A stretch of 64,000 bases of DNA. Origin: Buttiauxella sp. A111 (GTDB lineage: Bacteria > Pseudomonadota > Gammaproteobacteria > Enterobacterales > Enterobacteriaceae). The notes below the pieces were generated by a model that was not told the DNA's origin, ran no database searches, and saw nothing but the letters and a program-made list of their open reading frames with translations. Positions within the stretch are counted from its first letter, which is position 1. Every line of letters begins with the position of its first letter. Below, one piece after another: positions 1 to 64,000 of the stretch. Where the stretch lies: assembly GCF_014189855.1 (NCBI RefSeq), contig NZ_BJFN01000003.1, forward strand, positions 434,001-498,000, in the 5' to 3' direction. The position numbers were made by a program, and so were the translations under genes.

Positions 1-242
1 CGTATGTGCGCTAAATCTAGCTGTGTTGTCACACTCCTGCAATTTCTCTGACATGAAAGTGACATGCATTTCGGAATTGTACGTATCCCGGACGTCATCG
101 ACGTGCATGATTAATAGCTGCCAGCTATTAGAACCATCGTTAATACAACGCTTGAGTGGATTGACCCGTTCAGCGCATCAGTGATTTAATCCCGCCGCTG
201 TTATGATTTTTTAAAGTGGAATTGTAACGCGCAACATTAAAA

Positions 243-270
243 GGCCACTCCGCAAGGGGTGGCTTTTTTT
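243..270 (+). terminator. Factor-independent terminator upstream of ahpC
   Basis: The arms GCCACTCC (244-251) and GGGGTGGC (256-263) flank a GCAA tetraloop with one G-U pair and are followed by seven T residues. It ends a transcript entering from upstream. Either that transcript starts before the window, or a short RNA starts near 213 after the extended -10 at 199-207. Confidence 0.85.
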
Positions 271-288
271 ATGCCTGTCGTTTCGATT

Positions 289-323
289 GGTAGGTATTAC
301 TTATCAATTCAATACAACCTACC
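289..323. promoter_or_regulatory. Inverted repeat in ahpC promoter region, possible OxyR target
   Basis: GGTAGGT (289-295) and ACCTACC (317-323) form an inverted repeat with AT-rich DNA between, 60-95 bp upstream of the ahpC start. The ahpCF operon of enterobacteria is OxyR-activated from a site in this position. The match to the four ATAG-type half sites of OxyR is only approximate, so the assignment rests mainly on context. Confidence 0.35.
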
Positions 324-384
324 CATTAGAGCGAAACGCGAAACTTGGTTATCTTTCTCCCATCGCAAAACGGAGGAAGTACAG

Positions 385-948
385 ATGTCTTTAATTAATA
401 CAAAAATCAAACCATTCAAAAACAGCGCTTTTAAAAACGGTGAATTCATTGAAGTTACCGAGCAGGACGTAGAAGGTCGCTGGAGCGTTTTCTTCTTCTA
501 TCCAGCTGACTTCACTTTTGTATGCCCAACTGAACTGGGCGATGTTGCTGACCATTACGACGAATTCCAGAAACTGGGCGTGGATATTTACTCTGTTTCT
601 ACAGACACCCATTTCACCCACAAAGCATGGCACAGCAGCTCTGACACCATCGCTAAAATCAAATACGCGATGATCGGCGACCCAACTGGTGCACTGACTC
701 GTAACTTCGAAATCATGCGTGAAGACGAAGGCCTGGCAGACCGGGGCACCTTTATCGTTGACCCACAGGGCATTATTCAGGCTATCGAAGTGACAGCTGA
801 AGGCATTGGCCGTGACGCATCAGACCTGCTGCGTAAAGTGAAAGCCGCTCAGTACGTGGCTTCTCACCCAGGTGAAGTTTGCCCGGCTAAATGGAAAGAA
901 GGCGAAGCGACACTGTCTCCGTCTTTAGATCTGGTCGGCAAAATTTAA
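385..948 (+). CDS. ahpC: Alkyl hydroperoxide reductase, peroxiredoxin subunit C
   Basis: Typical 2-Cys peroxiredoxin that reduces hydrogen peroxide, organic peroxides and peroxynitrite in the cytoplasm and is re-reduced by AhpF. The 187-residue product has the family's usual length. The peroxidatic cysteine is C47 in FTFVCPTE and the resolving cysteine is C166 in EVCPAKW near the C-terminus. The start at 385 gives the canonical N-terminus [10 protein letters not shown] and sits 10 bases after a strong GGAGG ribosome site at 372-376. Upstream in-frame codons run through a terminator hairpin. ahpF follows after a short gap containing a hairpin. OxyR control is expected from the family, but only weakly visible in the DNA. 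Confidence 0.98.
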
Positions 949-974
949 ACCGCTTCACATTCAGTAACGCTTAT

Positions 975-999
975 CGGCTGCGCTTGCAGCCGATTTTTT
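975..999 (+). terminator. Intercistronic terminator-like hairpin between ahpC and ahpF
   Basis: CGGCTGC (975-981), a GCTT loop and GCAGCCG (986-992) form a perfect 7-bp stem followed by ATTTTTT. It lies inside the ahpC-ahpF operon. It would act as a partial terminator or mRNA-stabilising end, giving more ahpC than ahpF message. AhpC is known to be needed in excess over AhpF. Confidence 0.75.
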
Positions 1000-1021
1000 C
1001 TTGCCATTAGGGAGACGCATC

Positions 1022-2581
1022 ATGCTCGACACTAATATGAAAACCCAACTCAAAGCCTATCTTGAGAAAATAACTAAACCTGTTGAGTTAATTGCAACTC
1101 TGGATGGCAGCCCTAAATCTTCAAAAGTCAGTGAATTACTGGCAGAAATCGCCGAGCTTTCTGACAAAGTTTCTTTCAGCATTAATAACGATTTGCCGGT
1201 GCGCAAACCGTCGTTCCTGATTACTAATCCAGGTTCCGATAAGGGCCCGCGTTTTGCAGGTTCTCCACTCGGACACGAATTTACTTCTCTGGTGCTGGCA
1301 TTGCTGCAGATCGGAGGACATCCGTCGAAAGAGTCGCAAGATTTGCTTGAGCAGATCCGCGAAATCGATGGCGATTTCCATTTCGAAACTTATTACTCGC
1401 TCTCCTGCCACAACTGCCCGGACGTGGTACAAGCGCTGAACCTGATGAGCGTGTTGAACCCGCGTATCAGCCATACGGCGATTGACGGTGGTGTGTTCCA
1501 GAATGAAATTCAGGAGCGCAACGTCATGGGCGTGCCAGCGATATTCCTGAACGGTAAAGAGTTCGGCCAGGGACGTATGACGCTGGCTGAAATCGTCGGC
1601 AAGATTGATACCGGTGCTGAAAAACGAGCTGCCGAAGCGCTGAATAAACGTGAAGCCTACGATGTGTTAATTGTCGGCAGCGGCCCAGCGGGTGCGGCAG
1701 CAGCGGTTTACTCCGCACGTAAAGGCATTCGTACCGGCCTGATGGGCGAGCGTTTTGGCGGCCAGGTATTAGATACCGTTGATATTGAAAACTACATTTC
1801 CGTACCGAAGACTGAAGGCCAAAAACTGGCGGGCGCACTGAAAGCACACGTTGATGATTACGATGTGGATGTTATCGACACGCAAAGTGCCAGCAAACTG
1901 ATCCCGGCGAAAACCGAAGGTGGTTTGCATCAGATCCAAACTGCATCCGGCGCAACGCTGAGTGCTCGCAGCATCATCATTGCGACCGGTGCGAAATGGC
2001 GCAATATGAATGTTCCAGGCGAAGAACAGTACCGCACCAAAGGCGTGACGTATTGCCCACACTGCGATGGCCCACTGTTTAAAGGTAAACGCGTGGCGGT
2101 GATCGGTGGCGGTAACTCAGGCGTTGAAGCAGCAATCGATCTGGCGGGTATTGTCGAACACGTTACGTTGCTGGAATTCGCACCAGAAATGAAAGCCGAC
2201 CAGGTCTTGCAGAATAAAGTTCGCAGCCTGAAAAACGTCGACATCATTCTGAATGCGCAAACGCTGGAAGTGAAAGGCGATGGCGCGAAAGTCACCGGTT
2301 TACAGTACAAAGATCGTATTACTGAACACGTTCACGAGATTGAACTGGCGGGGATTTTCGTACAAATCGGCCTGCTGCCAAACACGAACTGGCTGGAAGG
2401 CAGCGTTGAGCGCAACCGCATGGGCGAGATTATCATTGATGCGAAATGTGAAACGACCGTGAAGGGTGTATTTGCTGCGGGTGATTGCACTACCGTCCCG
2501 TACAAACAAATCATTATCGCGACCGGCGAAGGTGCGAAAGCCTCTCTGAGCGCATTTGATTATTTGATTCGCAATTCATAA
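1022..2581 (+). CDS. ahpF: Alkyl hydroperoxide reductase, flavoprotein subunit F
   Basis: NADH-dependent FAD disulfide reductase that passes electrons to AhpC. The product is 519 residues. The N-terminal half has two fused thioredoxin-like folds carrying the redox pair C129/C132 ([10 protein letters not shown]). It is followed by a thioredoxin-reductase-like part with an FAD-binding [10 protein letters not shown], the second redox pair near C345/C348 (TYCPHCDG), an NAD(P)H-binding [10 protein letters not shown], and a C-terminal FAD motif ([13 protein letters not shown]). The ATG at 1022 is preceded by GGGAG and gives the usual MLDTNMK start, so seven extra in-frame codons upstream were dropped. 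It is the second gene of the ahpCF operon. Confidence 0.98.
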
Positions 2582-2597
2582 AACCGCTTATTTATGA

Positions 2598-2628
2598 AAA
2601 AGGCCCATCACTTGTTGGGCCTTTTTTA
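2598..2628. terminator. Bidirectional terminator between ahpF and the IprA-like gene
   Basis: GGCCCA (2602-2607) and TGGGCC (2616-2621) form a stem flanked by an A-run on the left and a T-run on the right, so it can terminate both ahpF and the convergent gene. The stop codon of the minus-strand gene (2626-2628) lies inside the T-run. Confidence 0.85.
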
Positions 2629-3288
2629 ATAGTCTTTCGGTAAGTATTTAATTGTTATCAGCTTGCCGCGTTTAATTTCGATATATTCGCCACGCCGTAA
2701 TTCACTCAAAATGGCCATAATAGTGCTGCGCGCCAGTTGAGTTCGGTCCTTTATGTAATCCACTACATTTGTTTTGGCGCGAAACTCGCTCGGCTGAAGA
2801 TGGAGCTCAAGCAATTTACTGCGAATCATCACATACGCGCTCACTCCAACCAGATGTTCTTCGCGCAAAGTAATATTTTGTACAAACCAGGCCATTAAAT
2901 GGGCAACACTTTCCCACAACTGCTGCTGAGTAAAAATTTCGAATGCCCGTTCGGCGGGCACGACAATCGCTTTGCAGGCTTCTTCCACTCTCAGAGAGAA
3001 ACCGCCTCGCGGACGCAAGCACTCAGCAATGCCGTAAACTAATCCGCCTCTTAGGGATGAAATCACCAGACCATCTTTTGCACGAACAAACGTAAAATGC
3101 CCTTCGGTGAACAGATAAATCGATTTTTCATCGCCCTTAACGGCATAAATATCTTCGCCGGGATGGAATTCCTGTTCCTTTCCTTGCGACCATAGCGCCT
3201 TCTGCACACAATCTAACTCAACGGTTGGTCTTGGGGGATAAAATGAAGGGAATGGTGTTTCATGATTCTCGGTATTTATGATGCCCAT
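2626..3288 (-). CDS. Crp/Fnr-fold transcriptional regulator, YaiV/IprA-like
   Basis: 220-residue cytoplasmic regulator. Residues about 40-120 look like a cyclic-nucleotide-binding-type beta barrel (GEDIYAVKGDEKSIYLFTEG). After a helical linker, a winged helix-turn-helix follows at about 165-215 (KDRTQLARSTIMAILSEL). Its layout resembles the YaiV/IprA group, whose Salmonella member represses hydrogen peroxide resistance. That is family knowledge recalled from the architecture, not proven here. The gene ends tail to tail with ahpF over a shared terminator. Its position beside ahpCF fits a role in peroxide response, but that is inference. No cAMP- or FeS-binding cysteine cluster is obvious. Confidence 0.65.
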   Translation of the reverse strand: MGIINTENHETPFPSFYPPRPTVELDCVQKALWSQGKEQEFHPGEDIYAVKGDEKSIYLFTEGHFTFVRAKDGLVISSLRGGLVYGIAECLRPRGGFSLRVEEACKAIVVPAERAFEIFTQQQLWESVAHLMAWFVQNITLREEHLVGVSAYVMIRSKLLELHLQPSEFRAKTNVVDYIKDRTQLARSTIMAILSELRRGEYIEIKRGKLITIKYLPKDY

Positions 3289-3331
3289 GAATTAGCCTTG
3301 TTTAATTCCTGCCATCCTTATACTAGTTTAT

Positions 3332-3356
3332 AAAAAAAAGCGGCTTGCGCCGCTTT
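3332..3356 (-). terminator. cysS terminator
   Basis: Read on the minus strand, the stem AAAGCGGC / GCCGCTTT (3337-3344 with 3349-3356) around a 4-base loop is followed by eight T residues. It lies about 37 bases beyond the cysS stop. Confidence 0.85.
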
Positions 3357-3392
3357 CTTGTCATTATTTTCTGGTGAACAGGATTCAGAAAC

Positions 3393-4781
3393 TTATTTCC
3401 GGCGCCAGGTTGTCCCCTGCGGGCCATCTTCCAGCACGATACCCATTTCGTTCAGACGATCGCGAGCCTGGTCTGCCAGCGCCCAATCTTTCGACTGGCG
3501 CGCATCGTTACGCTGTTTGATTAGCGCTTCGATTTCAGCCACTTCGCCGTCATCCGCCTGCACGCTGCTTTGCAGGAAAGCTTCTGGTTCTTGCTCAAGT
3601 AAGCCCAGCACGGCTGAAAGCTGACGCAACGCCGCCGCCAGGCCGTTTGCTGCGTTCACATCTTCTGTTTTCAGTCGGTTGACTTCACGCGCCATATCAA
3701 ACAGCACGGAATAAGCTTCCGGCGTGTTGAAGTCATCGTCCATCGCTTCGCGGAAACGGGCTTCAAACGCCTCGCCACCGGCGGGTTGAGCGCTGGCGTC
3801 AGTGCCACGCAGTGCGGTGTACAAACGTTCCAACGATGTGCGCGCCTGCTTCAGGTTTTCTTCGCTGTAGTTCAGTTGGCTGCGATAGTGACCGGACATC
3901 AGGAAGTAGCGAATGGTTTCTGCATCGTAATACTTCAACACGTCACGCACAGTGAAGAAGTTGCCCAGTGATTTAGACATTTTCTCACGATCGACCATCA
4001 CCATCCCGGAGTGCATCCAGGTGTTGACGTACTCACCGCCGTGCGCACAGGTTGACTGTGCAATTTCGTTTTCGTGGTGCGGGAACATCAGGTCTGAACC
4101 GCCGCCATGAATATCAAAATGATTGCCAAGCTGTTTGCAGTTCATTGCGGAACATTCAATGTGCCAGCCAGGACGGCCTTCACCCCATGGCGATGACCAG
4201 CTTGGTTCGCCCGGCTTAGACATTTTCCACAGCACGAAGTCCATCGGATTGCGCTTCACGTTGGCTTCAACTTCCACACGCGCACCCGCTTGTAATTGCT
4301 CTAAATCCTGGCGGGAAAGCTTGCCGTAATCCGCATCGGATTCAACGGAGAACATCACGTCGCCGTTGCTGGCAACATACGCATGATTACGCTCGATAAG
4401 CTGTTCAACAATTTCGATGATGTCTGGGATATGTTTTGTCGCGCGCGGCTCGCTGTCCGGACGCAAAATATTCAGCGCGTCGAAATCGGTGTGCATTTCA
4501 GCCACCATGCGGTCAACCAGCGCAACAAAATCTTCGCCATTTTCGTTAGCGCGTTTAATAATTTTATCGTCGATATCGGTAATGTTGCGCACGTACTTCA
4601 GGTTATAACCGAGATAACGCAGGTAGCGCGCGACGACATCGAAGGCAACAAAAGTACGGCCGTGGCCAATGTGACACAAATCGTAAACGGTGATACCACA
4701 CACGTACATGCCAACCTCTTGGGCATGAATAGGTTTGAATTCCTCTTTTTGGCGACTCATTGTATTGAAGATTTTTAACAT
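3393..4781 (-). CDS. cysS: Cysteinyl-tRNA synthetase
   Basis: Class I aminoacyl-tRNA synthetase charging tRNA-Cys in the cytoplasm. 462 residues, the usual length. It has the HIGH signature at 37-40 (LCHIGHGRT), KMSKS around 266-270 ([11 protein letters not shown]), and zinc-site residues C28, a later Cys (IECSAM) and the HHENE motif. The start at 4781 gives MLKIFNT; 12 further in-frame codons upstream are not conserved in the family. It is divergent from ppiB, with about 190 bp of shared promoter region, and has its own terminator. Confidence 0.98.
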
Positions 4782-4969
4782 CAGGGGATTCCATGTAAGT
4801 GTGTCGAAACAATGCAATTGGCTATATTAAACCATAATTTTATCCGGATGCAGTGTGCTTTGCGAGGTTATCGCTTACTGACGTACAGGACGCAGTTATG
4901 CTATAACAACCACCTTGTGTCACGGCACCGTCTGCCTGAACACTGTCTGACTAATATAGGATACACAGC

Positions 4970-5464
4970 ATGGTTACTTTTCATACTAATCACGGCGATA
5001 TCGTAATCAAAACTTTTGATGATAAAGCGCCGATTACTGTTAAAAACTTCCTCGATTACTGCCGCGAAGGTTTCTACGACAACACCATTTTCCACCGTGT
5101 GATCAATGGTTTTATGATCCAGGGCGGCGGTTTTGAACCAGGTATGAAGCAGAAAGAGACCAAAGACACCATTCAGAATGAAGCGAACAACGGCCTGAAA
5201 AACACCAAAGGCACGCTGGCAATGGCTCGTACTCAGGCTCCACACTCTGCAACAGCTCAGTTCTTCATTAACGTAGCTGATAACGATTTCCTGAACTTCA
5301 GCAGCGAAAGCATGCAAGGTTGGGGTTACTGCGTATTTGCTGAAGTCGTTGAAGGTATGGACGTCGTTGAGAAAATCAAAGGCGTGTCCACCGGTCGCAG
5401 CGGTATGCACCAGGACGTTCCTAAAGAAGACGTGGTTATCACTAGCGTAACCGTAAGCGAATAA
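4970..5464 (+). CDS. ppiB: Peptidyl-prolyl cis-trans isomerase B (cyclophilin)
   Basis: Cytoplasmic cyclophilin-type prolyl isomerase, 164 residues and no signal peptide, which separates it from the periplasmic PpiA. Catalytic-core signatures are [15 protein letters not shown] and the substrate-pocket stretch [13 protein letters not shown]. An AGGA ribosome site lies about 11 bases before the ATG. lpxH begins 8 bases after the stop, so the two are likely co-transcribed. Confidence 0.97.
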
Positions 5465-5472
5465 TTCGCCCC

Positions 5473-6198
5473 ATGGCGATGACGCTTTTTATCGCAGATT
5501 TGCATCTGTGTTCAGAAGAACCGGCGATTACCGCCGGTTTTCTGCGTTTTCTGGCGGGCTCAGCGCGGGAAGCTGACGCACTCTATATCCTTGGCGATCT
5601 GTTTGAAGCCTGGATTGGTGATGATGACCCCGAACCTTTGCATCGCCAAATTGCCCTTGCTATCAAAGACCTGGTTGATTCCGGTGTGCCCTGCTTCTTT
5701 ATTCATGGCAACCGCGATTTCCTGCTCGGTAAACGTTTTGCACGCTTGAGCGGAATGACGTTGTTACCCGAAGAACAGGTTGTCGATTTATACGGTCGCA
5801 ATATGTTACTGCTACACGGCGACACACTTTGTACCGACGACCACGGTTATCAGGCCTTCCGCAAGAAAGTCCACCAGCCCTGGCTGCAATGTTTGTTTCT
5901 CGCCCTGCCGCTATTTATTCGCAAACGCGTCGCCGCCAAAATGCGTGCTAACAGTAAAGCGTCCAACAGCAGTAAATCGATGGCGATTATGGATGTGAAT
6001 CCACACGCCGTTGTTGATGCCCTTACCCGTCACCAGGTTCAGTGGATGATCCACGGCCATACTCATCGCCCGGAAATTCACCCGCTAACGGCTAACGGCA
6101 AACCCGCATTTCGCTGCGTATTAGGTGCCTGGCATACGCAGGGGTCGATGATTAGAGTGACCGCCGAAGATGTGGAGCTCATCCCCTTCTCTTTCTAA
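5473..6198 (+). CDS. lpxH: UDP-2,3-diacylglucosamine diphosphatase
   Basis: Calcineurin-like metallophosphoesterase that hydrolyses UDP-2,3-diacylglucosamine to lipid X in lipid A synthesis, acting at the inner face of the cytoplasmic membrane. The 241-residue product shows the metal-site motifs D9-x-H11 (IADLHLC), [23 protein letters not shown] and a C-terminal HGHTHRP. The ATG at 5473 gives [10 protein letters not shown] start two codons later would also work and cannot be excluded. It directly follows ppiB. Confidence 0.96.
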
Positions 6199-6231
6199 AC
6201 AAAATCACCTCTTTTTGCCGCATTCGCAGCC

Positions 6232-6247
6232 ACGCAACCGTTTTCCT
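6232..6247 (+). promoter_or_regulatory. PurR operator upstream of purEK
   Basis: ACGCAACCGTTTTCCT is a close match to the PurR consensus (ACGCAAACGTTTNCGT). It overlaps a plausible -35 (TTGCTC at 6247-6252), with a TATTCT -10 about 17 bp further on. It lies 90 bp upstream of the purE start, as in the E. coli purEK operon, and indicates repression by purines. Confidence 0.85.
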
Positions 6248-6336
6248 TGCTCTATGTTCATGCTATTCTCTGAACCCTTCTGACCGTTCGAGCCACGTTC
6301 GGTGATGTTTGCATACCCACAGGAGTTTTGAGACGC

Positions 6337-6846
6337 ATGTCCTCCAACCAGACCCCGGCGCGTATCGCCATTGTCATGGGTTCCAAAAGTGACTGGGCCA
6401 CCATGCAGTTTGCCGCAGAAATCCTCACCACCCTTGATGTCCCACACCATGTTGAAGTGGTTTCCGCTCACCGCACTCCCGATAAACTTTTCAGCTTTGC
6501 CGAACAGGCAAGCGGCAACGGTTATCAGGTGATTATTGCGGGCGCAGGCGGTGCGGCACATTTACCGGGCATGATCGCGGCAAAAACCCTGGTTCCAGTG
6601 CTGGGTGTGCCAGTCCAAAGCGCTGCATTAAGCGGCGTCGACAGTCTCTACTCTATTGTTCAAATGCCGCGTGGTATTCCGGTCGGGACGCTGGCTATCG
6701 GTAAAGCGGGTGCCGCTAATGCCGCACTGCTGGCCGCCCAAATCCTGGCGCTGCACGACCAGGCACTCAATCAACGCCTGCAAAACTGGCGTCAAAGCCA
6801 AACCGACGAAGTGCTGGAAAACCCAGACCCACGGGGTGAAGCATGA
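6337..6846 (+). CDS. purE: N5-carboxyaminoimidazole ribonucleotide mutase
   Basis: Converts N5-CAIR to CAIR in purine synthesis, after PurK. 169 residues. The signatures are GSKSDWATM near the N-terminus, SAHRTPDK carrying the catalytic histidine, and [11 protein letters not shown] and [16 protein letters not shown] in the active-site loops. The ATG at 6337 follows AGGAG (6321-6325) and is preferred over an in-frame AGA-CGC leader. Its TGA overlaps the purK ATG (ATGA), so the two are translationally coupled. A PurR operator is upstream. Confidence 0.98.
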
Positions 6847-7913
6847 AACGGGTTTGCGTGCTGGGTAACGGTCAATTAGGCAGGATGTTACGCCAGGCGG
6901 GCGAACCGCTGGGTATCGCAGTTTATCCGGTTGGCTTAGATGCCGAACCCGAAGCCGTTCCGTTTGCACAAAGCGTGATTACCGCTGAAATTGAGCGCTG
7001 GCCTGAAACCGCCCTCACCCGCGAACTGGCTCGCCACAATGCGTTTGTGAACCGCGATGTGTTCCCGATAATTGCCGACCGCCTGACGCAAAAGCAGCTG
7101 TTCGATAAGCTCAAACTGGCAACCGCACCGTGGCAATTGCTTTCCAGCCGCGACCAATGGGCCAATGTATTCCAGAATTTGGGCGAACTGGCGATTGTGA
7201 AACGCCGCGTCGGTGGATACGACGGGCGTGGACAGTGGCGTTTGCGCAGCCAGGAAACCAACCAGCTACCCGATGATTGCTACGGCGAATGTATCGTCGA
7301 GCAAGGTATTAATTTCTCTGGTGAAGTTTCTCTCGTGGGTGCTCGTGGGCATGACGGCACAACCGTATTTTACCCGCTAACGCATAACCTGCATCAGGAC
7401 GGCATTCTGCGCACCAGCGTGGTTTTCCCACAGGTCAACATCGAGCAACAGCAGCAAGCAGAAGCGATGCTGTCGGCCATTTTGCACGAGCTGAATTATG
7501 TGGGCGTCATGGCGATGGAGTGCTTTATCACGCCAGCCGGTTTGTTGATTAACGAACTCGCCCCGCGCGTGCACAACAGCGGGCACTGGACGCAAAACGG
7601 CGCATCCATCAGTCAGTTTGAATTGCATCTGCGCGCCATCGTTGATCTGCCGCTGCCACAACCTGTTGTCAATTCACCGTCTGTGATGGTTAACCTCATC
7701 GGCACAGACCTGAATTACGACTGGCTAAAACTGCCGTTAGTGCATTTGCATTGGTACGACAAAGAAGTGCGTGAAGGTCGAAAAGTGGGCCATCTCAATC
7801 TCAATGACAGCGATACCGGCAGACTTGGCGCGTCGCTTGAAGCGCTGGTGCTACTATTACCTGCGGAATACGCAAGCGGGATTTCCTGGGCGCAGAGTCA
7901 GCTCGCCTTATAG
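6843..7913 (+). CDS. purK: N5-carboxyaminoimidazole ribonucleotide synthase
   Basis: ATP-grasp enzyme that carboxylates AIR to N5-CAIR with ATP and bicarbonate, feeding PurE. 356 residues. It has a nucleotide-binding GNGQLGRML at the N-terminus, the ATP-grasp lid ([15 protein letters not shown]), and the metal/ATP residues in [15 protein letters not shown]. It overlaps purE by 4 bases. A REP-like hairpin lies just after the stop. Confidence 0.98.
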
Positions 7914-7920
7914 TCATAGC

Positions 7921-7947
7921 GGCGGATGGTGCTTGCGCTTATCCGCC
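7921..7947. repeat. REP-like palindrome downstream of purK
   Basis: GGCGGAT (7921-7927) and ATCCGCC (7941-7947) enclose a 13-base loop, the typical shape of an enterobacterial REP element at an operon 3' end. The same arms occur at 38425-38450. Confidence 0.75.
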
Positions 7948-8042
7948 CTACAAATTCCTCCATCCGACCCATAACTATCTTTTTTCGCTATCAAAGCGCA
8001 CAATCCCCAGCGTTTCGCCCCCACTCGTCTTAAGGTTTAGGT

Positions 8043-9128
8043 ATGACCAACACCCAAAATTATGAACATCTGCTGCGCGCCGATATTCCGCTTATCGACG
8101 TGCGTGCGCCGGTTGAATTCACCCAGGGGGCCATGCCTGCCGCGCTGAATTTGCCGCTGATGTCAGATGATGAGCGAGCGCAAGTGGGTACGTGCTACAA
8201 ACAGCGTGGGCAACAAGCAGCGATTGAGTTAGGTCACAGTCTGGTACAGGGTGAAATTCGTGAAGCCCGTTTGCAGAAGTGGCTCGAACTTTGTCGCCAG
8301 AATCCGCAGGGGTATCTGTGCTGTGCCAGAGGCGGCCTGCGCTCCCATCTGGTTCAGCAATGGCTGCGTGAAGCGGGTGTCGACTATCCGCTGGTCGAAG
8401 GCGGTTATAAGGCGCTGCGCCACTATGCGATGGATGTGATTGAGTCTCGCTCACGTTGGCCTATGGTGTTGGTCAGCGGTAATACAGGCGGCGGTAAAAC
8501 GATTCTAATCCGTTCACTGCCGACAGGTATCGATCTTGAAGGGCTGGCTCATCATCGCGGTTCGTCATTTGGCCGCACCATTGTCGAACAACCCTCACAG
8601 ACCAACTTTGAAAATAACCTGGCGGTGACGCTGCTTAAGAAAAGTGACGGCCCGCAAAGAAGGTGGGTTGTTGAAGATGAAGGCCGGATGATTGGTTCGC
8701 GCCATATCCCGGAATGCTTCAGGGAACAGATGTTACGCTCTCCAATTGTGGTGATTGATGAACCATTTGAGCAGCGTTTAGAGCGTTTAAAAACCGAATA
8801 TTTCCAGCAAATGAGTGAAGCATTTTTGTCGGTACACGACGAAGATACCGCCTGGCAAAACTACGGCGAGTATCTGCATCATGGCTTGTTCGCCATTCGC
8901 CGCCGTCTTGGAATGGAGCGTTTTGCACAGTTCACCGCACGACTGGAAGACGCGCTGGTGCTGCAACGTAAAACGGGGTCTGTTGAAGGGCATCTTGCGT
9001 GGCTTTCGCCACTGCTCGAAGAGTATTACGACCCGATGTATCGCTATCAGCTCAGCAAAAAAGCGGACAACATTGTGTTTCGCGGCAACTATCAGCAGGT
9101 GGAAGCCTGGCTGCGTGACGCGACTTAA
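8043..9128 (+). CDS. selU: tRNA 2-selenouridine synthase
   Basis: Converts 2-thiouridine at the wobble position of tRNA-Lys, -Glu and -Gln to 2-selenouridine, via a geranylated intermediate, using selenophosphate. 361 residues. An N-terminal rhodanese domain (about 1-130) has the catalytic C94 in [11 protein letters not shown]-loop domain with Walker A GNTGGGKT begins near residue 145. It stands alone as a transcription unit, convergent with ybbP over a long perfect hairpin. Confidence 0.96.
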
Positions 9129-9137
9129 TCAGTGGCT

Positions 9138-9165
9138 GGGCTGGCGTTTAACACAACGCCAGCCC
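9138..9165. terminator. Convergent hairpin between selU and ybbP
   Basis: A perfect 11-bp stem, GGGCTGGCGTT (9138-9148) with AACGCCAGCCC (9155-9165), around a 6-base loop, with no T-run on either side. It lies between convergent genes and probably protects 3' ends or terminates weakly in both directions. Confidence 0.65.
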
Positions 9166-9174
9166 ATGTCGTTG

Positions 9175-11589
9175 TCAGCCAACAAACTGGCGGAATAGCG
9201 CTTTACCTTTCAACAGGCGCACACCTAACCAACCACCGCAGAGCGAAAGCAACACCGCGCCGCTCACAGGCAGAATAACCCACAGCCGCCAGTCAGGTTC
9301 CCACGGGAAATCAAACACCCGAGTTTGCAGCAGACCAAGCGCGGTTTCAGCCCCGATGGCAGCAACCAGCCCGGACACCATACCCAGCACCGCAAACTCG
9401 CACCACAATGTCGTGCGTAGCAGGCGTTTTCCGGCTCCGAGCGTGCGGTACACCACCAGCTCTTGATGGCGTTGACGCATGCCGACCTGAACCTGGGCCA
9501 GCAGCAGCAAGACACCACATGCCGTCACCAACACCACCATCACTTCCAGCGCTCGACTGACCTGCTCCAGCACCTGCCCGACCTGGCGCAGAATCGCGCC
9601 AATATCCAGCAAGCTGACCGTTGGGAATTCACGGTTAAGCTGCGTCAACATGCCGTTCTTCCCTTCCCAGCGGAAACTGGTTAACCAACTTTGTGGCTGG
9701 TTATCAAGCGCACCCGGCGGGAAGATAAAGTAGAAGTTAGGACGCAGGCTTTCCCAGTCGACTTTACGCAGGCTGGTGACTTTGGCGGAGAAATCCTGGG
9801 TATCGCCCATAAACGTGACGGTATCACCCAGTCCTATTTTCAGCCGTTTCGCGACACCTTCGTCCATCGACACTTCACCCGCTTTCGGCGGCCAGGAGCC
9901 CGCGAGTATTGGGTTATGCGCCGGCTTTTGGCTCTGCCACGTCAGATTCAGTTCTCGATTGAGCGCTTCATCCGGATTCCCTTCGGTCGATTTTCCGTTT
10001 ATCGCCGTCATGCGCACGCGCACTATCGGGTAGAACGACTCCGGGATAATCTGGTGCTCAGCCAAAAATTCCTTCACCGGCTGAACTTGCTCAGTAGCAA
10101 TGTTTAGCAGGAAATAGTTCGGGCTTTCTGGTGGTAATTGTTGCTGCCAGCGGTCGAGCAGATCGCCACGAAGCACCAACAATAAGGCCAATAGCATAAA
10201 CGACAGCGAGAACGCCGCGAGCTGGCTTAACGTTGCCCACGGCTGGCGCAGCAGTCGGTTCACCGCCAGACGCAGCGCGAGGTTTTTCAGCGTCAGCTTT
10301 TTCAGCAGTTTCAACACGCCCCAGCCAACAATGCCACACAGCGCCGCCAGCACTACCGTTCCCGCCAGTACCGCCCACAGCAGTGTGCTTCCGCCCATCA
10401 GCAGGGCTAACAGCGCCACCACGACTAACGTAATAATCGGCAGATAGATTTTCAAAGGCCAGACATTTGCCACCGCGTCACGGCGTAAAACCCTTAGCGG
10501 TTGCGTTGCCAGTAACAGGCGATAAGGGCGCAAACCCACCAGCAATGAAATCACCACCATTGAGCCGACGGCCCACACCCACGGCCATAAGCTTGCAGGC
10601 GGAAGTGCCGCAGGTAAAACAGGCTTCAGCAGGCGCATTAACACCGCCTCAAACACCAATCCCGCTGCACCACCGGTTATCGCGGCGAGTGCCAGCACCA
10701 TCAGCCATTGGCCGATAATCAATTTACGCAGTGCAGCACGCCCGGCCCCAAGGGTTTTCAGAATAGCCACTAAATCGTAACGGCTGCGGCAATAATGGTT
10801 CATCGCCACAGCAACGGCGGCGACAGCCAGCAGCAGCGTCAGAAGCGCAGACAGCAGCAAGAATTGTTGCGACCTTTCGAGGGATTTCCCGAGCGCGCCG
10901 TCATCTTGCTCCATGCCGTACCAACGTTGTTCAGGCTTCAGCTTCGGCAGCAGGTAGTTTTCAAACTTATCGAGCTGCTGCGCCGTACCGCCAAATTTGT
11001 AGCGCCAGGTGATGCGGCCGCCCGGTTGTATCGCTCCGGTTTTTTCCACATCAGCCAGGTTCATCATTAGTCGCGGTGCCATCTGGAACGGGTTAAAACC
11101 GGAATCGGGTTCCTGAATAACCTCTCCAGCAATACGCAACGTGGTGTCACCCACATCCAGCGAATCCCCGACATGGAGATTCAACAGGGCCATTAAACGC
11201 GGTGCCAGCAACACACTTCCCGGCTCTGGCTTCAAACCCGGCGGGTTGGTGTCGAGCTGGCCATACATCGGATAGATCTCATCTACCGCCTTTACCGACG
11301 CCAGTTGTGGCGTGTCTCCAGCAAACGTCATGGTGGCAAAGGTCAGTTGCTTACCAACTTTCAGCCCCTCTTTTTTTGCTTGATCCAGCCATTCTTGCGG
11401 CACTTCACGCGAGCTTCTCAATGCGCGGTCGCCCGCCATAAAATCGCGACTTTGCTGATTAAGCCCTTGTTCCATGCGATCGCTGATATTCCCCAGCGCC
11501 AGTACACACGCCACTGCCAGGCTTAACGCCAACCAGACAATCAGTAATGATGGCGAGCGCCATTCGCGCCAGAACCAGCGAGCAATCAT
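9175..11589 (-). CDS. ybbP: FtsX-family ABC transporter permease YbbP
   Basis: 804-residue inner-membrane permease of the MacB/FtsX class with a duplicated core. One membrane segment is near the N-terminus (LLIVWLALSLAVACVLAL). A large periplasmic part follows, then a group of three or four segments around 250-480, and a final group at 690-800. Its ATPase is YbbA, whose stop overlaps this start (ATGA). The start at 11589 gives the conserved MIARWFWREW; four codons upstream were dropped. The substrate is unknown. Linkage to the periplasmic thioesterase TesA suggests handling of lipidic or acyl compounds, which is inference. Confidence 0.95.
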   Translation of the reverse strand: MIARWFWREWRSPSLLIVWLALSLAVACVLALGNISDRMEQGLNQQSRDFMAGDRALRSSREVPQEWLDQAKKEGLKVGKQLTFATMTFAGDTPQLASVKAVDEIYPMYGQLDTNPPGLKPEPGSVLLAPRLMALLNLHVGDSLDVGDTTLRIAGEVIQEPDSGFNPFQMAPRLMMNLADVEKTGAIQPGGRITWRYKFGGTAQQLDKFENYLLPKLKPEQRWYGMEQDDGALGKSLERSQQFLLLSALLTLLLAVAAVAVAMNHYCRSRYDLVAILKTLGAGRAALRKLIIGQWLMVLALAAITGGAAGLVFEAVLMRLLKPVLPAALPPASLWPWVWAVGSMVVISLLVGLRPYRLLLATQPLRVLRRDAVANVWPLKIYLPIITLVVVALLALLMGGSTLLWAVLAGTVVLAALCGIVGWGVLKLLKKLTLKNLALRLAVNRLLRQPWATLSQLAAFSLSFMLLALLLVLRGDLLDRWQQQLPPESPNYFLLNIATEQVQPVKEFLAEHQIIPESFYPIVRVRMTAINGKSTEGNPDEALNRELNLTWQSQKPAHNPILAGSWPPKAGEVSMDEGVAKRLKIGLGDTVTFMGDTQDFSAKVTSLRKVDWESLRPNFYFIFPPGALDNQPQSWLTSFRWEGKNGMLTQLNREFPTVSLLDIGAILRQVGQVLEQVSRALEVMVVLVTACGVLLLLAQVQVGMRQRHQELVVYRTLGAGKRLLRTTLWCEFAVLGMVSGLVAAIGAETALGLLQTRVFDFPWEPDWRLWVILPVSGAVLLSLCGGWLGVRLLKGKALFRQFVG

Positions 11590-12272
11590 GCTTCCTCCCA
11601 CAATTTACCTTCACGCAGACGCAGGCGGCGGTCGCAGCGTGCAGCCAGTTGTTCATCATGGGTCACGAGGATCAGCGTGGTGGCGAAATCACGATTCAGA
11701 GAAAAGAGTAAATCCGCAATGCGGTCGCCGGTGTGGCGGTCGAGATTGCCGGTAGGCTCATCGGCAAATAGCACGCCAGGACGTCCATTAAACGCGCGAG
11801 CCAGCGCCACACGTTGTTGTTCGCCGCCCGAAAGTTGCGCCGGAAGATGATCCATACGTTTGCCAAGCCCGAGCTGCTCGAGCAAGGCTTTGGCCTGCGC
11901 ACGGCTGGAGGCGTCGTTTTCACCGCGCAGTAGCGCCGGGAGTTCGACGTTTTCCAGCGCGTTGAGCGTCGGCACAAGCATGAATGACTGGAACACAAAA
12001 CCGACGTTTTTCGCCCGTAGCGCCGCTCGCGCTTCTTCATCCATGGTGTGTAACGGCTGGCCGCAGAGGTGAACTTCCCCGTCGCTGCCATCATCCAACC
12101 CTGCGAGGATCGCCAGTAGTGTAGACTTCCCGGAACCTGACTCCCCGATTAACGCAATGGTCTGCGCCGGTTTGACAACCAGCTCAACTCCAGTAAGGAT
12201 GGAGAGCTGATGTTCCCCCTGACCCACGGACTTACTAAGATGATGAACTTCAACAATGTTTTCCGCTGGCAT
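11586..12272 (-). CDS. ybbA: ABC transporter ATP-binding protein YbbA
   Basis: 228-residue LolD/MacB-type ATPase. It has Walker A GESGSGKST, signature LSGGEQQRVALAR, Walker B VLFADEPTGNLD and the switch histidine in VTHDEQ. It forms a transporter with YbbP, overlapping its start by 4 bases. The start at 12272 gives MPAENIVEVHHL. About 65 in-frame codons upstream lie antisense to tesA and are not conserved. The first 33 bases overlap the divergent tesA start. Confidence 0.96.
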   Translation of the reverse strand: MPAENIVEVHHLSKSVGQGEHQLSILTGVELVVKPAQTIALIGESGSGKSTLLAILAGLDDGSDGEVHLCGQPLHTMDEEARAALRAKNVGFVFQSFMLVPTLNALENVELPALLRGENDASSRAQAKALLEQLGLGKRMDHLPAQLSGGEQQRVALARAFNGRPGVLFADEPTGNLDRHTGDRIADLLFSLNRDFATTLILVTHDEQLAARCDRRLRLREGKLWEEA

Positions 12273-12869
12273 GTGCCCTTCCTGTTTCTGGCTTTCTTGA
12301 CCATTCGCGCCGCACATGCGGACACGTTGCTGATTTTGGGTGATAGCCTGAGTGCCGGGTATAGAATGTCTGCAACCGCGGCCTGGCCTGCGCTGCTGGA
12401 TGCGAAATGGCACCAGCAAAATACCAAAGTTGTGAACGCCAGTATTAGTGGCGACACCGCACCGCAAGGGCTGGCGCGGCTACCAGCGCTACTGAAACAA
12501 CATCAGCCTCGCTGGGTCTTAATTGAACTTGGTGGCAACGATGGACTGCGTGGTTTTCAGCCACAAGCCATCGAAAAAAGTCTGCGCCAGATAATCACCG
12601 ATGTGAAAGCAGCAAAGGCACAACCTTTGCTGATGCAAATACGTCTGCCGGCAAACTACGGTCGTCGTTATAATGAGGCGTTTAGCGCTATTTATCCGCA
12701 ACTTGCCAAAGAGTTTTCTATACCTCTACTGCCATTTTTTATGGAGGAGATCTATTTGAAACCGCAATGGATGCAGGATGACGGCATACATCCGAACAGT
12801 GATGCCCAACCGTTTATCGCCGACTGGATGTCCTCCCGTCTGGCACCTTTAGTAAAACACGACTCATGA
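12240..12869 (+). CDS. tesA: Multifunctional acyl-CoA thioesterase I / protease I / lysophospholipase L1
   Basis: Periplasmic SGNH hydrolase acting on acyl-CoA, acyl-ACP, lysophospholipids and some peptide esters. 209 residues with a signal peptide (cut after about AAHA). The catalytic Ser is in ILGDSLSAGY, the oxyanion residues in GGNDGLRG, and the Asp-His dyad in DGIHPN near the C-terminus. A double ATG at 12240/12243 leaves the exact start open by one codon. The start overlaps that of the divergent ybbA, so the promoters of each gene lie inside the other's coding region. Confidence 0.96.
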   Translation: MMNFNNVFRWHVPFLFLAFLTIRAAHADTLLILGDSLSAGYRMSATAAWPALLDAKWHQQNTKVVNASISGDTAPQGLARLPALLKQHQPRWVLIELGGNDGLRGFQPQAIEKSLRQIITDVKAAKAQPLLMQIRLPANYGRRYNEAFSAIYPQLAKEFSIPLLPFFMEEIYLKPQWMQDDGIHPNSDAQPFIADWMSSRLAPLVKHDS

Positions 12870-12897
12870 ACAATCGGAGCTTCGCGCGGGTAAAGTT

Positions 12898-13668
12898 ATG
12901 CAAAAATCAGTTTTAATTACAGGTTGTTCCAGCGGTATTGGTCTTGCCTGCGCACAAGATTTAAAACAACAGGGTTACCGCGTTTTGGCCGCCTGCCGCA
13001 AGAACGAAGATGTTGAACGCATGAATCAGGCCGGATTTACCGGAGTATTGCTCGATCTCGACTCCCCTGAAAGCGTGCAAGCAGCGGCAGCAGAGGTTAT
13101 CGAGCTTACGGGTAATCGCCTGTACGGGCTGTTTAATAATGGCGGATATGGTGTTTATGGGCCGCTACAAACGCTTACGCGCGAACAGCTTGAGCAGCAA
13201 TTTTCGACCAATTTATTTGGCACCCATCAACTGACGATGCTGCTGCTTCCGGCGATGCTCCCGCATCGTGAAGGGCGAATTGTGATGACCAGTTCAGTCA
13301 TGGGACTGGTTTCCACGCCGGGTCGTGGAGCCTATGCTGCCAGCAAATATGCGCTGGAAGCCTGGTCTGATGCGCTACGCATGGAACTGCATCACAGCGG
13401 TATTAAAGTCAGTTTGATTGAGCCCGGCCCCATTCGTACGCAGTTTTCGCAAAACGTAAACCAGACGCAAGCCGACCATCCGGTAGAAAATCCGGGGATC
13501 GCCGCACGCTTTACGCTTGGCCCGGAAGCAGTGGTGGTAAAAGTGCGCCATGCTTTTGAGAGCCCGAATCCAAAATTACGCTATCCGGTCACGTTAGTTG
13601 CCCATGCTTTAACATGGTTGCGTCGTCTGTTACCGGGTCGCATGTTAGATAAAATTTTACGTGGTTAG
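12898..13668 (+). CDS. ybbO: Short-chain dehydrogenase YbbO
   Basis: 256-residue NADP-dependent short-chain dehydrogenase. It has a Rossmann nucleotide motif TGCSSGIG at residues 7-14, an NNGG motif (usually NNAG), the catalytic Ser in MTSSVMG and YAASK with the catalytic Tyr and Lys. Activity on aldehydes or hydroxysteroid-like ketones has been reported for family members, but the physiological substrate is unsettled. It follows tesA by 28 bases and precedes cnoX, so a tesA-ybbO-cnoX unit is likely. Confidence 0.93.
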   Translation: MQKSVLITGCSSGIGLACAQDLKQQGYRVLAACRKNEDVERMNQAGFTGVLLDLDSPESVQAAAAEVIELTGNRLYGLFNNGGYGVYGPLQTLTREQLEQQFSTNLFGTHQLTMLLLPAMLPHREGRIVMTSSVMGLVSTPGRGAYAASKYALEAWSDALRMELHHSGIKVSLIEPGPIRTQFSQNVNQTQADHPVENPGIAARFTLGPEAVVVKVRHAFESPNPKLRYPVTLVAHALTWLRRLLPGRMLDKILRG

Positions 13669-13726
13669 TTGAAGCACCCGCCGCCAACCCCCATGTAAAA
13701 AACAAATCTTGAAAAGAGAGTGACTC

Positions 13727-14581
13727 ATGTCTGCACAGTACAATATCGATATCACCGAAGCGAACCTGCACCAGACGCTAGAACAATCCGTTACTACGCC
13801 GGTGCTGTTTTACTTCTGGTCGGCGCGCAGCCAGCATTGCGAACAACTCACGCCAGTTTTGGACAAACTTGCCGCACAGTATCAGGGGCAGTTTCTGCTT
13901 GCCAAAGTGGACTGCGATGCCGAGCAAATGGTCGCATCACAGTTTGGTTTGCGCAGCATTCCTACCGTGTACTTGTTCCAGAATGGCCAACCAGTAGACG
14001 GTTTCCAGGGGCCGCAACCAGAAGAAGCGATTCGCGCCCTGCTGGAAAAAGTGCTACCGCGTGAAGAAGAGTTGAAAGCGCAAGAAGCCATGCTACTGAT
14101 GCAAGAAGGCAAACACGCTGAAGCGTTGCCGTTGCTCAAAGATGCGTGGCAATTGTCTAACCAAAACAGCGAAATTGGCCTGATGCTGGCGGAAGTGCAA
14201 ATCGCACTGACGCGTTGCGAAGACGCTGAAGCGGTGCTTAAAACCATTCCGTTACAGGACCAGGATAGCCGTTATCAAGGGCTGGTCGCGCAGATTGAGC
14301 TGCTAAAGCAAGCGGCTGATACCCCCGAGATCCAATTGCTGCAACAACAGGTTGAGCAAGATCCTGAAAATGCACTGTTAGCCAGCCAACTGGCGCTGCA
14401 ATTGCATCAGGTCGGGCGCAATGAAGAAGCGCTGGAATTGCTGTATACCCATCTGAAAAAAGATCTCGGTGCAGCAGACGGGCAAGTGCGCAAAATGATG
14501 ATGGAAATCCTTGCCGCCCTCGGAACAGGTGACGCACTGGCATCTAAATATCGCCGCCAAATTTATTCGTTGCTCTATTAA
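13727..14581 (+). CDS. cnoX: Chaperedoxin CnoX (YbbN)
   Basis: 284-residue holdase that protects proteins from bleach-type oxidation and hands substrates to GroEL and DnaK. The N-terminal thioredoxin domain (about 1-110) carries SQHC in place of the redox CXXC, so it lacks oxidoreductase activity. The rest is tetratricopeptide-like helices (for example [15 protein letters not shown]). In E. coli the divergent fetAB genes lie between this gene and qmcA. They are absent here. Confidence 0.95.
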
Positions 14582-14671
14582 TTCAAAAAGCTTATTCAGG
14601 ACAAGGAAGTCGCAGAAAATTTCAGCGTTAAGCGTTAGACTTACATCAAAATAACAATGGAGGTTTTTTTG

Positions 14672-15586
14672 ATGTTAATCGTCATTCCTGTACTGATCTT
14701 CGTCGCGCTGATTATCGTCGGCGCCGGGGTAAAAATCGTGCCGCAAGGCTACCAATGGACAGTGGAGCGCTTCGGTCGTTACACCAACACTCTGATGCCA
14801 GGCTTAAGCCTTGTGGTGCCGTTCATGGACCGCATTGGCCGCAAAATCAATATGATGGAGCAAGTGCTGGACATCCCTTCCCAGGAAGTCATCTCTAAAG
14901 ATAACGCCAACGTCGCCATCGATGCCGTGTGCTTTATTCAGGTTGTTGACGCGCCGCGTGCGGCCTATGAAGTCAGTAATCTTGAACTCGCCATCATTAA
15001 CCTCACCATGACCAACATTCGTACGGTGCTGGGTTCTATGGAGCTTGATGAAATGCTATCGCAGCGTGACAACATCAATACGCGCCTGCTGCATATCGTG
15101 GATGAAGCGACAAATCCATGGGGTATCAAAATCACCCGTATCGAGATCCGTGATGTGCGCCCACCGGCTGAACTGATTGACGCGATGAATGCTCAGATGA
15201 AAGCCGAGCGTACTAAACGTGCATATATTCTGGAAGCCGAAGGGATCCGCCAGGCTGAAATTGTTAAAGCCGAAGGGGATAAGCAGTCGAAAATCCTGAA
15301 AGCGGAAGGTGAACGCCAGTCTGCCTTCCTGCAAGCGGAAGCTCGTGAACGTAGTGCTGAAGCGGAAGCTCGTGCGACGCAAATGGTGTCCGAAGCTATC
15401 GCCAAAGGGGATATTCAGGCGATTAACTACTTCGTTGCCCAGAAATACACCGACGCGTTGCAGCACATTGGCTCATCCAATAACAGCAAAGTGGTGTTAA
15501 TGCCGCTGGATGCCACCAGCCTGATGGGGTCGATTGCCGGTATTAGCGAACTTATCGCGCAAAGCGGTAACGAGCGTAAAAAATGA
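14672..15586 (+). CDS. qmcA: Stomatin/prohibitin-family membrane protein QmcA
   Basis: 304-residue SPFH/band-7 protein. It has an N-terminal membrane anchor (about 2-22), a band-7 domain (about 25-180), and a long charged coiled coil of repeated KAEGxxQ/AEAxxR units at 180-260. A strong GGAGG (14659-14663) places the start at 14672 rather than five codons upstream. It overlaps ybbJ by 4 bases. SPFH and NfeD-like partners act together in membrane microdomain and protein quality control. The specific role here is not visible. Confidence 0.95.
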
Positions 15587-16029
15587 TAACCCTGCTGTTT
15601 GCTCACGCACATATCTTCTGGCTGACGCTGGGTGGCCTGCTTCTGGCCGCTGAAATGCTCGGCGCCAGCGGTTATCTGCTGTGGAGCGGCGTTGCAGCAG
15701 TGCTGACCGGTTTGCTGGTATGGGTTGTGCCACTGGGTTGGGAATGGCAAGGCGTTTGCTTTTCCATTCTCACGCTGGTTGCTGCTTTTTTGTGGTGGCG
15801 CTGGCTGTCAACACGTAAGCAGCAAGAGCCGGGTGAAGTGCTCAATCAGCGCGGTCATCAACTCATTGGCAGGCACTTGCGTCTGGAGACGACCCTGGTG
15901 AATGGCCGAGGCCATGTGCGCGTAGCCGATAGTTCATGGCCGGTGATGGCTGAGAGCGATTTAGCCGCAGGCACTGAAGTCGTGGTGGTGGCTGTTGAAG
16001 GCATCACGTTGAAAATACAGGCCGTTTAG
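15583..16029 (+). CDS. ybbJ: NfeD-like inner-membrane protein YbbJ
   Basis: 148 residues. Two or three hydrophobic helices fill the first 75 residues, followed by an NfeD-type OB-fold tail ([19 protein letters not shown]). It starts inside the qmcA stop (ATGA), the usual pairing of NfeD-like proteins with SPFH proteins. It probably anchors or modulates QmcA. Confidence 0.93.
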
Positions 16030-16042
16030 CGCGTGTATTGTA

Positions 16043-16106
16043 GAATGTCGCCACGCTAATCCGACTGACGAAAAACCATTGCAGGGTGGATTAGCGAGCG
16101 ACATTC
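16043..16106. repeat. Long two-step palindrome between ybbJ and cueR
   Basis: Two stacked stems: GAATGTCGC (16043-16051) pairs with GCGACATTC (16098-16106), and CGCTAATCC (16054-16062) with GGATTAGCG (16088-16096). Only CA/A interrupts the 18 base pairs, and the loop is 25 bases. It lies between convergent genes, has no T-run, and is probably a REP-like element. Confidence 0.8.
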
Positions 16107-16113
16107 ACCGCCA

Positions 16114-16515
16114 TTATTGGCGGTGGCAACATCCCGCAAGATTATCGATGATGGGGCAATTAGCGCTGTCATCACCTGGGCATGATTCCGCAAGCGCGAG
16201 CAATTGCTGACGCATCGCCTGCAATTCACTGATGTGTTTCTCAATATCCGCGACTTTCTGCAAAGTGCGCGCTTTTACATCCGCACTGTGGCGCGCCGGA
16301 TCATTGAACAAGTTAACCAGTTCCCCGCACTCTTCAAGATTAAACCCGACCTGGCGCGCCTGGCGCAGTAATGTCAGCTCATCAAGATGCTTTTGCGTGT
16401 AAGTCCGATAGCCGTTTTCGCCACGGTTCGGCACGGTCACTAACCCCTTCTCTTCATAAAAACGAATCGCTTTGCTGGTTAAACCGGTCTTTTTGGCAAC
16501 ATCGCTAATATTCAC
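16114..16515 (-). CDS. cueR: Copper-responsive MerR-family activator CueR
   Basis: 133 residues. An N-terminal MerR winged helix ([22 protein letters not shown]) is followed by a dimerisation helix and the Cu(I)-binding loop with C112 and C120 ([10 protein letters not shown]). The C-terminal CC-H tail is also typical. It is transcribed away from copA, whose promoter holds the CueR operator, and activates copA when copper rises. Confidence 0.97.
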
Positions 16516-16524
16516 TTTCCCCCC

Positions 16525-16555
16525 TTGACCTTCCCCTGACTGGAAGGTTTAAGCT
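16525..16555 (+). promoter_or_regulatory. CueR-type copA promoter with 19-bp spacer
   Basis: The -35 TTGACC (16525-16530) and -10 TAAGCT (16550-16555) are separated by 19 bp. That overlong spacer is typical of MerR-activated promoters. The CueR dyad ACCTTCC (16528-16534) / GGAAGGT (16542-16548) sits between them. This is nearly the same as the E. coli copA promoter. Confidence 0.92.
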
Positions 16556-16608
16556 TTATAGTAAGTCATGAAAAAAACTTCGACGAGTAAAATTCAATAA
16601 TCCAATTA

Positions 16609-16735
16609 TATACCCGAGGGATTTCGGATTGCAGGAAGGCGGCAAGCGAGCGAAGCCCGATGAGCTGACTAAAGTCAGTGATTCGGGTGAGTGAACGTAG
16701 CCAACGCATCTGCAATTTGTAAGACAATGGGGATA
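16609..16735. repeat. Dispersed palindromic repeat in the copA leader
   Basis: A 127-bp element with inverted ends: TATACCC...GGATTGCAGG at the left and CTGCAATTTG...GGGGATA at the right. Related ends occur at 29570-29620 (partial), 36332-36366 (half copy) and 39577-39771 (complete). It lies between the copA promoter and the copA ribosome site, so it becomes part of the 5' untranslated RNA. Confidence 0.75.
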
Positions 16736-16746
16736 CAAGGAGTCTG

Positions 16747-19257
16747 ATGATGTCTCATATAATCGATCTCAACCTTGATGGCCTGACTTGTGGTCATTGC
16801 GTTAAACGCGTTAAGGAAAGCCTGGAACAGCGGCCTGACGTTGAACAAGCCGAGGTGACGCAAACTCACGCCAGCGTAACGGGCACTGCTTCCCTTGACG
16901 AATTAATCAATACCGTGAAACAAGCCGGATACGACGCGACGGAGGCTCGCCACCCAAAGGCTGATCCGCTGGCAGAGTCATCAATCCCGTCGGAAGCACT
17001 GACAGCGGCATCCAACTCGCTTCCGACAGCCACCAAAGATGACGACGATAGCCAACAGTTGTTGATCAACGGGATGAGCTGCGCCAGTTGCGTGACCCGG
17101 GTACAGAGTGCGTTACAAAACGTCCCCGGTGTCAGCATGGCGCGGGTAAACCTTGCCGAGCGCAGCGCCCTGATTATGGGCTCTGCCTCCGCCGAATCAT
17201 TAGTTAAAGCCGTTGAAAGCGTAGGTTACGGCGCTGAAGCCATTGAAGATGATGCGAAACGCCGTGAACGTCAGCAAGAAACCGCCAATGCTGCCGTTAA
17301 ACGTTTCCGCTGGCAGGCAATTCTGGCGCTGGCCGTCGGTATTCCCGTGATGGTGTGGGGAATGTTCGGTGACAATATGATGGTTACCGATGACAACCGT
17401 TCGTTGTGGCTGGCTATCGGCATTGTCACGCTAGGCGTCATGGTGTTTGCCGGTGGGCATTTCTATCGCAGTGCCTGGCGAAGCTTGCTCAACAAAACCG
17501 CCACCATGGATACGCTGGTCGCGTTGGGTACCGGTGCCGCATGGATCTACTCCATTACCGTCAACATTTGGCCGCAGCACTTCCCGATGGAAGCACGCCA
17601 TCTTTATTACGAAGCCAGTGCGATGATTATCGGTCTGATTAACCTCGGACATATGCTGGAGCAACGCGCCCGCCAACGTTCTTCGAAAGCGCTGGAACGC
17701 CTGCTGGATTTAACGCCGCCTACCGCACGAGTGGTCACTGCGGAAGGTGAGAAAAGTGTCCCTCTGGCTGAAGTGACCGCAGGGATGGTACTGCGGTTGA
17801 CGACCGGTGACCGCGTGCCGGTCGATGGTGAAATCACCCAAGGCGAAGCCTGGTTTGACGAAGCGATGCTGACCGGCGAGCCAGTGCCGCAACAAAAATC
17901 AACTGATGAGCCGATTCACGCAGGAACCGTGGTGCAAGACGGTAGCGTGCTGTTCCGCGCTACCGCAACAGGTAGCCACACCACGCTTTCACGTATTATC
18001 CGTATGGTGCGCCAGGCGCAGAGCAGTAAGCCGGAAATCGGCCAGCTTGCCGATAAAATCTCGGCGGTATTTGTTCCAGTCGTCGTGCTCATTGCGTTGT
18101 TTAGCGCCGCAATCTGGTACTTCTTCGGCCCGGCTCCGCAAATCGTTTATACGTTGGTCATTGCGACTACCGTGCTGATTATTGCCTGCCCTTGTGCGCT
18201 GGGCCTGGCAACGCCGATGTCGATTATTTCTGGCGTGGGTCGTGCCGCTGAGTTTGGTGTTTTAGTCCGCGACGCCGACGCGCTGCAACGTGCCAGTACA
18301 CTCGATACTATCGTCTTTGATAAAACCGGGACGCTAACCGAGGGCAAACCGCAAGTGGTCGCGGTCATAACTGACAACAACTGGTCTGAAGCTGATACGT
18401 TGAGGCTGGCGGGCGCACTGGAACAAGGCTCAAGCCACCCACTGGCACGCGCGATTCTTGATAAAACAGACGGTGTAGAACTGCCACAAGTGAATGCCTT
18501 CCGCACCTTGCGTGGGCTGGGTGTCAGCGGTGAAACCGAAGGGCATCAGTTGTTACTCGGCAACAAAGCGCTGATGGATGAGCAAAATGTGGATACCGCC
18601 CAGATGGCGGCAGAAATTGAAGCTCAGGCCAGTCGTGGCGCAACACCGGTTCTGCTAGCGGTAGATGGCAAACTGGTCGCATTATTTGCCATCCGCGATC
18701 CCCTGCGCGCTGACAGCGTTAGCGCGTTGCAACGCTTGCACCGTAACGGCTATCGTCTGGTGATGTTGACCGGGGATAACCCAACAACAGCTAACGCGAT
18801 TGCCAAAGAAGCCGGTATTGACGAAGTGATTGCAGGTGTTCTGCCGGACGGCAAAGCGGATGCGATTAAAAAGCTGCAACAACAAGGTCGACAAGTCGCG
18901 ATGGTCGGCGATGGTATCAACGATGCGCCAGCTTTAGCGCAGGCTGAAGTAGGGATTGCGATGGGCGGTGGGAGTGATGTTGCTATCGAAACCGCCGCCA
19001 TTACCTTAATGCGCCACAGTCTGGTTGGGGTTGCTGACGCGCTGGCGATATCCAAAGCAACGCTCCGCAATATGAAGCAGAACCTGTTAGGGGCGTTTGT
19101 CTATAACACCCTGGGGATCCCAATTGCCGCCGGGATCTTGTATCCATTGACCGGCACGTTACTCAACCCGGTGGTTGCCGGAGCAGCAATGGCGCTGTCA
19201 TCCATTACCGTGGTGAGCAACGCCAACCGTTTGTTGCGCTTTAAACCGAAAGACTAA
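16747..19257 (+). CDS. copA: Cu(I)-exporting P1B-type ATPase CopA
   Basis: Inner-membrane pump that exports cytoplasmic Cu(I). About 835 residues. Two N-terminal heavy-metal domains carry GLTCGHC and GMSCASC. Eight membrane segments follow, with the metal-passage CPC in [11 protein letters not shown], the phosphorylation motif DKTGT, TGE in the actuator loop (MLTGEPV) and the hinge [10 protein letters not shown]. ATGs at 16747 and 16750 are both possible, and the second gives the usual MSH start after AAGGAG. A -1 frameshift site after the first metal domain allows a short copper-chaperone product. Induced by CueR. Confidence 0.98.
16953..16964 (+). other. Programmed -1 frameshift site producing CopA(Z)
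   Basis: The heptamer CCCAAAG (C-CCA-AAG in the copA frame, 16953-16959) lies right after the first metal-binding domain. A -1 slip gives CCC-AAA-GGC-TGA, so translation stops at 16962-16964 after one extra glycine. The product is about 71 residues and equals one GLTCGHC domain. This matches the E. coli copA case, where frameshifting makes a separate copper chaperone. Downstream RNA structure was not tested. Confidence 0.85.
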
Positions 19258-19263
19258 CCTGGC

Positions 19264-19293
19264 TTCCCCACTCCACCTGGAGTGGGGAAATTT
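19264..19293 (+). terminator. Hairpin terminator after copA
   Basis: Perfect 12-bp arms (19264-19275 and 19278-19289) around a 2-base CC centre, followed by only AATTT. It lies just after the copA stop and is a likely terminator despite the short T-run. Confidence 0.7.
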
Positions 19294-19346
19294 GCGCCCA
19301 ACGCATTGCAGCGGTAGCATGACTTTTTAGCCAGGAAATCAGCTAT

Positions 19347-20141
19347 ATGGGTCTGTTGCAAAGAATTAGCACGCTTTTCTCACGCTTCACTGCCGCGACT
19401 TATCCCTGGCCCGCGCTTGATATCACACTTCCAGGTAACCGCTCGCTGCACCTACTCGGCAGTATTCACATGGGCACATGCGACATGGCGCCGCTGTCCG
19501 AGAAGTTGATTAACAAACTCAGGGATGCCGACGCGCTGATTGTTGAGGCTGATATTACTGAGAGCGATTCCCCCTTCCCCGATATTCCCGATGACCTGCC
19601 GCTAGAGCAGCGCCTGTCTGCCGAAAACTGGGCACAGGTGATGTCGCTAATCGAGGAGTTGGGCATCCCGTTGAGCCAAATTGATAACCAACCGGCCTGG
19701 CAAATAGCCCTGGTACTGCAAGCTCACCAGGCGCAGCGCCTCGGTTTGCGTGCCAATTACGGGATTGATTTTCAGTTACTGGAAGCGGCAAAAGCGATGG
19801 CGGTTCCCGTTATTGAGCTGGAAGGTGCGCAGCATCAAATTGATATCCTCACCCGTTTGCCCGATGGCGGTATGCCGCTGTTAACCGACACGCTAACGCA
19901 CTGGCACACGAATGCTCGCCTGCTGCAAATGATGATCAGTTGGTGGCTGGAAGCACCGCCACAGCGTGGGAATGTGCAATTGCCGAACACGTTTGGCGAC
20001 GAACTCTACGATGTACTGATGCATCAGCGTAATCTTGCGTGGCAGCATTTCCTGCAGCAATTGCCCGCCGGGCGCTATGTCGTTGCCGTTGGCGCATTGC
20101 ATTTGTATGGAAAGGGAAATTTACCCGAGCTATTGAAGTGA
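19347..20141 (+). CDS. ybaP: TraB/GumN-family protein YbaP
   Basis: 264 residues of the TraB/PrgY/GumN family. It shows the conserved GSIHMGTCDMAP near residue 38, the central acid-rich segment (ADALIVEADIT), and the C-terminal GRYVVAVGALHLYGKGNL. These histidine- and glutamate-containing motifs resemble a metalloprotease-like fold, but no activity is established for YbaP. It has no obvious signal peptide. chiX is encoded on the opposite strand downstream. Confidence 0.92.
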   Translation: MGLLQRISTLFSRFTAATYPWPALDITLPGNRSLHLLGSIHMGTCDMAPLSEKLINKLRDADALIVEADITESDSPFPDIPDDLPLEQRLSAENWAQVMSLIEELGIPLSQIDNQPAWQIALVLQAHQAQRLGLRANYGIDFQLLEAAKAMAVPVIELEGAQHQIDILTRLPDGGMPLLTDTLTHWHTNARLLQMMISWWLEAPPQRGNVQLPNTFGDELYDVLMHQRNLAWQHFLQQLPAGRYVVAVGALHLYGKGNLPELLK

Positions 20142-20181
20142 GACCCGCAATAATACGAATGGCAGGACGGTGGCGAGAGAT

Positions 20182-20268
20182 AAAAAAACGGCCAATATCG
20201 CTATTGGCCCGTCAAAGAGGAATTTGTATATTATTGTTGTTCTTCTAACCAATTTAATGGCCAGAAAT
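20182..20268 (-). ncRNA. chiX: Small RNA ChiX
   Basis: Read on the minus strand, the 3' half has the ChiX seed region AATTCCTCTTTGACGGGCC, then the terminator stem GGCCAATA-GCGA-TATTGGCC and seven T residues. It lies between ybaP and ybaK, as in E. coli. ChiX is an Hfq-binding RNA that silences the chitoporin gene chiP and the chb and dpiBA mRNAs by pairing with their ribosome sites. The 5' half differs from E. coli in sequence. It can form a stem, TTCTGGCCA / TTGGTTAGAA, around a TTAAA-type loop, in the place of the E. coli 5' hairpin. The 5' end is estimated. Confidence 0.9.
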
Positions 20269-20391
20269 GGAATTGTCGCTCAATGTGACGATTTACGCTA
20301 TCACTATTAAGTCTCAATATAATTTTTATAAAACATATCACGTTGTTTACTAGATCGTGCGCTTTTAAGACAAAGCCACCAGGAAGGTTAT

Positions 20392-20871
20392 ATGACACCA
20401 GCAGTAAAACTTCTCGAAAAAAACCGCATTTCATTTCAATTACATGCTTACGACCACGATCCCAATGAGACAAATTTTGGTGACGAAGTCGTCCGAAAGC
20501 TGGGTTTGAATTCGGAGCAAGTCTACAAAACGTTACTGGTCTCCATCAACGGTGATATGAAGCAACTTGCAGTAGCCGTTACGCCTGTTTCCGGACAGTT
20601 GGATTTAAAGAAAGTGGCTAAAGCACTGGGTGCCAAGAAAGTCGATATGGCCGATCCGATGGTGGCACAGCGCATCACCGGTTATCTGGTTGGCGGCATT
20701 AGTCCTCTGGGGCAAAAGAAACGCCTGCCGACAGTCATCGACGCTCCCGCGCAGAATTTTCCTTCTATCTATGTTTCAGGAGGCAAGCGCGGGCTGGATA
20801 TTGAACTGGCCGCCGCTGATCTCGCAAAACTGCTGAATGCGACCTTTGCAGAGATTGCCCGCCGCGATTGA
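20392..20871 (+). CDS. ybaK: Cys-tRNA(Pro)/Cys-tRNA(Cys) deacylase YbaK
   Basis: 159-residue free-standing editing enzyme that hydrolyses Cys mischarged on tRNA-Pro, related to the INS domain of prolyl-tRNA synthetase. It has the conserved substrate-pocket sequence [14 protein letters not shown] and the C-terminal [12 protein letters not shown]. The start is preceded by AGGAAGG. It stands alone between chiX and the AraC-type gene. Confidence 0.96.
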
Positions 20872-20972
20872 CGCACTAACCAGGTAATCCTCCCATACCC
20901 TAAATAAAGAGCAATATCAGTCAGGACTGCGCCATCAGTCACTGGCACAGTAAACGCCTTGAGGGAGGAATA

Positions 20973-21860
20973 ATGAATAGCGAAAGACATCAGCTTTATG
21001 CCCGGCGTTTTGAGCAAGTTTTTGCCTATATCGAACAGCATCTGGACAGCGCGCTAACCGTCGAGCAACTCAGCGAAGTCGCCTGTTTTTCGCGTTTTCA
21101 CTTTCATCGGCAATTCAGCCAATTTTGTGGAATCAGCATTAGCCGTTACATCACGCTAATGCGGTTAAAAAGGGCCTCTTTCCGGCTGGTAAACGACCCA
21201 CAGGAAAGAGTCATTAACATTGCCCTTGATGCCGGATTTGAAAATCCTGAATCATTTTCCCGAGCCTTCAAAAATACCTTCGGCCTGACGCCCAGCGAGT
21301 TTCGCAAAGCTCCTGTCTGGGTTGACTGGCATGTACATTTTCAATTTCCCGGAAGGGAAAATCAGCAGAGGCTTGAAAATATGGATGTGAAAATTATTAC
21401 CGTCGAACCGATGAAGGTGGCAGTGCTGGAACATCTTGGTGACCCGATGCGGGTCAATAATACGGTTGCGACGTTTATTGAGTGGCGTAAAGCTTCAGGG
21501 CTTTCAGACTACATTACGCATGGGACTTATGGTGTGCCGTACAGCGACCCGGCGACAACTCCGGGTGAAGAGTTTCGTTTCGATGTTTGCGGGGAGTTAA
21601 GCAAAGAAGCCAACGGCATGGTTCCAGAAAATCCGCAGGGTGTTATCTGTAAAACCTTGCCCGGTGGCCGTTGTGCAGTGGTTCGGCATGTCGGTGCCTA
21701 CGAGCGCATCAGTGATAGCGTTTACTATCTTTACCGTCAGTGGTTGCCGCAAAGCGGTGAGGAGTTACGCGATTTCCCGGTCTATTTCCGCTACCTGGAA
21801 CTGGATCAAAATCACCCGGAACATGCGCAGCAAACGGATATTTTGTTGCCGTTGAAATAG
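20973..21860 (+). CDS. AraC-family regulator with GyrI-like effector domain
   Basis: 295 residues. The N-terminal half is an AraC/XylS DNA-binding domain with two helix-turn-helix units (SEVACFSRFHFHRQFSQ; IALDAGFENPESFSRAF). The C-terminal half (about 130-295) is a GyrI/SbmC-like small-molecule-binding domain (MDVKIITVEPMKVAVLEHLGDP). The domain order matches Rob and other drug-responsive activators. The target is unknown. I recall no gene at this place in E. coli, so it is an insertion between ybaK and ushA. GGGAGGA precedes the ATG. Confidence 0.9.
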   Translation: MNSERHQLYARRFEQVFAYIEQHLDSALTVEQLSEVACFSRFHFHRQFSQFCGISISRYITLMRLKRASFRLVNDPQERVINIALDAGFENPESFSRAFKNTFGLTPSEFRKAPVWVDWHVHFQFPGRENQQRLENMDVKIITVEPMKVAVLEHLGDPMRVNNTVATFIEWRKASGLSDYITHGTYGVPYSDPATTPGEEFRFDVCGELSKEANGMVPENPQGVICKTLPGGRCAVVRHVGAYERISDSVYYLYRQWLPQSGEELRDFPVYFRYLELDQNHPEHAQQTDILLPLK

Positions 21861-22013
21861 CCCTCACCCCAGCCCTCTCCCCCAGGAGAGGGAGAAAAAC
21901 AGGCCAGTGAGAGCACCGGTCAGTCCCCTCTCCTTTTGGGAGAGGGAGAAAACCAGGCCAGCGAGAACACCGGTCAGTTCCCTCTCCCTTTGGGAGAGGG
22001 TTAGGGTGAGGGG
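21861..22013. repeat. Iterated CCCTCACCC/GGGAGAGGG hairpin repeat A
   Basis: Begins with CCCTCACCCCAGCCCTCTCC and ends with its inverse (GGGAGAGGGTTAGGGTGAGG). Between them, a unit of about 54 bases (GGGAGAGGGAGAAAACAGGCCAGTGAGAACACCGGTCAGT type) is repeated in tandem. It fills the gap between the convergent AraC-type gene and ushA. Similar elements are at 26971-27088, 30394-30541 and 35923-35955. Confidence 0.85.
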
Positions 22014-22021
22014 AAATGCTC

Positions 22022-23674
22022 TTACTGCCAGCTCACTTCCCCCTTCGGCTCGTAAGCATTCACATCAAGCGGAGAATTTTGCTCAATGTACTGTTTCAGC
22101 ACTTCCGCATCCACAAAACCGGTATTCACGTAGCCCGGTTTTTTGTCGATTTCTGGATATCCATCGCCACCGGAAGCGTTAAAGTTCAATGTCGCCATAC
22201 GGTAAGTTTTTGCGGGATCTACTGGCTCACCTTTGATTTTCAAATCTTGCAGACCTGCGGCTGTTGCCACAAAGCTGACATTTGAGAACTGCGGATACGC
22301 GCCAGAGTCAGGTTTCTTCTGCGCAACCGCGCTCAGATACTCGACCACATCTTTGCCCGTCATATCGATATACGTGACGGTATTCCCAAATGGCTGCACT
22401 TTCAGCACGTCTTTATAAGTGATGTCTCCGGCTTCAATAGAATCACGGATACCGCCACCGCTCATGACGGCAAAGTCTGCACTGGTGCGCGCCATTTGTG
22501 CCGCAAGCAACAGGTGCGCAAGGTTAGTTTGCACAAAACGTACTTTACTGCGATCGCCTTCCATGTGGCTGTTAACACTGCCAACTTTAACATTCAGCTG
22601 TGCCTGACCTTTATTCTGGAATGGCGTCAGCAGTGAGAGCATCTGCTGGTTTTCAGGGATCTGCGGCGTGTAGAGTACGCGCTCACTTTCACCGTTATCG
22701 TAGGTTATCTTTTTCTTCAGGTTGATTGGGATAAGCTGGTAATGCACCAGTTTCATTTCGCCATTACGGAACTCAAAATCAGCACGGCCAACGTATTTGC
22801 CCCATTCGTGAGCCTGAACAATCCAGATCCCGTTTTGCTGATCCGGTGCACAAGGTGTGCCGGGTACGTAATCAACCTGTTTTTTATTCTCGGCAGCCAT
22901 ACAAACTGGGTTTTGCGAGTGTCCACCCACAATCATCGTCAGCGCGCCAGCCGGTAAACTACGAGCCATTTCCACATCGCCTGGCGCGTTAGAACCATGT
23001 TGACCGTTATCGTAGTGGCCCATATGCGTTGCCGCGATCAAGACGTCTGGTTTTTCAGTCGATTGCAGTTCCTGAATCACCAGTTTCGCTTCATCCGCCG
23101 GTTTACGGAATTCGATGTCGACGAAGTTTTCCGGATTGCCAATTTTCGCCGTGTCGTCCGTGGTTAAACCGATAACCGCGATTTTAATACCCTGTGGCTT
23201 GAAGATAGCCCACGGTTTAAACAGGCGCTCGCCGGTACTTTTCTGGTAAATGTTGGCCGACAGCAGCGGGAATTTGGCCCATTTTTCTTGCTGGCGTAAA
23301 ACAGAGAGCGGGTTGTCAAATTCATGGTTGCCGATAGCCATCGCATCGTAGCCAATCAGGTTCATGCCACGGAAATCAGGTTCCGCATCCTGCAAGTCGG
23401 ATTCAGGAACACCAGTGTTGATATCACCGCCAGACAGGAGCAGTACGCTGCCTCCCTGCTCTGCCACCTCTTTACGAATGCTATCGACCAGAGTTTTTTG
23501 CGCAGCCAGCCCGTATTCCGCGTGTTCGTTACGCCAAAAATGACCATGGTGATCGTTGGTGTGCAGAATGGTGATGTTATAGGTTTTATCTTTTTCCCAC
23601 GCCAGTGCAGACGCGCTGGTTAGGCTAACTGCCATCAGCAATGCTGTGGCCACCCCTTTCACTACGAACTTCAT
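22022..23674 (-). CDS. ushA: Periplasmic UDP-sugar hydrolase / 5'-nucleotidase
   Basis: 550 residues. A signal peptide ends near ASALA at residue 25. The N-terminal metallophosphoesterase domain has two-metal motifs (TNDHHGHFW, GGDINTG, GNHEFDNPL, THMGHYD, GGHSQNPV). A C-terminal nucleotide-binding domain follows (FAVMSGGGIRDSIEAGDI; NFNASGGDGYP). It breaks down external UDP-sugars and nucleotides for nucleoside uptake. It is divergent from fsr, with about 190 bp between. Confidence 0.97.
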   Translation of the reverse strand: MKFVVKGVATALLMAVSLTSASALAWEKDKTYNITILHTNDHHGHFWRNEHAEYGLAAQKTLVDSIRKEVAEQGGSVLLLSGGDINTGVPESDLQDAEPDFRGMNLIGYDAMAIGNHEFDNPLSVLRQQEKWAKFPLLSANIYQKSTGERLFKPWAIFKPQGIKIAVIGLTTDDTAKIGNPENFVDIEFRKPADEAKLVIQELQSTEKPDVLIAATHMGHYDNGQHGSNAPGDVEMARSLPAGALTMIVGGHSQNPVCMAAENKKQVDYVPGTPCAPDQQNGIWIVQAHEWGKYVGRADFEFRNGEMKLVHYQLIPINLKKKITYDNGESERVLYTPQIPENQQMLSLLTPFQNKGQAQLNVKVGSVNSHMEGDRSKVRFVQTNLAHLLLAAQMARTSADFAVMSGGGIRDSIEAGDITYKDVLKVQPFGNTVTYIDMTGKDVVEYLSAVAQKKPDSGAYPQFSNVSFVATAAGLQDLKIKGEPVDPAKTYRMATLNFNASGGDGYPEIDKKPGYVNTGFVDAEVLKQYIEQNSPLDVNAYEPKGEVSWQ

Positions 23675-23863
23675 CGCAAATCTCCATATTCAATAAATAC
23701 TTCCGCACCAATAGCAGACAGCTACTAGCATAGACAAATAACTTTTCACGATTGTGACTTTCTTCGGAACTTTTCAGAAGGTATGTTAGCAGGGTAACGA
23801 TATTCTACGGTTCCTCCCGTGAGCCGTTCTAAAATATAATAATCAAATCTATTACAGGTACTT

Positions 23864-25072
23864 ATGGCAATCTCGGAACAAACTCTCGCGGCGACGGAGC
23901 CTAAAAAGGCGCGCACTGCGTTCGGAATTCTTGGAGCAATCAGCCTTTCGCATTTGCTCAACGATATGATTCAGTCGCTCATTCTGGCGCTTTATCCGCT
24001 TTTACAAAGCGAGTTCTCGCTGAGTTTTGTCCAGATCGGGATGATAACGCTGACCTTCCAGGTCACATCATCACTGCTTCAGCCGGTAGTAGGATACTAC
24101 ACCGACAAATACCCGATGCCATGGTCATTGCCGATTGGTATGTGCTTCACACTTTGCGGCTTAGTGATTCTGGCTTTGGCCGGTAGTTTCCCGATGGTGC
24201 TACTGGCGGCAGCGCTCGTGGGCACAGGTTCTTCGGTATTCCACCCGGAATCGTCCAGGGTGGCGCGTATGGCATCCGGTGGTCGTCATGGCCTTGCGCA
24301 GTCGCTGTTCCAGGTTGGCGGCAATTTTGGTAGCTCACTCGGCCCGTTGCTGGCTGCGCTGATCATTGCCCCATACGGTAAAGGTAACGTCGGCTGGTTT
24401 GTGTTGGCTGCCCTGTTGGCGATTATTGTATTGCTGCAGATTAGCCGCTGGTATGCCGCGCAACATCGCATGGCTAAAGGTAAAACAGCCGCGCCGGTGG
24501 TTAACCCGCTGCCGCGCAAAAAAGTGATTCAGGCGGTGACCGTTTTGCTGGTGCTGATTTTCTCCAAGTATTTTTATATGGCGAGTATCAGCAGCTATTA
24601 CACCTTCTACCTGATGCACAAATTCGGTTTGTCGGTGCAGAACGCCCAGTTCCACCTGTTTGCCTTCTTGTTTGCGGTGGCAGCAGGTACGGTGATTGGT
24701 GGACCGGTCGGCGACAAGATTGGCCGTAAATATGTTATCTGGGGTTCAATCCTCGGCGTCGCGCCATTCACCCTTTTCCTGCCGTATGTTTCGCTGTACT
24801 GGACGGGGATCCTGACGGTTATTATCGGTTTTATCCTCGCCTCGGCATTTTCAGCAATTCTGGTTTATGCGCAAGAGTTGATGCCAGGACGCATCGGTAT
24901 GGTTTCCGGGCTGTTCTTCGGTTTTGCCTTTGGTATGGGCGGTTTGGGGGCTGCGGTACTCGGCCTGGTAGCCGACCATACAAGTATCGAGTTAGTCTAT
25001 AAAATATGTGCTTTCCTGCCACTTCTTGGGATACTGACCATATTCCTGCCTGACAATCGACATAAGTCATAG
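23864..25072 (+). CDS. fsr: MFS efflux protein, fosmidomycin resistance type
   Basis: 402 residues with twelve predicted membrane segments of the major facilitator superfamily, including the loop-2 motif after segment 2 (GYYTDKYPMPW) and its counterpart after segment 8 (GDKIGRKYVIWG). It closely resembles E. coli Fsr in sequence and position (ushA side). It exports fosmidomycin. The natural substrate is not known. A hairpin without a T-run follows the stop. Confidence 0.94.
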   Translation: MAISEQTLAATEPKKARTAFGILGAISLSHLLNDMIQSLILALYPLLQSEFSLSFVQIGMITLTFQVTSSLLQPVVGYYTDKYPMPWSLPIGMCFTLCGLVILALAGSFPMVLLAAALVGTGSSVFHPESSRVARMASGGRHGLAQSLFQVGGNFGSSLGPLLAALIIAPYGKGNVGWFVLAALLAIIVLLQISRWYAAQHRMAKGKTAAPVVNPLPRKKVIQAVTVLLVLIFSKYFYMASISSYYTFYLMHKFGLSVQNAQFHLFAFLFAVAAGTVIGGPVGDKIGRKYVIWGSILGVAPFTLFLPYVSLYWTGILTVIIGFILASAFSAILVYAQELMPGRIGMVSGLFFGFAFGMGGLGAAVLGLVADHTSIELVYKICAFLPLLGILTIFLPDNRHKS

Positions 25073-25078
25073 TTATAA

Positions 25079-25101
25079 GGGCCAGAGAGACGCTCTGGCC
25101 C
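25079..25101. terminator. Hairpin after fsr
   Basis: GGGCCAGAG (25079-25087) pairs with CTCTGGCCC (25093-25101). There is no T-run, so termination is uncertain. Confidence 0.5.
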
Positions 25102-25286
25102 ATCACTCCCGCCACATATCTCCAGACCTTTCTTAAATTAAGCGTATAAAACTCCCATCAGACGCTGCTTTTTGTCTAAATGCGCCTTATATCCAATATT
25201 CGCTGATTTTACATCTACATCGATGGAAAAATTGTCATAAACTAAAAGTAGCTTTTTGGATTTGAACACTTACGCAAGGAGACGGA

Positions 25287-26963
25287 ATGCACCACGCCAC
25301 CCCGCTTATCACCACCATTGTCGGAGGCCTCGTACTGGCCTTTTTACTCGGTATGCTTGCTAACAAACTGCGCATATCACCGTTGGTGGGCTATTTGTTA
25401 GCTGGGGTATTAGCTGGCCCTTTTACGCCAGGTTTTGTCGCGGATACGAAGCTTGCTCCTGAACTTGCTGAGTTGGGTGTGATCCTGCTGATGTTTGGCG
25501 TCGGTCTGCATTTCTCCTTAAAGGATTTGATGGCGGTAAAGGCCATCGCCATCCCAGGAGCTATCGCCCAGATTGGTGTGGCGACGCTACTGGGAATGGC
25601 GCTTTCATCGCTGATGGGCTGGTCGCTGATGACCGGTATCGTGTTCGGCCTGTGTCTTTCTACCGCCAGTACCGTCGTGTTACTGCGTGCGCTTGAAGAG
25701 CGGCAATTAATTGACAGCCAGCGCGGGCAAATCGCGATTGGCTGGTTGATTGTTGAAGATCTGGTGATGGTATTAACGCTGGTTCTGTTGCCTGCTGTTG
25801 CGGGGATGATGGAAAAAGGCGACGTCGGTTTTGCGACTCTGGCGCTGGACATGGGGCTGACCATCGGCAAAGTAGTGGCATTTATCGCGATTATGCTGAT
25901 TGTAGGCCGCCGGCTGGTCCCCTGGATCCTGGCGCGGAGCGCGGCTACCGGTTCACGCGAGCTGTTTACGCTGGCCGTTCTCGCCCTGGCGCTTGGCATC
26001 GCCTTTGGCGCGGTCGAGTTGTTTGATGTGTCATTTGCGTTGGGTGCGTTCTTCGCCGGGATGGTGCTCAATGAGTCTGAACTCAGCCATCGTGCCGCCC
26101 ATGACACACTGCCGCTACGCGACGCTTTCGCAGTGCTGTTTTTTGTCTCAGTCGGTATGTTGTTCGACCCGATGATCCTGATTCAGGAACCACTCGCGGT
26201 AGTCGGTACCGTCGCTATCATCATCTTTGGCAAATCTGTGGCCGCCTTCTTCCTGGTGCGCCTGTTCGGCCATTCACAACGTACCGCATTAACCATCGCC
26301 ACAAGCCTCGCGCAAATTGGTGAGTTCGCGTTCATCCTTGCGGGTCTGGGCATGGCGCTCAATCTGTTACCGCAGACCGGGCAAAATTTGGTGCTGGCCG
26401 GTGCGATTTTGTCGATTATGCTCAATCCCATTTTGTTTGCGGTACTTGAGCGTTATCTCGCAAAAACCGAAACCCTGGAAGAGCAAACCCTGGAAGAGGC
26501 CATCGAGGACGAGAAGCAGATCCCGGTGGATATTTGCAATCACGCGCTGCTGGTGGGCTTTGGCCGCGTAGGGAGTTTGCTGGGTGAAAAGTTAATGGCT
26601 CAGGGTATTCCGTTAGTGGTGATTGAAACCTCCCGTAGCCGGGTTGATGAATTGCGCGAGCGTGGGATCCGAGCTGTACTCGGAAATGCAGCCAATGAAG
26701 AGATCATGAATCTCGCCCATCTTGATTGTGCACGTTGGTTGTTATTGACGATTCCGAACGGTTACGAGGCCGGTGAGATTGTCGCGACAGCGCGCGCGAA
26801 ATATCCGGACATCGAGATCATTGCCCGCGCCCATTATGACGATGAGGTGGATTACATCACCGAGCGTGGTGCGAATCAGGTGGTGATGGGCGAGCGTGAG
26901 ATCGCCAATACGATGATGGGGATGTTGGATAAGCCGGTGGTTCAGGAAACGGTGACGGGTTAA
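25287..26963 (+). CDS. ybaL: CPA2-family cation/proton antiporter YbaL with RCK domain
   Basis: 558 residues. About twelve membrane segments of a KefB/KefC-like exchanger fill the first 390 residues (SPLVGYLLAGVLAGPFTPGF, LGAFFAGMVLNESE). A cytoplasmic Rossmann-type RCK/TrkA-N domain follows (LLVGFGRVGSLLGEKL; VIETSRSRVDELRERG). It probably moves K+ or Na+ against H+ under nucleotide control. It lies alone between fsr and gsk, with a repeat array at its 3' end. Confidence 0.94.
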   Translation: MHHATPLITTIVGGLVLAFLLGMLANKLRISPLVGYLLAGVLAGPFTPGFVADTKLAPELAELGVILLMFGVGLHFSLKDLMAVKAIAIPGAIAQIGVATLLGMALSSLMGWSLMTGIVFGLCLSTASTVVLLRALEERQLIDSQRGQIAIGWLIVEDLVMVLTLVLLPAVAGMMEKGDVGFATLALDMGLTIGKVVAFIAIMLIVGRRLVPWILARSAATGSRELFTLAVLALALGIAFGAVELFDVSFALGAFFAGMVLNESELSHRAAHDTLPLRDAFAVLFFVSVGMLFDPMILIQEPLAVVGTVAIIIFGKSVAAFFLVRLFGHSQRTALTIATSLAQIGEFAFILAGLGMALNLLPQTGQNLVLAGAILSIMLNPILFAVLERYLAKTETLEEQTLEEAIEDEKQIPVDICNHALLVGFGRVGSLLGEKLMAQGIPLVVIETSRSRVDELRERGIRAVLGNAANEEIMNLAHLDCARWLLLTIPNGYEAGEIVATARAKYPDIEIIARAHYDDEVDYITERGANQVVMGEREIANTMMGMLDKPVVQETVTG

Positions 26964-26970
26964 GTTTTCG

Positions 26971-27088
26971 CCCTCATCCCGACCTTCTCCCCCAGGGAGA
27001 AGGGGAAAAACGGGTTATCCTCTCTCTTGCGGGAGAAGGGGAAAACCGGACTATCCCCTCTCCTGTGGGAGAGGGTTAGGGTGAGGGC
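26971..27088. repeat. Iterated CCCTCACCC/GGGAGAGGG hairpin repeat B
   Basis: Same family as 21861-22013: a CCCTCATCCC start, GGGAGAAGGGGAAAA internal units and a GGGAGAGGGTTAGGGTGAGG end. It fills the space between convergent ybaL and gsk. Confidence 0.85.
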
Positions 27089-27103
27089 AAAAAAACGTGG
27101 TGA

Positions 27104-28408
27104 TTAACGCTCCCAGTAAGACTCTTCGAGACTATCTTCGCGCTCTGGCAACCCCCGCGTCAGACGCGGAGAATGCTGGTTCAATACCTGATAACTCACA
27201 CGGTTCGCATATTTGCACACCTGCGCCAAAGACGAATAAGTCAGCCAGGTGAACTGATGTTTGCTGGAATTTGGCACGTTAGAGCGGTGATAATTATTCG
27301 CCGTAATATCATGCAGTAATGCCGCCAGCGCGCCATCACCCGCGCCATTGGTATTCATAATTTTCTCAGGCCCACCCATATAAGGTGCGATATGAGAGAA
27401 AATACGCATCGGGTTCTGGCAATCTTTATGGCGCATGGCACGGCTAAATTCGTACTGGTTAAATTCAGCGATTGCTCCTGGCAACAGCGGATGTTGTGTG
27501 GTGCGTTTAGCTGACTCTTCAGTAAAGGCCGCCATGTACAGCCCGACCGGACCCGCGGTACACAATACTAAATCGACCCAATCCAGCGCTTTATCGGCCG
27601 CCAGCAGCGGATCATTTTCACCTGTCAGCGCCAGCCCTTCTTCTTCGTTCATCGCCAGAATCGAGACATGCTCTTTCAGGAATGCCTGCCACCATTCTGG
27701 GTTTTCGGCAATAACGTATTTGGTGCCCAGCGTCAGCACCACCGGTACGTTGTACTTTTTCGCGTAAGCGATGGCCTGCATAGTCGCTTCCGGCATGGGC
27801 TCGCCGTCTTTGCAACGCACCAAATATGAAGTCAAAACCAGCGCAGACGCACCGGCAATGACCTCTTCAGGAATGCTATCGGCGCGTAGCTGGTTCATAT
27901 GACCCGGGCTAATGGCAAAGGTACGTTCACCCTGCTCGCCGATCAGCGTAAAGCAGCGGCCAATCGCACCATCCACACCTTGTAGGTAGTTGAGGTCAGT
28001 ACGGCTGGAGGTATTGCACAGGTAGCGGTAGGCATAGCTACCGATTTCGATATTGCTGCACATTACGCCCAGCAGAACAGAGCGGTCATCGGCCAGAACC
28101 GAATAGTTGTGCATCGTATTACCAATGGTGCCGCCGGCAAATTGGTGAGTAATCAGATCTTTTTGCACCAGCTCCTGATATAGCGCTTCGGCCACATCAT
28201 CTTCAATCACCAGTGAATGGCCGAAACTCAAACCGTATCGATGTACAAACTCGTCATCCACTTTGGCTTCGATATCCACCAGCGTTTGATCGATCCCGAC
28301 GACCCAGGAAGTGCCAGTTTCATTTTCAGGCTGAGCCTGTTGCAGTAAAGGATCGCGCGCGCTCACCGGGAAGTAGTGTTTGGATTTTCGTTTGCCGGGA
28401 AATTTCAT
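27104..28408 (-). CDS. gsk: Inosine/guanosine kinase
   Basis: 434-residue PfkB-family ribokinase that phosphorylates guanosine and inosine for purine salvage. It has the substrate motif GGTIGNTMHNYSVLADDRSV in the N-terminal half and the C-terminal catalytic signature NTNGAGDGALAALLHDI, with the base Asp. The N-terminus MKFPGKRKSKHYF is the family's usual one. The E. coli gene aes, between gsk and hemH, is absent; only about 25 bp separate the start from the hemH 3' end region. Confidence 0.97.
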   Translation of the reverse strand: MKFPGKRKSKHYFPVSARDPLLQQAQPENETGTSWVVGIDQTLVDIEAKVDDEFVHRYGLSFGHSLVIEDDVAEALYQELVQKDLITHQFAGGTIGNTMHNYSVLADDRSVLLGVMCSNIEIGSYAYRYLCNTSSRTDLNYLQGVDGAIGRCFTLIGEQGERTFAISPGHMNQLRADSIPEEVIAGASALVLTSYLVRCKDGEPMPEATMQAIAYAKKYNVPVVLTLGTKYVIAENPEWWQAFLKEHVSILAMNEEEGLALTGENDPLLAADKALDWVDLVLCTAGPVGLYMAAFTEESAKRTTQHPLLPGAIAEFNQYEFSRAMRHKDCQNPMRIFSHIAPYMGGPEKIMNTNGAGDGALAALLHDITANNYHRSNVPNSSKHQFTWLTYSSLAQVCKYANRVSYQVLNQHSPRLTRGLPEREDSLEESYWER

Positions 28409-28471
28409 GATGTTGTTCGGAAGTAGCTAATCAGGCCGGAAATGGTAGCACATTAACGGCCAAAAGCGGGA

Positions 28472-29434
28472 TCAGCGATATTTTTCTACAAGACTCATCA
28501 TCATTGCGATGTGCGCCGGGTCATCATTGAGGGCAGGAATATATTCATACTTGGTGCCACCCGCCTCGAGGAACACTTCACGGTTTTGCACCGCCATCTC
28601 TTCGAGAGTTTCGAGGCAATCGGCGGAGAAACCAGGACACATGACCTGAATGTGTTTCACCCCTTTTTCAGCCAACATTTTCAGCGTTTCGTCTGTATAC
28701 GGCATCAGCCACGGCTCGCGGCCAAAACGCGACTGATAGGTCATCATCACTTTTTCTGGTGGCAGTTCGAGGGCGGAAAGCAACTCGCGCGTGGTGTCGC
28801 GGCAACGCTGCGGGTAATCATCGCCTTCGTTGGCATAGCGTTGCGGAATTCCGTGGTAGGAAAGCAGCAAAACATCCGGCTCACCATGCTGGGCGAAAGA
28901 GTGTTTGACCGAAGCCACCAGCGCATTGATGTAGGAGGTGTTATCGGCGTAGTCACGAATCAGGGAAATCGACGGCAGCGAACGGTAGTTGGAAAAAATG
29001 CGTCCTAATTCATCCCAGACTGCGGCGACAGTCGAGCAAGAGAATTGTGGATACAGCGGCAGCACGACGATGTGATCAACGTTGTGAGACAAAAGTTCGT
29101 CCACTGCACTTTTCAATGACGGTGAGCCATAGCTCATGCCAAGCGCGACTGGGGTACCCGGCATTTGCGCTGCAAGAGCGACTTGCTGACGTCGGCTATA
29201 AACAAGCAGCGGCGAGCCTTCGTCCATCCAGACGGACTGATACAGCTTTGCAACCCGTGAGGAGCGCAGCGGTAAAATCACGCCTCGCAGCAGTGGCCAC
29301 CACAGCAGACGCGGGGTATCAACGACGCGTTTGTCGCTAAGAAACTGGCGCAAGTAGCGTTTTACCGCCGCCGGAGTAGGAGCATCAGGTGTGCCAAGGT
29401 TTGCCAGTAAAATACCCACTTTTTCCTGATTCAT
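28472..29434 (-). CDS. hemH: Ferrochelatase
   Basis: Last step of heme synthesis: inserts Fe(II) into protoporphyrin IX at the membrane surface. 320 residues, the usual length. The catalytic histidine is in [11 protein letters not shown] and the conserved Glu in [20 protein letters not shown] lies 5-6 bases before the ATG at 29434, so an in-frame GTG two codons upstream was not used. A terminator separates it from adk. Confidence 0.97.
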
Positions 29435-29521
29435 TTCCACTCCTTATCAACAAATTGCTGATAATTGTAACGTAAAAGTGGCACAGGAGAACCGATTACA
29501 GTGAAAGGGTAAAAAATGGAT

Positions 29522-29555
29522 AAAAAAATACCAGGAACAAGTCCTGGTATTTTTA
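29522..29555. terminator. Bidirectional terminator between adk and hemH
   Basis: ATACCAGGA (29528-29536) and TCCTGGTAT (29542-29550) form a 9-bp stem with an A-run before and a T-run after, so it can serve either strand. On the minus strand it ends adk. Confidence 0.88.
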
Positions 29556-29569
29556 TCGACCCAAAAGGT

Positions 29570-29622
29570 TTCGAGGTGCAGGAAGGCAGCTCACACACCT
29601 GCAACTTGAAAGATAACGGGTA
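29570..29622. repeat. Partial copy of the dispersed palindromic repeat
   Basis: GGTGCAGGAAGGCAG and CACCTGCAACTTGAAAG...CGGGTA resemble the two ends of the elements at 16609 and 39577, here with almost no middle. It lies between the adk stop and its terminator. Confidence 0.6.
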
Positions 29623-29625
29623 AGG

Positions 29626-30348
<723 letters not shown>

Positions 30349-30393
30349 TCAAGAATGGCAGGTATTTCAGGTGGTGTTAGTTGATTTGAAATG

Positions 30394-30541
30394 CCCTCAC
30401 CCCGGCCCTCTCCCCCAGGAGAGGGAGAAAACTCGATCCATTTCCCACAGGAGAAGGGGAACTACTCGATCTATTTCCCACAAGAGAGGGGAAATACTCG
30501 ATCCAGTCCCCTCTCCCTGAGGGAGAGGGTTAGGGTGAGGG
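30394..30541. repeat. Iterated CCCTCACCC/GGGAGAGGG hairpin repeat C
   Basis: Same family as at 21861 and 26971. It starts CCCTCACCCCGGCCCTCTCC, has three internal units of the type ACTCGATCCATTTCCCACAG, and ends GGGAGAGGGTTAGGGTGAGG. It occupies most of the gap between htpG and adk. The array lies downstream of htpG and ahead of the adk promoter. Confidence 0.85.
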
Positions 30542-30547
30542 AAAAAC

Positions 30548-32428
30548 TTAGGAAGCCAGCAACTGATTCATACGGCGAATGAATTGGTTTGGATCTTCCA
30601 GGGTGCCACGTTCAGCTAACAGCGCCTGGTCGAGCAGTAATTCGACCCATTCGCCAAACTGCGCTTCATCCTGTGTATCTGCAACACGTTTCACCAGACC
30701 GTGATCCGGGTTCAGCTCGAAGATGTACTTCACTTCTGGCACTTCCTGGCCCGCAGCGGCAAACAATTTCGCCATTTGCGTGCTCATGTCGTTGCTGTCA
30801 GTGGTCACGATAGCAGGCGTGTCGGTCAAACGGTGCGTCAGGCGCACTTCTTTAACACGCTCGCCCAGCAGCGTTTTCACGCGGTCAACAAATGGCTCAA
30901 GCGCTTTTTCAGCTTCTTTCGCTTCTGGCGTCTCTTCGTCAGCCAATTTTTCCAGCGTCTCATCAGTCTTACTGACTGACTGGAATGCTTTGCCATCGAA
31001 CTCAGTCAGATAGCTCATCATCCACTCATCGATGCGGTCAGAAAGCAGCAGAACTTCGATGCCTTTCTTACGCAGCAACTCCAGGTGCGGGCTGCTCTTC
31101 GCGGCCGCATAGCTGTCAGCGGTGATGTAGTAAATCTTCTCCTGGCCTTCTTTCATGCGTGAGACGTACTCTTCCAGCGACACAGTTTGTGCAGCGGAAT
31201 CGGTATGCGTCGTCGCAAAGCGCAGCAGTTTAGCGATAGTTTCCTGGTTCGCATTATCTTCAGCAGGGCCTTCTTTGAGCACCAGGCCAAAGTTTTTCCA
31301 GAAGGTTTGGTATTTTTCGCTGTCGTCTTTCGCCAGTTTTTCCAGCATCTGCAATACGCGTTTGGTCAGCGCACTACGCAGGTTCTGAGTCACACGGCTG
31401 TCTTGCAGAATTTCACGCGACACGTTCAGCGGCAGGTCATTGGAATCTATCAGGCCGCGAACAAAACGCAGGTAGTTCGGCATGAACTGTTCTGCGTCGT
31501 CCATGATGAACACGCGCTGCACGTACAGTTTCAGGCCGTGTTTATGATCGCGATTCCACATATCCCACGGCGCCTGGGACGGGATGTACAGCAAGCTGGT
31601 GTACTCTTGTTTCCCTTCCACGCGGTTGTGGCTATAGGTCAGCGGGTCGGTGAAGTCATGAGCGACATGCTTGTAGAACTCGTTGTACTCTTCGTCTTTA
31701 ATTTCAGACTTGCTACGGGTCCACAGCGCCTGAGCTTTGTTGATTTTTTCCCAGCCGAGGATAGTTTCGCCATCTTTCTCTTCACGAGTTTCAATCTCAA
31801 CCGGCAGAGCAATGTGATCGGAGTATTTACCGATGATAGAGCGCACACGCCAGTCATCTAAGAACTCGTCTTCACCTTCGCGCAGGTGCAAGGTAATTTC
31901 AGTCCCGCGATCAGCTTTGGTGATATCCGCAACGGTATATTCACCCGCACCTTCAGATTCCCAGAACACGGCTTGATCCGCAGGAACTCCAGCCGCACGA
32001 GTACGCACGGTCACTTTGTCCGCCACGATAAATGCAGAGTAGAAGCCCACACCAAACTGGCCGATAAGCTGGCTGTCTTTCGCCTGGTCAGAACCCATGG
32101 ATTCGAGGAAGGCTTTGGTGCCAGATTTTGCAATGGTCCCGAGGTGATCAATCGCTTCGTCGCGCGTCATACCGATGCCGTTATCAGCAATCGTCAGAGT
32201 GCGTTTTTCTTTATCAAATGAGACACGCACACGCAGCTCACCGTCACCCTCGTAAAGATCGGACTGGGACAGCGCGCGGAAGCGCAATTTGTCTGCCGCA
32301 TCGGAGGCGTTGGAGATCAGCTCACGCAGGAAAATTTCTTTATTTGAGTAGAGGGAGTGGATCATCAGGTGCAGAAGTTGTTTCACTTCAGACTGGAAGC
32401 CACGTGTCTCTTGTCCTTTCATGGTCAT
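30548..32428 (-). CDS. htpG: Hsp90-family chaperone HtpG
   Basis: 626 residues. GHKL ATPase domain at the N-terminus ([40 protein letters not shown]), a middle domain ([11 protein letters not shown]) and a C-terminal dimerisation domain. GAGGT lies 5 bases before the ATG at 32428 (MTMKGQE), so this start is preferred. The E. coli start corresponds to the ATG two codons later (32422). A sigma-32 promoter is visible upstream, so it is heat-inducible. Confidence 0.97.
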
Positions 32429-32478
32429 TGATACCTCAACAAAATCAAAATACAGGGGTGATGAAAACGTTGAGGGAG

Positions 32479-32507
32479 ATATGAGGATAAGCAGAGGAGA
32501 TTTCAAG
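32479..32507 (-). promoter_or_regulatory. Sigma-32 promoter of htpG
   Basis: On the minus strand, CTTGAAA (32507-32501), a 14-bp spacer and CCTCATAT (32486-32479) match the heat-shock promoter consensus CTTGAAA-N13-17-CCCCATNT. It lies about 50 bp upstream of the htpG start. Confidence 0.85.
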
Positions 32508-32537
32508 CGGGGGAGAAAAGAATCTCCCCATTTTCAA

Positions 32538-33143
32538 TTAGAACGTAATTTTGTGGCGTCCCGCCAGAGAATGCGAAAGCGTGGTGCCATCAACCATTTC
32601 CAGCTCGCCGCCCACTGGCACACCGTGCGCGATACGACTGGCATCTACGCCATATTGCCCACACAGTTCGGCGATATAGTTCGCGGTGGCTTCACCTTCA
32701 ACCGTTGGGTTAGTCGCAAGGATGAGCTCTTTGATGGTTTCGTGCTCAAGGCGCTGTTCCAGCCTGTCGAGACCGATGTCCTGGGGGCCAATGCCGTCTA
32801 GCGGTGAAAGATGCCCCATCAACACAAAATAGCGTCCAGAGAATTGTCCCGTCGCTTCAATCGCATGGATATCCGCAGGCGTTTCCACCACGCAAATCTG
32901 GCCATTTTCCTGGCGGCGTGGATTGGAACAAATTGCGCAGACTTCTTGTTCGGTAAAAGTACGGCAATCCGCACAGTGGCCGATTTCAGACATGGCGCGG
33001 GTCAACGCCTGAGCAAGGCGCATTCCGCCGCTGCGGTCGCGTTGCAGAAGCGCGAACGCCATACGTTGAGCTGACTTCGGGCCAACACCTGGCAAGCAGC
33101 GCAGGGATTCCATAAGGACGGTAAGTAAAGGACTGGTTTGCAT
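32538..33143 (-). CDS. recR: Recombination protein RecR
   Basis: 201-residue DNA-binding clamp that loads RecA with RecF/RecO. It has an N-terminal helix-hairpin-helix ([14 protein letters not shown]), a four-cysteine zinc finger ([16 protein letters not shown]) and a Toprim domain ([14 protein letters not shown]). In E. coli recR is the last gene of dnaX-ybaB-recR. Here it is 2.8 kb away from ybaB, behind a three-gene insertion, and must have its own promoter. Confidence 0.97.
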
Positions 33144-33251
33144 CGCTCAGACTTCTGAAAAAAGAGTGGGACATAGCCTAACATTAGCCCAGCGGACGGG
33201 TATAGAAAAAGATAGTCCCCCTGCGGGATGTCTCGCACAGGGGGAATTTAT

Positions 33252-33929
33252 TTAAGCGAGCTGAGAATCCAGAGACTCTTGATTCGTCACCACATCTTGC
33301 GCCTTCTGGTAACTTTCCATCAGCAAGCCATATTCAATAAAGACACCGCCCCAAAGGCTGGCCCACTCCATTGCATCCTCACGGTTCCATGTGTGCTGAA
33401 TCTCAGCTACAACCGCTGCGGTATCCATCGGAACCACGCCCGCTTGTACTACTCGCGCCAGGGTGACTTCCTGCGCCATTTTGGAATAAGTGCCTGAAGC
33501 ATCGATCACCGCGAAGACTTTAAAGCCTTCGGCAACCGCGCTGATTGCCGGAAACGCCATGCAAACGCTGGTCACCGTGCCCGCAATGATTAACGTTTTA
33601 CGCCCCGTTGCTTTGACTGCCGCAACGAAATCAGGGTTATCCCAGGCGTTAATTTCACCTTTACGCGGCACATACTGCGCATGAGGGGCATATTGGTGGA
33701 TCTCAGGGATCAGCGGACCATTTGGGCCTTGCGGCACAGAAGCGGTGGTGATGACCGGAATATTGGCCAGCGTCGCGATTTTTGCCAGTACTGTGGCGTG
33801 GGTGCGCAACGTAGGCATCGGCATGTCGTGTACTAGCTGGAACAAACCGCTCTGGTGGTCAATGAGTAGCATGACTGCATCGTTGGCATCAATGGTCGGA
33901 ATTTGTCCGTTAAAGTTTGCAGGTGTCAT
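33252..33929 (-). CDS. YcaC-like isochorismatase-fold hydrolase
   Basis: 225-residue cysteine-hydrolase of the isochorismatase superfamily. The conserved Asp is D24 ([10 protein letters not shown]), the cis-peptide/catalytic segment is [11 protein letters not shown] with C123, and NAWDNPDF matches the YcaC subgroup. YcaC-type enzymes have no settled substrate. The gene lies downstream of the pirin gene on the same strand and opposite a LysR regulator, suggesting a three-gene module. It is part of the insertion between recR and ybaB. Confidence 0.85.
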
Positions 33930-33994
33930 ATTCGTATCCTCTGATAGTGAAATAGTGCGTAAAGAACGGCTACCGGAGCGATAGCCGTGATTTT

Positions 33995-34864
33995 TTACTC
34001 TATGGACTGGCCAAAACGACCCTGATTGAAATCGTCGATAGCCTCTTTAATTTCTTCACGAGTGTTCATTACAAACGGCCCGTAACCCACCACTGGCTCA
34101 TTGAGTGGCTCACCGCTCAGCACCAGCACAACGGCGTCGTTATTGGCTTCAAGCGTGACGGTTTCGCCTTTTGCATCCAGTACCACCAGCTGCGCCTCAC
34201 GAGCAATTTCCTCACCGTTAACCTGCACCGTGCCTTTCAGCACAACCAATGCGGTGTTCCAGCCGTCAGGCAGCGTCAGTTGCGTGGTGCTTTGCGCATT
34301 CAGACGCACATCCAGTACGCGCAGCGGTGAAAACGTGCGTGCCGGGCCTTTACTGCCATCCATTTCACCCGCGATAACACGCACCTGACCTGCGTTATCG
34401 GGCAATGTCACCACCGGAATATCCGCATCCGTAATCGACTGGTAGTTTGGTGGCGTTGACTTGTCCTTCGCAGGCAGATTGACCCACAGCTGAACCATTT
34501 CCAGGGTGCCGCCCTTCTCGCTGAACGCTGGTGAATGGAACTCTTCGTGCAAAATCCCGCTACCGGCCGTCATCCATTGCACATCACCGGGGCCAATTAC
34601 CCCGCCACTGCCGGTGGAGTCACGGTGCGCCACTTCACCTTTGTAGACGATGGTGACCGTTTCAAAACCGCGATGCGGATGCACATCAACGCCACGCTGC
34701 CCTTTGTTGCTCGGTTTAAAATCCGCCGGGCCTGCGTAGTCCAGCAGCAAGAATGGGCTGAGTTGCTTTTCAAATTTCGAATAGGAAAACAGTGAACGAA
34801 CCGGGAATCCATCACCCACCCAGTGGGAAGCCGGTGCGGAATACACGCCTAAAATTGATTTCAT
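33995..34864 (-). CDS. Pirin-family bicupin protein
   Basis: 289 residues, full-length pirin. The N-terminal cupin has the metal-binding set around [10 protein letters not shown] and EEFH. The C-terminal cupin ends at about residue 265 ([13 protein letters not shown]). Some pirins act as quercetin 2,3-dioxygenases, others as redox-sensing cofactors, and the activity here is open. The start at 34864 has GGAG spaced 6 bases away. The divergent LysR gene begins 110 bp away and is the likely regulator. Confidence 0.9.
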
Positions 34865-34974
34865 CGTTATCTCCATTGAGTGTCGATTTCTGTTGAGTTA
34901 AAGCTTACTCATAAGACGAAAATCCCGGTAGACTCCAGAAATGAACTCAGTGTTCCATATACAGGACAATAACG

Positions 34975-35880
34975 ATGCAAGATCTCAACGACCTGTGGTA
35001 CTTCGTGCAAGTGGTCGATTTTGAGGGGTTTTCTCCCGCCAGCCGCGCGATTGGCATTCCAAAATCCCGGTTAAGTCGGCGTATCGCCTTGCTGGAGGAG
35101 AGTCTGGAAACGCGGCTTATTCAGCGCTCAACGCGCAGCTTCACCGTGACGGAGGCCGGGCAGATTTTTTATCGCCATTGCAAAGCGATGATTATTGAGG
35201 CCGAAGCGGCACAAGAGGCGATAAACACGCTGCGAGCCGAACCGCGTGGGCTTATTCGCCTGACGTGTCCGATTGCCCTGCTGCATGTGCATATTGGGGA
35301 TATGCTGGCGCGGTTTATGACGATGTATCCGCAGGTTACGGTGCAGCTTGAGGAGACAAATCGCCAGGTTGATGTATTGAATGAAAACGTCGATTTGGCG
35401 GTACGCGTTCGCCCATTACCACTGGAAGATAGTGACCTGGTGATGCGCAAACTGGCCGATCGCAATATGTGTCTGGTTGCCAGCCCTGAGTTAGTTGAGC
35501 AATTTTCGCAACCCTTGTCACCCGCCGATCTACAACACTGGCCGAGCCTGGCACTCTCCAAACCACAGCAGATTTACCGATGGTGTCTATTTGGCCCGGA
35601 TAATCAGGAAGTGATCCTGCACCATAAGCCACGTTTTGTGACCACCGATATGATTGCACTACGGGCGGCTGCTTTGGCGGGCGTAGGGATTGTTCAACTA
35701 CCGATATTGATGATTAAGAAGCAGATACTGGATGGAACGTTGGTGCGATTGTTACCGGATTGGCGTACAAGACGGGAAATCATTCATTTGGTGTTTCCTT
35801 CACGTCGCGGGCAGTTACCGGCGGTCAGAGCACTGATTGATTTTCTGGTGGAGAGTTATGCGGCGTTTGATGAAGAGTGA
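34975..35880 (+). CDS. LysR-family transcriptional regulator
   Basis: 301 residues. N-terminal winged helix (LNDLWYFVQVVDFEGFSPASRAIGIPKSRLSRR) and a periplasmic-binding-protein-like effector domain from about residue 90. Divergent from the pirin/hydrolase pair, the normal arrangement for a LysR activator with its target. The organisation recalls the E. coli yhaJ-yhaK neighbours (LysR plus pirin-like), but this gene is at a different place. The inducer is unknown. Confidence 0.9.
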   Translation: MQDLNDLWYFVQVVDFEGFSPASRAIGIPKSRLSRRIALLEESLETRLIQRSTRSFTVTEAGQIFYRHCKAMIIEAEAAQEAINTLRAEPRGLIRLTCPIALLHVHIGDMLARFMTMYPQVTVQLEETNRQVDVLNENVDLAVRVRPLPLEDSDLVMRKLADRNMCLVASPELVEQFSQPLSPADLQHWPSLALSKPQQIYRWCLFGPDNQEVILHHKPRFVTTDMIALRAAALAGVGIVQLPILMIKKQILDGTLVRLLPDWRTRREIIHLVFPSRRGQLPAVRALIDFLVESYAAFDEE

Positions 35881-35922
35881 TTACGGGGTAAAAAAGTGAG
35901 GCGTCGCTTTGACGACAGGACG

Positions 35923-35955
35923 CCCTCACCCTGACCCTCTCCCCCAGGAGAGGGG
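35923..35955. repeat. Single unit of the CCCTCACCC hairpin repeat (D)
   Basis: CCCTCACCCTGACCCTCTCC followed by CCCAGGAGAGGGG: a minimal copy of the family at 21861, 26971 and 30394. It sits between the convergent LysR gene and ybaB. Confidence 0.75.
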
Positions 35956-35962
35956 ATCAAAA

Positions 35963-36292
35963 TCAGAATGGCATTTTGAAGCCTGGCGGCAACTGCATAC
36001 CACTGGAAACGCCAGCCATTTTCTCTTTCTGCGCTTCGCCGATACGACGAGCTGCATCATTGAAGGCCGCTGCAACCAGGTCTTCTACCATCTCTTTATC
36101 GTCTTCCATCAGGCTTGGATCGATTTCCACACGACGGCAGTTATGCGCACCATTGATGGTCACTTTTACCAGACCCGCACCTGATTCGCCGGTGACTTCC
36201 ATGTTGGCGATTTCTTCCTGAACCTGGGCCATTTTTTCCTGCATCTGCTGGGCTTGCTTCATGATGTTGCCCAGACCGCCTTTTCCAAACAT
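35963..36292 (-). CDS. ybaB: Nucleoid-associated protein YbaB/EbfC
   Basis: 109-residue DNA-binding dimer of the YbaB family: helical N-terminus ([20 protein letters not shown]), central beta sheet ([19 protein letters not shown]) and a C-terminal helix. The start at 36292 is the conserved one; 18 more in-frame codons upstream are not. It follows dnaX, but recR no longer follows it here. Confidence 0.96.
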
Positions 36293-36331
36293 AGTCTTCT
36301 CTCTTTTGCTCGGGCCGATTAATCGCATTTC

Positions 36332-36366
36332 CCCATCATCCTTCAAGCTGTAGGGGTGTTGATGGG
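36332..36366. repeat. Half copy of the dispersed repeat between dnaX and ybaB
   Basis: ATCCTTCAAGCTGTAGGGGTGTTG...GGGTATA matches the left end of the element at 39577-39771 (ACTTCAAGCTGCAGGGGTGTTGGC) joined to a right-end GGGTATA. The full middle is missing. Confidence 0.55.
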
Positions 36367-36418
36367 TATAACAATTAACGGCTATCAGGGTTTACAACAA
36401 ACCGGTGTAACCAGCCTG

Positions 36419-38335
36419 TCAAATTGGTCGAATACTGTCTTCATCCAGCTCCGCATCAAAAAAACGACGCAGCGTTTGGATATTGTTATCAGTACTCATA
36501 GATTCCCGCGCACGTGCAAGCTTCTCTTCGTAGATAGCCTGACGCCATTCCAGCGGGGTACGTTGTGCAAGATTATCATCTTCAATAATAGTCAGCTCAA
36601 CAGTTTCTCCGCTAAAAGTACTCATCGCATCAGCCAGCGTTTTCTGCGCCGACGGTGAATTCAGATGCCTTAATGCCGGGCGTAAGTGCAAACAAACTCG
36701 GTTTCCATCCTGCTCTTTCCAGGCATTTAACGCGAGTTGCTGCACAAGTTTTGGCAACACCAGTTGGCTAATTTCCGCCGCCCAACGGTCACGCTCGATG
36801 GCTTCCAATGCCAGTTTCTGCGCCAGCTCTGGTGTTTTCTCATGCTCCAGCGCGCGCTTTAATGCTTTTGGTGTCGCAACCGGTTCTTCAACAACATCAG
36901 AAACAATTTGCGACTTCCAGCGATAAGCTTCTGGCTTCTCGGCAGGTTTTTCTTCTGCCACTGATGGCCGGGACTGAATACGCTCGGTTACCGAGGCTAA
37001 ACGTTCCAGAGCGGTGGTTTTAGCTGCCGGCCGCGCTAGATCTGGCGCTGCCGGCTCACTCTTTTTTGCTTTGTTGGCTCCCTGCTGGCGCATTAACTGG
37101 GTTCGCGCTTGCAGCACCTGGCTTGTGGTGTCCGGCAACGGGGTTTCATTTTGCCGTGGCGGAGGTGAAGTTTGTTGTCGAACCGGAACAGGATTGACGA
37201 CAGGAATACTCGCCACTTGCCGCGGTTGCTCCGGTTCTGGTAATGGTTTGCGCGGATGGAACGCCAGCGCACGCAGCAGTGTCATCTCAATGCCCATACG
37301 ACGATCGGGAGCCCAGGAGAGCTCTTTGCGACCAATCAGCAGGGTTTGATAATACAACTGGACTTCAGCAGGCGGTACGACTCTCGCGAGCTCACGCATA
37401 CGCTGTTCGATTGCCGCCATGTCGTTGCCCAATGCAGCCGGAGAGAGTTGCACCATGGCCACACGGTGCAGCAAGCCCAGCATTTCTACCAGCAGCGCTT
37501 CCCACTCAATACCGCGACCGGCGGCATCGTTAAGCAAGCTCATCACTCGCTCACCATTGGCCTGCACCATCGCTTCTATCAGCGCCAGAGCCTGGTCGTC
37601 ATCCAACGTACCGAGCATGGTGCTGACAGCCGCAGTGGTCACTTGCCCATCACCACTGGCAATCGCCTGGTCGGTAAGACTTAATGCATCACGCAGGCTG
37701 CCATCCGCAGCACGCGCCAACAGTTGCAGCGCGCGAGTTTCAGAAGTGATTTTCTCCTCGCCAAGAATGTATTCCAACTGATGGCGGATTTGTTCGACAT
37801 CCAGCGCTTTCAGGTGGAATTGCAGGCAGCGGGAAAGAATAGTCACCGGCAACTTTTGCGGATCGGTTGTCGCCAGCAAGAATTTGACATGCGAAGGTGG
37901 CTCTTCCAGCGTCTTCAACAGCGCGTTGAAGCTGTGGCGGGAAAGCATATGGACTTCATCGATCAAGTAGACCTTGAAGCGGCCACGCGCCGGTGCGTAC
38001 TGAACGTTGTCCAGCAAGTCACGAGTGTCTTCGACTTTGGTGCGTGAGGCGGCGTCAATCTCTATCAGATCAACAAAGCGTCCTTGTTCGATTTCGCGGC
38101 AGTTATCGCACACACCGCAAGGGGTGGCAGTGATGCCGGTTTCACAATTTAACCCTTTCGCCAACAAGCGAGCGATGGACGTTTTACCCACGCCGCGCGT
38201 CCCTGAAAAGAGATAGGCGTGGTGGATTCGGCCCATGGATAAGCCATTAGCCAGCGCAGTCAACACGTGTTGCTGGCCGACGACATCAGCAAAAGTTTGT
38301 GGGCGCCATTTGCGGGCTAAGACCTGGTAGCTCAT
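36419..38335 (-). CDS. dnaX: DNA polymerase III subunits tau and gamma
   Basis: 638-residue tau. It has the clamp-loader AAA+ module with Walker A (GTRGVGKTS), zinc-binding Cys set (CETGITATPCGVCDNC), Walker B (LIDEVHML) and SRC finger (LSRCLQF), a Pro-rich linker, and C-terminal domains that bind DnaB and the alpha subunit. A -1 frameshift signal near codon 424 yields the shorter gamma. It belongs to a minus-strand unit with ybaB. Confidence 0.98.
   Translation of the reverse strand: MSYQVLARKWRPQTFADVVGQQHVLTALANGLSMGRIHHAYLFSGTRGVGKTSIARLLAKGLNCETGITATPCGVCDNCREIEQGRFVDLIEIDAASRTKVEDTRDLLDNVQYAPARGRFKVYLIDEVHMLSRHSFNALLKTLEEPPSHVKFLLATTDPQKLPVTILSRCLQFHLKALDVEQIRHQLEYILGEEKITSETRALQLLARAADGSLRDALSLTDQAIASGDGQVTTAAVSTMLGTLDDDQALALIEAMVQANGERVMSLLNDAAGRGIEWEALLVEMLGLLHRVAMVQLSPAALGNDMAAIEQRMRELARVVPPAEVQLYYQTLLIGRKELSWAPDRRMGIEMTLLRALAFHPRKPLPEPEQPRQVASIPVVNPVPVRQQTSPPPRQNETPLPDTTSQVLQARTQLMRQQGANKAKKSEPAAPDLARPAAKTTALERLASVTERIQSRPSVAEEKPAEKPEAYRWKSQIVSDVVEEPVATPKALKRALEHEKTPELAQKLALEAIERDRWAAEISQLVLPKLVQQLALNAWKEQDGNRVCLHLRPALRHLNSPSAQKTLADAMSTFSGETVELTIIEDDNLAQRTPLEWRQAIYEEKLARARESMSTDNNIQTLRRFFDAELDEDSIRPI
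37056..37067 (-). other. dnaX -1 frameshift site producing gamma
   Basis: On the minus strand the slippery A-AAA-AAG lies in GCA-AAA-AAG-AGT (AAAAAAG at 37067-37061), with an AGGGAGC Shine-Dalgarno-like stimulator about 10 bases before it. After a -1 slip the codons are AAA-AAA-GAG-TGA, so gamma ends after one Glu at about residue 426. This is the same design as in E. coli. Confidence 0.93.
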
Positions 38336-38424
38336 TCGAGATAGGCTCTACATCGCGGGAAGGTGAATTCGAGGGGTAATGCTAACATAAGCCTCACCCA
38401 TCGGGCGAGGCTGTTTGATGTCCT

Positions 38425-38450
38425 GGCGGATGACGTTGTACTTATCCGCC
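38425..38450. repeat. REP-like palindrome between apt and dnaX
   Basis: GGCGGAT (38425-38431) with ATCCGCC (38444-38450), the same arms as at 7921. A smaller hairpin, GCCTCACCC-ATC-GGGCGAGGC, lies next to it around 38391-38411. Confidence 0.7.
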
Positions 38451-38482
38451 CGGCCTGGTGCGTTGCAGAGGTGAGATTAAAC

Positions 38483-39034
38483 TCAGTGGCCAGGGAAAAG
38501 TACGAGGCTGTAGCTTTTCACGCCCATTTTTTCCAGACGCTGCTCACCACCAATATCAAACAGATTGATGATAAATGCGGCATCGGTCACTTCACCACCC
38601 AGACGGCGGATAAGTTTAACGGTCGCTTCAATGGTGCCGCCTGTGGCCAGCAAATCGTCCACGACCAGAACTTTGTCGCCCGGCTCGATTGCATCAACGT
38701 GGATTTCCAGTTGATCGGTACCGTATTCCAGCTCGTAGTTCTCCGCGATCGTTTCGCGTGGCAGTTTACCTGGCTTACGCACCGGCACAAAACCGACACC
38801 TAATTCCAGCGCAACCGGTGCGCCAAACAAAAAGCCGCGCGCTTCAGTACCCACCACTTTAGTGATACCGGCATCTTTAAAGCGTGAGACTAATAATTCG
38901 ATGCTGGTGGCGTAGGCTTTCGGATCTTCAAGCAAGCTGGTAACGTCACGGAATAAGATCCCAGGCTTCGGGTAGTCTGGAATGCTTTTAATGCTGTTTT
39001 TCAGATATTCAAGCTGCTGCGCAGTCGCGGTCAT
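38483..39034 (-). CDS. apt: Adenine phosphoribosyltransferase
   Basis: 183 residues, full length. Salvages adenine to AMP using PRPP. The PRPP signature is [16 protein letters not shown], and the hood sequence is [17 protein letters not shown]. It lies upstream of dnaX on the same strand, with a REP element between. Confidence 0.97.
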
Positions 39035-39183
39035 AATTAATGCCTGCTAAAAACGGGGTTCTAACTAAGCACGTATCTGTTTAATAAATACACTATCGGT
39101 GATTCATTAATCAATCATACCGTGCTCGAAAGCGGTCGAATTTACTGTCTGCAAACAACAATTGCAACCACAGCAAATGCGCT

Positions 39184-39561
39184 TTATGGCTTTTGTTGCT
39201 TTTCGTCAATTACCGGCATCCGCCACATACAGAACAGCAACGCGCACATCATCATCAATAAGAGTAGTCTGACCCAAAGAATGTTGACCAGGTAAATGGA
39301 CACAGCAAAAGTTAAAACAATAAAAATCAATGCCCTGGGTTTAGTTCCGGGTGGTAAGGCACGATGCTGCTGCCAATGGCGGATGTAACTGCCAAACCAT
39401 GAGCGGTAGAGTAGCCAGTGGTGGAAGCGTGGCGAGGAACGGGCAAAACACCAGGCTGCCAGAAGTAAAAAAGGGGTTGTGGGAAGTAAAGGTAATACGA
39501 CTCCCAGCGTCGCAAGGACTACCGCCAGCCAACCAATGATGATTAATATAGTCCGTTTCAT
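39184..39561 (-). CDS. ybaN: DUF454 inner-membrane protein YbaN
   Basis: 125 residues with about three to four hydrophobic segments (IIIGWLAVVLATLGVVLPLL; FIVLTFAVSIYLVNILW) and the family motif LPTTPFLLLAAWCFARSSPRFH. Function unknown. It is divergent from priC across a complete dispersed repeat. Confidence 0.92.
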   Translation of the reverse strand: MKRTILIIIGWLAVVLATLGVVLPLLPTTPFLLLAAWCFARSSPRFHHWLLYRSWFGSYIRHWQQHRALPPGTKPRALIFIVLTFAVSIYLVNILWVRLLLLMMMCALLFCMWRMPVIDEKQQKP

Positions 39562-39576
39562 TCCCTATTCCATTAA

Positions 39577-39771
39577 TATACCCGTCATACTTCAAGCTGC
39601 AGGGGTGTTGGCTGCACTCACTTACCCCAGTCACTTACTCAAGTAGCTCCTGGGGATAAGCTCCCTTGCCGCGTTACTCGGCCTGTGGCCTCGCCCCTTC
39701 GGGGCCAGCGCAAGCGCTGTTCAAAAACGCACTGGCGTTTTAGTCCTGCAACTTGAATTATTTAGGGTATA
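39577..39771. repeat. Complete 195-bp dispersed palindromic element
   Basis: Inverted ends TATACCC...CTTCAAGCTGCAGG and CCTGCAACTTGAA...GGGTATA. The middle holds smaller hairpins, for example GGCCTCGCCCCTTCGGGGCC and AAAACGC-ACTG-GCGTTTT. It lies between the divergent ybaN and priC, in their promoter region. It has the look of a miniature non-coding mobile element; no transposase gene is nearby. Confidence 0.8.
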
Positions 39772-39799
39772 AATATGAGTCGTATTGGAGAGTCATTTT

Positions 39800-40336
39800 G
39801 TGAAAACCGCTGCGCTGTTACAAGCTTTGGATATTCGCGTCGCGGAACTCGCGCAGGCCATTGCGCCCATTTCGTTGCAACGCGCCTCGCAAGCACGCTT
39901 TGATCGTAAACTGTTTTCCACTCACAGTACGCAACTAAAAGATTATCTGACCGAAGTTCAGGCAAATCACGCACAGTTACAGCTTAGCGTGAAAGTCGGC
40001 AAAGCGGATCAAGTTGCGTACCTTGCCGAAAAACTGGTGGCGCAAATTGCCGCATTGCAGCGTGAACTAGCGACCTTGCAGATGCGTAAAAACGATCCCC
40101 AGCCGCCGGTTGTCGAAAACCTGTATGAGAAACTCTCCACGCATCAGGATTACGAACGCCGCCTGCAAAGTATGATTAGCGATCGTGAAAGCCAGCTTTC
40201 TATTCAAGCCACTCTCGCTGGACAGCAAAAACTGCAAAAAGAGCTCGCCGCCCTTGAAGGCCGCCTGCAACGCTGCCGCCAGGCCATTGCGCGTATCGAA
40301 CGTGCGATTGAACGACGGGAACGTGGGCTAAGCTAA
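39800..40336 (+). CDS. priC: Primosomal replication protein PriC
   Basis: About 178 residues, helical and rich in basic residues and Gln (ERRLQSMISDRESQL; RIERAIERRERGLS), typical of the replication-restart protein PriC, which helps reload DnaB at stalled forks. The start is taken as GTG at 39800 (VKTAALLQALD), preceded by GGAG; a TTG five codons upstream is the alternative. The family is poorly conserved, so identity rests on position next to rsmS, composition and the C-terminal pattern. Confidence 0.88.
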   Translation: MKTAALLQALDIRVAELAQAIAPISLQRASQARFDRKLFSTHSTQLKDYLTEVQANHAQLQLSVKVGKADQVAYLAEKLVAQIAALQRELATLQMRKNDPQPPVVENLYEKLSTHQDYERRLQSMISDRESQLSIQATLAGQQKLQKELAALEGRLQRCRQAIARIERAIERRERGLS

Positions 40337-40374
40337 CTATACTTATTATGGGTTTGCTGTACGGGGGGAGAGCC

Positions 40375-40623
40375 ATGGGACTACTTGCCTGGTTGGTGAC
40401 GGGTGTTCTGGTCGCGGTGGTGATGAAAGTGTTGTTCCCGGCAAGAAGCGGCGTGTTTGCGGTTGCTATCGTGACAACCACTGCGGGGGCACTTATCGGT
40501 GGCTACATTTGTACTGCTTTTAATATGGGTACTCTGGCAACGCTTGATCTGCGCGCACTGTTAGCTGCATTTGCCGGATCGCTGTTATTTCTCTTTTTAT
40601 TTCGCAAATTACGGATTAATTAA
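40375..40623 (+). CDS. GlsB/YeaQ/YmgE-like small membrane protein
   Basis: 82 residues with three hydrophobic helices (LLAWLVTGVLVAVVMKVLF; VFAVAIVTTTAGALIGGYI; ALLAAFAGSLLFLFLF). Its layout resembles the transglycosylase-associated GlsB/YeaQ family, which has no proven enzymatic role. GGGGGGAG precedes the ATG at 40375; a start nine codons upstream lacks a good ribosome site. Its stop is immediately followed by the rsmS ATG (TAA-ATG). I recall no such gene between priC and ybaM in E. coli. Confidence 0.75.
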   Translation: MGLLAWLVTGVLVAVVMKVLFPARSGVFAVAIVTTTAGALIGGYICTAFNMGTLATLDLRALLAAFAGSLLFLFLFRKLRIN

Positions 40624-40779
40624 ATGTCGTTGGAAAATGCACCCGATGAAGTGAAACTGGCTGTCGATTTGATCATGCTACTGGAACAACATGAAATCCC
40701 GACGGAAACCGCGCTTGCGGCGCTTGAGATTGTCCGTCAGGATTTTTTACGTAAGCGGGAAGAGAACGCTTCCCGCTGA
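40624..40779 (+). CDS. rsmS: Small regulator RsmS (YbaM)
   Basis: 51 residues: starts [20 protein letters not shown] and ends REENASR. It matches the small YbaM family, found next to priC in enterobacteria and named RsmS in Pectobacterium, where it affects secondary metabolism. ATG follows directly after the preceding stop. The last codons form half of the terminator hairpin. Confidence 0.9.
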
Positions 40780-40790
40780 TTTTACTGTAC
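40754..40790. terminator. Convergent hairpin at the rsmS/mscK ends
   Basis: AGCGGGAAG (40754-40762) pairs with CTTCCCGCT (40769-40777), followed by GATTTTAC. The stem overlaps the rsmS stop and precedes the mscK stop at 40782. It probably serves both convergent genes. Confidence 0.65.
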
Positions 40791-43700
40791 CGGAACGATG
40801 TCGCCGCCGTTCGTTTTGCCATTGTTGTGGCGTTTCACTTCGGTCAATTCATCCCCTTTTTCATTACGCAGATGAACTTCGAGTTGGTTGAAGGCGATGT
40901 TAATGTCATTTTCGCGACACAGGCGATCGATGGTCCGGTTCAGCTCATCAACGGTATAGCTGCGATCGCGCAACTCACGCACGTACAAGCGTAATTCATG
41001 ATCCAATGTGCTTGCCCCGAAGGTGGTGAAGAATACCGTCGGCTCAGGATCGTGCATCACTTTCGGATGGTCATGCGCCGCTTTGAGTAAGATTTCACGC
41101 ACTTTATCCAGATCGGAGCCGTAAGCGACGCCAAGGCGGATAACCACTCGCGTAATGGTGTCGGTCAGCGACCAGTTGATCAATCGCTCCGTAACAAACG
41201 CTTTGTTCGGGATGATCACTTCCTTGCGATCGAAGTCAGTTATCGTGGTGGCACGAATACGAATTTTGCTGACACTTCCCGAGAAGGTACCGATGGTCAC
41301 CGTATCGCCGATACGCACCGGGCGTTCGAACAGAATAATCAGGCCGGAAACGAAGTTACCGAATATCTCCTGCAAACCGAAACCCAGACCGACCGATAAC
41401 GCTGCCGCCAACCATTGCAATTTATCCCACGACACACCGAGCGAGCCAAAAATGGTCATCGCGCCAACAGCAATAATCACGTAGTTAAGAATGGTGGTAA
41501 TGGCGTATGAAGCGCCCTGACGCATTTGCAGGCGTGAAAGCACCAGTACTTCCAGCAAACCGGGTAAGTTGCGAATCAACACCCAGGCGATAGCGAAAGC
41601 AATCACCGCAAATAACAAGCTGCCCATGGTGACGTTTTTCACCACCGCAGCACCCGCTTCCGTGCCGTTATAGCTCCACAGCTGGATGCTATCGAGATAA
41701 CCGAATACCCCAAACAAATCTGACCAAATGGTGTAGAAGAAGAGCGCAAACAATGCGAACAGAGCAATAATGGCAAGGCGCATGGTTTGTTGGTTGATCT
41801 GATCAAGCGCCAACGGTGGCTCTTCTACCGGCTCGCCACCTTCAGCCCCTTCTTTCACCAGATTTTCGCGGCGCAACACAGCGCGGCGATACGCCATACG
41901 ACGCGCCGTTACACTCAGCCCGCGCAGTACAGTTTGGTAAACCAGGTTCCAGATGAGAACCAGATAGATGGTTTCTATCCAACGTCCCGCAAGGCGCAAA
42001 GTCGTATAGAAATAGCCCATCGCTGTCAGCACCATCAACACCACAGGCACCACGCCCATCACCGTGACGGTAAACAACTGCATGGTGTGGTTGTTTTTGT
42101 TGCGCCAGTTTTCACGACACATCGGGAAGACCAATGCAGTGATGAGCAACAAGTTGAAGAAAATAATAAGCTGACCCAGCGCATCTTCAACCAAATGCAA
42201 CGGAGAACGTTCACCCAGCACCGACCAGAATAACAGCGGCAACAGTGCACAACCGATTCGCACCAATTGGCGGCGATAATGGCTGCACTGCTGTGGCGAC
42301 ATATTAAAGTGGCTGACAGCAACGCCGTTGGTCGAAAGCACCTGGTACGTCAGGCCAAAGACCAGCCAGGACAGAGAAAGCTGTTTACAGAATGCCAGCA
42401 TGGTTTCGCTGATGTTCATATCTATTCCGGCAAACCCTAAGCCGATGGCATAGATAATCAACGCGCCGGGTAAGACTTTCACCAGCGTCAACGCTATGGC
42501 TTTCGGCGTTAGCATTTGGCTGTCGTTACGCAGTTGCCCAACCCGACTTGCCTGCTTTTCCAAATAGCGATCAATGGCTTTAAAACGCCAGCGAATAACA
42601 CCGGCCAGCAACAGTGTTGGAACCATCAGCAGCAGAATGGTGAGTATTTTTAGCGAGCTTTCCGGCCCTTTAATATTGAGATGGGCATTTTTAAACTGAT
42701 CGCGTAACGAAGAAGGCAACGATTTCAGCCAGTCCCAATCCATCGGTTTGTTACTGGTGACCCAAAAAATCTGCTCGGTCAGAATTTGGTCCAGCGATTT
42801 CGTCACGTTTTGCAGTTGCTGCTTATTATTCTGCAGGTTGATGGCCAGCATTAATTGCATGCCGAGCTGCTTATTCAACTGATCCAGCAATTCACGGCGA
42901 GTATCCAGAATTTGCAAAAGCGCGTCGTGGACATCAGGCGTGACGTCAGTGGTGTGCCCTTCTTCTATTTTCGCCACTAAGTCATCAGGCTGGAACAGTG
43001 CATCACGCTGCTGATTGACATCAAACTGCTCGAGGCGAATATCCGCAATACGATTGGTCAGGTCTTCTGTGTCTTCCGCTGAAGGCATGTTCTGCTGTTG
43101 CTGCTGATAGAGAATGCGCGATAACAGCAAACTGCCTTTCAGGACTGCAATTTGCTCTTTCAAATTGCGTTCTGATTGCAGTGCACGATCCAACGTGTTT
43201 TTGATGCGGATGCTCGGCGGCACCATCTCATTAGCATGTTGAGTGGCGTCTATCAGGCGTTGGCTTAACTGGTGGTTAATATCCAGCTCTTGTTTCACCA
43301 ACGGATTCTGCTGAATTTTAACGGTATCTTCCGAGTCGATGGCTTCCTGCGCAGTCTGCTGGGTCAGCGTCAGGCGCTTGCTGCTGACGGCTTTTTGCAA
43401 CAGTTGCAGCGTGTGTTCCATCTGGTTGATATGGGCGTTGGTGTAATCACGCTGTTTTTGCAGAGTATCTTGCAACAGCGTGTTGCCTTTCAGGCTGTCG
43501 CGCTGCTGGTCCAGTTGCGCGTTCAGTAACGCCTGCTGCGCCAGTAACAATGTTTGCTGGCTTGGACGCAATTCCGCAGCACCAGGCGTGACTCCATTCA
43601 GGCGATTACGGATTGCCTCAAGCTGAGCCGAAGCAGCCATCATCGCATTCTGCACGCGCTCTGGTTGCGTTTGCAGTGAAATCAGTTGGCTATTCCAGGT

Positions 43701-44162
43701 GGCTAAATCGCTTTGTGAATTCTGTAAATCCGTCATCAAGTCATTCAGACGAGACTCGAGCTGGCGCAAACTCAGCGCTTCAATTTCAGCCTCTTCATTG
43801 GCCTGGTCTTCTCGCTGATTTTTGAGTTCGTTTAGAGCATCCGTTGCTTTGCGCAGCGTTTTTGGCGCTTCACTGATCTGCTGATGGAGTTTTGCCGCTT
43901 CATCCTTGATCCGGTCAATTTTGTCCAAAACCTCAAGCGTTTCATTGAGATCTTGTTGTGTCAGTTTGTCATTAGGTGACAGCGTCTTTTGCTTATTAAG
44001 CGCGGTCAGCTGGTTTTGAATTTCATCGCGGCTCGGGAGATCGTTATTATTATTTTTCGCCCAAACTGGCTGCGCCAGCAGACAAAACAGGCTAATAAAC
44101 GCGATAAATAAAAACCGTGCTGGTATGCGACGTGAATACAGTGAACACAAGAGTTGCGGCAT
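40782..44162 (-). CDS. mscK: Potassium-dependent mechanosensitive channel MscK (KefA)
   Basis: 1126-residue inner-membrane channel that opens on membrane tension to release solutes. It has a signal peptide (residues 1-35), a long periplasmic coiled-coil part (about 40-480, many Gln/Leu heptads), about eleven membrane segments, then the MscS-like pore and cytoplasmic vestibule (LQWLAAALSVGLGFGLQEIF; IRIRATTITDFDRKEVIIPN) at the C-terminal 280 residues. It ends convergent with rsmS, and acrR precedes it on the same strand. Confidence 0.97.
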   Translation of the reverse strand: MPQLLCSLYSRRIPARFLFIAFISLFCLLAQPVWAKNNNNDLPSRDEIQNQLTALNKQKTLSPNDKLTQQDLNETLEVLDKIDRIKDEAAKLHQQISEAPKTLRKATDALNELKNQREDQANEEAEIEALSLRQLESRLNDLMTDLQNSQSDLATWNSQLISLQTQPERVQNAMMAASAQLEAIRNRLNGVTPGAAELRPSQQTLLLAQQALLNAQLDQQRDSLKGNTLLQDTLQKQRDYTNAHINQMEHTLQLLQKAVSSKRLTLTQQTAQEAIDSEDTVKIQQNPLVKQELDINHQLSQRLIDATQHANEMVPPSIRIKNTLDRALQSERNLKEQIAVLKGSLLLSRILYQQQQQNMPSAEDTEDLTNRIADIRLEQFDVNQQRDALFQPDDLVAKIEEGHTTDVTPDVHDALLQILDTRRELLDQLNKQLGMQLMLAINLQNNKQQLQNVTKSLDQILTEQIFWVTSNKPMDWDWLKSLPSSLRDQFKNAHLNIKGPESSLKILTILLLMVPTLLLAGVIRWRFKAIDRYLEKQASRVGQLRNDSQMLTPKAIALTLVKVLPGALIIYAIGLGFAGIDMNISETMLAFCKQLSLSWLVFGLTYQVLSTNGVAVSHFNMSPQQCSHYRRQLVRIGCALLPLLFWSVLGERSPLHLVEDALGQLIIFFNLLLITALVFPMCRENWRNKNNHTMQLFTVTVMGVVPVVLMVLTAMGYFYTTLRLAGRWIETIYLVLIWNLVYQTVLRGLSVTARRMAYRRAVLRRENLVKEGAEGGEPVEEPPLALDQINQQTMRLAIIALFALFALFFYTIWSDLFGVFGYLDSIQLWSYNGTEAGAAVVKNVTMGSLLFAVIAFAIAWVLIRNLPGLLEVLVLSRLQMRQGASYAITTILNYVIIAVGAMTIFGSLGVSWDKLQWLAAALSVGLGFGLQEIFGNFVSGLIILFERPVRIGDTVTIGTFSGSVSKIRIRATTITDFDRKEVIIPNKAFVTERLINWSLTDTITRVVIRLGVAYGSDLDKVREILLKAAHDHPKVMHDPEPTVFFTTFGASTLDHELRLYVRELRDRSYTVDELNRTIDRLCRENDINIAFNQLEVHLRNEKGDELTEVKRHNNGKTNGGDIVPVQ

Positions 44163-44292
44163 AGTTTGACAGTGTTTTAGAACAGGCCGAATGGATGGCG
44201 AGTTAAAGACGAAATACGAGCGTTCAGATTAGCACGACTTTTCAGAAAATCCTTGGTCAACTCGCTTCGGAATTGCCCTAATAAGCATAATT

Positions 44293-44934
44293 TTAATGTG
44301 GGGTAGTACGAAGGGTTGGACAGGTTTGAAGCATTTCTATCAAAATAGCAACGTAGTCTTCTGCCTGACCGTGTAAATCAAAGCTATCTGGCGCAAGCAG
44401 CCAGTTTTCGATGAGCCCAGTGATATAACTGCGCATCAAAATAACGGCAAGGTGAATCCGCAAATCGGCTGGTAACATTTCTGCATCAATACAACGCTGC
44501 AACGAATTTTCAATTCGCTCCTTTCCCTCCAGATAAAATTCGCGTCTGGCCTGTTGTAACACCGCCAGTTCTCCAACAAATTCGCATTTGTGGAAGATGA
44601 TTTCTGTCATTAAGCGGCGACGCTCATCAGCGACAGTTGCTTGCAATATGTAAATTAATAACTCTCTTACAACAGAAAGTGGATCGTCAGGAAATTTTGC
44701 CTGATACTCAGTCTCTAAATCACCAATACTGGATTCAGTTAGCTCCCAGATTTCATTAAACAAATCCGACTTATTTTTGAAATGCCAATAGATTGCACCA
44801 CGGGTAACACCGGCCGCTTTAGCAATATCAGCCAGCGAAGTTGAGGACACACCGTGTTGAGAAAACAAGCGAATTGCCACATCGAGAAGATGTTGGCGAG
44901 TTGCAAGCGCTTGTTGTTTGGTTTTTCGTGCCAT
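44293..44934 (-). CDS. acrR: TetR-family repressor AcrR
   Basis: 213-residue local repressor of acrAB. The N-terminal TetR helix-turn-helix is [20 protein letters not shown]. The C-terminal ligand domain binds drugs and dyes. The start at 44934 gives MARKTKQ; a long in-frame extension upstream crosses the operator and was dropped. Its operator is the 24-bp palindrome at 44962-44985, and a marbox-like sequence overlaps its start codons. Confidence 0.97.
44916..44934 (-). promoter_or_regulatory. Marbox-like site at the acrR start
   Basis: ATGGCACGAAAAACCAAAC (minus strand) matches the MarA/SoxS/Rob consensus AYnGCACnnWnnRYYAAAY at every fixed position, though it is also the first six codons of acrR. 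Upstream of acrA it would mediate stress activation of the pump. Binding is inferred from the match. Confidence 0.6.
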
Positions 44935-44961
44935 AAATGGGGAAAGTAAGGTGGTTGGATT

Positions 44962-44985
44962 TACATACATTTGTGAATGTATGTA
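44962..44985. promoter_or_regulatory. AcrR operator
   Basis: TACATACA-TTTGTGAA-TGTATGTA is a 24-bp inverted repeat, the same as the known AcrR site. It lies between the divergent acrR and acrA and represses both. Confidence 0.95.
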
Positions 44986-45076
44986 CCATAGCACGACGAT
45001 AATATAAACGCAGCAATGGGTTTGTGGACATTTGATCCATTGAACAACTTTGAAATCGGACACTCGAGGTTTACAT

Positions 45077-46276
45077 ATGAACAAAAACAGAGGGTTTACG
45101 CCTCTGGCGGCCGTTCTGATGCTTTCAGGCAGCTTAGTGCTTACAGGATGTAATGACAAAGAAGCACAAAAGAGTGCGCCGCATACCCCAGAAGTGGGTG
45201 TCGTCACTCTGAAAAGTGCTCCTTTGCAGATAACTACTGAGCTTCCGGGCCGTACCAGTGCTTATCGTATTGCAGAAGTTCGCCCACAGGTCAGTGGCAT
45301 CATTCTGAAACGCAACTTTGAAGAAGGGAGTGAAATTAAAGCTGGCGTTTCGCTGTACCAAATCGACCCTGCGACTTATCAGGCCGCATATGACAGCGCC
45401 AAAGGTGACCTCGCGAAAGCTCAAGCAAGTGCAAATATTGCGCAGCTGACGTTGAAGCGTTATCAGAAACTGTTGGGCACTAAGTACATCAGTCAACAAG
45501 ACTACGACACCGCGCTTGCCGATTCTCAACAGGCAAATGCTTCTGTCGTTGCCGCTAAAGCCGCTGTTGAAACGGCTCGTATTAATCTGGCTTATACCAA
45601 AGTGACCTCTCCGATCAGTGGCCGCATTGGTAAATCTGATGTTACTGAAGGCGCGCTGGTCACTAGCGGTCAGGCAACTGCAATGGCTACCGTACAACAG
45701 CTCGACCCGATTTATGTGGATGTGACCCAATCAAGCAACGATTTCTTGCGCCTTAAGCAAGAGTTGGCTGACGGAAAACTGAAGCAAGAAAACGGCAAAG
45801 CCAAAGTGAAGTTAGTCACAAACGACGGTGTTGCGTTCCCACAAGAAGGTTCTTTAGAGTTTTCTGACGTCACCGTTGACCAGAGCACCGGCTCGATCAC
45901 ACTGCGTGCCATCTTCCCTAACCCAGATAAAACGCTGCTTCCGGGCATGTTTGTCCGCGCACAGCTGGAAGAAGGGACCAATCCAAACGCACTGCTCGTT
46001 CCACAACAAGGTGTCACTCGTACACCACGTGGCGATGCTTCTGCGATGGTGATTGGCAAAGATGACAAAGTTGAAGTCCGTAATATTACAGCAACACAGG
46101 CTATCGGCGATAAATGGCTGGTAACCAATGGGTTGCAGGATGGCGATCGCGTTATTGTGACCGGTTTACAAAAAGTTAAACCCGGTGTTCAGGTAAAAGC
46201 GCAGGAAATAGCGGCAGAAGATAAAAGCCAGGATCAAGTAGCCGCTGGCGCTCAGACTGAACAAACGAAGTCTTAA
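45077..46276 (+). CDS. acrA: Multidrug efflux periplasmic adaptor AcrA
   Basis: 399-residue membrane-fusion lipoprotein linking AcrB with TolC. A lipobox LTGC places the lipidated cysteine at residue 25. Then come the lipoyl half-motifs, the alpha-hairpin with Ala-rich coiled coil ([20 protein letters not shown]) and the beta-barrel domain ([10 protein letters not shown]). The ATG at 45077 follows GAGGT and gives [11 protein letters not shown]. The operon with acrB has a 22-base gap. Controlled by AcrR. Confidence 0.98.
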
Positions 46277-46298
46277 CTTAAACAGGAGACGTTAAGAC

Positions 46299-49200
46299 AT
46301 GGCTAAGTTTTTTATCGATCGCCCGATTTTTGCCTGGGTAATCGCCATCATTATTATGTTGGCGGGCGGGCTTGCGATCATGAAATTGCCAATCGCGCAA
46401 TATCCAACCATTGCGCCACCAGCGATTTCGATCTCAGCAAACTATCCAGGTGCGGATGCGAAAACGGTACAGGATACCGTTACACAGGTTATCGAACAGA
46501 ACATGAACGGTATCGACAACCTGCTGTACATGTCCTCTTCCAGTGATTCCTCTGGTTCTGTAACTATTACCATTACTTTTGACTCTGGTACTGACGCGGA
46601 TATCGCACAGGTTCAGGTTCAGAACAAATTGCAACTTGCGATGCCGCTGCTTCCTCAAGAAGTACAGCAGCAAGGTGTTAGCGTTGAGAAGTCCTCCAGT
46701 AGCTTCCTGATGGTTCTCGGTATGATCAACACCGATGGCTCCATGACACAGGAAGATATTTCGGACTACGTTGGCGCGACCATTAAAGACCCTATCAGCC
46801 GTACTCGTGGTGTCGGTGATGTTCAGCTGTTTGGTGCTCAGTACGCGATGCGTATCTGGATGGACCCGAACAAACTGAATAACTACCAGCTCACCCCGGT
46901 CGATATTATTAATGCTATTAAAGCGCAGAACGCCCAGGTAGCAGCAGGTCAGTTAGGTGGTACTCCACCGGTTAAAGGTCAGCAACTTAACGCCTCAATA
47001 ATTGCTCAGACCCGTTTGAAATCTGCCGATGAGTTCAGCAAAATTTTGCTGAAAGTGAATCAAGATGGCTCACGTGTTCTGCTTAAAGATGTGGCAAAAG
47101 TTGAGTTGGGCGGCGAGAACTATAACGTTGTCGCACGTTACAACGGCCAGCCCGCATCTGGTTTAGGTATTAAACTGGCAACCGGTGCTAACGCCCTGGA
47201 TACTGCTAACGCGGTACGTGCCACAGTTGAAAAACTGCAACCGTACTTCCCGGCGGGTCTGAAAGTGGTTTATCCATATGACACCACGCCATTCGTTAAA
47301 ATCTCTATCAAAGAGGTAGTAAAAACCCTCGTTGAAGCAATCGTGCTGGTGTTCCTGGTAATGTATCTGTTCTTGCAGAACTTCCGCGCCACATTGATTC
47401 CAACGATTGCCGTGCCGGTGGTATTGCTGGGGACGTTCGCTATCCTTGCCGTCTTTGGCTATTCGATAAACACCCTAACGATGTTCGGGATGGTGCTTGC
47501 GATAGGCCTGTTGGTTGATGACGCCATCGTGGTAGTAGAAAACGTTGAGCGTGTGATGGTGGAAGAAGGATTGCCACCGAAAGAAGCCACACGCAAATCA
47601 ATGGAGCAGATTCAGGGCGCTCTGGTCGGGATCGCGATGGTACTGTCAGCGGTATTTATACCGATGGCATTCTTCGGCGGTTCTACAGGGGCAATCTATC
47701 GTCAGTTCTCTATTACCATCGTATCGGCAATGGTGCTTTCTGTTCTGGTAGCAATGATTCTGACACCAGCACTCTGCGCCACCTTGCTTAAACCGATTGC
47801 TAAAGGCGAACACCACGAGAAGAAAGGCTTCTTCGGCTGGTTTAACAACATGTTCGATAAGAGCACGCATCATTATACCGACAGCGTCGGTAACATTTTG
47901 CGTAGCACGGGTCGTTACCTGGTGTTGTATCTGTTGATTGTGGTGGGTATGGCTCTCCTGTTTATTCGTCTGCCAAGCTCCTTCTTGCCAGATGAAGACC
48001 AGGGTGTATTCCTGACCATGGCTCAGTTGCCTGCGGGTGCGACACAAGAGCGTACACAAGCCGTTCTTGATGACGTGAGCAAGTACTACCTGGAAAAAGA
48101 GAAAGACAACGTTAACTCCGTATTTACCGTTAACGGCTTTGGCTTCTCTGGTCAGGGACAGAACACCGGTCTGGCATTCGTATCCTTGAAAGATTGGGAT
48201 GAACGTCCAGGTGAAGAGAACAAGGTTCCGGCGATTGCTGCTCGCGCCAGTGCCCAGTTCTCAAAAATCCAGGATGCCATCGTATTCGCATTTAACCTGC
48301 CAGCTATCGTGGAACTGGGTACAGCAACGGGCTTCGACTTCCAGTTGATTGACCAGGCTAACCTTGGACACGAAAAACTGACTCAGGCGCGTAACCAATT
48401 GTTTGGTGAAGTTGCTAAACACCCTGACCTGTTAGTGGGTGTGCGTCCAAACGGTCTGGAAGATACGCCGCAGTTTAAAGTCGATATCGACCAGGAAAAA
48501 GCGCAAGCATTGGGTGTGTCTATCAGCGATATCAACACCACATTGGGTGCTGCATGGGGTGGTAGCTACGTGAACGACTTCATCGACCGTGGTCGTGTGA
48601 AGAAAGTTTACCTGATGGCTGATGCACCATTCCGTATGCTGCCAAGCGATATCAACAACTGGTATGTACGCGGTTCTACCGGTCAGATGGTGCCATTCTC
48701 TGCGTTCTCTACTGCGCATTGGGAATACGGTTCACCACGTCTGGAACGTTACAACGGCTTGCCTTCCATGGAAATCCTTGGTCAGGCTGCACCGGGTAAG
48801 AGTACCGGTGAAGCGATGAACATGATGGAAGAATTGGCCAGCAAACTGCCAACCGGTATCGGTTATGACTGGACGGGTATGTCATATCAGGAACGTCTGT
48901 CTGGTAACCAGGCCCCTGCCCTGTATGCCATTTCCTTGATAGTTGTATTCCTGTGTCTGGCAGCATTGTATGAGAGCTGGTCAATTCCGTTCTCGGTCAT
49001 GCTGGTTGTTCCATTGGGTGTTGTCGGTGCGTTACTTGCCGCGACCTTACGTGGGCTGACCAACGACGTGTACTTCCAGGTAGGCCTGCTGACAACCATT
49101 GGCTTGTCGGCGAAGAACGCGATACTTATCGTGGAATTCGCCAAAGACTTAATGGAGAAAGAAGGCAAAGGCTTGATTGAAGCTACGCTCGAAGCCGTTC

Positions 49201-49448
49201 GTATGCGTCTGCGTCCGATTCTGATGACATCACTGGCGTTTATCCTCGGGGTAATGCCGCTGGTAATCAGCTCCGGTGCTGGCTCCGGTGCGCAGAACGC
49301 CGTAGGTACGGGCGTAATGGGCGGGATGGTGACTGCAACTGTCCTGGCTATCTTCTTCGTACCGGTGTTCTTCGTGGTTGTGCGCCGTCGCTTCAGTCGT
49401 AAGAGTGAAGACCTTGAGCACGCTCACCCGATTGAGCATCACAAGTAA
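46299..49448 (+). CDS. acrB: RND multidrug efflux transporter AcrB
   Basis: 1049-residue inner-membrane proton/drug antiporter with twelve membrane segments and two large periplasmic loops. Proton-relay residues are present: the Asp pair in [17 protein letters not shown] and the Lys in [13 protein letters not shown]. It exports dyes, detergents, bile salts and many antibiotics with AcrA and TolC. It is followed by a strong terminator. Confidence 0.98.
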
Positions 49449-49464
49449 GTTCTGAACTGTAAAT

Positions 49465-49490
49465 AAAAGGCCGCGCAAGCGGCCTTTTTT
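49465..49490 (+). terminator. acrAB terminator
   Basis: GGCCGC (49469-49474) and GCGGCC (49479-49484) around GCAA, preceded by four A and followed by six T. Strong factor-independent terminator. Confidence 0.92.
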
Positions 49491-49999
49491 ATATCTGCTC
49501 ACCTAATTTGTCGTATTATTAAATAGTGAAAGCGGCTTACTTTCTCTGCTAAAAGTTTCAAAATGTTGCGATTCAGATGATATCTCTCTCGAATATCATG
49601 ACAAAATATTTCTTAAACTAAGTGGTGAGTTTGCAAGTAGAGATTCATGCTTTTTTATTAGGAATATTCTTATCCTGTTATTTATTTATGATCATCCACA
49701 AAGCATTGCAGCAGCATCAAGACAACCCATTGAAAATAAAGTTATTTTTTAATGACCTATAAAATGTGTTTTAAAAGACAATGCTTATAAAAAGTGTGAA
49801 AGTCTTTATAAACATTACGTTAGCGTAAACCGGTTTGATACAAATGTAATTTTTCGTAATAGTGAAAGGAAATCTACCGCGGATTGATTTATAGTGAAAG
49901 TATATGGAATAATCGTTGTTATTGATCCCCACCTCATCCAGGTGTGTCCACCCCAACGCGTAGTGTTTATCAAATTTCTTCGATAAAAGGGGCTGCATT
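49491..49999. other. AT-rich 0.5-kb region upstream of tomB
   Basis: No gene is supported. The stretch is rich in A and T, with an inverted repeat ATGATAT / ATATCAT at 49577-49599. Such DNA upstream of tomB-hha is a plausible target of H-NS/Hha complexes, i.e. autoregulation, but that is inference. Confidence 0.5.
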
Positions 50000-50374
50000 A
50001 TGGACGAATACTCACCAAAACGGCATGATATTGCGCAGCTTAAATTTCTCTGCGAAAACCTGTATCATGACTGCCTTACCAACCTTGGCGAGAGTAATCA
50101 TGGTTGGGTTAATGATCCTACTTCGGCCATTAACTTGCAGTTGAATGAATTGATTGAGCACATAGCTGCCTTCGCACTTAATTACAAAATTAAGTACGAT
50201 GATGAGAGTAAATTGATTGAACAAATTGACGAATATTTGGACGATACATTTATGCTATTCAGCAACTACGGCATCAACGCACAAGACTTGCAGAAATGGC
50301 GTAAGTCCGGGAATCGATTATTCCGATGTTTCGTCACAGAGAGCCGCGCTAACCCTGTAAGTCTCTCCTTTTAA
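50000..50374 (+). CDS. tomB: Hha antitoxin-like biofilm modulator TomB
   Basis: 124 residues, closely matching E. coli TomB (MDEYSPKRHDIAQLKFLCE at the start). It forms a pair with Hha. TomB reduces Hha toxicity through oxidation of a Hha cysteine and lowers biofilm formation. It has an acidic central helix (LIEQIDEYLDDTFMLF). hha follows after 29 bases. Confidence 0.95.
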   Translation: MDEYSPKRHDIAQLKFLCENLYHDCLTNLGESNHGWVNDPTSAINLQLNELIEHIAAFALNYKIKYDDESKLIEQIDEYLDDTFMLFSNYGINAQDLQKWRKSGNRLFRCFVTESRANPVSLSF

Positions 50375-50403
50375 AAATATTACAAGATGTATAAGGTGAT
50401 TTC

Positions 50404-50622
50404 ATGACAACTAAACCATTAACTAAGACCGATTATTTGATGCGCCTGCGACGCTGCCAAACAATTGATACCTTAGAACGTGTAATTGAAAAAAATAAAT
50501 ACGAATTATCAGATAATGAACTGGCGGTATTTTATTCAGCTGCTGACCATCGACTCGCTGAACTCACTATGAATAAGCTTTACGATAAAATACCACCTTC
50601 TGTATGGAAATTTATCCGCTAA
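50404..50622 (+). CDS. hha: Haemolysin-expression-modulating protein Hha
   Basis: 72-residue partner of H-NS that strengthens silencing of horizontally acquired and virulence genes. The sequence differs from E. coli Hha at only a few positions (start [11 protein letters not shown], and [10 protein letters not shown] at the end). It contains the cysteine (RRCQTIDT) that TomB acts upon. Second gene of tomB-hha. Confidence 0.97.
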
Positions 50623-50943
50623 TACTTCGTAAATGTTATTACGTTCAAGATTTAAACCGAATGCTGCTGTAGCCTTAGGACACGGATGCTATAACCCAAT
50701 TTAACTCATATTGCGGTTGACTCGCTTTATTCGCTGGATTGCGTTGTCGTGCGTGACACACGATGGTCGTCGGTACATCAGTAAGCCCAGCGGTTGCATA
50801 CGTCTGTCGCAGTTCATTCTCTGTGATTGTCGAACACACATTAACTGTGTGATTAAAATCACAAAAAGAAACAACGCTTTTATTAATCACAAGCGAATCG
50901 CTTACGGTAACGCCTGTTCTGTCTATTGATTAAAGGCATCACT
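50623..50943. other. Intergenic region between hha and maa
   Basis: No gene or terminator with a clear T-run is seen. A near-perfect CRP-type site lies at 50848-50863. The part at 50700-50820 has composition closer to coding DNA but no recognisable frame, and may be a remnant. Confidence 0.5.
50848..50863. promoter_or_regulatory. CRP-type site upstream of maa
   Basis: TGTGATTAAAATCACA has both TGTGA and TCACA half-sites with the correct 6-bp spacer. It is 80 bp upstream of the maa start, a position suited to class I or II activation. CRP control of maa is inferred from the match. Confidence 0.6.
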
Positions 50944-51510
50944 ATGAGTGAAGAAAAACGGAAAATGATTGCAGGCGAGCTTTATCGCCCTGATTGCCAA
51001 CAACTTCGTGATGACCGCATCAAAGCTCGCCACTTGATTCATCGCTTTAATCACACCGCGCCGGATGAACAGGCGGTTCGTGCAGAATTGCTGGGGCAAC
51101 TTCTCGGTCAAAGTCTTAATGCATATATTGAGCCGTCGTTTCGCTGTGATTATGGCTACAATATTTTTCTCGGCAAAAACTTCTACGCCAATTTTGACTG
51201 CGTCATTCTTGATGTTTGTCCGGTTCACATTGGCGAAAACTGCATGCTGGCGCCTGGTGTTCATATCTATACTGCAACCCATCCGCTGGATGCAGAAACA
51301 CGCAACAGTGGCGTTGAGTTTGGCAAGCCCGTCACGATTGGCGATAACGTCTGGATTGGCGGACGCGCGGTCATCAATCCCGGTGTCACCATCGGCGATA
51401 ACGTAGTGATTGGCTCAGGCTCAGTGGTCACGAAAGATATTCCAGCCAATGCTGTGGTGGCAGGAAACCCAGCGCGTGTGATTAAAATGGTTCCTGTCGT
51501 CAGCCCGTAA
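50944..51510 (+). CDS. maa: Maltose O-acetyltransferase
   Basis: 188-residue hexapeptide-repeat acetyltransferase that acetylates maltose, glucose and other sugars with acetyl-CoA. Left-handed beta-helix repeats fill the C-terminal half ([20 protein letters not shown]). The catalytic histidine lies in YTATHPLD. The ATG at 50944 gives [14 protein letters not shown]; the upstream ATT codon start is less likely. A CRP-like site is upstream. Confidence 0.94.
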
Positions 51511-51612
51511 CTGTTATGGTTTTTTTTGGCATAACTGTTACTTTTTTACCCTTACAGGGCTTCTTAGAATAGCTGTTCTCTGCCTGTCGTGTTTCCGTTC
51601 AGAAGGCCCATA

Positions 51613-52071
51613 ATGACCGAAATTCAGCGCCTGCTCACCGATACTATCGAGCAACTTAATACCGATGAAAAACGCGACAACCGTCCACGTTTTAGCATCA
51701 GCTTCATTCGCAAACATCCGGGCCTGTTTATCGGTATGTGGGTAGGTTGGTTTGCCACACTGTGGGTGATGCTGGAGTCGGACACCCTGGCAGGCTCGGT
51801 CTGGTTACTGGTGGTCCTGTTTGCACTACTGAATGGCTTCTTCTTTTTTGATGTGAACCCCCGCTATCGCTACGACGATATTGATGTGCTTGATTTACGC
51901 GTTTGCTACAACGGCGAGTGGTACAACACGCGCAACGTCCCATCGACGTTGATTGATAAAATCCTGCATTCCCCTGGTGTTGACGAACAACAAAAATCGC
52001 TACTGCATAAAATGGTTGCCACGAAAGGCGAACTCTCTTTTTACGATATCTTCTCACTCGAGCGTTCTTAA
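51613..52071 (+). CDS. ylaC: Inner-membrane protein YlaC
   Basis: 152 residues with two adjacent hydrophobic helices at about 36-75 ([34 protein letters not shown]) and a soluble C-terminal domain ending YDIFSLERS. It matches the E. coli YlaC family of unknown function. AGAAGG precedes the ATG at 51613; eight upstream codons are not conserved. A palindrome, AAGGGGCTTAAGCCCCTT (52091-52108), follows. Confidence 0.93.
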
Positions 52072-52090
52072 CCTTCCCGAGTTGTATAGA

Positions 52091-52108
52091 AAGGGGCTTA
52101 AGCCCCTT
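52091..52108. terminator. Palindrome between convergent ylaC and rpmJ2
   Basis: AAGGGGC-TTAA-GCCCCTT is perfectly symmetrical and lies between the two stop codons. It lacks a long T-run, so it is at best a weak shared terminator. Confidence 0.55.
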
Positions 52109-52111
52109 GTC

Positions 52112-52252
52112 TTAACGTCGCTTCTTCCCGCCCTGCACCGCTTTAAATCGCGGATTACTTTTGCAAATCACATACAGCCGTCCTTTGCGTTTTACAATCT
52201 GGCAATCCGGATGACGCTGCTTTGCATTGCGTAATGAATTCAGAACCTGCAT
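52112..52252 (-). CDS. rpmJ2: Zinc-independent ribosomal protein L36 paralogue (type B)
   Basis: 46 residues ([20 protein letters not shown] start, [10 protein letters not shown] end). It is the YkgO-type L36 that lacks the full zinc ribbon and replaces the zinc-containing L36 when zinc is scarce. A Zur-type palindrome lies 22 bp upstream of the start. In E. coli it is paired with rpmE2 (ykgM). Here no L31 gene is next to it, so it stands alone. AAAGG precedes the ATG. Confidence 0.93.
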
Positions 52253-52273
52253 AACCTTTGCTCTCATTTAAAT

Positions 52274-52286
52274 GTTATAACATAAC
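52274..52286. promoter_or_regulatory. Zur operator upstream of rpmJ2
   Basis: GTTAT-AAC-ATAAC within AAATGTTATAACATAACAAT matches the Zur palindrome (GAAATGTTATANTATAACATTTC type). It lies 22-34 bp upstream of rpmJ2 and predicts derepression under zinc limitation. Confidence 0.8.
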
Positions 52287-52482
52287 AATAAAATAAAGAG
52301 TGAACGGGAAAATTGCAAGCCCGTTTGCCAACAAAACCCTCCCTGGCGTCGATATCCAGATTCTGCAAATGCTTAGAACCCCAACTCGCCATAACTTAGA
52401 AGATAACAATATTGGGCGGCGAGACAGGCTTGCGGCAATGTCATTTCCACGAACACATCTTCATTCCAGAAAGGGATAAACC
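52287..52482. promoter_or_regulatory. Shared upstream region of rpmJ2 and the Cys-leader operon
   Basis: No gene is seen. Two inverted repeats stand out: AACGGG / CCCGTT around 52303-52324, and CTCGCC (52385-52390) / GGCGAG (52418-52423) enclosing an AT-rich core (ATAACTTAGAAGATAACAAT). The second is a candidate regulator site and/or -10 region for the plus-strand operon. No clear MetJ box (AGACGTCT repeats) is seen. CysB sites are too degenerate to call by eye. Confidence 0.45.
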
Positions 52483-52626
52483 ATGAATCAGCGCTGTTGT
52501 TGTCGAGGCAAATGTTGTTGTGCCAAAAAATCAGAATTCGTCTGGAAATTATTTGTCTTAAGCGGAGTTCATCATGAACCAAACAACGACCCAGGCCTTG
52601 CCAATACTCGATCTCTTAGCCCTTAA
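52483..52626 (+). CDS. 47-codon cysteine-rich leader peptide
   Basis: A short ORF starting MNQRCCCRGKCCCAKK, with six cysteines as two CCC runs all coded by TGT (52495-52503 and 52513-52521). AAGGGA lies 7 bases before the ATG, a good ribosome site. The frame runs on through SEFVWKLFVLSGVHH and ends at 52626, overlapping the first 53 bases of the oxygenase gene in a different frame. Consecutive rare-amino-acid codons ahead of a transport operon are typical of attenuation leaders: ribosomes would stall at the CCC runs when Cys-tRNA is low. A peptide function such as metal binding is the alternative. No homologue was checked. Confidence 0.75.
   Translation: MNQRCCCRGKCCCAKKSEFVWKLFVLSGVHHEPNNDPGLANTRSLSP
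52532..52570 (+). promoter_or_regulatory. Hairpin that can mask the operon Shine-Dalgarno
   Basis: GAATTC (52534-52539) can pair with GAGTTC (52565-52570), and CT (52542-52543) with AG (52561-52562), so the Shine-Dalgarno GGAG (52564-52567) of the oxygenase gene is buried. A competing hairpin, CAGA-ATTCG-TCTG (52532-52544), uses the same left arm and would free it. The left arm starts 13 bases after the second CCC run, within reach of a ribosome stalled there. No T-run follows, so control would act on translation. Stability was judged by eye only. Confidence 0.5.
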
Positions 52627-53611
52627 TGGCACCGCCACCGATAGTGCGGCATTTCTTAAACAATTACGCCATGCCGCTCGTGACATCGGTTTCTTCTACC
52701 TGATTAATCATGGTGTCAGCCCTGAGCTGCAACAGGCCGTTCAGAATGAAGCGCGACTGTTTTTCTCTTTGCCCGAAGAGGAAAAACAAAAAGTGGCGAT
52801 GATCAACTCCCCTCATTTTCGTGGTTACAACCGCGCCGCCAGCGAATTAACACGCGGCAAACCAGACTGGCGTGAACAGTTTGATATCGGCGCTGAACGC
52901 CCGGCACTTCCGATCAACGACGCGCAGCACGGTTGGCTGCGATTACAAGGCCCAAATCTGTGGCCAGAATCGTTACCGACTCTGAAACCTACCCTGTTGC
53001 AATTTCAGCGCGAAATGACCGCTGTCGCACTCAAACTACTGCGTACTTTTGCGCAGGCGTTAGAACTTCCAGCGAACAGCTTCGATAACCTGTACGGCAA
53101 TAAACCCAACGAACACATCAAGTTGATTCGCTATCCAGGCCTGCAGGCTACGGAGGGCAATCAGGGTGTCGGTGCCCATAAAGATTCAGGATTCCTGAGT
53201 TTCCTGTTGCAAGACCAACAGCAGGGTTTGCAGGTCGAAGTCTCGCCGGATAACTGGATAGATGCCGCCCCTCTGCCTGGTAGTTTTGTGGTGAATATCG
53301 GTGAATTGCTGGAGCTTGCCACCAATGGCTATTTACGGGCGACGGTACATCGGGTTATTTCCCCACCGCCGGGCCAGGAACGCCAGTCGATTGCATTTTT
53401 CCTCGGCGCTCAATTAGACGCTGTCGTCCCAGTTTATGCATTGCCGCCTGAACTCGCACAACACGCTCATGGGCCTGAAAGTGATCCTCGCAACCCGTTA
53501 CTGCGTGATGTTGGATGGAATTATCTAAAAGGTCGCCTACGTTCGCATCCCGACGTGGCGGAACGTTATTACCCGGATGTCTTGCGTAACAGCACTGAAC
53601 TCATCGCTTAA
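52574..53611 (+). CDS. Isopenicillin-N-synthase-like 2-oxoglutarate/Fe(II) oxygenase
   Basis: 345 residues. N-terminal DIOX_N-type domain (LPILDLLAL...RDIGFFYLINHGVS) and C-terminal double-stranded beta-helix with the Fe(II) triad H202, D204 (GAHKDSG) and H259 (TVHRV), plus the co-substrate pair R270/S272 (ERQSIAFF). The catalytic set is complete. The substrate is unknown. It is the first gene of an operon with a MetQ/N/I-like importer and follows the Cys-rich leader, so oxidation of an imported sulfur compound is a reasonable inference. AGCGGAG precedes the ATG. Confidence 0.88.
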   Translation: MNQTTTQALPILDLLALNGTATDSAAFLKQLRHAARDIGFFYLINHGVSPELQQAVQNEARLFFSLPEEEKQKVAMINSPHFRGYNRAASELTRGKPDWREQFDIGAERPALPINDAQHGWLRLQGPNLWPESLPTLKPTLLQFQREMTAVALKLLRTFAQALELPANSFDNLYGNKPNEHIKLIRYPGLQATEGNQGVGAHKDSGFLSFLLQDQQQGLQVEVSPDNWIDAAPLPGSFVVNIGELLELATNGYLRATVHRVISPPPGQERQSIAFFLGAQLDAVVPVYALPPELAQHAHGPESDPRNPLLRDVGWNYLKGRLRSHPDVAERYYPDVLRNSTELIA

Positions 53612-53629
53612 ACATTAAAGGAAAACACC

Positions 53630-54439
53630 ATGAAAAATGCCTCTTTTAAACTGGCAGGGATCGCGCTGTCTTTGACTCTGGCTTTCAGCGCTCACGCAGC
53701 AGAAACCTTGCGCATCGCGGCTGATGCAGTACCCCATGCAGAAATCCTCGCGTTTGTGCAAAAGCTCGATCCGAATTTAAAGCTCAAAGTAGTTGAGTTG
53801 AGTAACGGCGTAAATGCCAACGAATTGCTGGCGAACGGCGATGTCGACGCTAACTATTTCCAGCACGTCCCCTATTTGCGCGATCAGGAAAAAGCGCTGG
53901 GTAAAAAATTCACCGTCGCGGCGACCGTGCATATCGAACCGCTTGGTATCTATTCACACAAATATAAAGACCTGAAGTCGGTTCCCGAAAACGCCACCAT
54001 TGCCCTGCCGAACAACGTCACCAACTTGAGTCGCGCACTCTATCTTTTGCAGGACAAGGGGCTTATCACGCTGAAATCAGAGTTTAAAGATGCCTCAGTG
54101 AATCAAGCCACGCCACGTGATATCGCCAGCAATCCTAAGAAGCTGAAGATCGTTGAGATCGAAGCACCACAACTGCCGCGTTCGCTCGATGATGTTGATC
54201 TGGCCGTAATCAATGGCAACTACGCGCTGGAGGCTGGATTAACGCCGTCGAAGGATGCGCTGGGGCTAGAAAGTGCGACGCACAATCCGTACGCCAATAT
54301 TCTGGTCACCAATCCAAACCTGGCTAATGATCCGCGAATCAAAGAGTTGGCGAAAGATCTGCAATCACCGCAGGTTGCTGAATTTATTCGCCAGCAATTC
54401 AACGGCTCAGTGATCCCGGTCGCCACTCCGCAATCATGA
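53630..54439 (+). CDS. NlpA/MetQ-family substrate-binding protein
   Basis: 269 residues. Signal peptide with signal peptidase I site (AFSAHA, cut near residue 23). There is no lipobox cysteine, unlike lipoprotein MetQ. It has a typical NlpA-family body ([54 protein letters not shown]). It binds an amino-acid-like ligand in the periplasm. Whether that is methionine, cysteine or a derivative cannot be told from the sequence. It is 18 bases after the oxygenase gene, and its stop overlaps the ATPase start. Confidence 0.9.
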
Positions 54440-55227
54440 TTACCCTCGAGCGGCTGAGCAAAGTGTACGCCGGAGCAGGCCAACCGGCACTGGACGATAT
54501 CTCGCTAACCGTACCGGATGGCGCAATCTACGGCATTCTCGGGCGCAGTGGCGCCGGGAAAAGTACCTTGATTCGCTGCTTAAACTTACTGGAACGGCCC
54601 ACATCGGGCCGTATTCTGATGAATGGAGTGGATATCACCACGCTTGATAACCGTGAATTGCGCACTCATCGCCAGCGCACCGGCATGGTGTTCCAGCACT
54701 TCAATCTGATTCATGCACGCACTGTGGCTGACAACATTGCCGTGCCGCTGGAAATCGCCGGCCAGCGGCGTGAGGTTCGCCAGAAACGCATTGCAGAACT
54801 GCTCGAGTTAGTCGGCCTGAGCGATAAAGCGCAGGCTTTCCCCTCACAGCTTTCTGGTGGGCAAAAGCAACGCGTCGGCATCGCTCGGGCGCTTGCCGCG
54901 CACCCTGATGTCTTGCTTTGTGACGAAGCGACCAGCGCATTAGACAGCGAAACCACCGCTTCTGTGCTGGCGCTATTAATGGATATCAACCGTAAGCTGG
55001 GCGTCACGATTGTGCTGATTACTCATCAACTGGAGGTCGTGAAAGCGATTTGCGATCACGCAGCGCTACTGGAAAACGGCAGGCTAGTTGAAAGCGGTTC
55101 ATTATCTGAATTGCTGGCTACCCCCTATTCCCGTCTGCGTCAGGCATTGCTGCCTGGCGACGCCGCCGAACAAGCATTTTTACGCCGGATTGGTGTATCC
55201 GGGAGAGTGTTATGCGAAGTCGCTTAG
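54436..55227 (+). CDS. MetN-like ABC transporter ATPase without sensor domain
   Basis: 263 residues. Walker [11 protein letters not shown]-loop [10 protein letters not shown], signature [15 protein letters not shown], Walker [13 protein letters not shown] and switch VLITHQ. Classical MetN is about 343 residues, with a C-terminal NIL/ACT domain that binds methionine and shuts the transporter. This product ends soon after the nucleotide-binding domain, so that feedback is missing. It overlaps its neighbours on both sides (4 and 16 bases). Confidence 0.92.
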
Positions 55228-55883
55228 CATGGGAGGATTTATGGTCATTACTGCTTGATGGCACCCTCGATACACTTTACATGGTCGGGCTTGCGGCGCT
55301 GTTTACCGTGATTATCGGTTTACCGCTTGGGGTATTACTGTTTCTCACTCGTCGCGACGGAGTGCTACCCGCGCCGGTCTTTAATCAGATTATTGGCAGT
55401 GTGGTGAATGTCGGGCGTTCACTGCCGTTTATTGTGCTGTTGATTGCCTTAATCCCATTCACTCGCATTATTATTGGCACCACGTTGGGCAGTACTGCGG
55501 CGGTGGTTCCCATTACGATTGGCGCATTTCCGTTTTTTGCGCGGGTAGTGGAAAACGCATTAGATGAAGTCGACAAAGGCCGCATCGAAGCCATTTTATC
55601 GATGGGTGGCAATGTCTGGCATATCATCGGAAAAGTGTTGTTACCCGAGGCGCTACCGGCACTGCTGGCGGGGATCACGCTCACGGTAGTGATGTTGATT
55701 GGGTTTTCGTCAATGGCGGGAGTGATTGGCGGCGGTGGACTGGGGGATTTGGCGATCCGTTACGGTTACCAGCGATTTAACGATCAGGTCATGGTCGGCA
55801 CCGTGGTGATTTTAGTGGTGATGGTGCAAATAGTACAAAGTGTCGGTGACCGTTTAGTACGCCGTCTGGCACACCGACGTTAG
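55212..55883 (+). CDS. MetI-like ABC transporter permease
   Basis: 223 residues with five hydrophobic segments and the permease EAA loop ([21 protein letters not shown]). It is the MetI type by length and by motifs ([42 protein letters not shown] in part). It starts inside the ATPase gene. It completes the importer with the preceding two genes. An imperfect hairpin follows. Confidence 0.92.
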
Positions 55884-55908
55884 CATAATCCTTTGATTTT
55901 TTTAGGGT

Positions 55909-55958
55909 GGGTAATCAATAGCGCCATTTACCTTTGGCATGTGACGCTATGTTTACCC
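55909..55958. terminator. Imperfect hairpin between the importer operon and the PTS gene
   Basis: GGGTAA (55909-55914) pairs with TTACCC (55953-55958), and ATAGCG (55918-55923) with CGCTAT (55945-55950). It lies between convergent genes and has no T-run. Confidence 0.5.
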
Positions 55959-55972
55959 TTCCTGGACCCTTA

Positions 55973-57346
55973 TCACTCAGCCTTTTCGCGCACCAACAAC
56001 GTCGTCATGGTAAACGATAATCCTAGTGCCAGCGCCACGCCCAGTAGTGCGAAGATAAAGTACGGGCCAATGTAAGCAGGCAGGCTAAAAATGCTCGATA
56101 AAATATAACCATACAAACGCACACCGAAGAAGGCGATGAATGCCGAAGCGATGGAACTTGCCACCGTTGCGGCAATAAACGCTTTTTTATAGCGAGTCAG
56201 AACGCCGAACAGCGCAGGTTCTGTAATCCCCAGCAGAGCCGAAATCGCCGCAGGCAGAACTACCGCACGCTCTTCACGTGATTTGCTCTGCTTCCAGATA
56301 GCAAAAGTGGAACCCGCAATCGCCATATTGGCCATAAACATCATTGGCATCAGCATGTCATAACCACGGTCGGTAAAGTTTTGCAGGGCGATGGGCGTCA
56401 TCGCGTGATGCATACCCGTCAAAATGGCCACCGGACGAATCGCACCGACAACCAGACCGGCAAAACTTGCTGAGACACCAAACAAACCTTCGATAAACCA
56501 CGCCAGCGCCTTGCCCAGATAAATCCCCAGCGGCCCAATCACCACCAGCGCGACCAATGCGGCGAGAAACAGGGTGAGCGTTGGGGTAAACACGGTTTTC
56601 AAAATATCTGGCATGACTTTATCCACCCAGCGATGGATGTAACTCAGTGCCAGAACCGAGAAAATAACCGGGATAACGCTTGAAGCGTAGTTAAATACCG
56701 AAACAGGCACGACGTTCAGGAAATAGAACGCATCGACGGCATTAGGTGAATGGGTTGCCAGCGCCTTCGCCGCTTCAATCAGCGACGGGTACATCAAACA
56801 TGCAGCAACCGCAGCAGCCAGATACTCATTGGTTTTGAAGATACGCGCGGCAGAAATCGCCAGGAAAAATGGCAAAAAGTAGAACACACCGCTCGCAATC
56901 AAATCTATTACGATCACGGTGTCGCTTTTCGCTGAAACCATTTTCAGTGCGATCAGCCCCGCCAGCAGGCCTTTAATCATCCCGGCCCCCGCAATCGCGG
57001 GAACAATCGGACCAAACACACCTGACACCGTATCCATAAACATTGATACCAGGCTCTTACGTGCTTTCTTTTGCTGGGTTGACGCGGTTTGTCCAGGGGC
57101 GGAACCGAGCACTTGAGTCAATTGCTCGTACCAACTGTTTACCTGCGGGCCAATAATAATCTGGAATTGATCGCTCTGAATTTGCGCCCCTAAAACACCA
57201 GGGATTTTTTTAATCTCAGACTGATCAATTTTATTTTCGTCAATCAAAGAGAAGCGCAAGCGCGTCATACAGTGCCAGGCTTTACTAATATTATCTGCAC
57301 CACCTATCAGGTGGATAATATTATTAATGGCATCACGAGTCCCCAT
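55973..57346 (-). CDS. PTS transporter EIIBC, glucose/beta-glucoside superfamily
   Basis: 457 residues. The EIIB domain (1-80) has the phosphorylated cysteine C26 in HCMTRLRF. The EIIC domain (about 100-450) has around ten membrane segments and the GITEP motif (LLGITEPALFGVLTRYKK). There is no EIIA domain, so it would depend on a general EIIA such as Crr. The sugar is unknown. The divergent sugar-acid dehydratase gene and the GntR/UTRA gene suggest a common sugar or sugar-acid pathway. Confidence 0.9.
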   Translation of the reverse strand: MGTRDAINNIIHLIGGADNISKAWHCMTRLRFSLIDENKIDQSEIKKIPGVLGAQIQSDQFQIIIGPQVNSWYEQLTQVLGSAPGQTASTQQKKARKSLVSMFMDTVSGVFGPIVPAIAGAGMIKGLLAGLIALKMVSAKSDTVIVIDLIASGVFYFLPFFLAISAARIFKTNEYLAAAVAACLMYPSLIEAAKALATHSPNAVDAFYFLNVVPVSVFNYASSVIPVIFSVLALSYIHRWVDKVMPDILKTVFTPTLTLFLAALVALVVIGPLGIYLGKALAWFIEGLFGVSASFAGLVVGAIRPVAILTGMHHAMTPIALQNFTDRGYDMLMPMMFMANMAIAGSTFAIWKQSKSREERAVVLPAAISALLGITEPALFGVLTRYKKAFIAATVASSIASAFIAFFGVRLYGYILSSIFSLPAYIGPYFIFALLGVALALGLSFTMTTLLVREKAE

Positions 57347-57661
57347 CTGTCACTCCCGAAAAAATTGCTTATTGTTATGTGTTGAATGCCAATGATGGTA
57401 GGGAATCACAAACACAAAAACAAACCAATAAAACTTGAACAACATCACAATTAGCCAATACAAAGGCGCTTAAACCACCAAAAGACGATAATTGGTATGG
57501 TTTTTACGTGCATCACGCCTCTTTTCCTGACCAATAAAAATATGCAAAAAAAACATTTACCCGCACACAAAAATAAGGTGATAGTAAATAACAGAAGCCG
57601 ACATTGAATAAGTCACCACCCATGAACTGCCCTAAATAATTCCAGGGTGTGGAGTAATTTT
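57347..57661. promoter_or_regulatory. Divergent promoter region with repeated CCAATA boxes
   Basis: No gene is seen in these 315 bases. Similar boxes recur: ACCAATAAAA (57424-57433), GCCAATACAAA (57454-57464), inverted ATTGGTATGG (57491-57500) and ACCAATAAAA (57530-57539). They are candidate operators for the nearby GntR/UTRA regulator, or UP-like AT-rich boxes. Both flanking genes start from this region. Confidence 0.45.
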
Positions 57662-58861
57662 GTGAAACCAACCATTATTGAAAATATCGAATGTTTCATC
57701 ACCCGTCCTGACCGCCACAACCTGGTCACGGTGCGCGTCACCACCGATAAAGGCGTGATTGGCCACGGTTGTGCCACTTTCCAGCAGCGCCCTTTGGCCG
57801 TCAAAGCGATGGTCGACGAATACCTCAAACCGTTACTTCTCGGGCGTGATGCCAACAACATTGAAGACTTGTGGCAAATGATGACGGTCAACGCCTACTG
57901 GCGCAACGGCCCGGTTATCAACAACGCGATTGCCGGTGTTGACATGGCGCTTTGGGATATTAAAGGCCAACTGGCAGATATGCCGCTGTATCAACTTCTG
58001 GGAGGGAAATCGAAAGACGCTATCGCCGCTTACAGCCACGCCGCCAGTGAAACGCTGGAAGGATTATTCCTCGAAGTCGACAAACTGCTGGCGCAAGGGT
58101 ATCGCTATATTCGCTGTCAGTTAGGTTTTTACGGCGGTACGCCACAAGGACTGCATGCCACGAAATCGCCAACCCCTGGAGCGTATTATTGCCAGGATGA
58201 ATACATGGCGAATACCGTGGCGATGTTCAAAGCGCTACGCGAGAAGTACGGCAACCAGTTCCATATTCTGCATGATGTGCATGAACGTTTATTCCCACAG
58301 CAGGCGGTACAACTGGCAAAAGCACTCGAACCATACCAACCCTGGTTTATCGAAGATATTCTGCCGCCACAACACAGTGCATGGTTAGAACAAATCCGCG
58401 CGCACTCCAGCATTCCACTGGCAATGGGTGAACTGTTTAATAACCCGGCTGAATGGCATGATCTCATTGTGAATCGGCGCATCGATTTTATCCGCTGCCA
58501 CGTTTCGCAAATCGGCGGGATAACGCCTGCGCTAAAACTCGCCATTCTTTGCCAGGCATTTGGAGTGCGTCTGGCCTGGCATGGCCCCGGAGATATGACA
58601 CCGATTGGCGTGGCGGTGAATACGCATTTAAATATTCATCTGCACAATGCGGCGATTCAGGAATTTATCCCGAATCAACCGAATACCGAATCGGTGTTCC
58701 CCGGCGCGCCAGTCGCTGAGCAAGGATATATCTATCCTATTGAAAAACCTGGTATTGGCGTGAGCTTCGACCAACAAAAAGCAGAGGCCTTCCCCGTGGA
58801 GTATCGCCCACATGAGTGGACGCAGAGCCGCTTACCCAACGGGGCCATTCATACTCCCTGA
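57662..58861 (+). CDS. Mannonate-dehydratase-like enolase-superfamily enzyme (RspA/ManD family)
   Basis: 399 residues. The N-terminal capping domain and the TIM barrel carry the subgroup's metal ligands D205 (HDVHER), E231 (FIEDILPP) and E257 (MGELFN), the base H207, and H307/D311 (WHGPGDM). ManD-type enzymes dehydrate D-mannonate or D-gluconate to 2-keto-3-deoxygluconate, but many members are slow or have other roles, so substrate and activity are open. GGAG sits 7 bases before the GTG at 57662; an in-frame GTG five codons upstream is less likely. It overlaps the convergent regulator gene by 13 bases. Confidence 0.88.
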
Positions 58862-59571
58862 GTGCCCTGCCGCCAGGCCAAATTGTCATGGTTATAGGGG
58901 ATGACATAAGTACAGGAATAATTGATATCGACGATTTCGCTGATTTCAAATACTCGTCCCCCTTCGAGGATCCCGCGGTTAATGATATGCATCGCCGGGA
59001 TCCCTTTTTTACATTCCAGTAATGCTGCCTGTTCCTTGCTAATCGATACGGCCTGATAACTGGTTAGCAGGTGCGAAATTCGAAATCCTTTACTGAGCAC
59101 ATATTGTTGAATGGATCGTTCAATCACTTGCTGATTAAGATCGGGGAAATCCTGCACAGGCATTCGTGAAATCTCAATTTGCACCTTTTGATTATCGACA
59201 TATCGCAAGCGGCAAAACTGCCAGATGTACGCATTTTCATCCACACCAAAGACTTGCTGCTCTTCGCGATTCGGTAGCTTTTTATGAAGATTGACCATAC
59301 GAAAAGCCATCTGATCAAAACGTTTTTCGGTAATGGAGTTATATACCAGCGGGTTATTACGGGCTTGTGTATTAATCCAAATCCCCGACCCCTGAATAAT
59401 TTCAACCACCCCAATACTCACCAGCCTTTCCAGGGCTTTGCGAATAGTGAAACGCGAAACATCATATTCTTCTGCAAGCTGACGCTCTGGGGGTAATTTG
59501 CGTCGTTGCGAATCATTATGCTGATAAATTTTGCTCAACAAATCCTGGATAACAAACTCTTTTTTCTTCAT
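58849..59571 (-). CDS. GntR-family regulator with UTRA domain
   Basis: 240 residues. N-terminal winged helix ([28 protein letters not shown]) and a C-terminal UTRA effector domain typical of the HutC subgroup, which bind sugar phosphates, amino sugars or similar. It probably controls the PTS and dehydratase genes. Its 3' end overlaps the dehydratase gene tail to tail. A 23-bp palindrome lies 30 bp before its start. Confidence 0.9.
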
Positions 59572-59602
59572 TCAATGCTCACCAGATGCTCGCGTCTAAA
59601 GA

Positions 59603-59625
59603 TTTCATGCTCACTTAGCATGAAA
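59603..59625. promoter_or_regulatory. 23-bp palindrome between gntR-like and EAL genes
   Basis: TTTCATGCT (59603-59611) and AGCATGAAA (59617-59625) are exact inverted repeats with a 5-base centre. Position and symmetry suggest an operator, perhaps for autoregulation by the GntR protein. Confidence 0.55.
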
Positions 59626-59713
59626 ACATAACATCCCTCAAACATGTGAGATAGACTAACCTCTTCTATGTAAAATCATTATAAAAACTATTCTCATAAC
59701 GGGGTCTACCAGA

Positions 59714-61273
59714 ATGACGTCCCGAAAGCTCATCAGCCTGGTCAGCGGTATCCTTATTTTGGCCGTATTGCTTCCCATTTTGTTGAGCATTTATCTTGCT
59801 CATCGTAAGGCTGAACAAGCTTTTCATAATGAATTGAATGAATTTGCCGACCACGCTTTGATGCGTACTGCGCAAGTCATCGACGACGCTATTTCTGCCG
59901 TTGACGATATTAACCGCTTTAAAGACCAAACCTGCTCTCACGCACACGCTGAAGCCATGCGCCGTACCGCCCTTGAATATCGTAATGTGCAAGAAGTGAT
60001 GCTTGAAAAAGATAACCGTATTCTGTGCAGTTCGCTGGAATCGTTTGCCTACAATGAACGGTTAGGCGAACCTGATCGCATCGGTGAGCACGGCTTTAGT
60101 GCGTGGTATACCACTCCCCCGATACCGGGTTTTAAACGCAAGATGATTTTTATCGGCAAACCGCCGCATATTGCGTTAGTCGACCCAATGTCATTTATTG
60201 ATGTGCTCCCTTTCGGTAGTTATACGCTCAATATTGCGATGGTGGGTCTGGGTAAAAACGAACTTATCGCCACAAATAGTACCTATGTTTCAGATGACTG
60301 GCGCACGCCGCTGGCACAGGGCGCAGAAGAGTTTCAAAGCGATAATAATATCTATGTCATTCGTCGGGATGAGAATCTTGGCCTGGCTATGATCGCCTGG
60401 GCGTCAGTGGAACCGCTGACCGAAGCCTGGTATCAGCAACTCTATATTTGGCTACCTGTGGGATTAATCATCAGCTTCGCCACAGGATGGTTCTTACTTC
60501 GTGTTTTACGTCGGCTGTTATCGCCTCAAAATCGTTTGATGGATGCCATCAAAAACCATGAGTTACGCGTGGTTTACCAGCCTATAGTGAATCTTGAAAG
60601 TGGCGAAAGTGTCGGTGCAGAAGCATTAATTCGCTGGCAGCAGCAAGACGGTACCATGCTCACTCCGGATGTATTTATTCCGCTGGCAGAACATACCGGT
60701 CTGGTCACGCAATTAACAGAGCAAGTCATTGAACTGATATTCCTCGAACTAGGCGAGTGGCTTCACCAACATCCTGATTATCATATTTCAGTTAATTTAG
60801 GCACCCGCGATGTCCGGAGCTTACATATACTGGAAGTCATCATCCCTTATTTGTCACGTTACTCCGTCAAACCGGGTCAAATAGCATTTGAAATTACCGA
60901 GCGCGGTTTTGCCGATCCGAAAGTGACCGCGCCGATAATTGCGCAATATCGCGAGGCTGGTCATGCAATCTATATTGATGATTTTGGCACGGGCTATTCT
61001 AGCCTGAGTTATTTACAGGATCTTGATGTCGATATTCTGAAAATAGATAAGTCATTTGTAGACGCGATTGGATATAAAAATATCACTCCGCATATCATTG
61101 AAATGGCCAACTCTTTGGGGATTTTAATGGTCGCCGAGGGGATCGAAACCCCCGTCCAGGCCACCTGGTTACGTACTCAGGGTGTGCAGTACGGCCAGGG
61201 CTGGTTGTTCAGTAAAGCCCTGCCAAAAGATAAGTTCATCGAATGGGTCGCAAACTATAGCGCCAGGGGATGA
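59714..61273 (+). CDS. CSS-motif EAL-domain cyclic-di-GMP phosphodiesterase
   Basis: 519 residues. Membrane segment at about 7-28, a periplasmic CSS domain (TCSHAHAEAMRRTAL and RILCSSLESF, which can form a redox-sensitive disulfide), a second membrane segment near 245-265 and a cytoplasmic EAL domain. Catalytic motifs are intact: EALIRW, EITERGF, IDDFGTGYSSLSYL, KIDKSFV and EGIETP. It probably degrades c-di-GMP in response to periplasmic redox state (DsbA/DsbB), as shown for related enterobacterial enzymes. It stands between the sugar-acid locus and norR. Confidence 0.93.
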   Translation: MTSRKLISLVSGILILAVLLPILLSIYLAHRKAEQAFHNELNEFADHALMRTAQVIDDAISAVDDINRFKDQTCSHAHAEAMRRTALEYRNVQEVMLEKDNRILCSSLESFAYNERLGEPDRIGEHGFSAWYTTPPIPGFKRKMIFIGKPPHIALVDPMSFIDVLPFGSYTLNIAMVGLGKNELIATNSTYVSDDWRTPLAQGAEEFQSDNNIYVIRRDENLGLAMIAWASVEPLTEAWYQQLYIWLPVGLIISFATGWFLLRVLRRLLSPQNRLMDAIKNHELRVVYQPIVNLESGESVGAEALIRWQQQDGTMLTPDVFIPLAEHTGLVTQLTEQVIELIFLELGEWLHQHPDYHISVNLGTRDVRSLHILEVIIPYLSRYSVKPGQIAFEITERGFADPKVTAPIIAQYREAGHAIYIDDFGTGYSSLSYLQDLDVDILKIDKSFVDAIGYKNITPHIIEMANSLGILMVAEGIETPVQATWLRTQGVQYGQGWLFSKALPKDKFIEWVANYSARG

Positions 61274-61297
61274 AACGCATCTGAAAAATGCCAGACA

Positions 61298-62812
61298 CTA
61301 TTTCACGCCAAGGCGTTTTGCCAGGCGGTGTAAATTGGCGACATCTAATTGAAGCTGTCTGGCACTCGCCGCCCAGTTTCCGGCGTTGGCATCCAGCGTA
61401 CTGATAATAATCTGGCGCTGGAAATCGTCGGTCGCGGTACGCAAATTATCCACCACCGGCACTGTTGCCCCCTGAATGTCAGCCGGTTTGGTATCTGCTT
61501 CGCTCAGTTGAAAATGTTGCGGTTGAAGCCAGACTTCACCGTCCGGCTTGCCTGAACGCGCTAACACGGTCGCGCGGTAAAGCGCATGTTCCAGCTCGCG
61601 AATGTTCCCTGGCCAGTCGTAACGACGCAGTAAATCACGTGCAGTATCGCTCAACGCCACCTGTTTAAGCCCCATTTTTACGCGGCTTTGCTCGCAGAAA
61701 AACCCCGCCAATAGCGTGATATCGTCGCCTCGTTCGCGCAATGGGGGAACATGGAGCGGAAACACACTTAAACGATGGAACAAATCCGCGCGAAATTCCC
61801 CTGCCAACACATGCTGTTTGAGATCACGATTGGTCGCCGCCAGCACGCGCACATTGACTCTTTGGCTGCTGTCATCGCCCACACGCTGTATATCGCCGTA
61901 CTGTAAAACGCGCAGCAATTTTGCCTGAAGCGTTAACGGCAACTCCCCGATTTCATCCAGAAACAGAGTGCCGTTATCCGCCATCTCAAATTTGCCCGTG
62001 CGATGGTGAATAGCTCCGGTAAATGCCCCTTTTACGTGGCCGAACAGCTCACTCTCCGCCACACTTTCCGGCAACGCCGCACAGTTGAGATACACCAGAG
62101 GATTGGCGGCACGCGCCGAACCACTGTGAATTGCCCGCGCCACCAGCTCTTTGCCGACGCCCGTTTCCCCGGTGATCAGCACATTGAGATCGGAACCAGC
62201 GACGATTTCGATCTCTTTCTTAAGCTGCATAATTCCCGCAGATAACCCGACCATTTCGGTGCTGCTGGTTTTACCGGCGACGGGAAGCATGGTTACAGCA
62301 GGCGTTTGATTTTCAAGTTGTTCCATTAGCATCGCATTATTCAATGCACCTGCAGCCAGAACGCTTATCAAACGTAACTCTTCATCACTGAAATGATCGA
62401 ACTGCAAAGGGTCCATACCATCGACGGTTAACGCACCAATCAGGTTTTGATCGGCAAACAGCGGCAGGCCGAGGCAAGCATGCACTTTTAAATCGGTGTG
62501 GTCGGGAATGAGCCCATCGTAAGGATCGGGCAGTTCGCTATCTGCCGGGAACCGCACCACATCTCCCGCCCGCGCAATGGCTTCCAGACGTGGATGTGCA
62601 TCTAAATCAAAGCGCCGTCCGAGCACATCTTCCGCCAGCCCATCAATGGCCAACGGACGAAATTGCCGCGCTTCGTAACGCAGCAATGCCGTCGCATCGC
62701 CACCTAAAAGCTGGCGCAGGGTGCGAATCAAACGGGCAAAGCGATCCTGATGTGAAATGCCGCTTTGCAGTTCGATAGCAATATTGGCAAGGGAAGTAAT
62801 AGACAGGCTCAT
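61298..62812 (-). CDS. norR: Nitric-oxide-responsive sigma-54 activator NorR
   Basis: 504 residues. N-terminal GAF domain with a non-heme iron that binds NO, central AAA+ domain with Walker A GETGVGKE, the sigma-54 contact loop GAFTGA and Walker [10 protein letters not shown], and a C-terminal Fis-type helix-turn-helix ([22 protein letters not shown]). The ATG at 62812 follows GGAG; four codons upstream were dropped. It is divergent from norV, whose control region has three NorR sites. Confidence 0.97.
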
Positions 62813-62854
62813 AAGCGGCTCCATAAAACGATTTCGCTAACTTACCTTTCAGTA

Positions 62855-62909
62855 GTCAAAAAGACAATTCAATTGTCAAAACGACATTTCTTTATATTGT
62901 CATTATGAC
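62855..62909. promoter_or_regulatory. Three NorR enhancer sites
   Basis: GTCAAAAAGAC (62855-62865), GTCAAAACGAC (62875-62885) and GTCATTATGAC (62899-62909) each fit GT-N7-AC. The third is fully symmetrical. Three sites upstream of norV are also needed in E. coli. Spacing is 20 and 24 bp centre to centre. Confidence 0.9.
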
Positions 62910-62964
62910 AACTCAATTTTATCCAATTTCATTAAATCACTTTAAAATCAACAAAATAAAAAGT

Positions 62965-62979
62965 TGGCACGCCATTTGT
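62965..62979 (+). promoter_or_regulatory. Sigma-54 promoter of norV
   Basis: TTGGCACGCCATTTGT has GG at 62966-62967 (-24) and GT at 62978-62979 where GC is usual (-12). It lies 52 bp upstream of the norV start, after the NorR sites. The -12 element is non-consensus. Confidence 0.7.
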
Positions 62980-63030
62980 AATATATCCAGCACAAGCATC
63001 ATTTTTTTAATTCTTTTTGAGGTATGACAG

Positions 63031-64000
63031 ATGGCTATTTTAGTAAAAAACAACATTCATTGGGTTGGCCAACGTGACTGGGAAGTGCGTGATTTCCACG
63101 GCACCGAATACAAAACGCTGCGTGGCAGCAGCTACAATAGCTATCTTATCCGTGAAGAAAAAAATGTGCTGATCGACACCGTCGACCACAAATTCAGCCG
63201 CGAGTTTGTGCAGAACTTACGTAGCGAAATCGACCTGGCAGATATTGATTGCATCATCATCAACCATGCGGAAGAAGACCACGCGGGCGCACTGACGGAG
63301 TTGATGTCCTGCATCCCGGATACCCCAATTTACTGTACGGCTAACGCCATTGATTCCATTACCGGCCACCATCACCATCCTGAATGGAACTTCAACGTGG
63401 TGAAAACCGGTGACAGCATCGATATCGGTAACGGTAAACAACTGATCTTCGTGGAAACCCCAATGCTGCACTGGCCTGACAGCATGATGACCTATATGAC
63501 AGGCGACGCGGTGCTGTTCAGTAATGACGCCTTCGGCCAGCACTACTGCGATGAACGCCTGTTCAACGACGAAGTCGACCAAAGCGAGCTGTTCGAACAG
63601 TGCCAGCGCTACTACGCCAACATCCTGACGCCGTTCAGCCGCCTGGTGACGCCGAAAATTACCGAGATCCTCGGCTTTAACCTGCCGGTGGATATGATTG
63701 CCACTTCCCACGGTGTGGTATGGCGCGATAACCCAACTCAGATTGTCGAAATGTACCTGAAATGGGCGGCAGATTATCAGGAAGACAGAATCACGATTTT
63801 CTACGACACCATGTCCAACAATACCCGCATGATGGCTGATGCCATTGCTCAGGGGATTAACGAAGTTGACCCCAGTGTGGCGGTAAAAATCTTTAACGTG
63901 GCCCGTAGCGACAAAAATGACATTCTCACCAACGTCTTCCGTTCCAAGGGCGTGCTGGTCGGCACCTCCACCATGAACAACGTGATGATGCCAAAAATTG
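63031..64000 (+). CDS. norV: Flavorubredoxin NorV, N-terminal part (cut by window end)
   Basis: Anaerobic nitric oxide reductase. 323 codons are visible, with no stop before the window ends. The metallo-beta-lactamase-like diiron domain has HAEEDHAG near residue 80 and further ligands in [18 protein letters not shown] and the HGVVWRDNP loop. The flavodoxin domain starts near residue 252 ([22 protein letters not shown] phosphate loop). The C-terminal rubredoxin domain and norW lie beyond the window. GAGGT precedes the ATG by 8 bases. Controlled by NorR and sigma-54. Confidence 0.97.

Follow-up and report, generated by a model that had tools for sequence, protein, structure and literature searches.

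The window analyzed here, the whole 64,000-nucleotide stretch from Buttiauxella sp. A111, contains a short open reading frame (ORF) rich in cysteine codons that runs into the first gene of an oxygenase and importer operon. The features described below lie on the forward strand unless noted. The leader ORF (52483..52626), read from the sequence and conserved in orthologues, has 47 codons, begins MNQRCCCRGKCCC, and is preceded by a putative Shine-Dalgarno (SD) sequence, AGGGA (52472..52476), located six bases ahead of the ATG. Two runs of TGT TGT TGT specify cysteine: run 1 at codons 5-7 (52495..52503), which follows an Arg codon and is the counterpart of a conserved RCC(C) core, and run 2 at codons 11-13 (52513..52521), in which bases 52514-52521 make up the 5' arm of a predicted helix. 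The final 53 bases of the leader (52574..52626) overlap the oxygenase gene out of frame. A first-pass annotation of this DNA had described the 47-codon ORF with its ribosome site, both cysteine runs and the out-of-frame overlap, and each of these is present as it said. A CCC run within codons 2-14 of an ATG ORF arose in 0.085% of 20,000 dinucleotide shuffles of the 116 bases from -130 to -15 relative to the gene, and two CCC runs in one ATG ORF arose in none of 20,000 shuffles of the same bases. Two CCC runs occur solely in the window among 121 distinct upstream regions. An Rfam search of 52070-52900 gave no match up to E 1, and the incomplete PLSDB gene table has no entry for the leader.

The oxygenase gene (52574..53611) comprises 345 codons, is of the 2-oxoglutarate/Fe(II) type with Pfam DIOX_N and 2OG-FeII_Oxy domains, and has a GGAG sequence (52564..52567) as its apparent SD. 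It is followed by genes for a MetQ/NlpA-like substrate-binding protein (53630..54439), which scores under the NCBIfam MetQ cut-offs, a MetN-like ABC ATPase (54436..55227), which scores under the MetN cut-off, and a MetI-like permease (55212..55883), which scores over the PRK10782 cut-off and is the sole MetQNI-like gene to pass an NCBIfam cut-off. The best sequence match of the oxygenase in the PDB is 9ovh, named an ethylene/succinate-forming enzyme (E 9e-58), and its nearest named relatives are Buttiauxella oxygenases that are 90-92% identical. The operon is probably devoted to sulfur scavenging. A gene for type B ribosomal protein L36 (52112-52267, reverse strand) lies between a ylaC-like gene and the operon. 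Of 157 oxygenase relatives in named genomes, the best 80 were compared for gene content, and MetQNI-like genes follow the oxygenase in 55 of the 56 leader-bearing loci and in 22 of the 24 leaderless loci; by the latter count, the operon manages without a leader, for example in Erwinia, Pseudescherichia and Pluralibacter. In Sodalis sp. dw_96 (L063), the Cys leader and the oxygenase are present and the locus has no MetQ-, MetN- or MetI-like gene (tblastn, E 1e-10). Three oxygenase copies each carry one in-frame stop and are possibly pseudogenes (G035:C13:179222-180232, G119:C1:2895049-2896050 and G004:C1:2198225-2199220); the upstream regions of the G035 (L137) and G119 (L139) copies were read and contain no leader with CC or CxC. 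An oxygenase 45% identical to that of the window is encoded in MT835669.1:4595-5608, a 22 kb unannotated record named Bacteriophage sp. that is perhaps bacterial DNA.

To assess how widely the leader occurs, we read the regions upstream of 151 oxygenase genes, consisting of the best 80 of 157 relatives in named genomes, 70 from genomes of the family (one being the window's own gene), and the window itself. The oxygenase is present in 85 of 295 family genomes; 15 of these 85 places, mostly lower-scoring, were left out of the 151-locus set, and two of the 15 (G024 and G031) were read later and lack the leader. The 151 loci reduce to 121 distinct sequences between -90 and +3, where species held in both collections merge only when identical over that interval. 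A short ORF that begins at an ATG and contains CC or CxC among codons 2-12 was found in 78 of the 121 distinct regions, compared with a mean of 5.5 after dinucleotide shuffling, and one with CC proper in 74 of 121, compared with 3.3. The first-pass annotation had suggested looking for the Cys codons in orthologous loci, and there they are indeed conserved, with 76 of the 78 leaders in the same frame. An AGG, GGA or GAG site within the 13 bases that end 3 before the leader ATG is found in 25 of 27 sequence clusters. Judged from these sequences, this is a genuine leader ORF with a conserved Cys core.

Leader-bearing records belong to the Enterobacteriaceae, Pectobacteriaceae and Bruguierivoracaceae, with Klebsiella, Kosakonia, Kluyvera, Dickeya and Brenneria among the genera. 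The leader typically starts MRCCC in Kosakonia, Klebsiella and Raoultella, MQRCCC in Kluyvera and Trabulsiella, and MNQRCxC in Buttiauxella, and it takes the form MxxYRCC(C) in Brenneria, Symbiopectobacterium and one record titled Serratia marcescens. Leaderless oxygenase orthologues occur in Erwinia, Pantoea, Rouxiella, Pseudomonas, Pseudescherichia and Pluralibacter, among others. On a quick tree of 85 oxygenases, for which the tool warns of long branches, the leader label changes 6 times, compared with a shuffled mean of 23.6. Order-wide, the oxygenase was found in 28 of 295 genomes; none of the 25 loci read, 19 of them outside the Enterobacteriaceae by genome codes, has the leader (one truncated locus was skipped, and the start codon of L321 was not found). 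There was no DNA-level match in E. coli genomes by blastn, which a distant homologue could escape, and no match in viral contigs. Three loci of genus code g40 (L129, L130 and L143) have in the same place an upstream ORF reading MLI(I/L)RLYGCPVF or MFVIRLYCCPVF, with one or two Cys, which reads as a degenerate or unrelated leader; L143, which was counted as leader-bearing, is doubtful because L129 and L130 code YGC where it codes YCC.

The strongest signal in these leaders is the conservation of their frame relative to the gene and of its freedom from stops. Leader ATGs lie 67-100 nt ahead of the gene ATG at eleven distances, and 76 of the 78 hold one frame relative to the gene (2 modulo 3) at nine of these; the exceptions, L096 and L128, take the remaining two. 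In the stretch from the Cys run to the gene start, the leader frame contains a stop codon at 4 of 78 loci, versus 55 and 46 of 78 for the other two frames, and the same count by clusters is 3 of 27 versus 20 and 18 of 27 (Fisher p 3e-7). Of the 78 leaders, 73 terminate inside the gene, at +32 to +62. Five end before or at the gene start (L041, L042, L093, L096 and L128), and three of them (L041, L042 and L128) have a further ATG, at -19, from which the same overlapping frame runs. Most simply read, selection has favored ribosomes that run over the gene start rather than end near it, and the read-through across the operon start claimed by the first-pass annotation finds support in the frame and stop statistics. 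At L096 (genus code g108), the frame of the Cys leader differs from that in its congener L102 and closes at -35; an ATG at -103 in L096 opens the usual overlapping frame to +53, and Cys codons and overlap seem uncoupled at this locus.

Folding predictions point to a second feature, in which the Cys codons, often together with a CUCC- or CCC-like stretch that directly follows, pair with the GGAG and AUG region of the gene. Examples are UUGUUACUCC with GGAGAUAACAA in Trabulsiella and GACUCC with GGAGUC in Brenneria, and at least 5 arm:start pairs are expected in 70 of 78 loci. Over the 27 clusters, the expected number of pairs between Cys arm and start averages 10.9 per cluster, compared with 3.75 after dinucleotide shuffling (Wilcoxon p 5e-8), 3.9 after synonymous recoding (p 1.5e-8) and 7.6 when start regions are swapped between clusters (p 9e-5). 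UGU repeats generally match AACAA-rich starts, which makes the swap the informative control; in this modelling it still leaves a smaller yet clear excess of pairing. Cognate arm and start duplexes are also more stable than permuted ones (p 0.0012). A single consensus fold for all leaders did not emerge from RNAalifold on five groups, which gave a helix in the Kosakonia group (-2.73), a partial helix in the Cedecea group (-3.21), six pairs in a Pectobacteriaceae-Sodalis group (-0.99), and no consensus in the Kluyvera and Buttiauxella groups. The reason is that the pairing register shifts between and within groups, and swap and permutation tests were therefore used. Covariation in the Kosakonia-Klebsiella group (13 rows, of which one, Phytobacter massiliensis, is misaligned) was not above shuffles: the single two-sided pair change was equaled or exceeded in 203 of 500, the covariation score was matched by 60 of 500, and the cells paired by 54 of 500. 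The case for the helix thus rests on predicted complementarity compared between groups.

The window's own copy is not typical in this respect. Its arm pairing, with the arm anchored on run 1, is among the weakest, at 4.0 expected pairs. Its best predicted structure pairs run 2 (52514-52521) with ACAACGAC in gene codons 4-6 (52583..52590; pair probabilities 0.97-1.0), a 3' arm also complementary to 52496-52503, and places the SD of the gene in a separate hairpin, whose 5' arm (52534..52539) pairs with 52565-52570 (pair probability 0.65-0.76). The hairpin over the gene's SD that the first-pass annotation had proposed does fold at these positions, but it is peculiar to the window, with 5.0 expected local pairs versus 0.1-1.8 in eight other Buttiauxella, and the pairing that is widespread is a different one. 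When a ribosome was modelled with the third core codon in its A site, the openness of the SD and AUG rose from 0.30 to 0.45 over the 27 clusters (p 9e-6, uncorrected, with 18 positions reported). The maximum there is broad: ribosomes at the Cys-core codons gave 0.42-0.45, and the gain spans ribosome positions from -2 to +6 relative to the first Cys and recurs at +10. For the window itself, the stall model left the SD and AUG no more open with a ribosome at the Cys codons. A helix between the Cys arm and the gene start is therefore, as modelled, likely for the group and uncertain for the window's copy.

We propose that the leader is a cysteine-sensing translational attenuator, with or without the helix, and we assign this reading, built on sequence comparison, a probability of roughly three in four. 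What we find is an SD-led upstream ORF that keeps codons for a single amino acid as the remainder drifts, and a predicted mRNA structure coupled to the codon run over the 27 clusters that is weak in the window and has no significant within-group covariation. With plentiful Cys-tRNA, leader ribosomes would pass the Cys codons and run over the ribosome site and start codon of the operon, occluding them, with no nearby stop from which to re-initiate; behind the passing ribosomes the Cys arm would pair with the gene start, and little of the operon would be translated. Under a shortage of charged tRNA-Cys, a ribosome would stall early in the leader, hold the Cys arm open, block further leader initiation and leave the downstream start free, so that the oxygenase and the MetQNI-like importer could be made and sulfur recovered. 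The direction, induction by shortage, is suggested by this geometry and by the methionine-family importer downstream. Both the cysteine response and the sulfur role of the operon are inferred. The fuller version, in which the tandem UGU codons both read the supply of Cys-tRNA and form an arm of the masking helix while the overlap adds occlusion and denies re-initiation, is in our judgment evenly balanced. If this double duty of UGU holds, the element would be a compact cysteine switch of the Enterobacterales that uses neither a terminator nor a conserved peptide.

A sub-form of the attenuator dispenses with the RNA switch: occlusion would do all the work, and the match between Cys codons and gene start would be a by-product. 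The conservation of frame and stops, the strongest signal, is as expected from such pure occlusion, and the window and Kluyvera L049, L051, L052 and L054 show weak arm pairing or none. Pairing in the set nevertheless exceeds that of synonymously recoded leaders and swapped starts, and cognate arms and starts outperform permuted ones, so we consider occlusion without a switch a tentative alternative, possible but on the unlikely side.

Leader-driven attenuation of transcription, intrinsic or Rho-dependent, is classical for amino-acid leaders, and Rho has been suggested for mycobacterial cys leaders in passages of PMC1262725. A simple scan of 52270-52700 for intrinsic terminators found no terminator-like site, and the leaders leave little room for one since they start 67-100 nt before the gene and mostly overlap it. 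The same scan result, which bears on intrinsic terminators, and the lack of an Rfam element favor translational over transcriptional control, and we regard the transcriptional mechanism as improbable. No sigma-70 consensus promoter was found at the locus.

The translational attenuator also fits what is kept in the leader peptide. Synonymous-site conservation, which the first-pass annotation had suggested looking for, was not borne out: when related leaders of equal length were compared in 24 non-overlapping pairs, over an interval that begins at codon 2, includes the Cys run and closes 16 bases ahead of the gene, substitutions at codon positions 1/2/3 numbered 78/70/84, which gives no coding signal over the whole leader. 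At the codon level, 132 changes were non-synonymous and 41 were synonymous. Across the 78 leaders, the best core of three codons contains TGT 175 times, TGC 32, Arg 23 and others 4, although these counts describe the set and do not test it because the set was chosen for Cys; the frame, stop and codon-position counts are free of this Cys-based selection. Even changes over codon positions together with a Cys-rich core imply that Cys and, to a degree, Arg are kept while the remaining peptide drifts. The stall site had been put at CCC in the first-pass annotation, but what the leaders share is a Cys core and not a strict CCC, since the best core contains three Cys in 51 of 78 leaders and only two in 27. 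In 63 of the 78 leaders an Arg comes before the first Cys, which the attenuator account leaves unexplained and which counts against it.

This Arg speaks for another reading, in which charged tRNA-Cys is not the signal and the Cys-rich nascent peptide instead senses something else, such as a metal or oxidants, or RCCC acts as an arrest peptide. Against it, a nascent peptide of 3-8 codons would still be within the ribosome, and the first Cys of the leaders is at codon 3-8; moreover, the rest of the peptide carries no coding signal, and the importer encoded downstream belongs to the methionine family rather than to a metal family. There is precedent for a thiol-bearing regulatory product of an upstream ORF in the copper-sensing CXXC product CruR of Bordetella, as described in passages of PMC9426467. 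We nonetheless judge a signal other than charged tRNA-Cys quite improbable here. If the ORF instead encoded some small functional protein with no part in controlling the operon, its SD and start codon would be accounted for, but this is very improbable given the lack of codon-position bias, the variable ends, the overlap kept in one frame, and the lack of any Pfam or NCBIfam match.

Cys-run leaders have precedents, to which the present attenuator candidate can be compared. According to their title and to passages citing them, mycobacterial polycysteine leaderless short ORFs act as a cysteine-responsive attenuator (Canestrari et al. 2020, Mol Microbiol 114:93). They share with the enterobacterial leader the tandem Cys codons in a short ORF upstream of an operon, and, as far as those passages go, they differ in being leaderless, whereas the enterobacterial leader appears SD-led (an SD-like site in 25 of 27 clusters), has its Cys near the N-terminal end, keeps an out-of-frame overlap with the gene, and precedes an oxygenase and a MetQNI-like importer. 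Candidate leader peptides of actinobacterial cys/cbs operons, in the relevant passages of PMC1262725, likewise have Cys codon runs and no conserved terminator hairpin; in contrast to the enterobacterial runs near the start, theirs are near the stop codon. The closest match in architecture, by analogy and as far as those passages of PMC1262725 describe it, is the actinobacterial LEU element, where a codon run for the regulated amino acid is also proposed to pair with the SD of the gene, although it involves leucine codons, a candidate pseudoknot and leuA rather than Cys codons and an oxygenase gene. The uORFC-8-2 before cysS of Rhodobacterales, as presented in parts of PMC8632094, has two tandem conserved Cys codons as well; it is a predicted transcriptional attenuator with a terminator stem and U run and with UGC dominant at codons 14-15, whereas in the enterobacterial leader no terminator was found (52270-52700), UGU dominates and Cys is near the start. 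A Pseudomonas sulfur-starvation paper (PMC12581299) contains none of the terms sought. The first-pass annotation knew of no enterobacterial case, and the open-licence literature, searched by titles and abstract openings with most subscription journals outside it, yielded none. Cys-run leaders were known before from actinobacteria, and the SD-led, start-overlapping enterobacterial form is most likely a new variation.

Control of the enterobacterial sulfur supply is credited to CysB and Cbl and to O-acetylserine and sulfate signals. If our reading is correct, a conserved Cys-codon leader would extend this control to translation, where cysteinyl-tRNA would be sensed directly. The leader would further link an uncharacterized oxygenase-MetQNI operon to cysteine shortage, making the substrate searchable, and would provide a small testable system for occlusion versus unmasking.

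Other poly-Cys ORFs in the same genome were sought by four pattern searches, two of which listed about 100 of 162 and about 100 of 123 matches, with 30 loci fetched from each, and two of which were complete, with 26 and 30. Among the matches listed, with genes judged by eye, there was no second poly-Cys leader before a sulfur gene. A few other intergenic Cys ORFs look like chance, with no recognized sulfur gene downstream; these include MRCCCFI before a gene taken by eye for ferritin, and a 39-codon ORF with no gene right after it (L195, L171). Among the SD-preceded hits in the two complete lists, the only intergenic in-frame CCC ORFs are the leader and a 9-codon ORF, MSMLCCCTS, at G000:C2:481419-481442 on the reverse strand (L277), just upstream of a gene that by eye reads like TrpR; it is probably chance. 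A screen of 60 relatives, with 30 loci fetched among the matches listed, gave one leader orthologue (L239) and one other intergenic ORF (L237). The operon and leader also occur on a plasmid of Klebsiella pneumoniae (NZ_CP091979.1:93716-103729, L297), where the leader reads MRCCCARTQ... and begins 73 bases before the gene. This plasmid is 280 kb in length, and the operon there adjoins hpxE, cupin and LysR-family genes.
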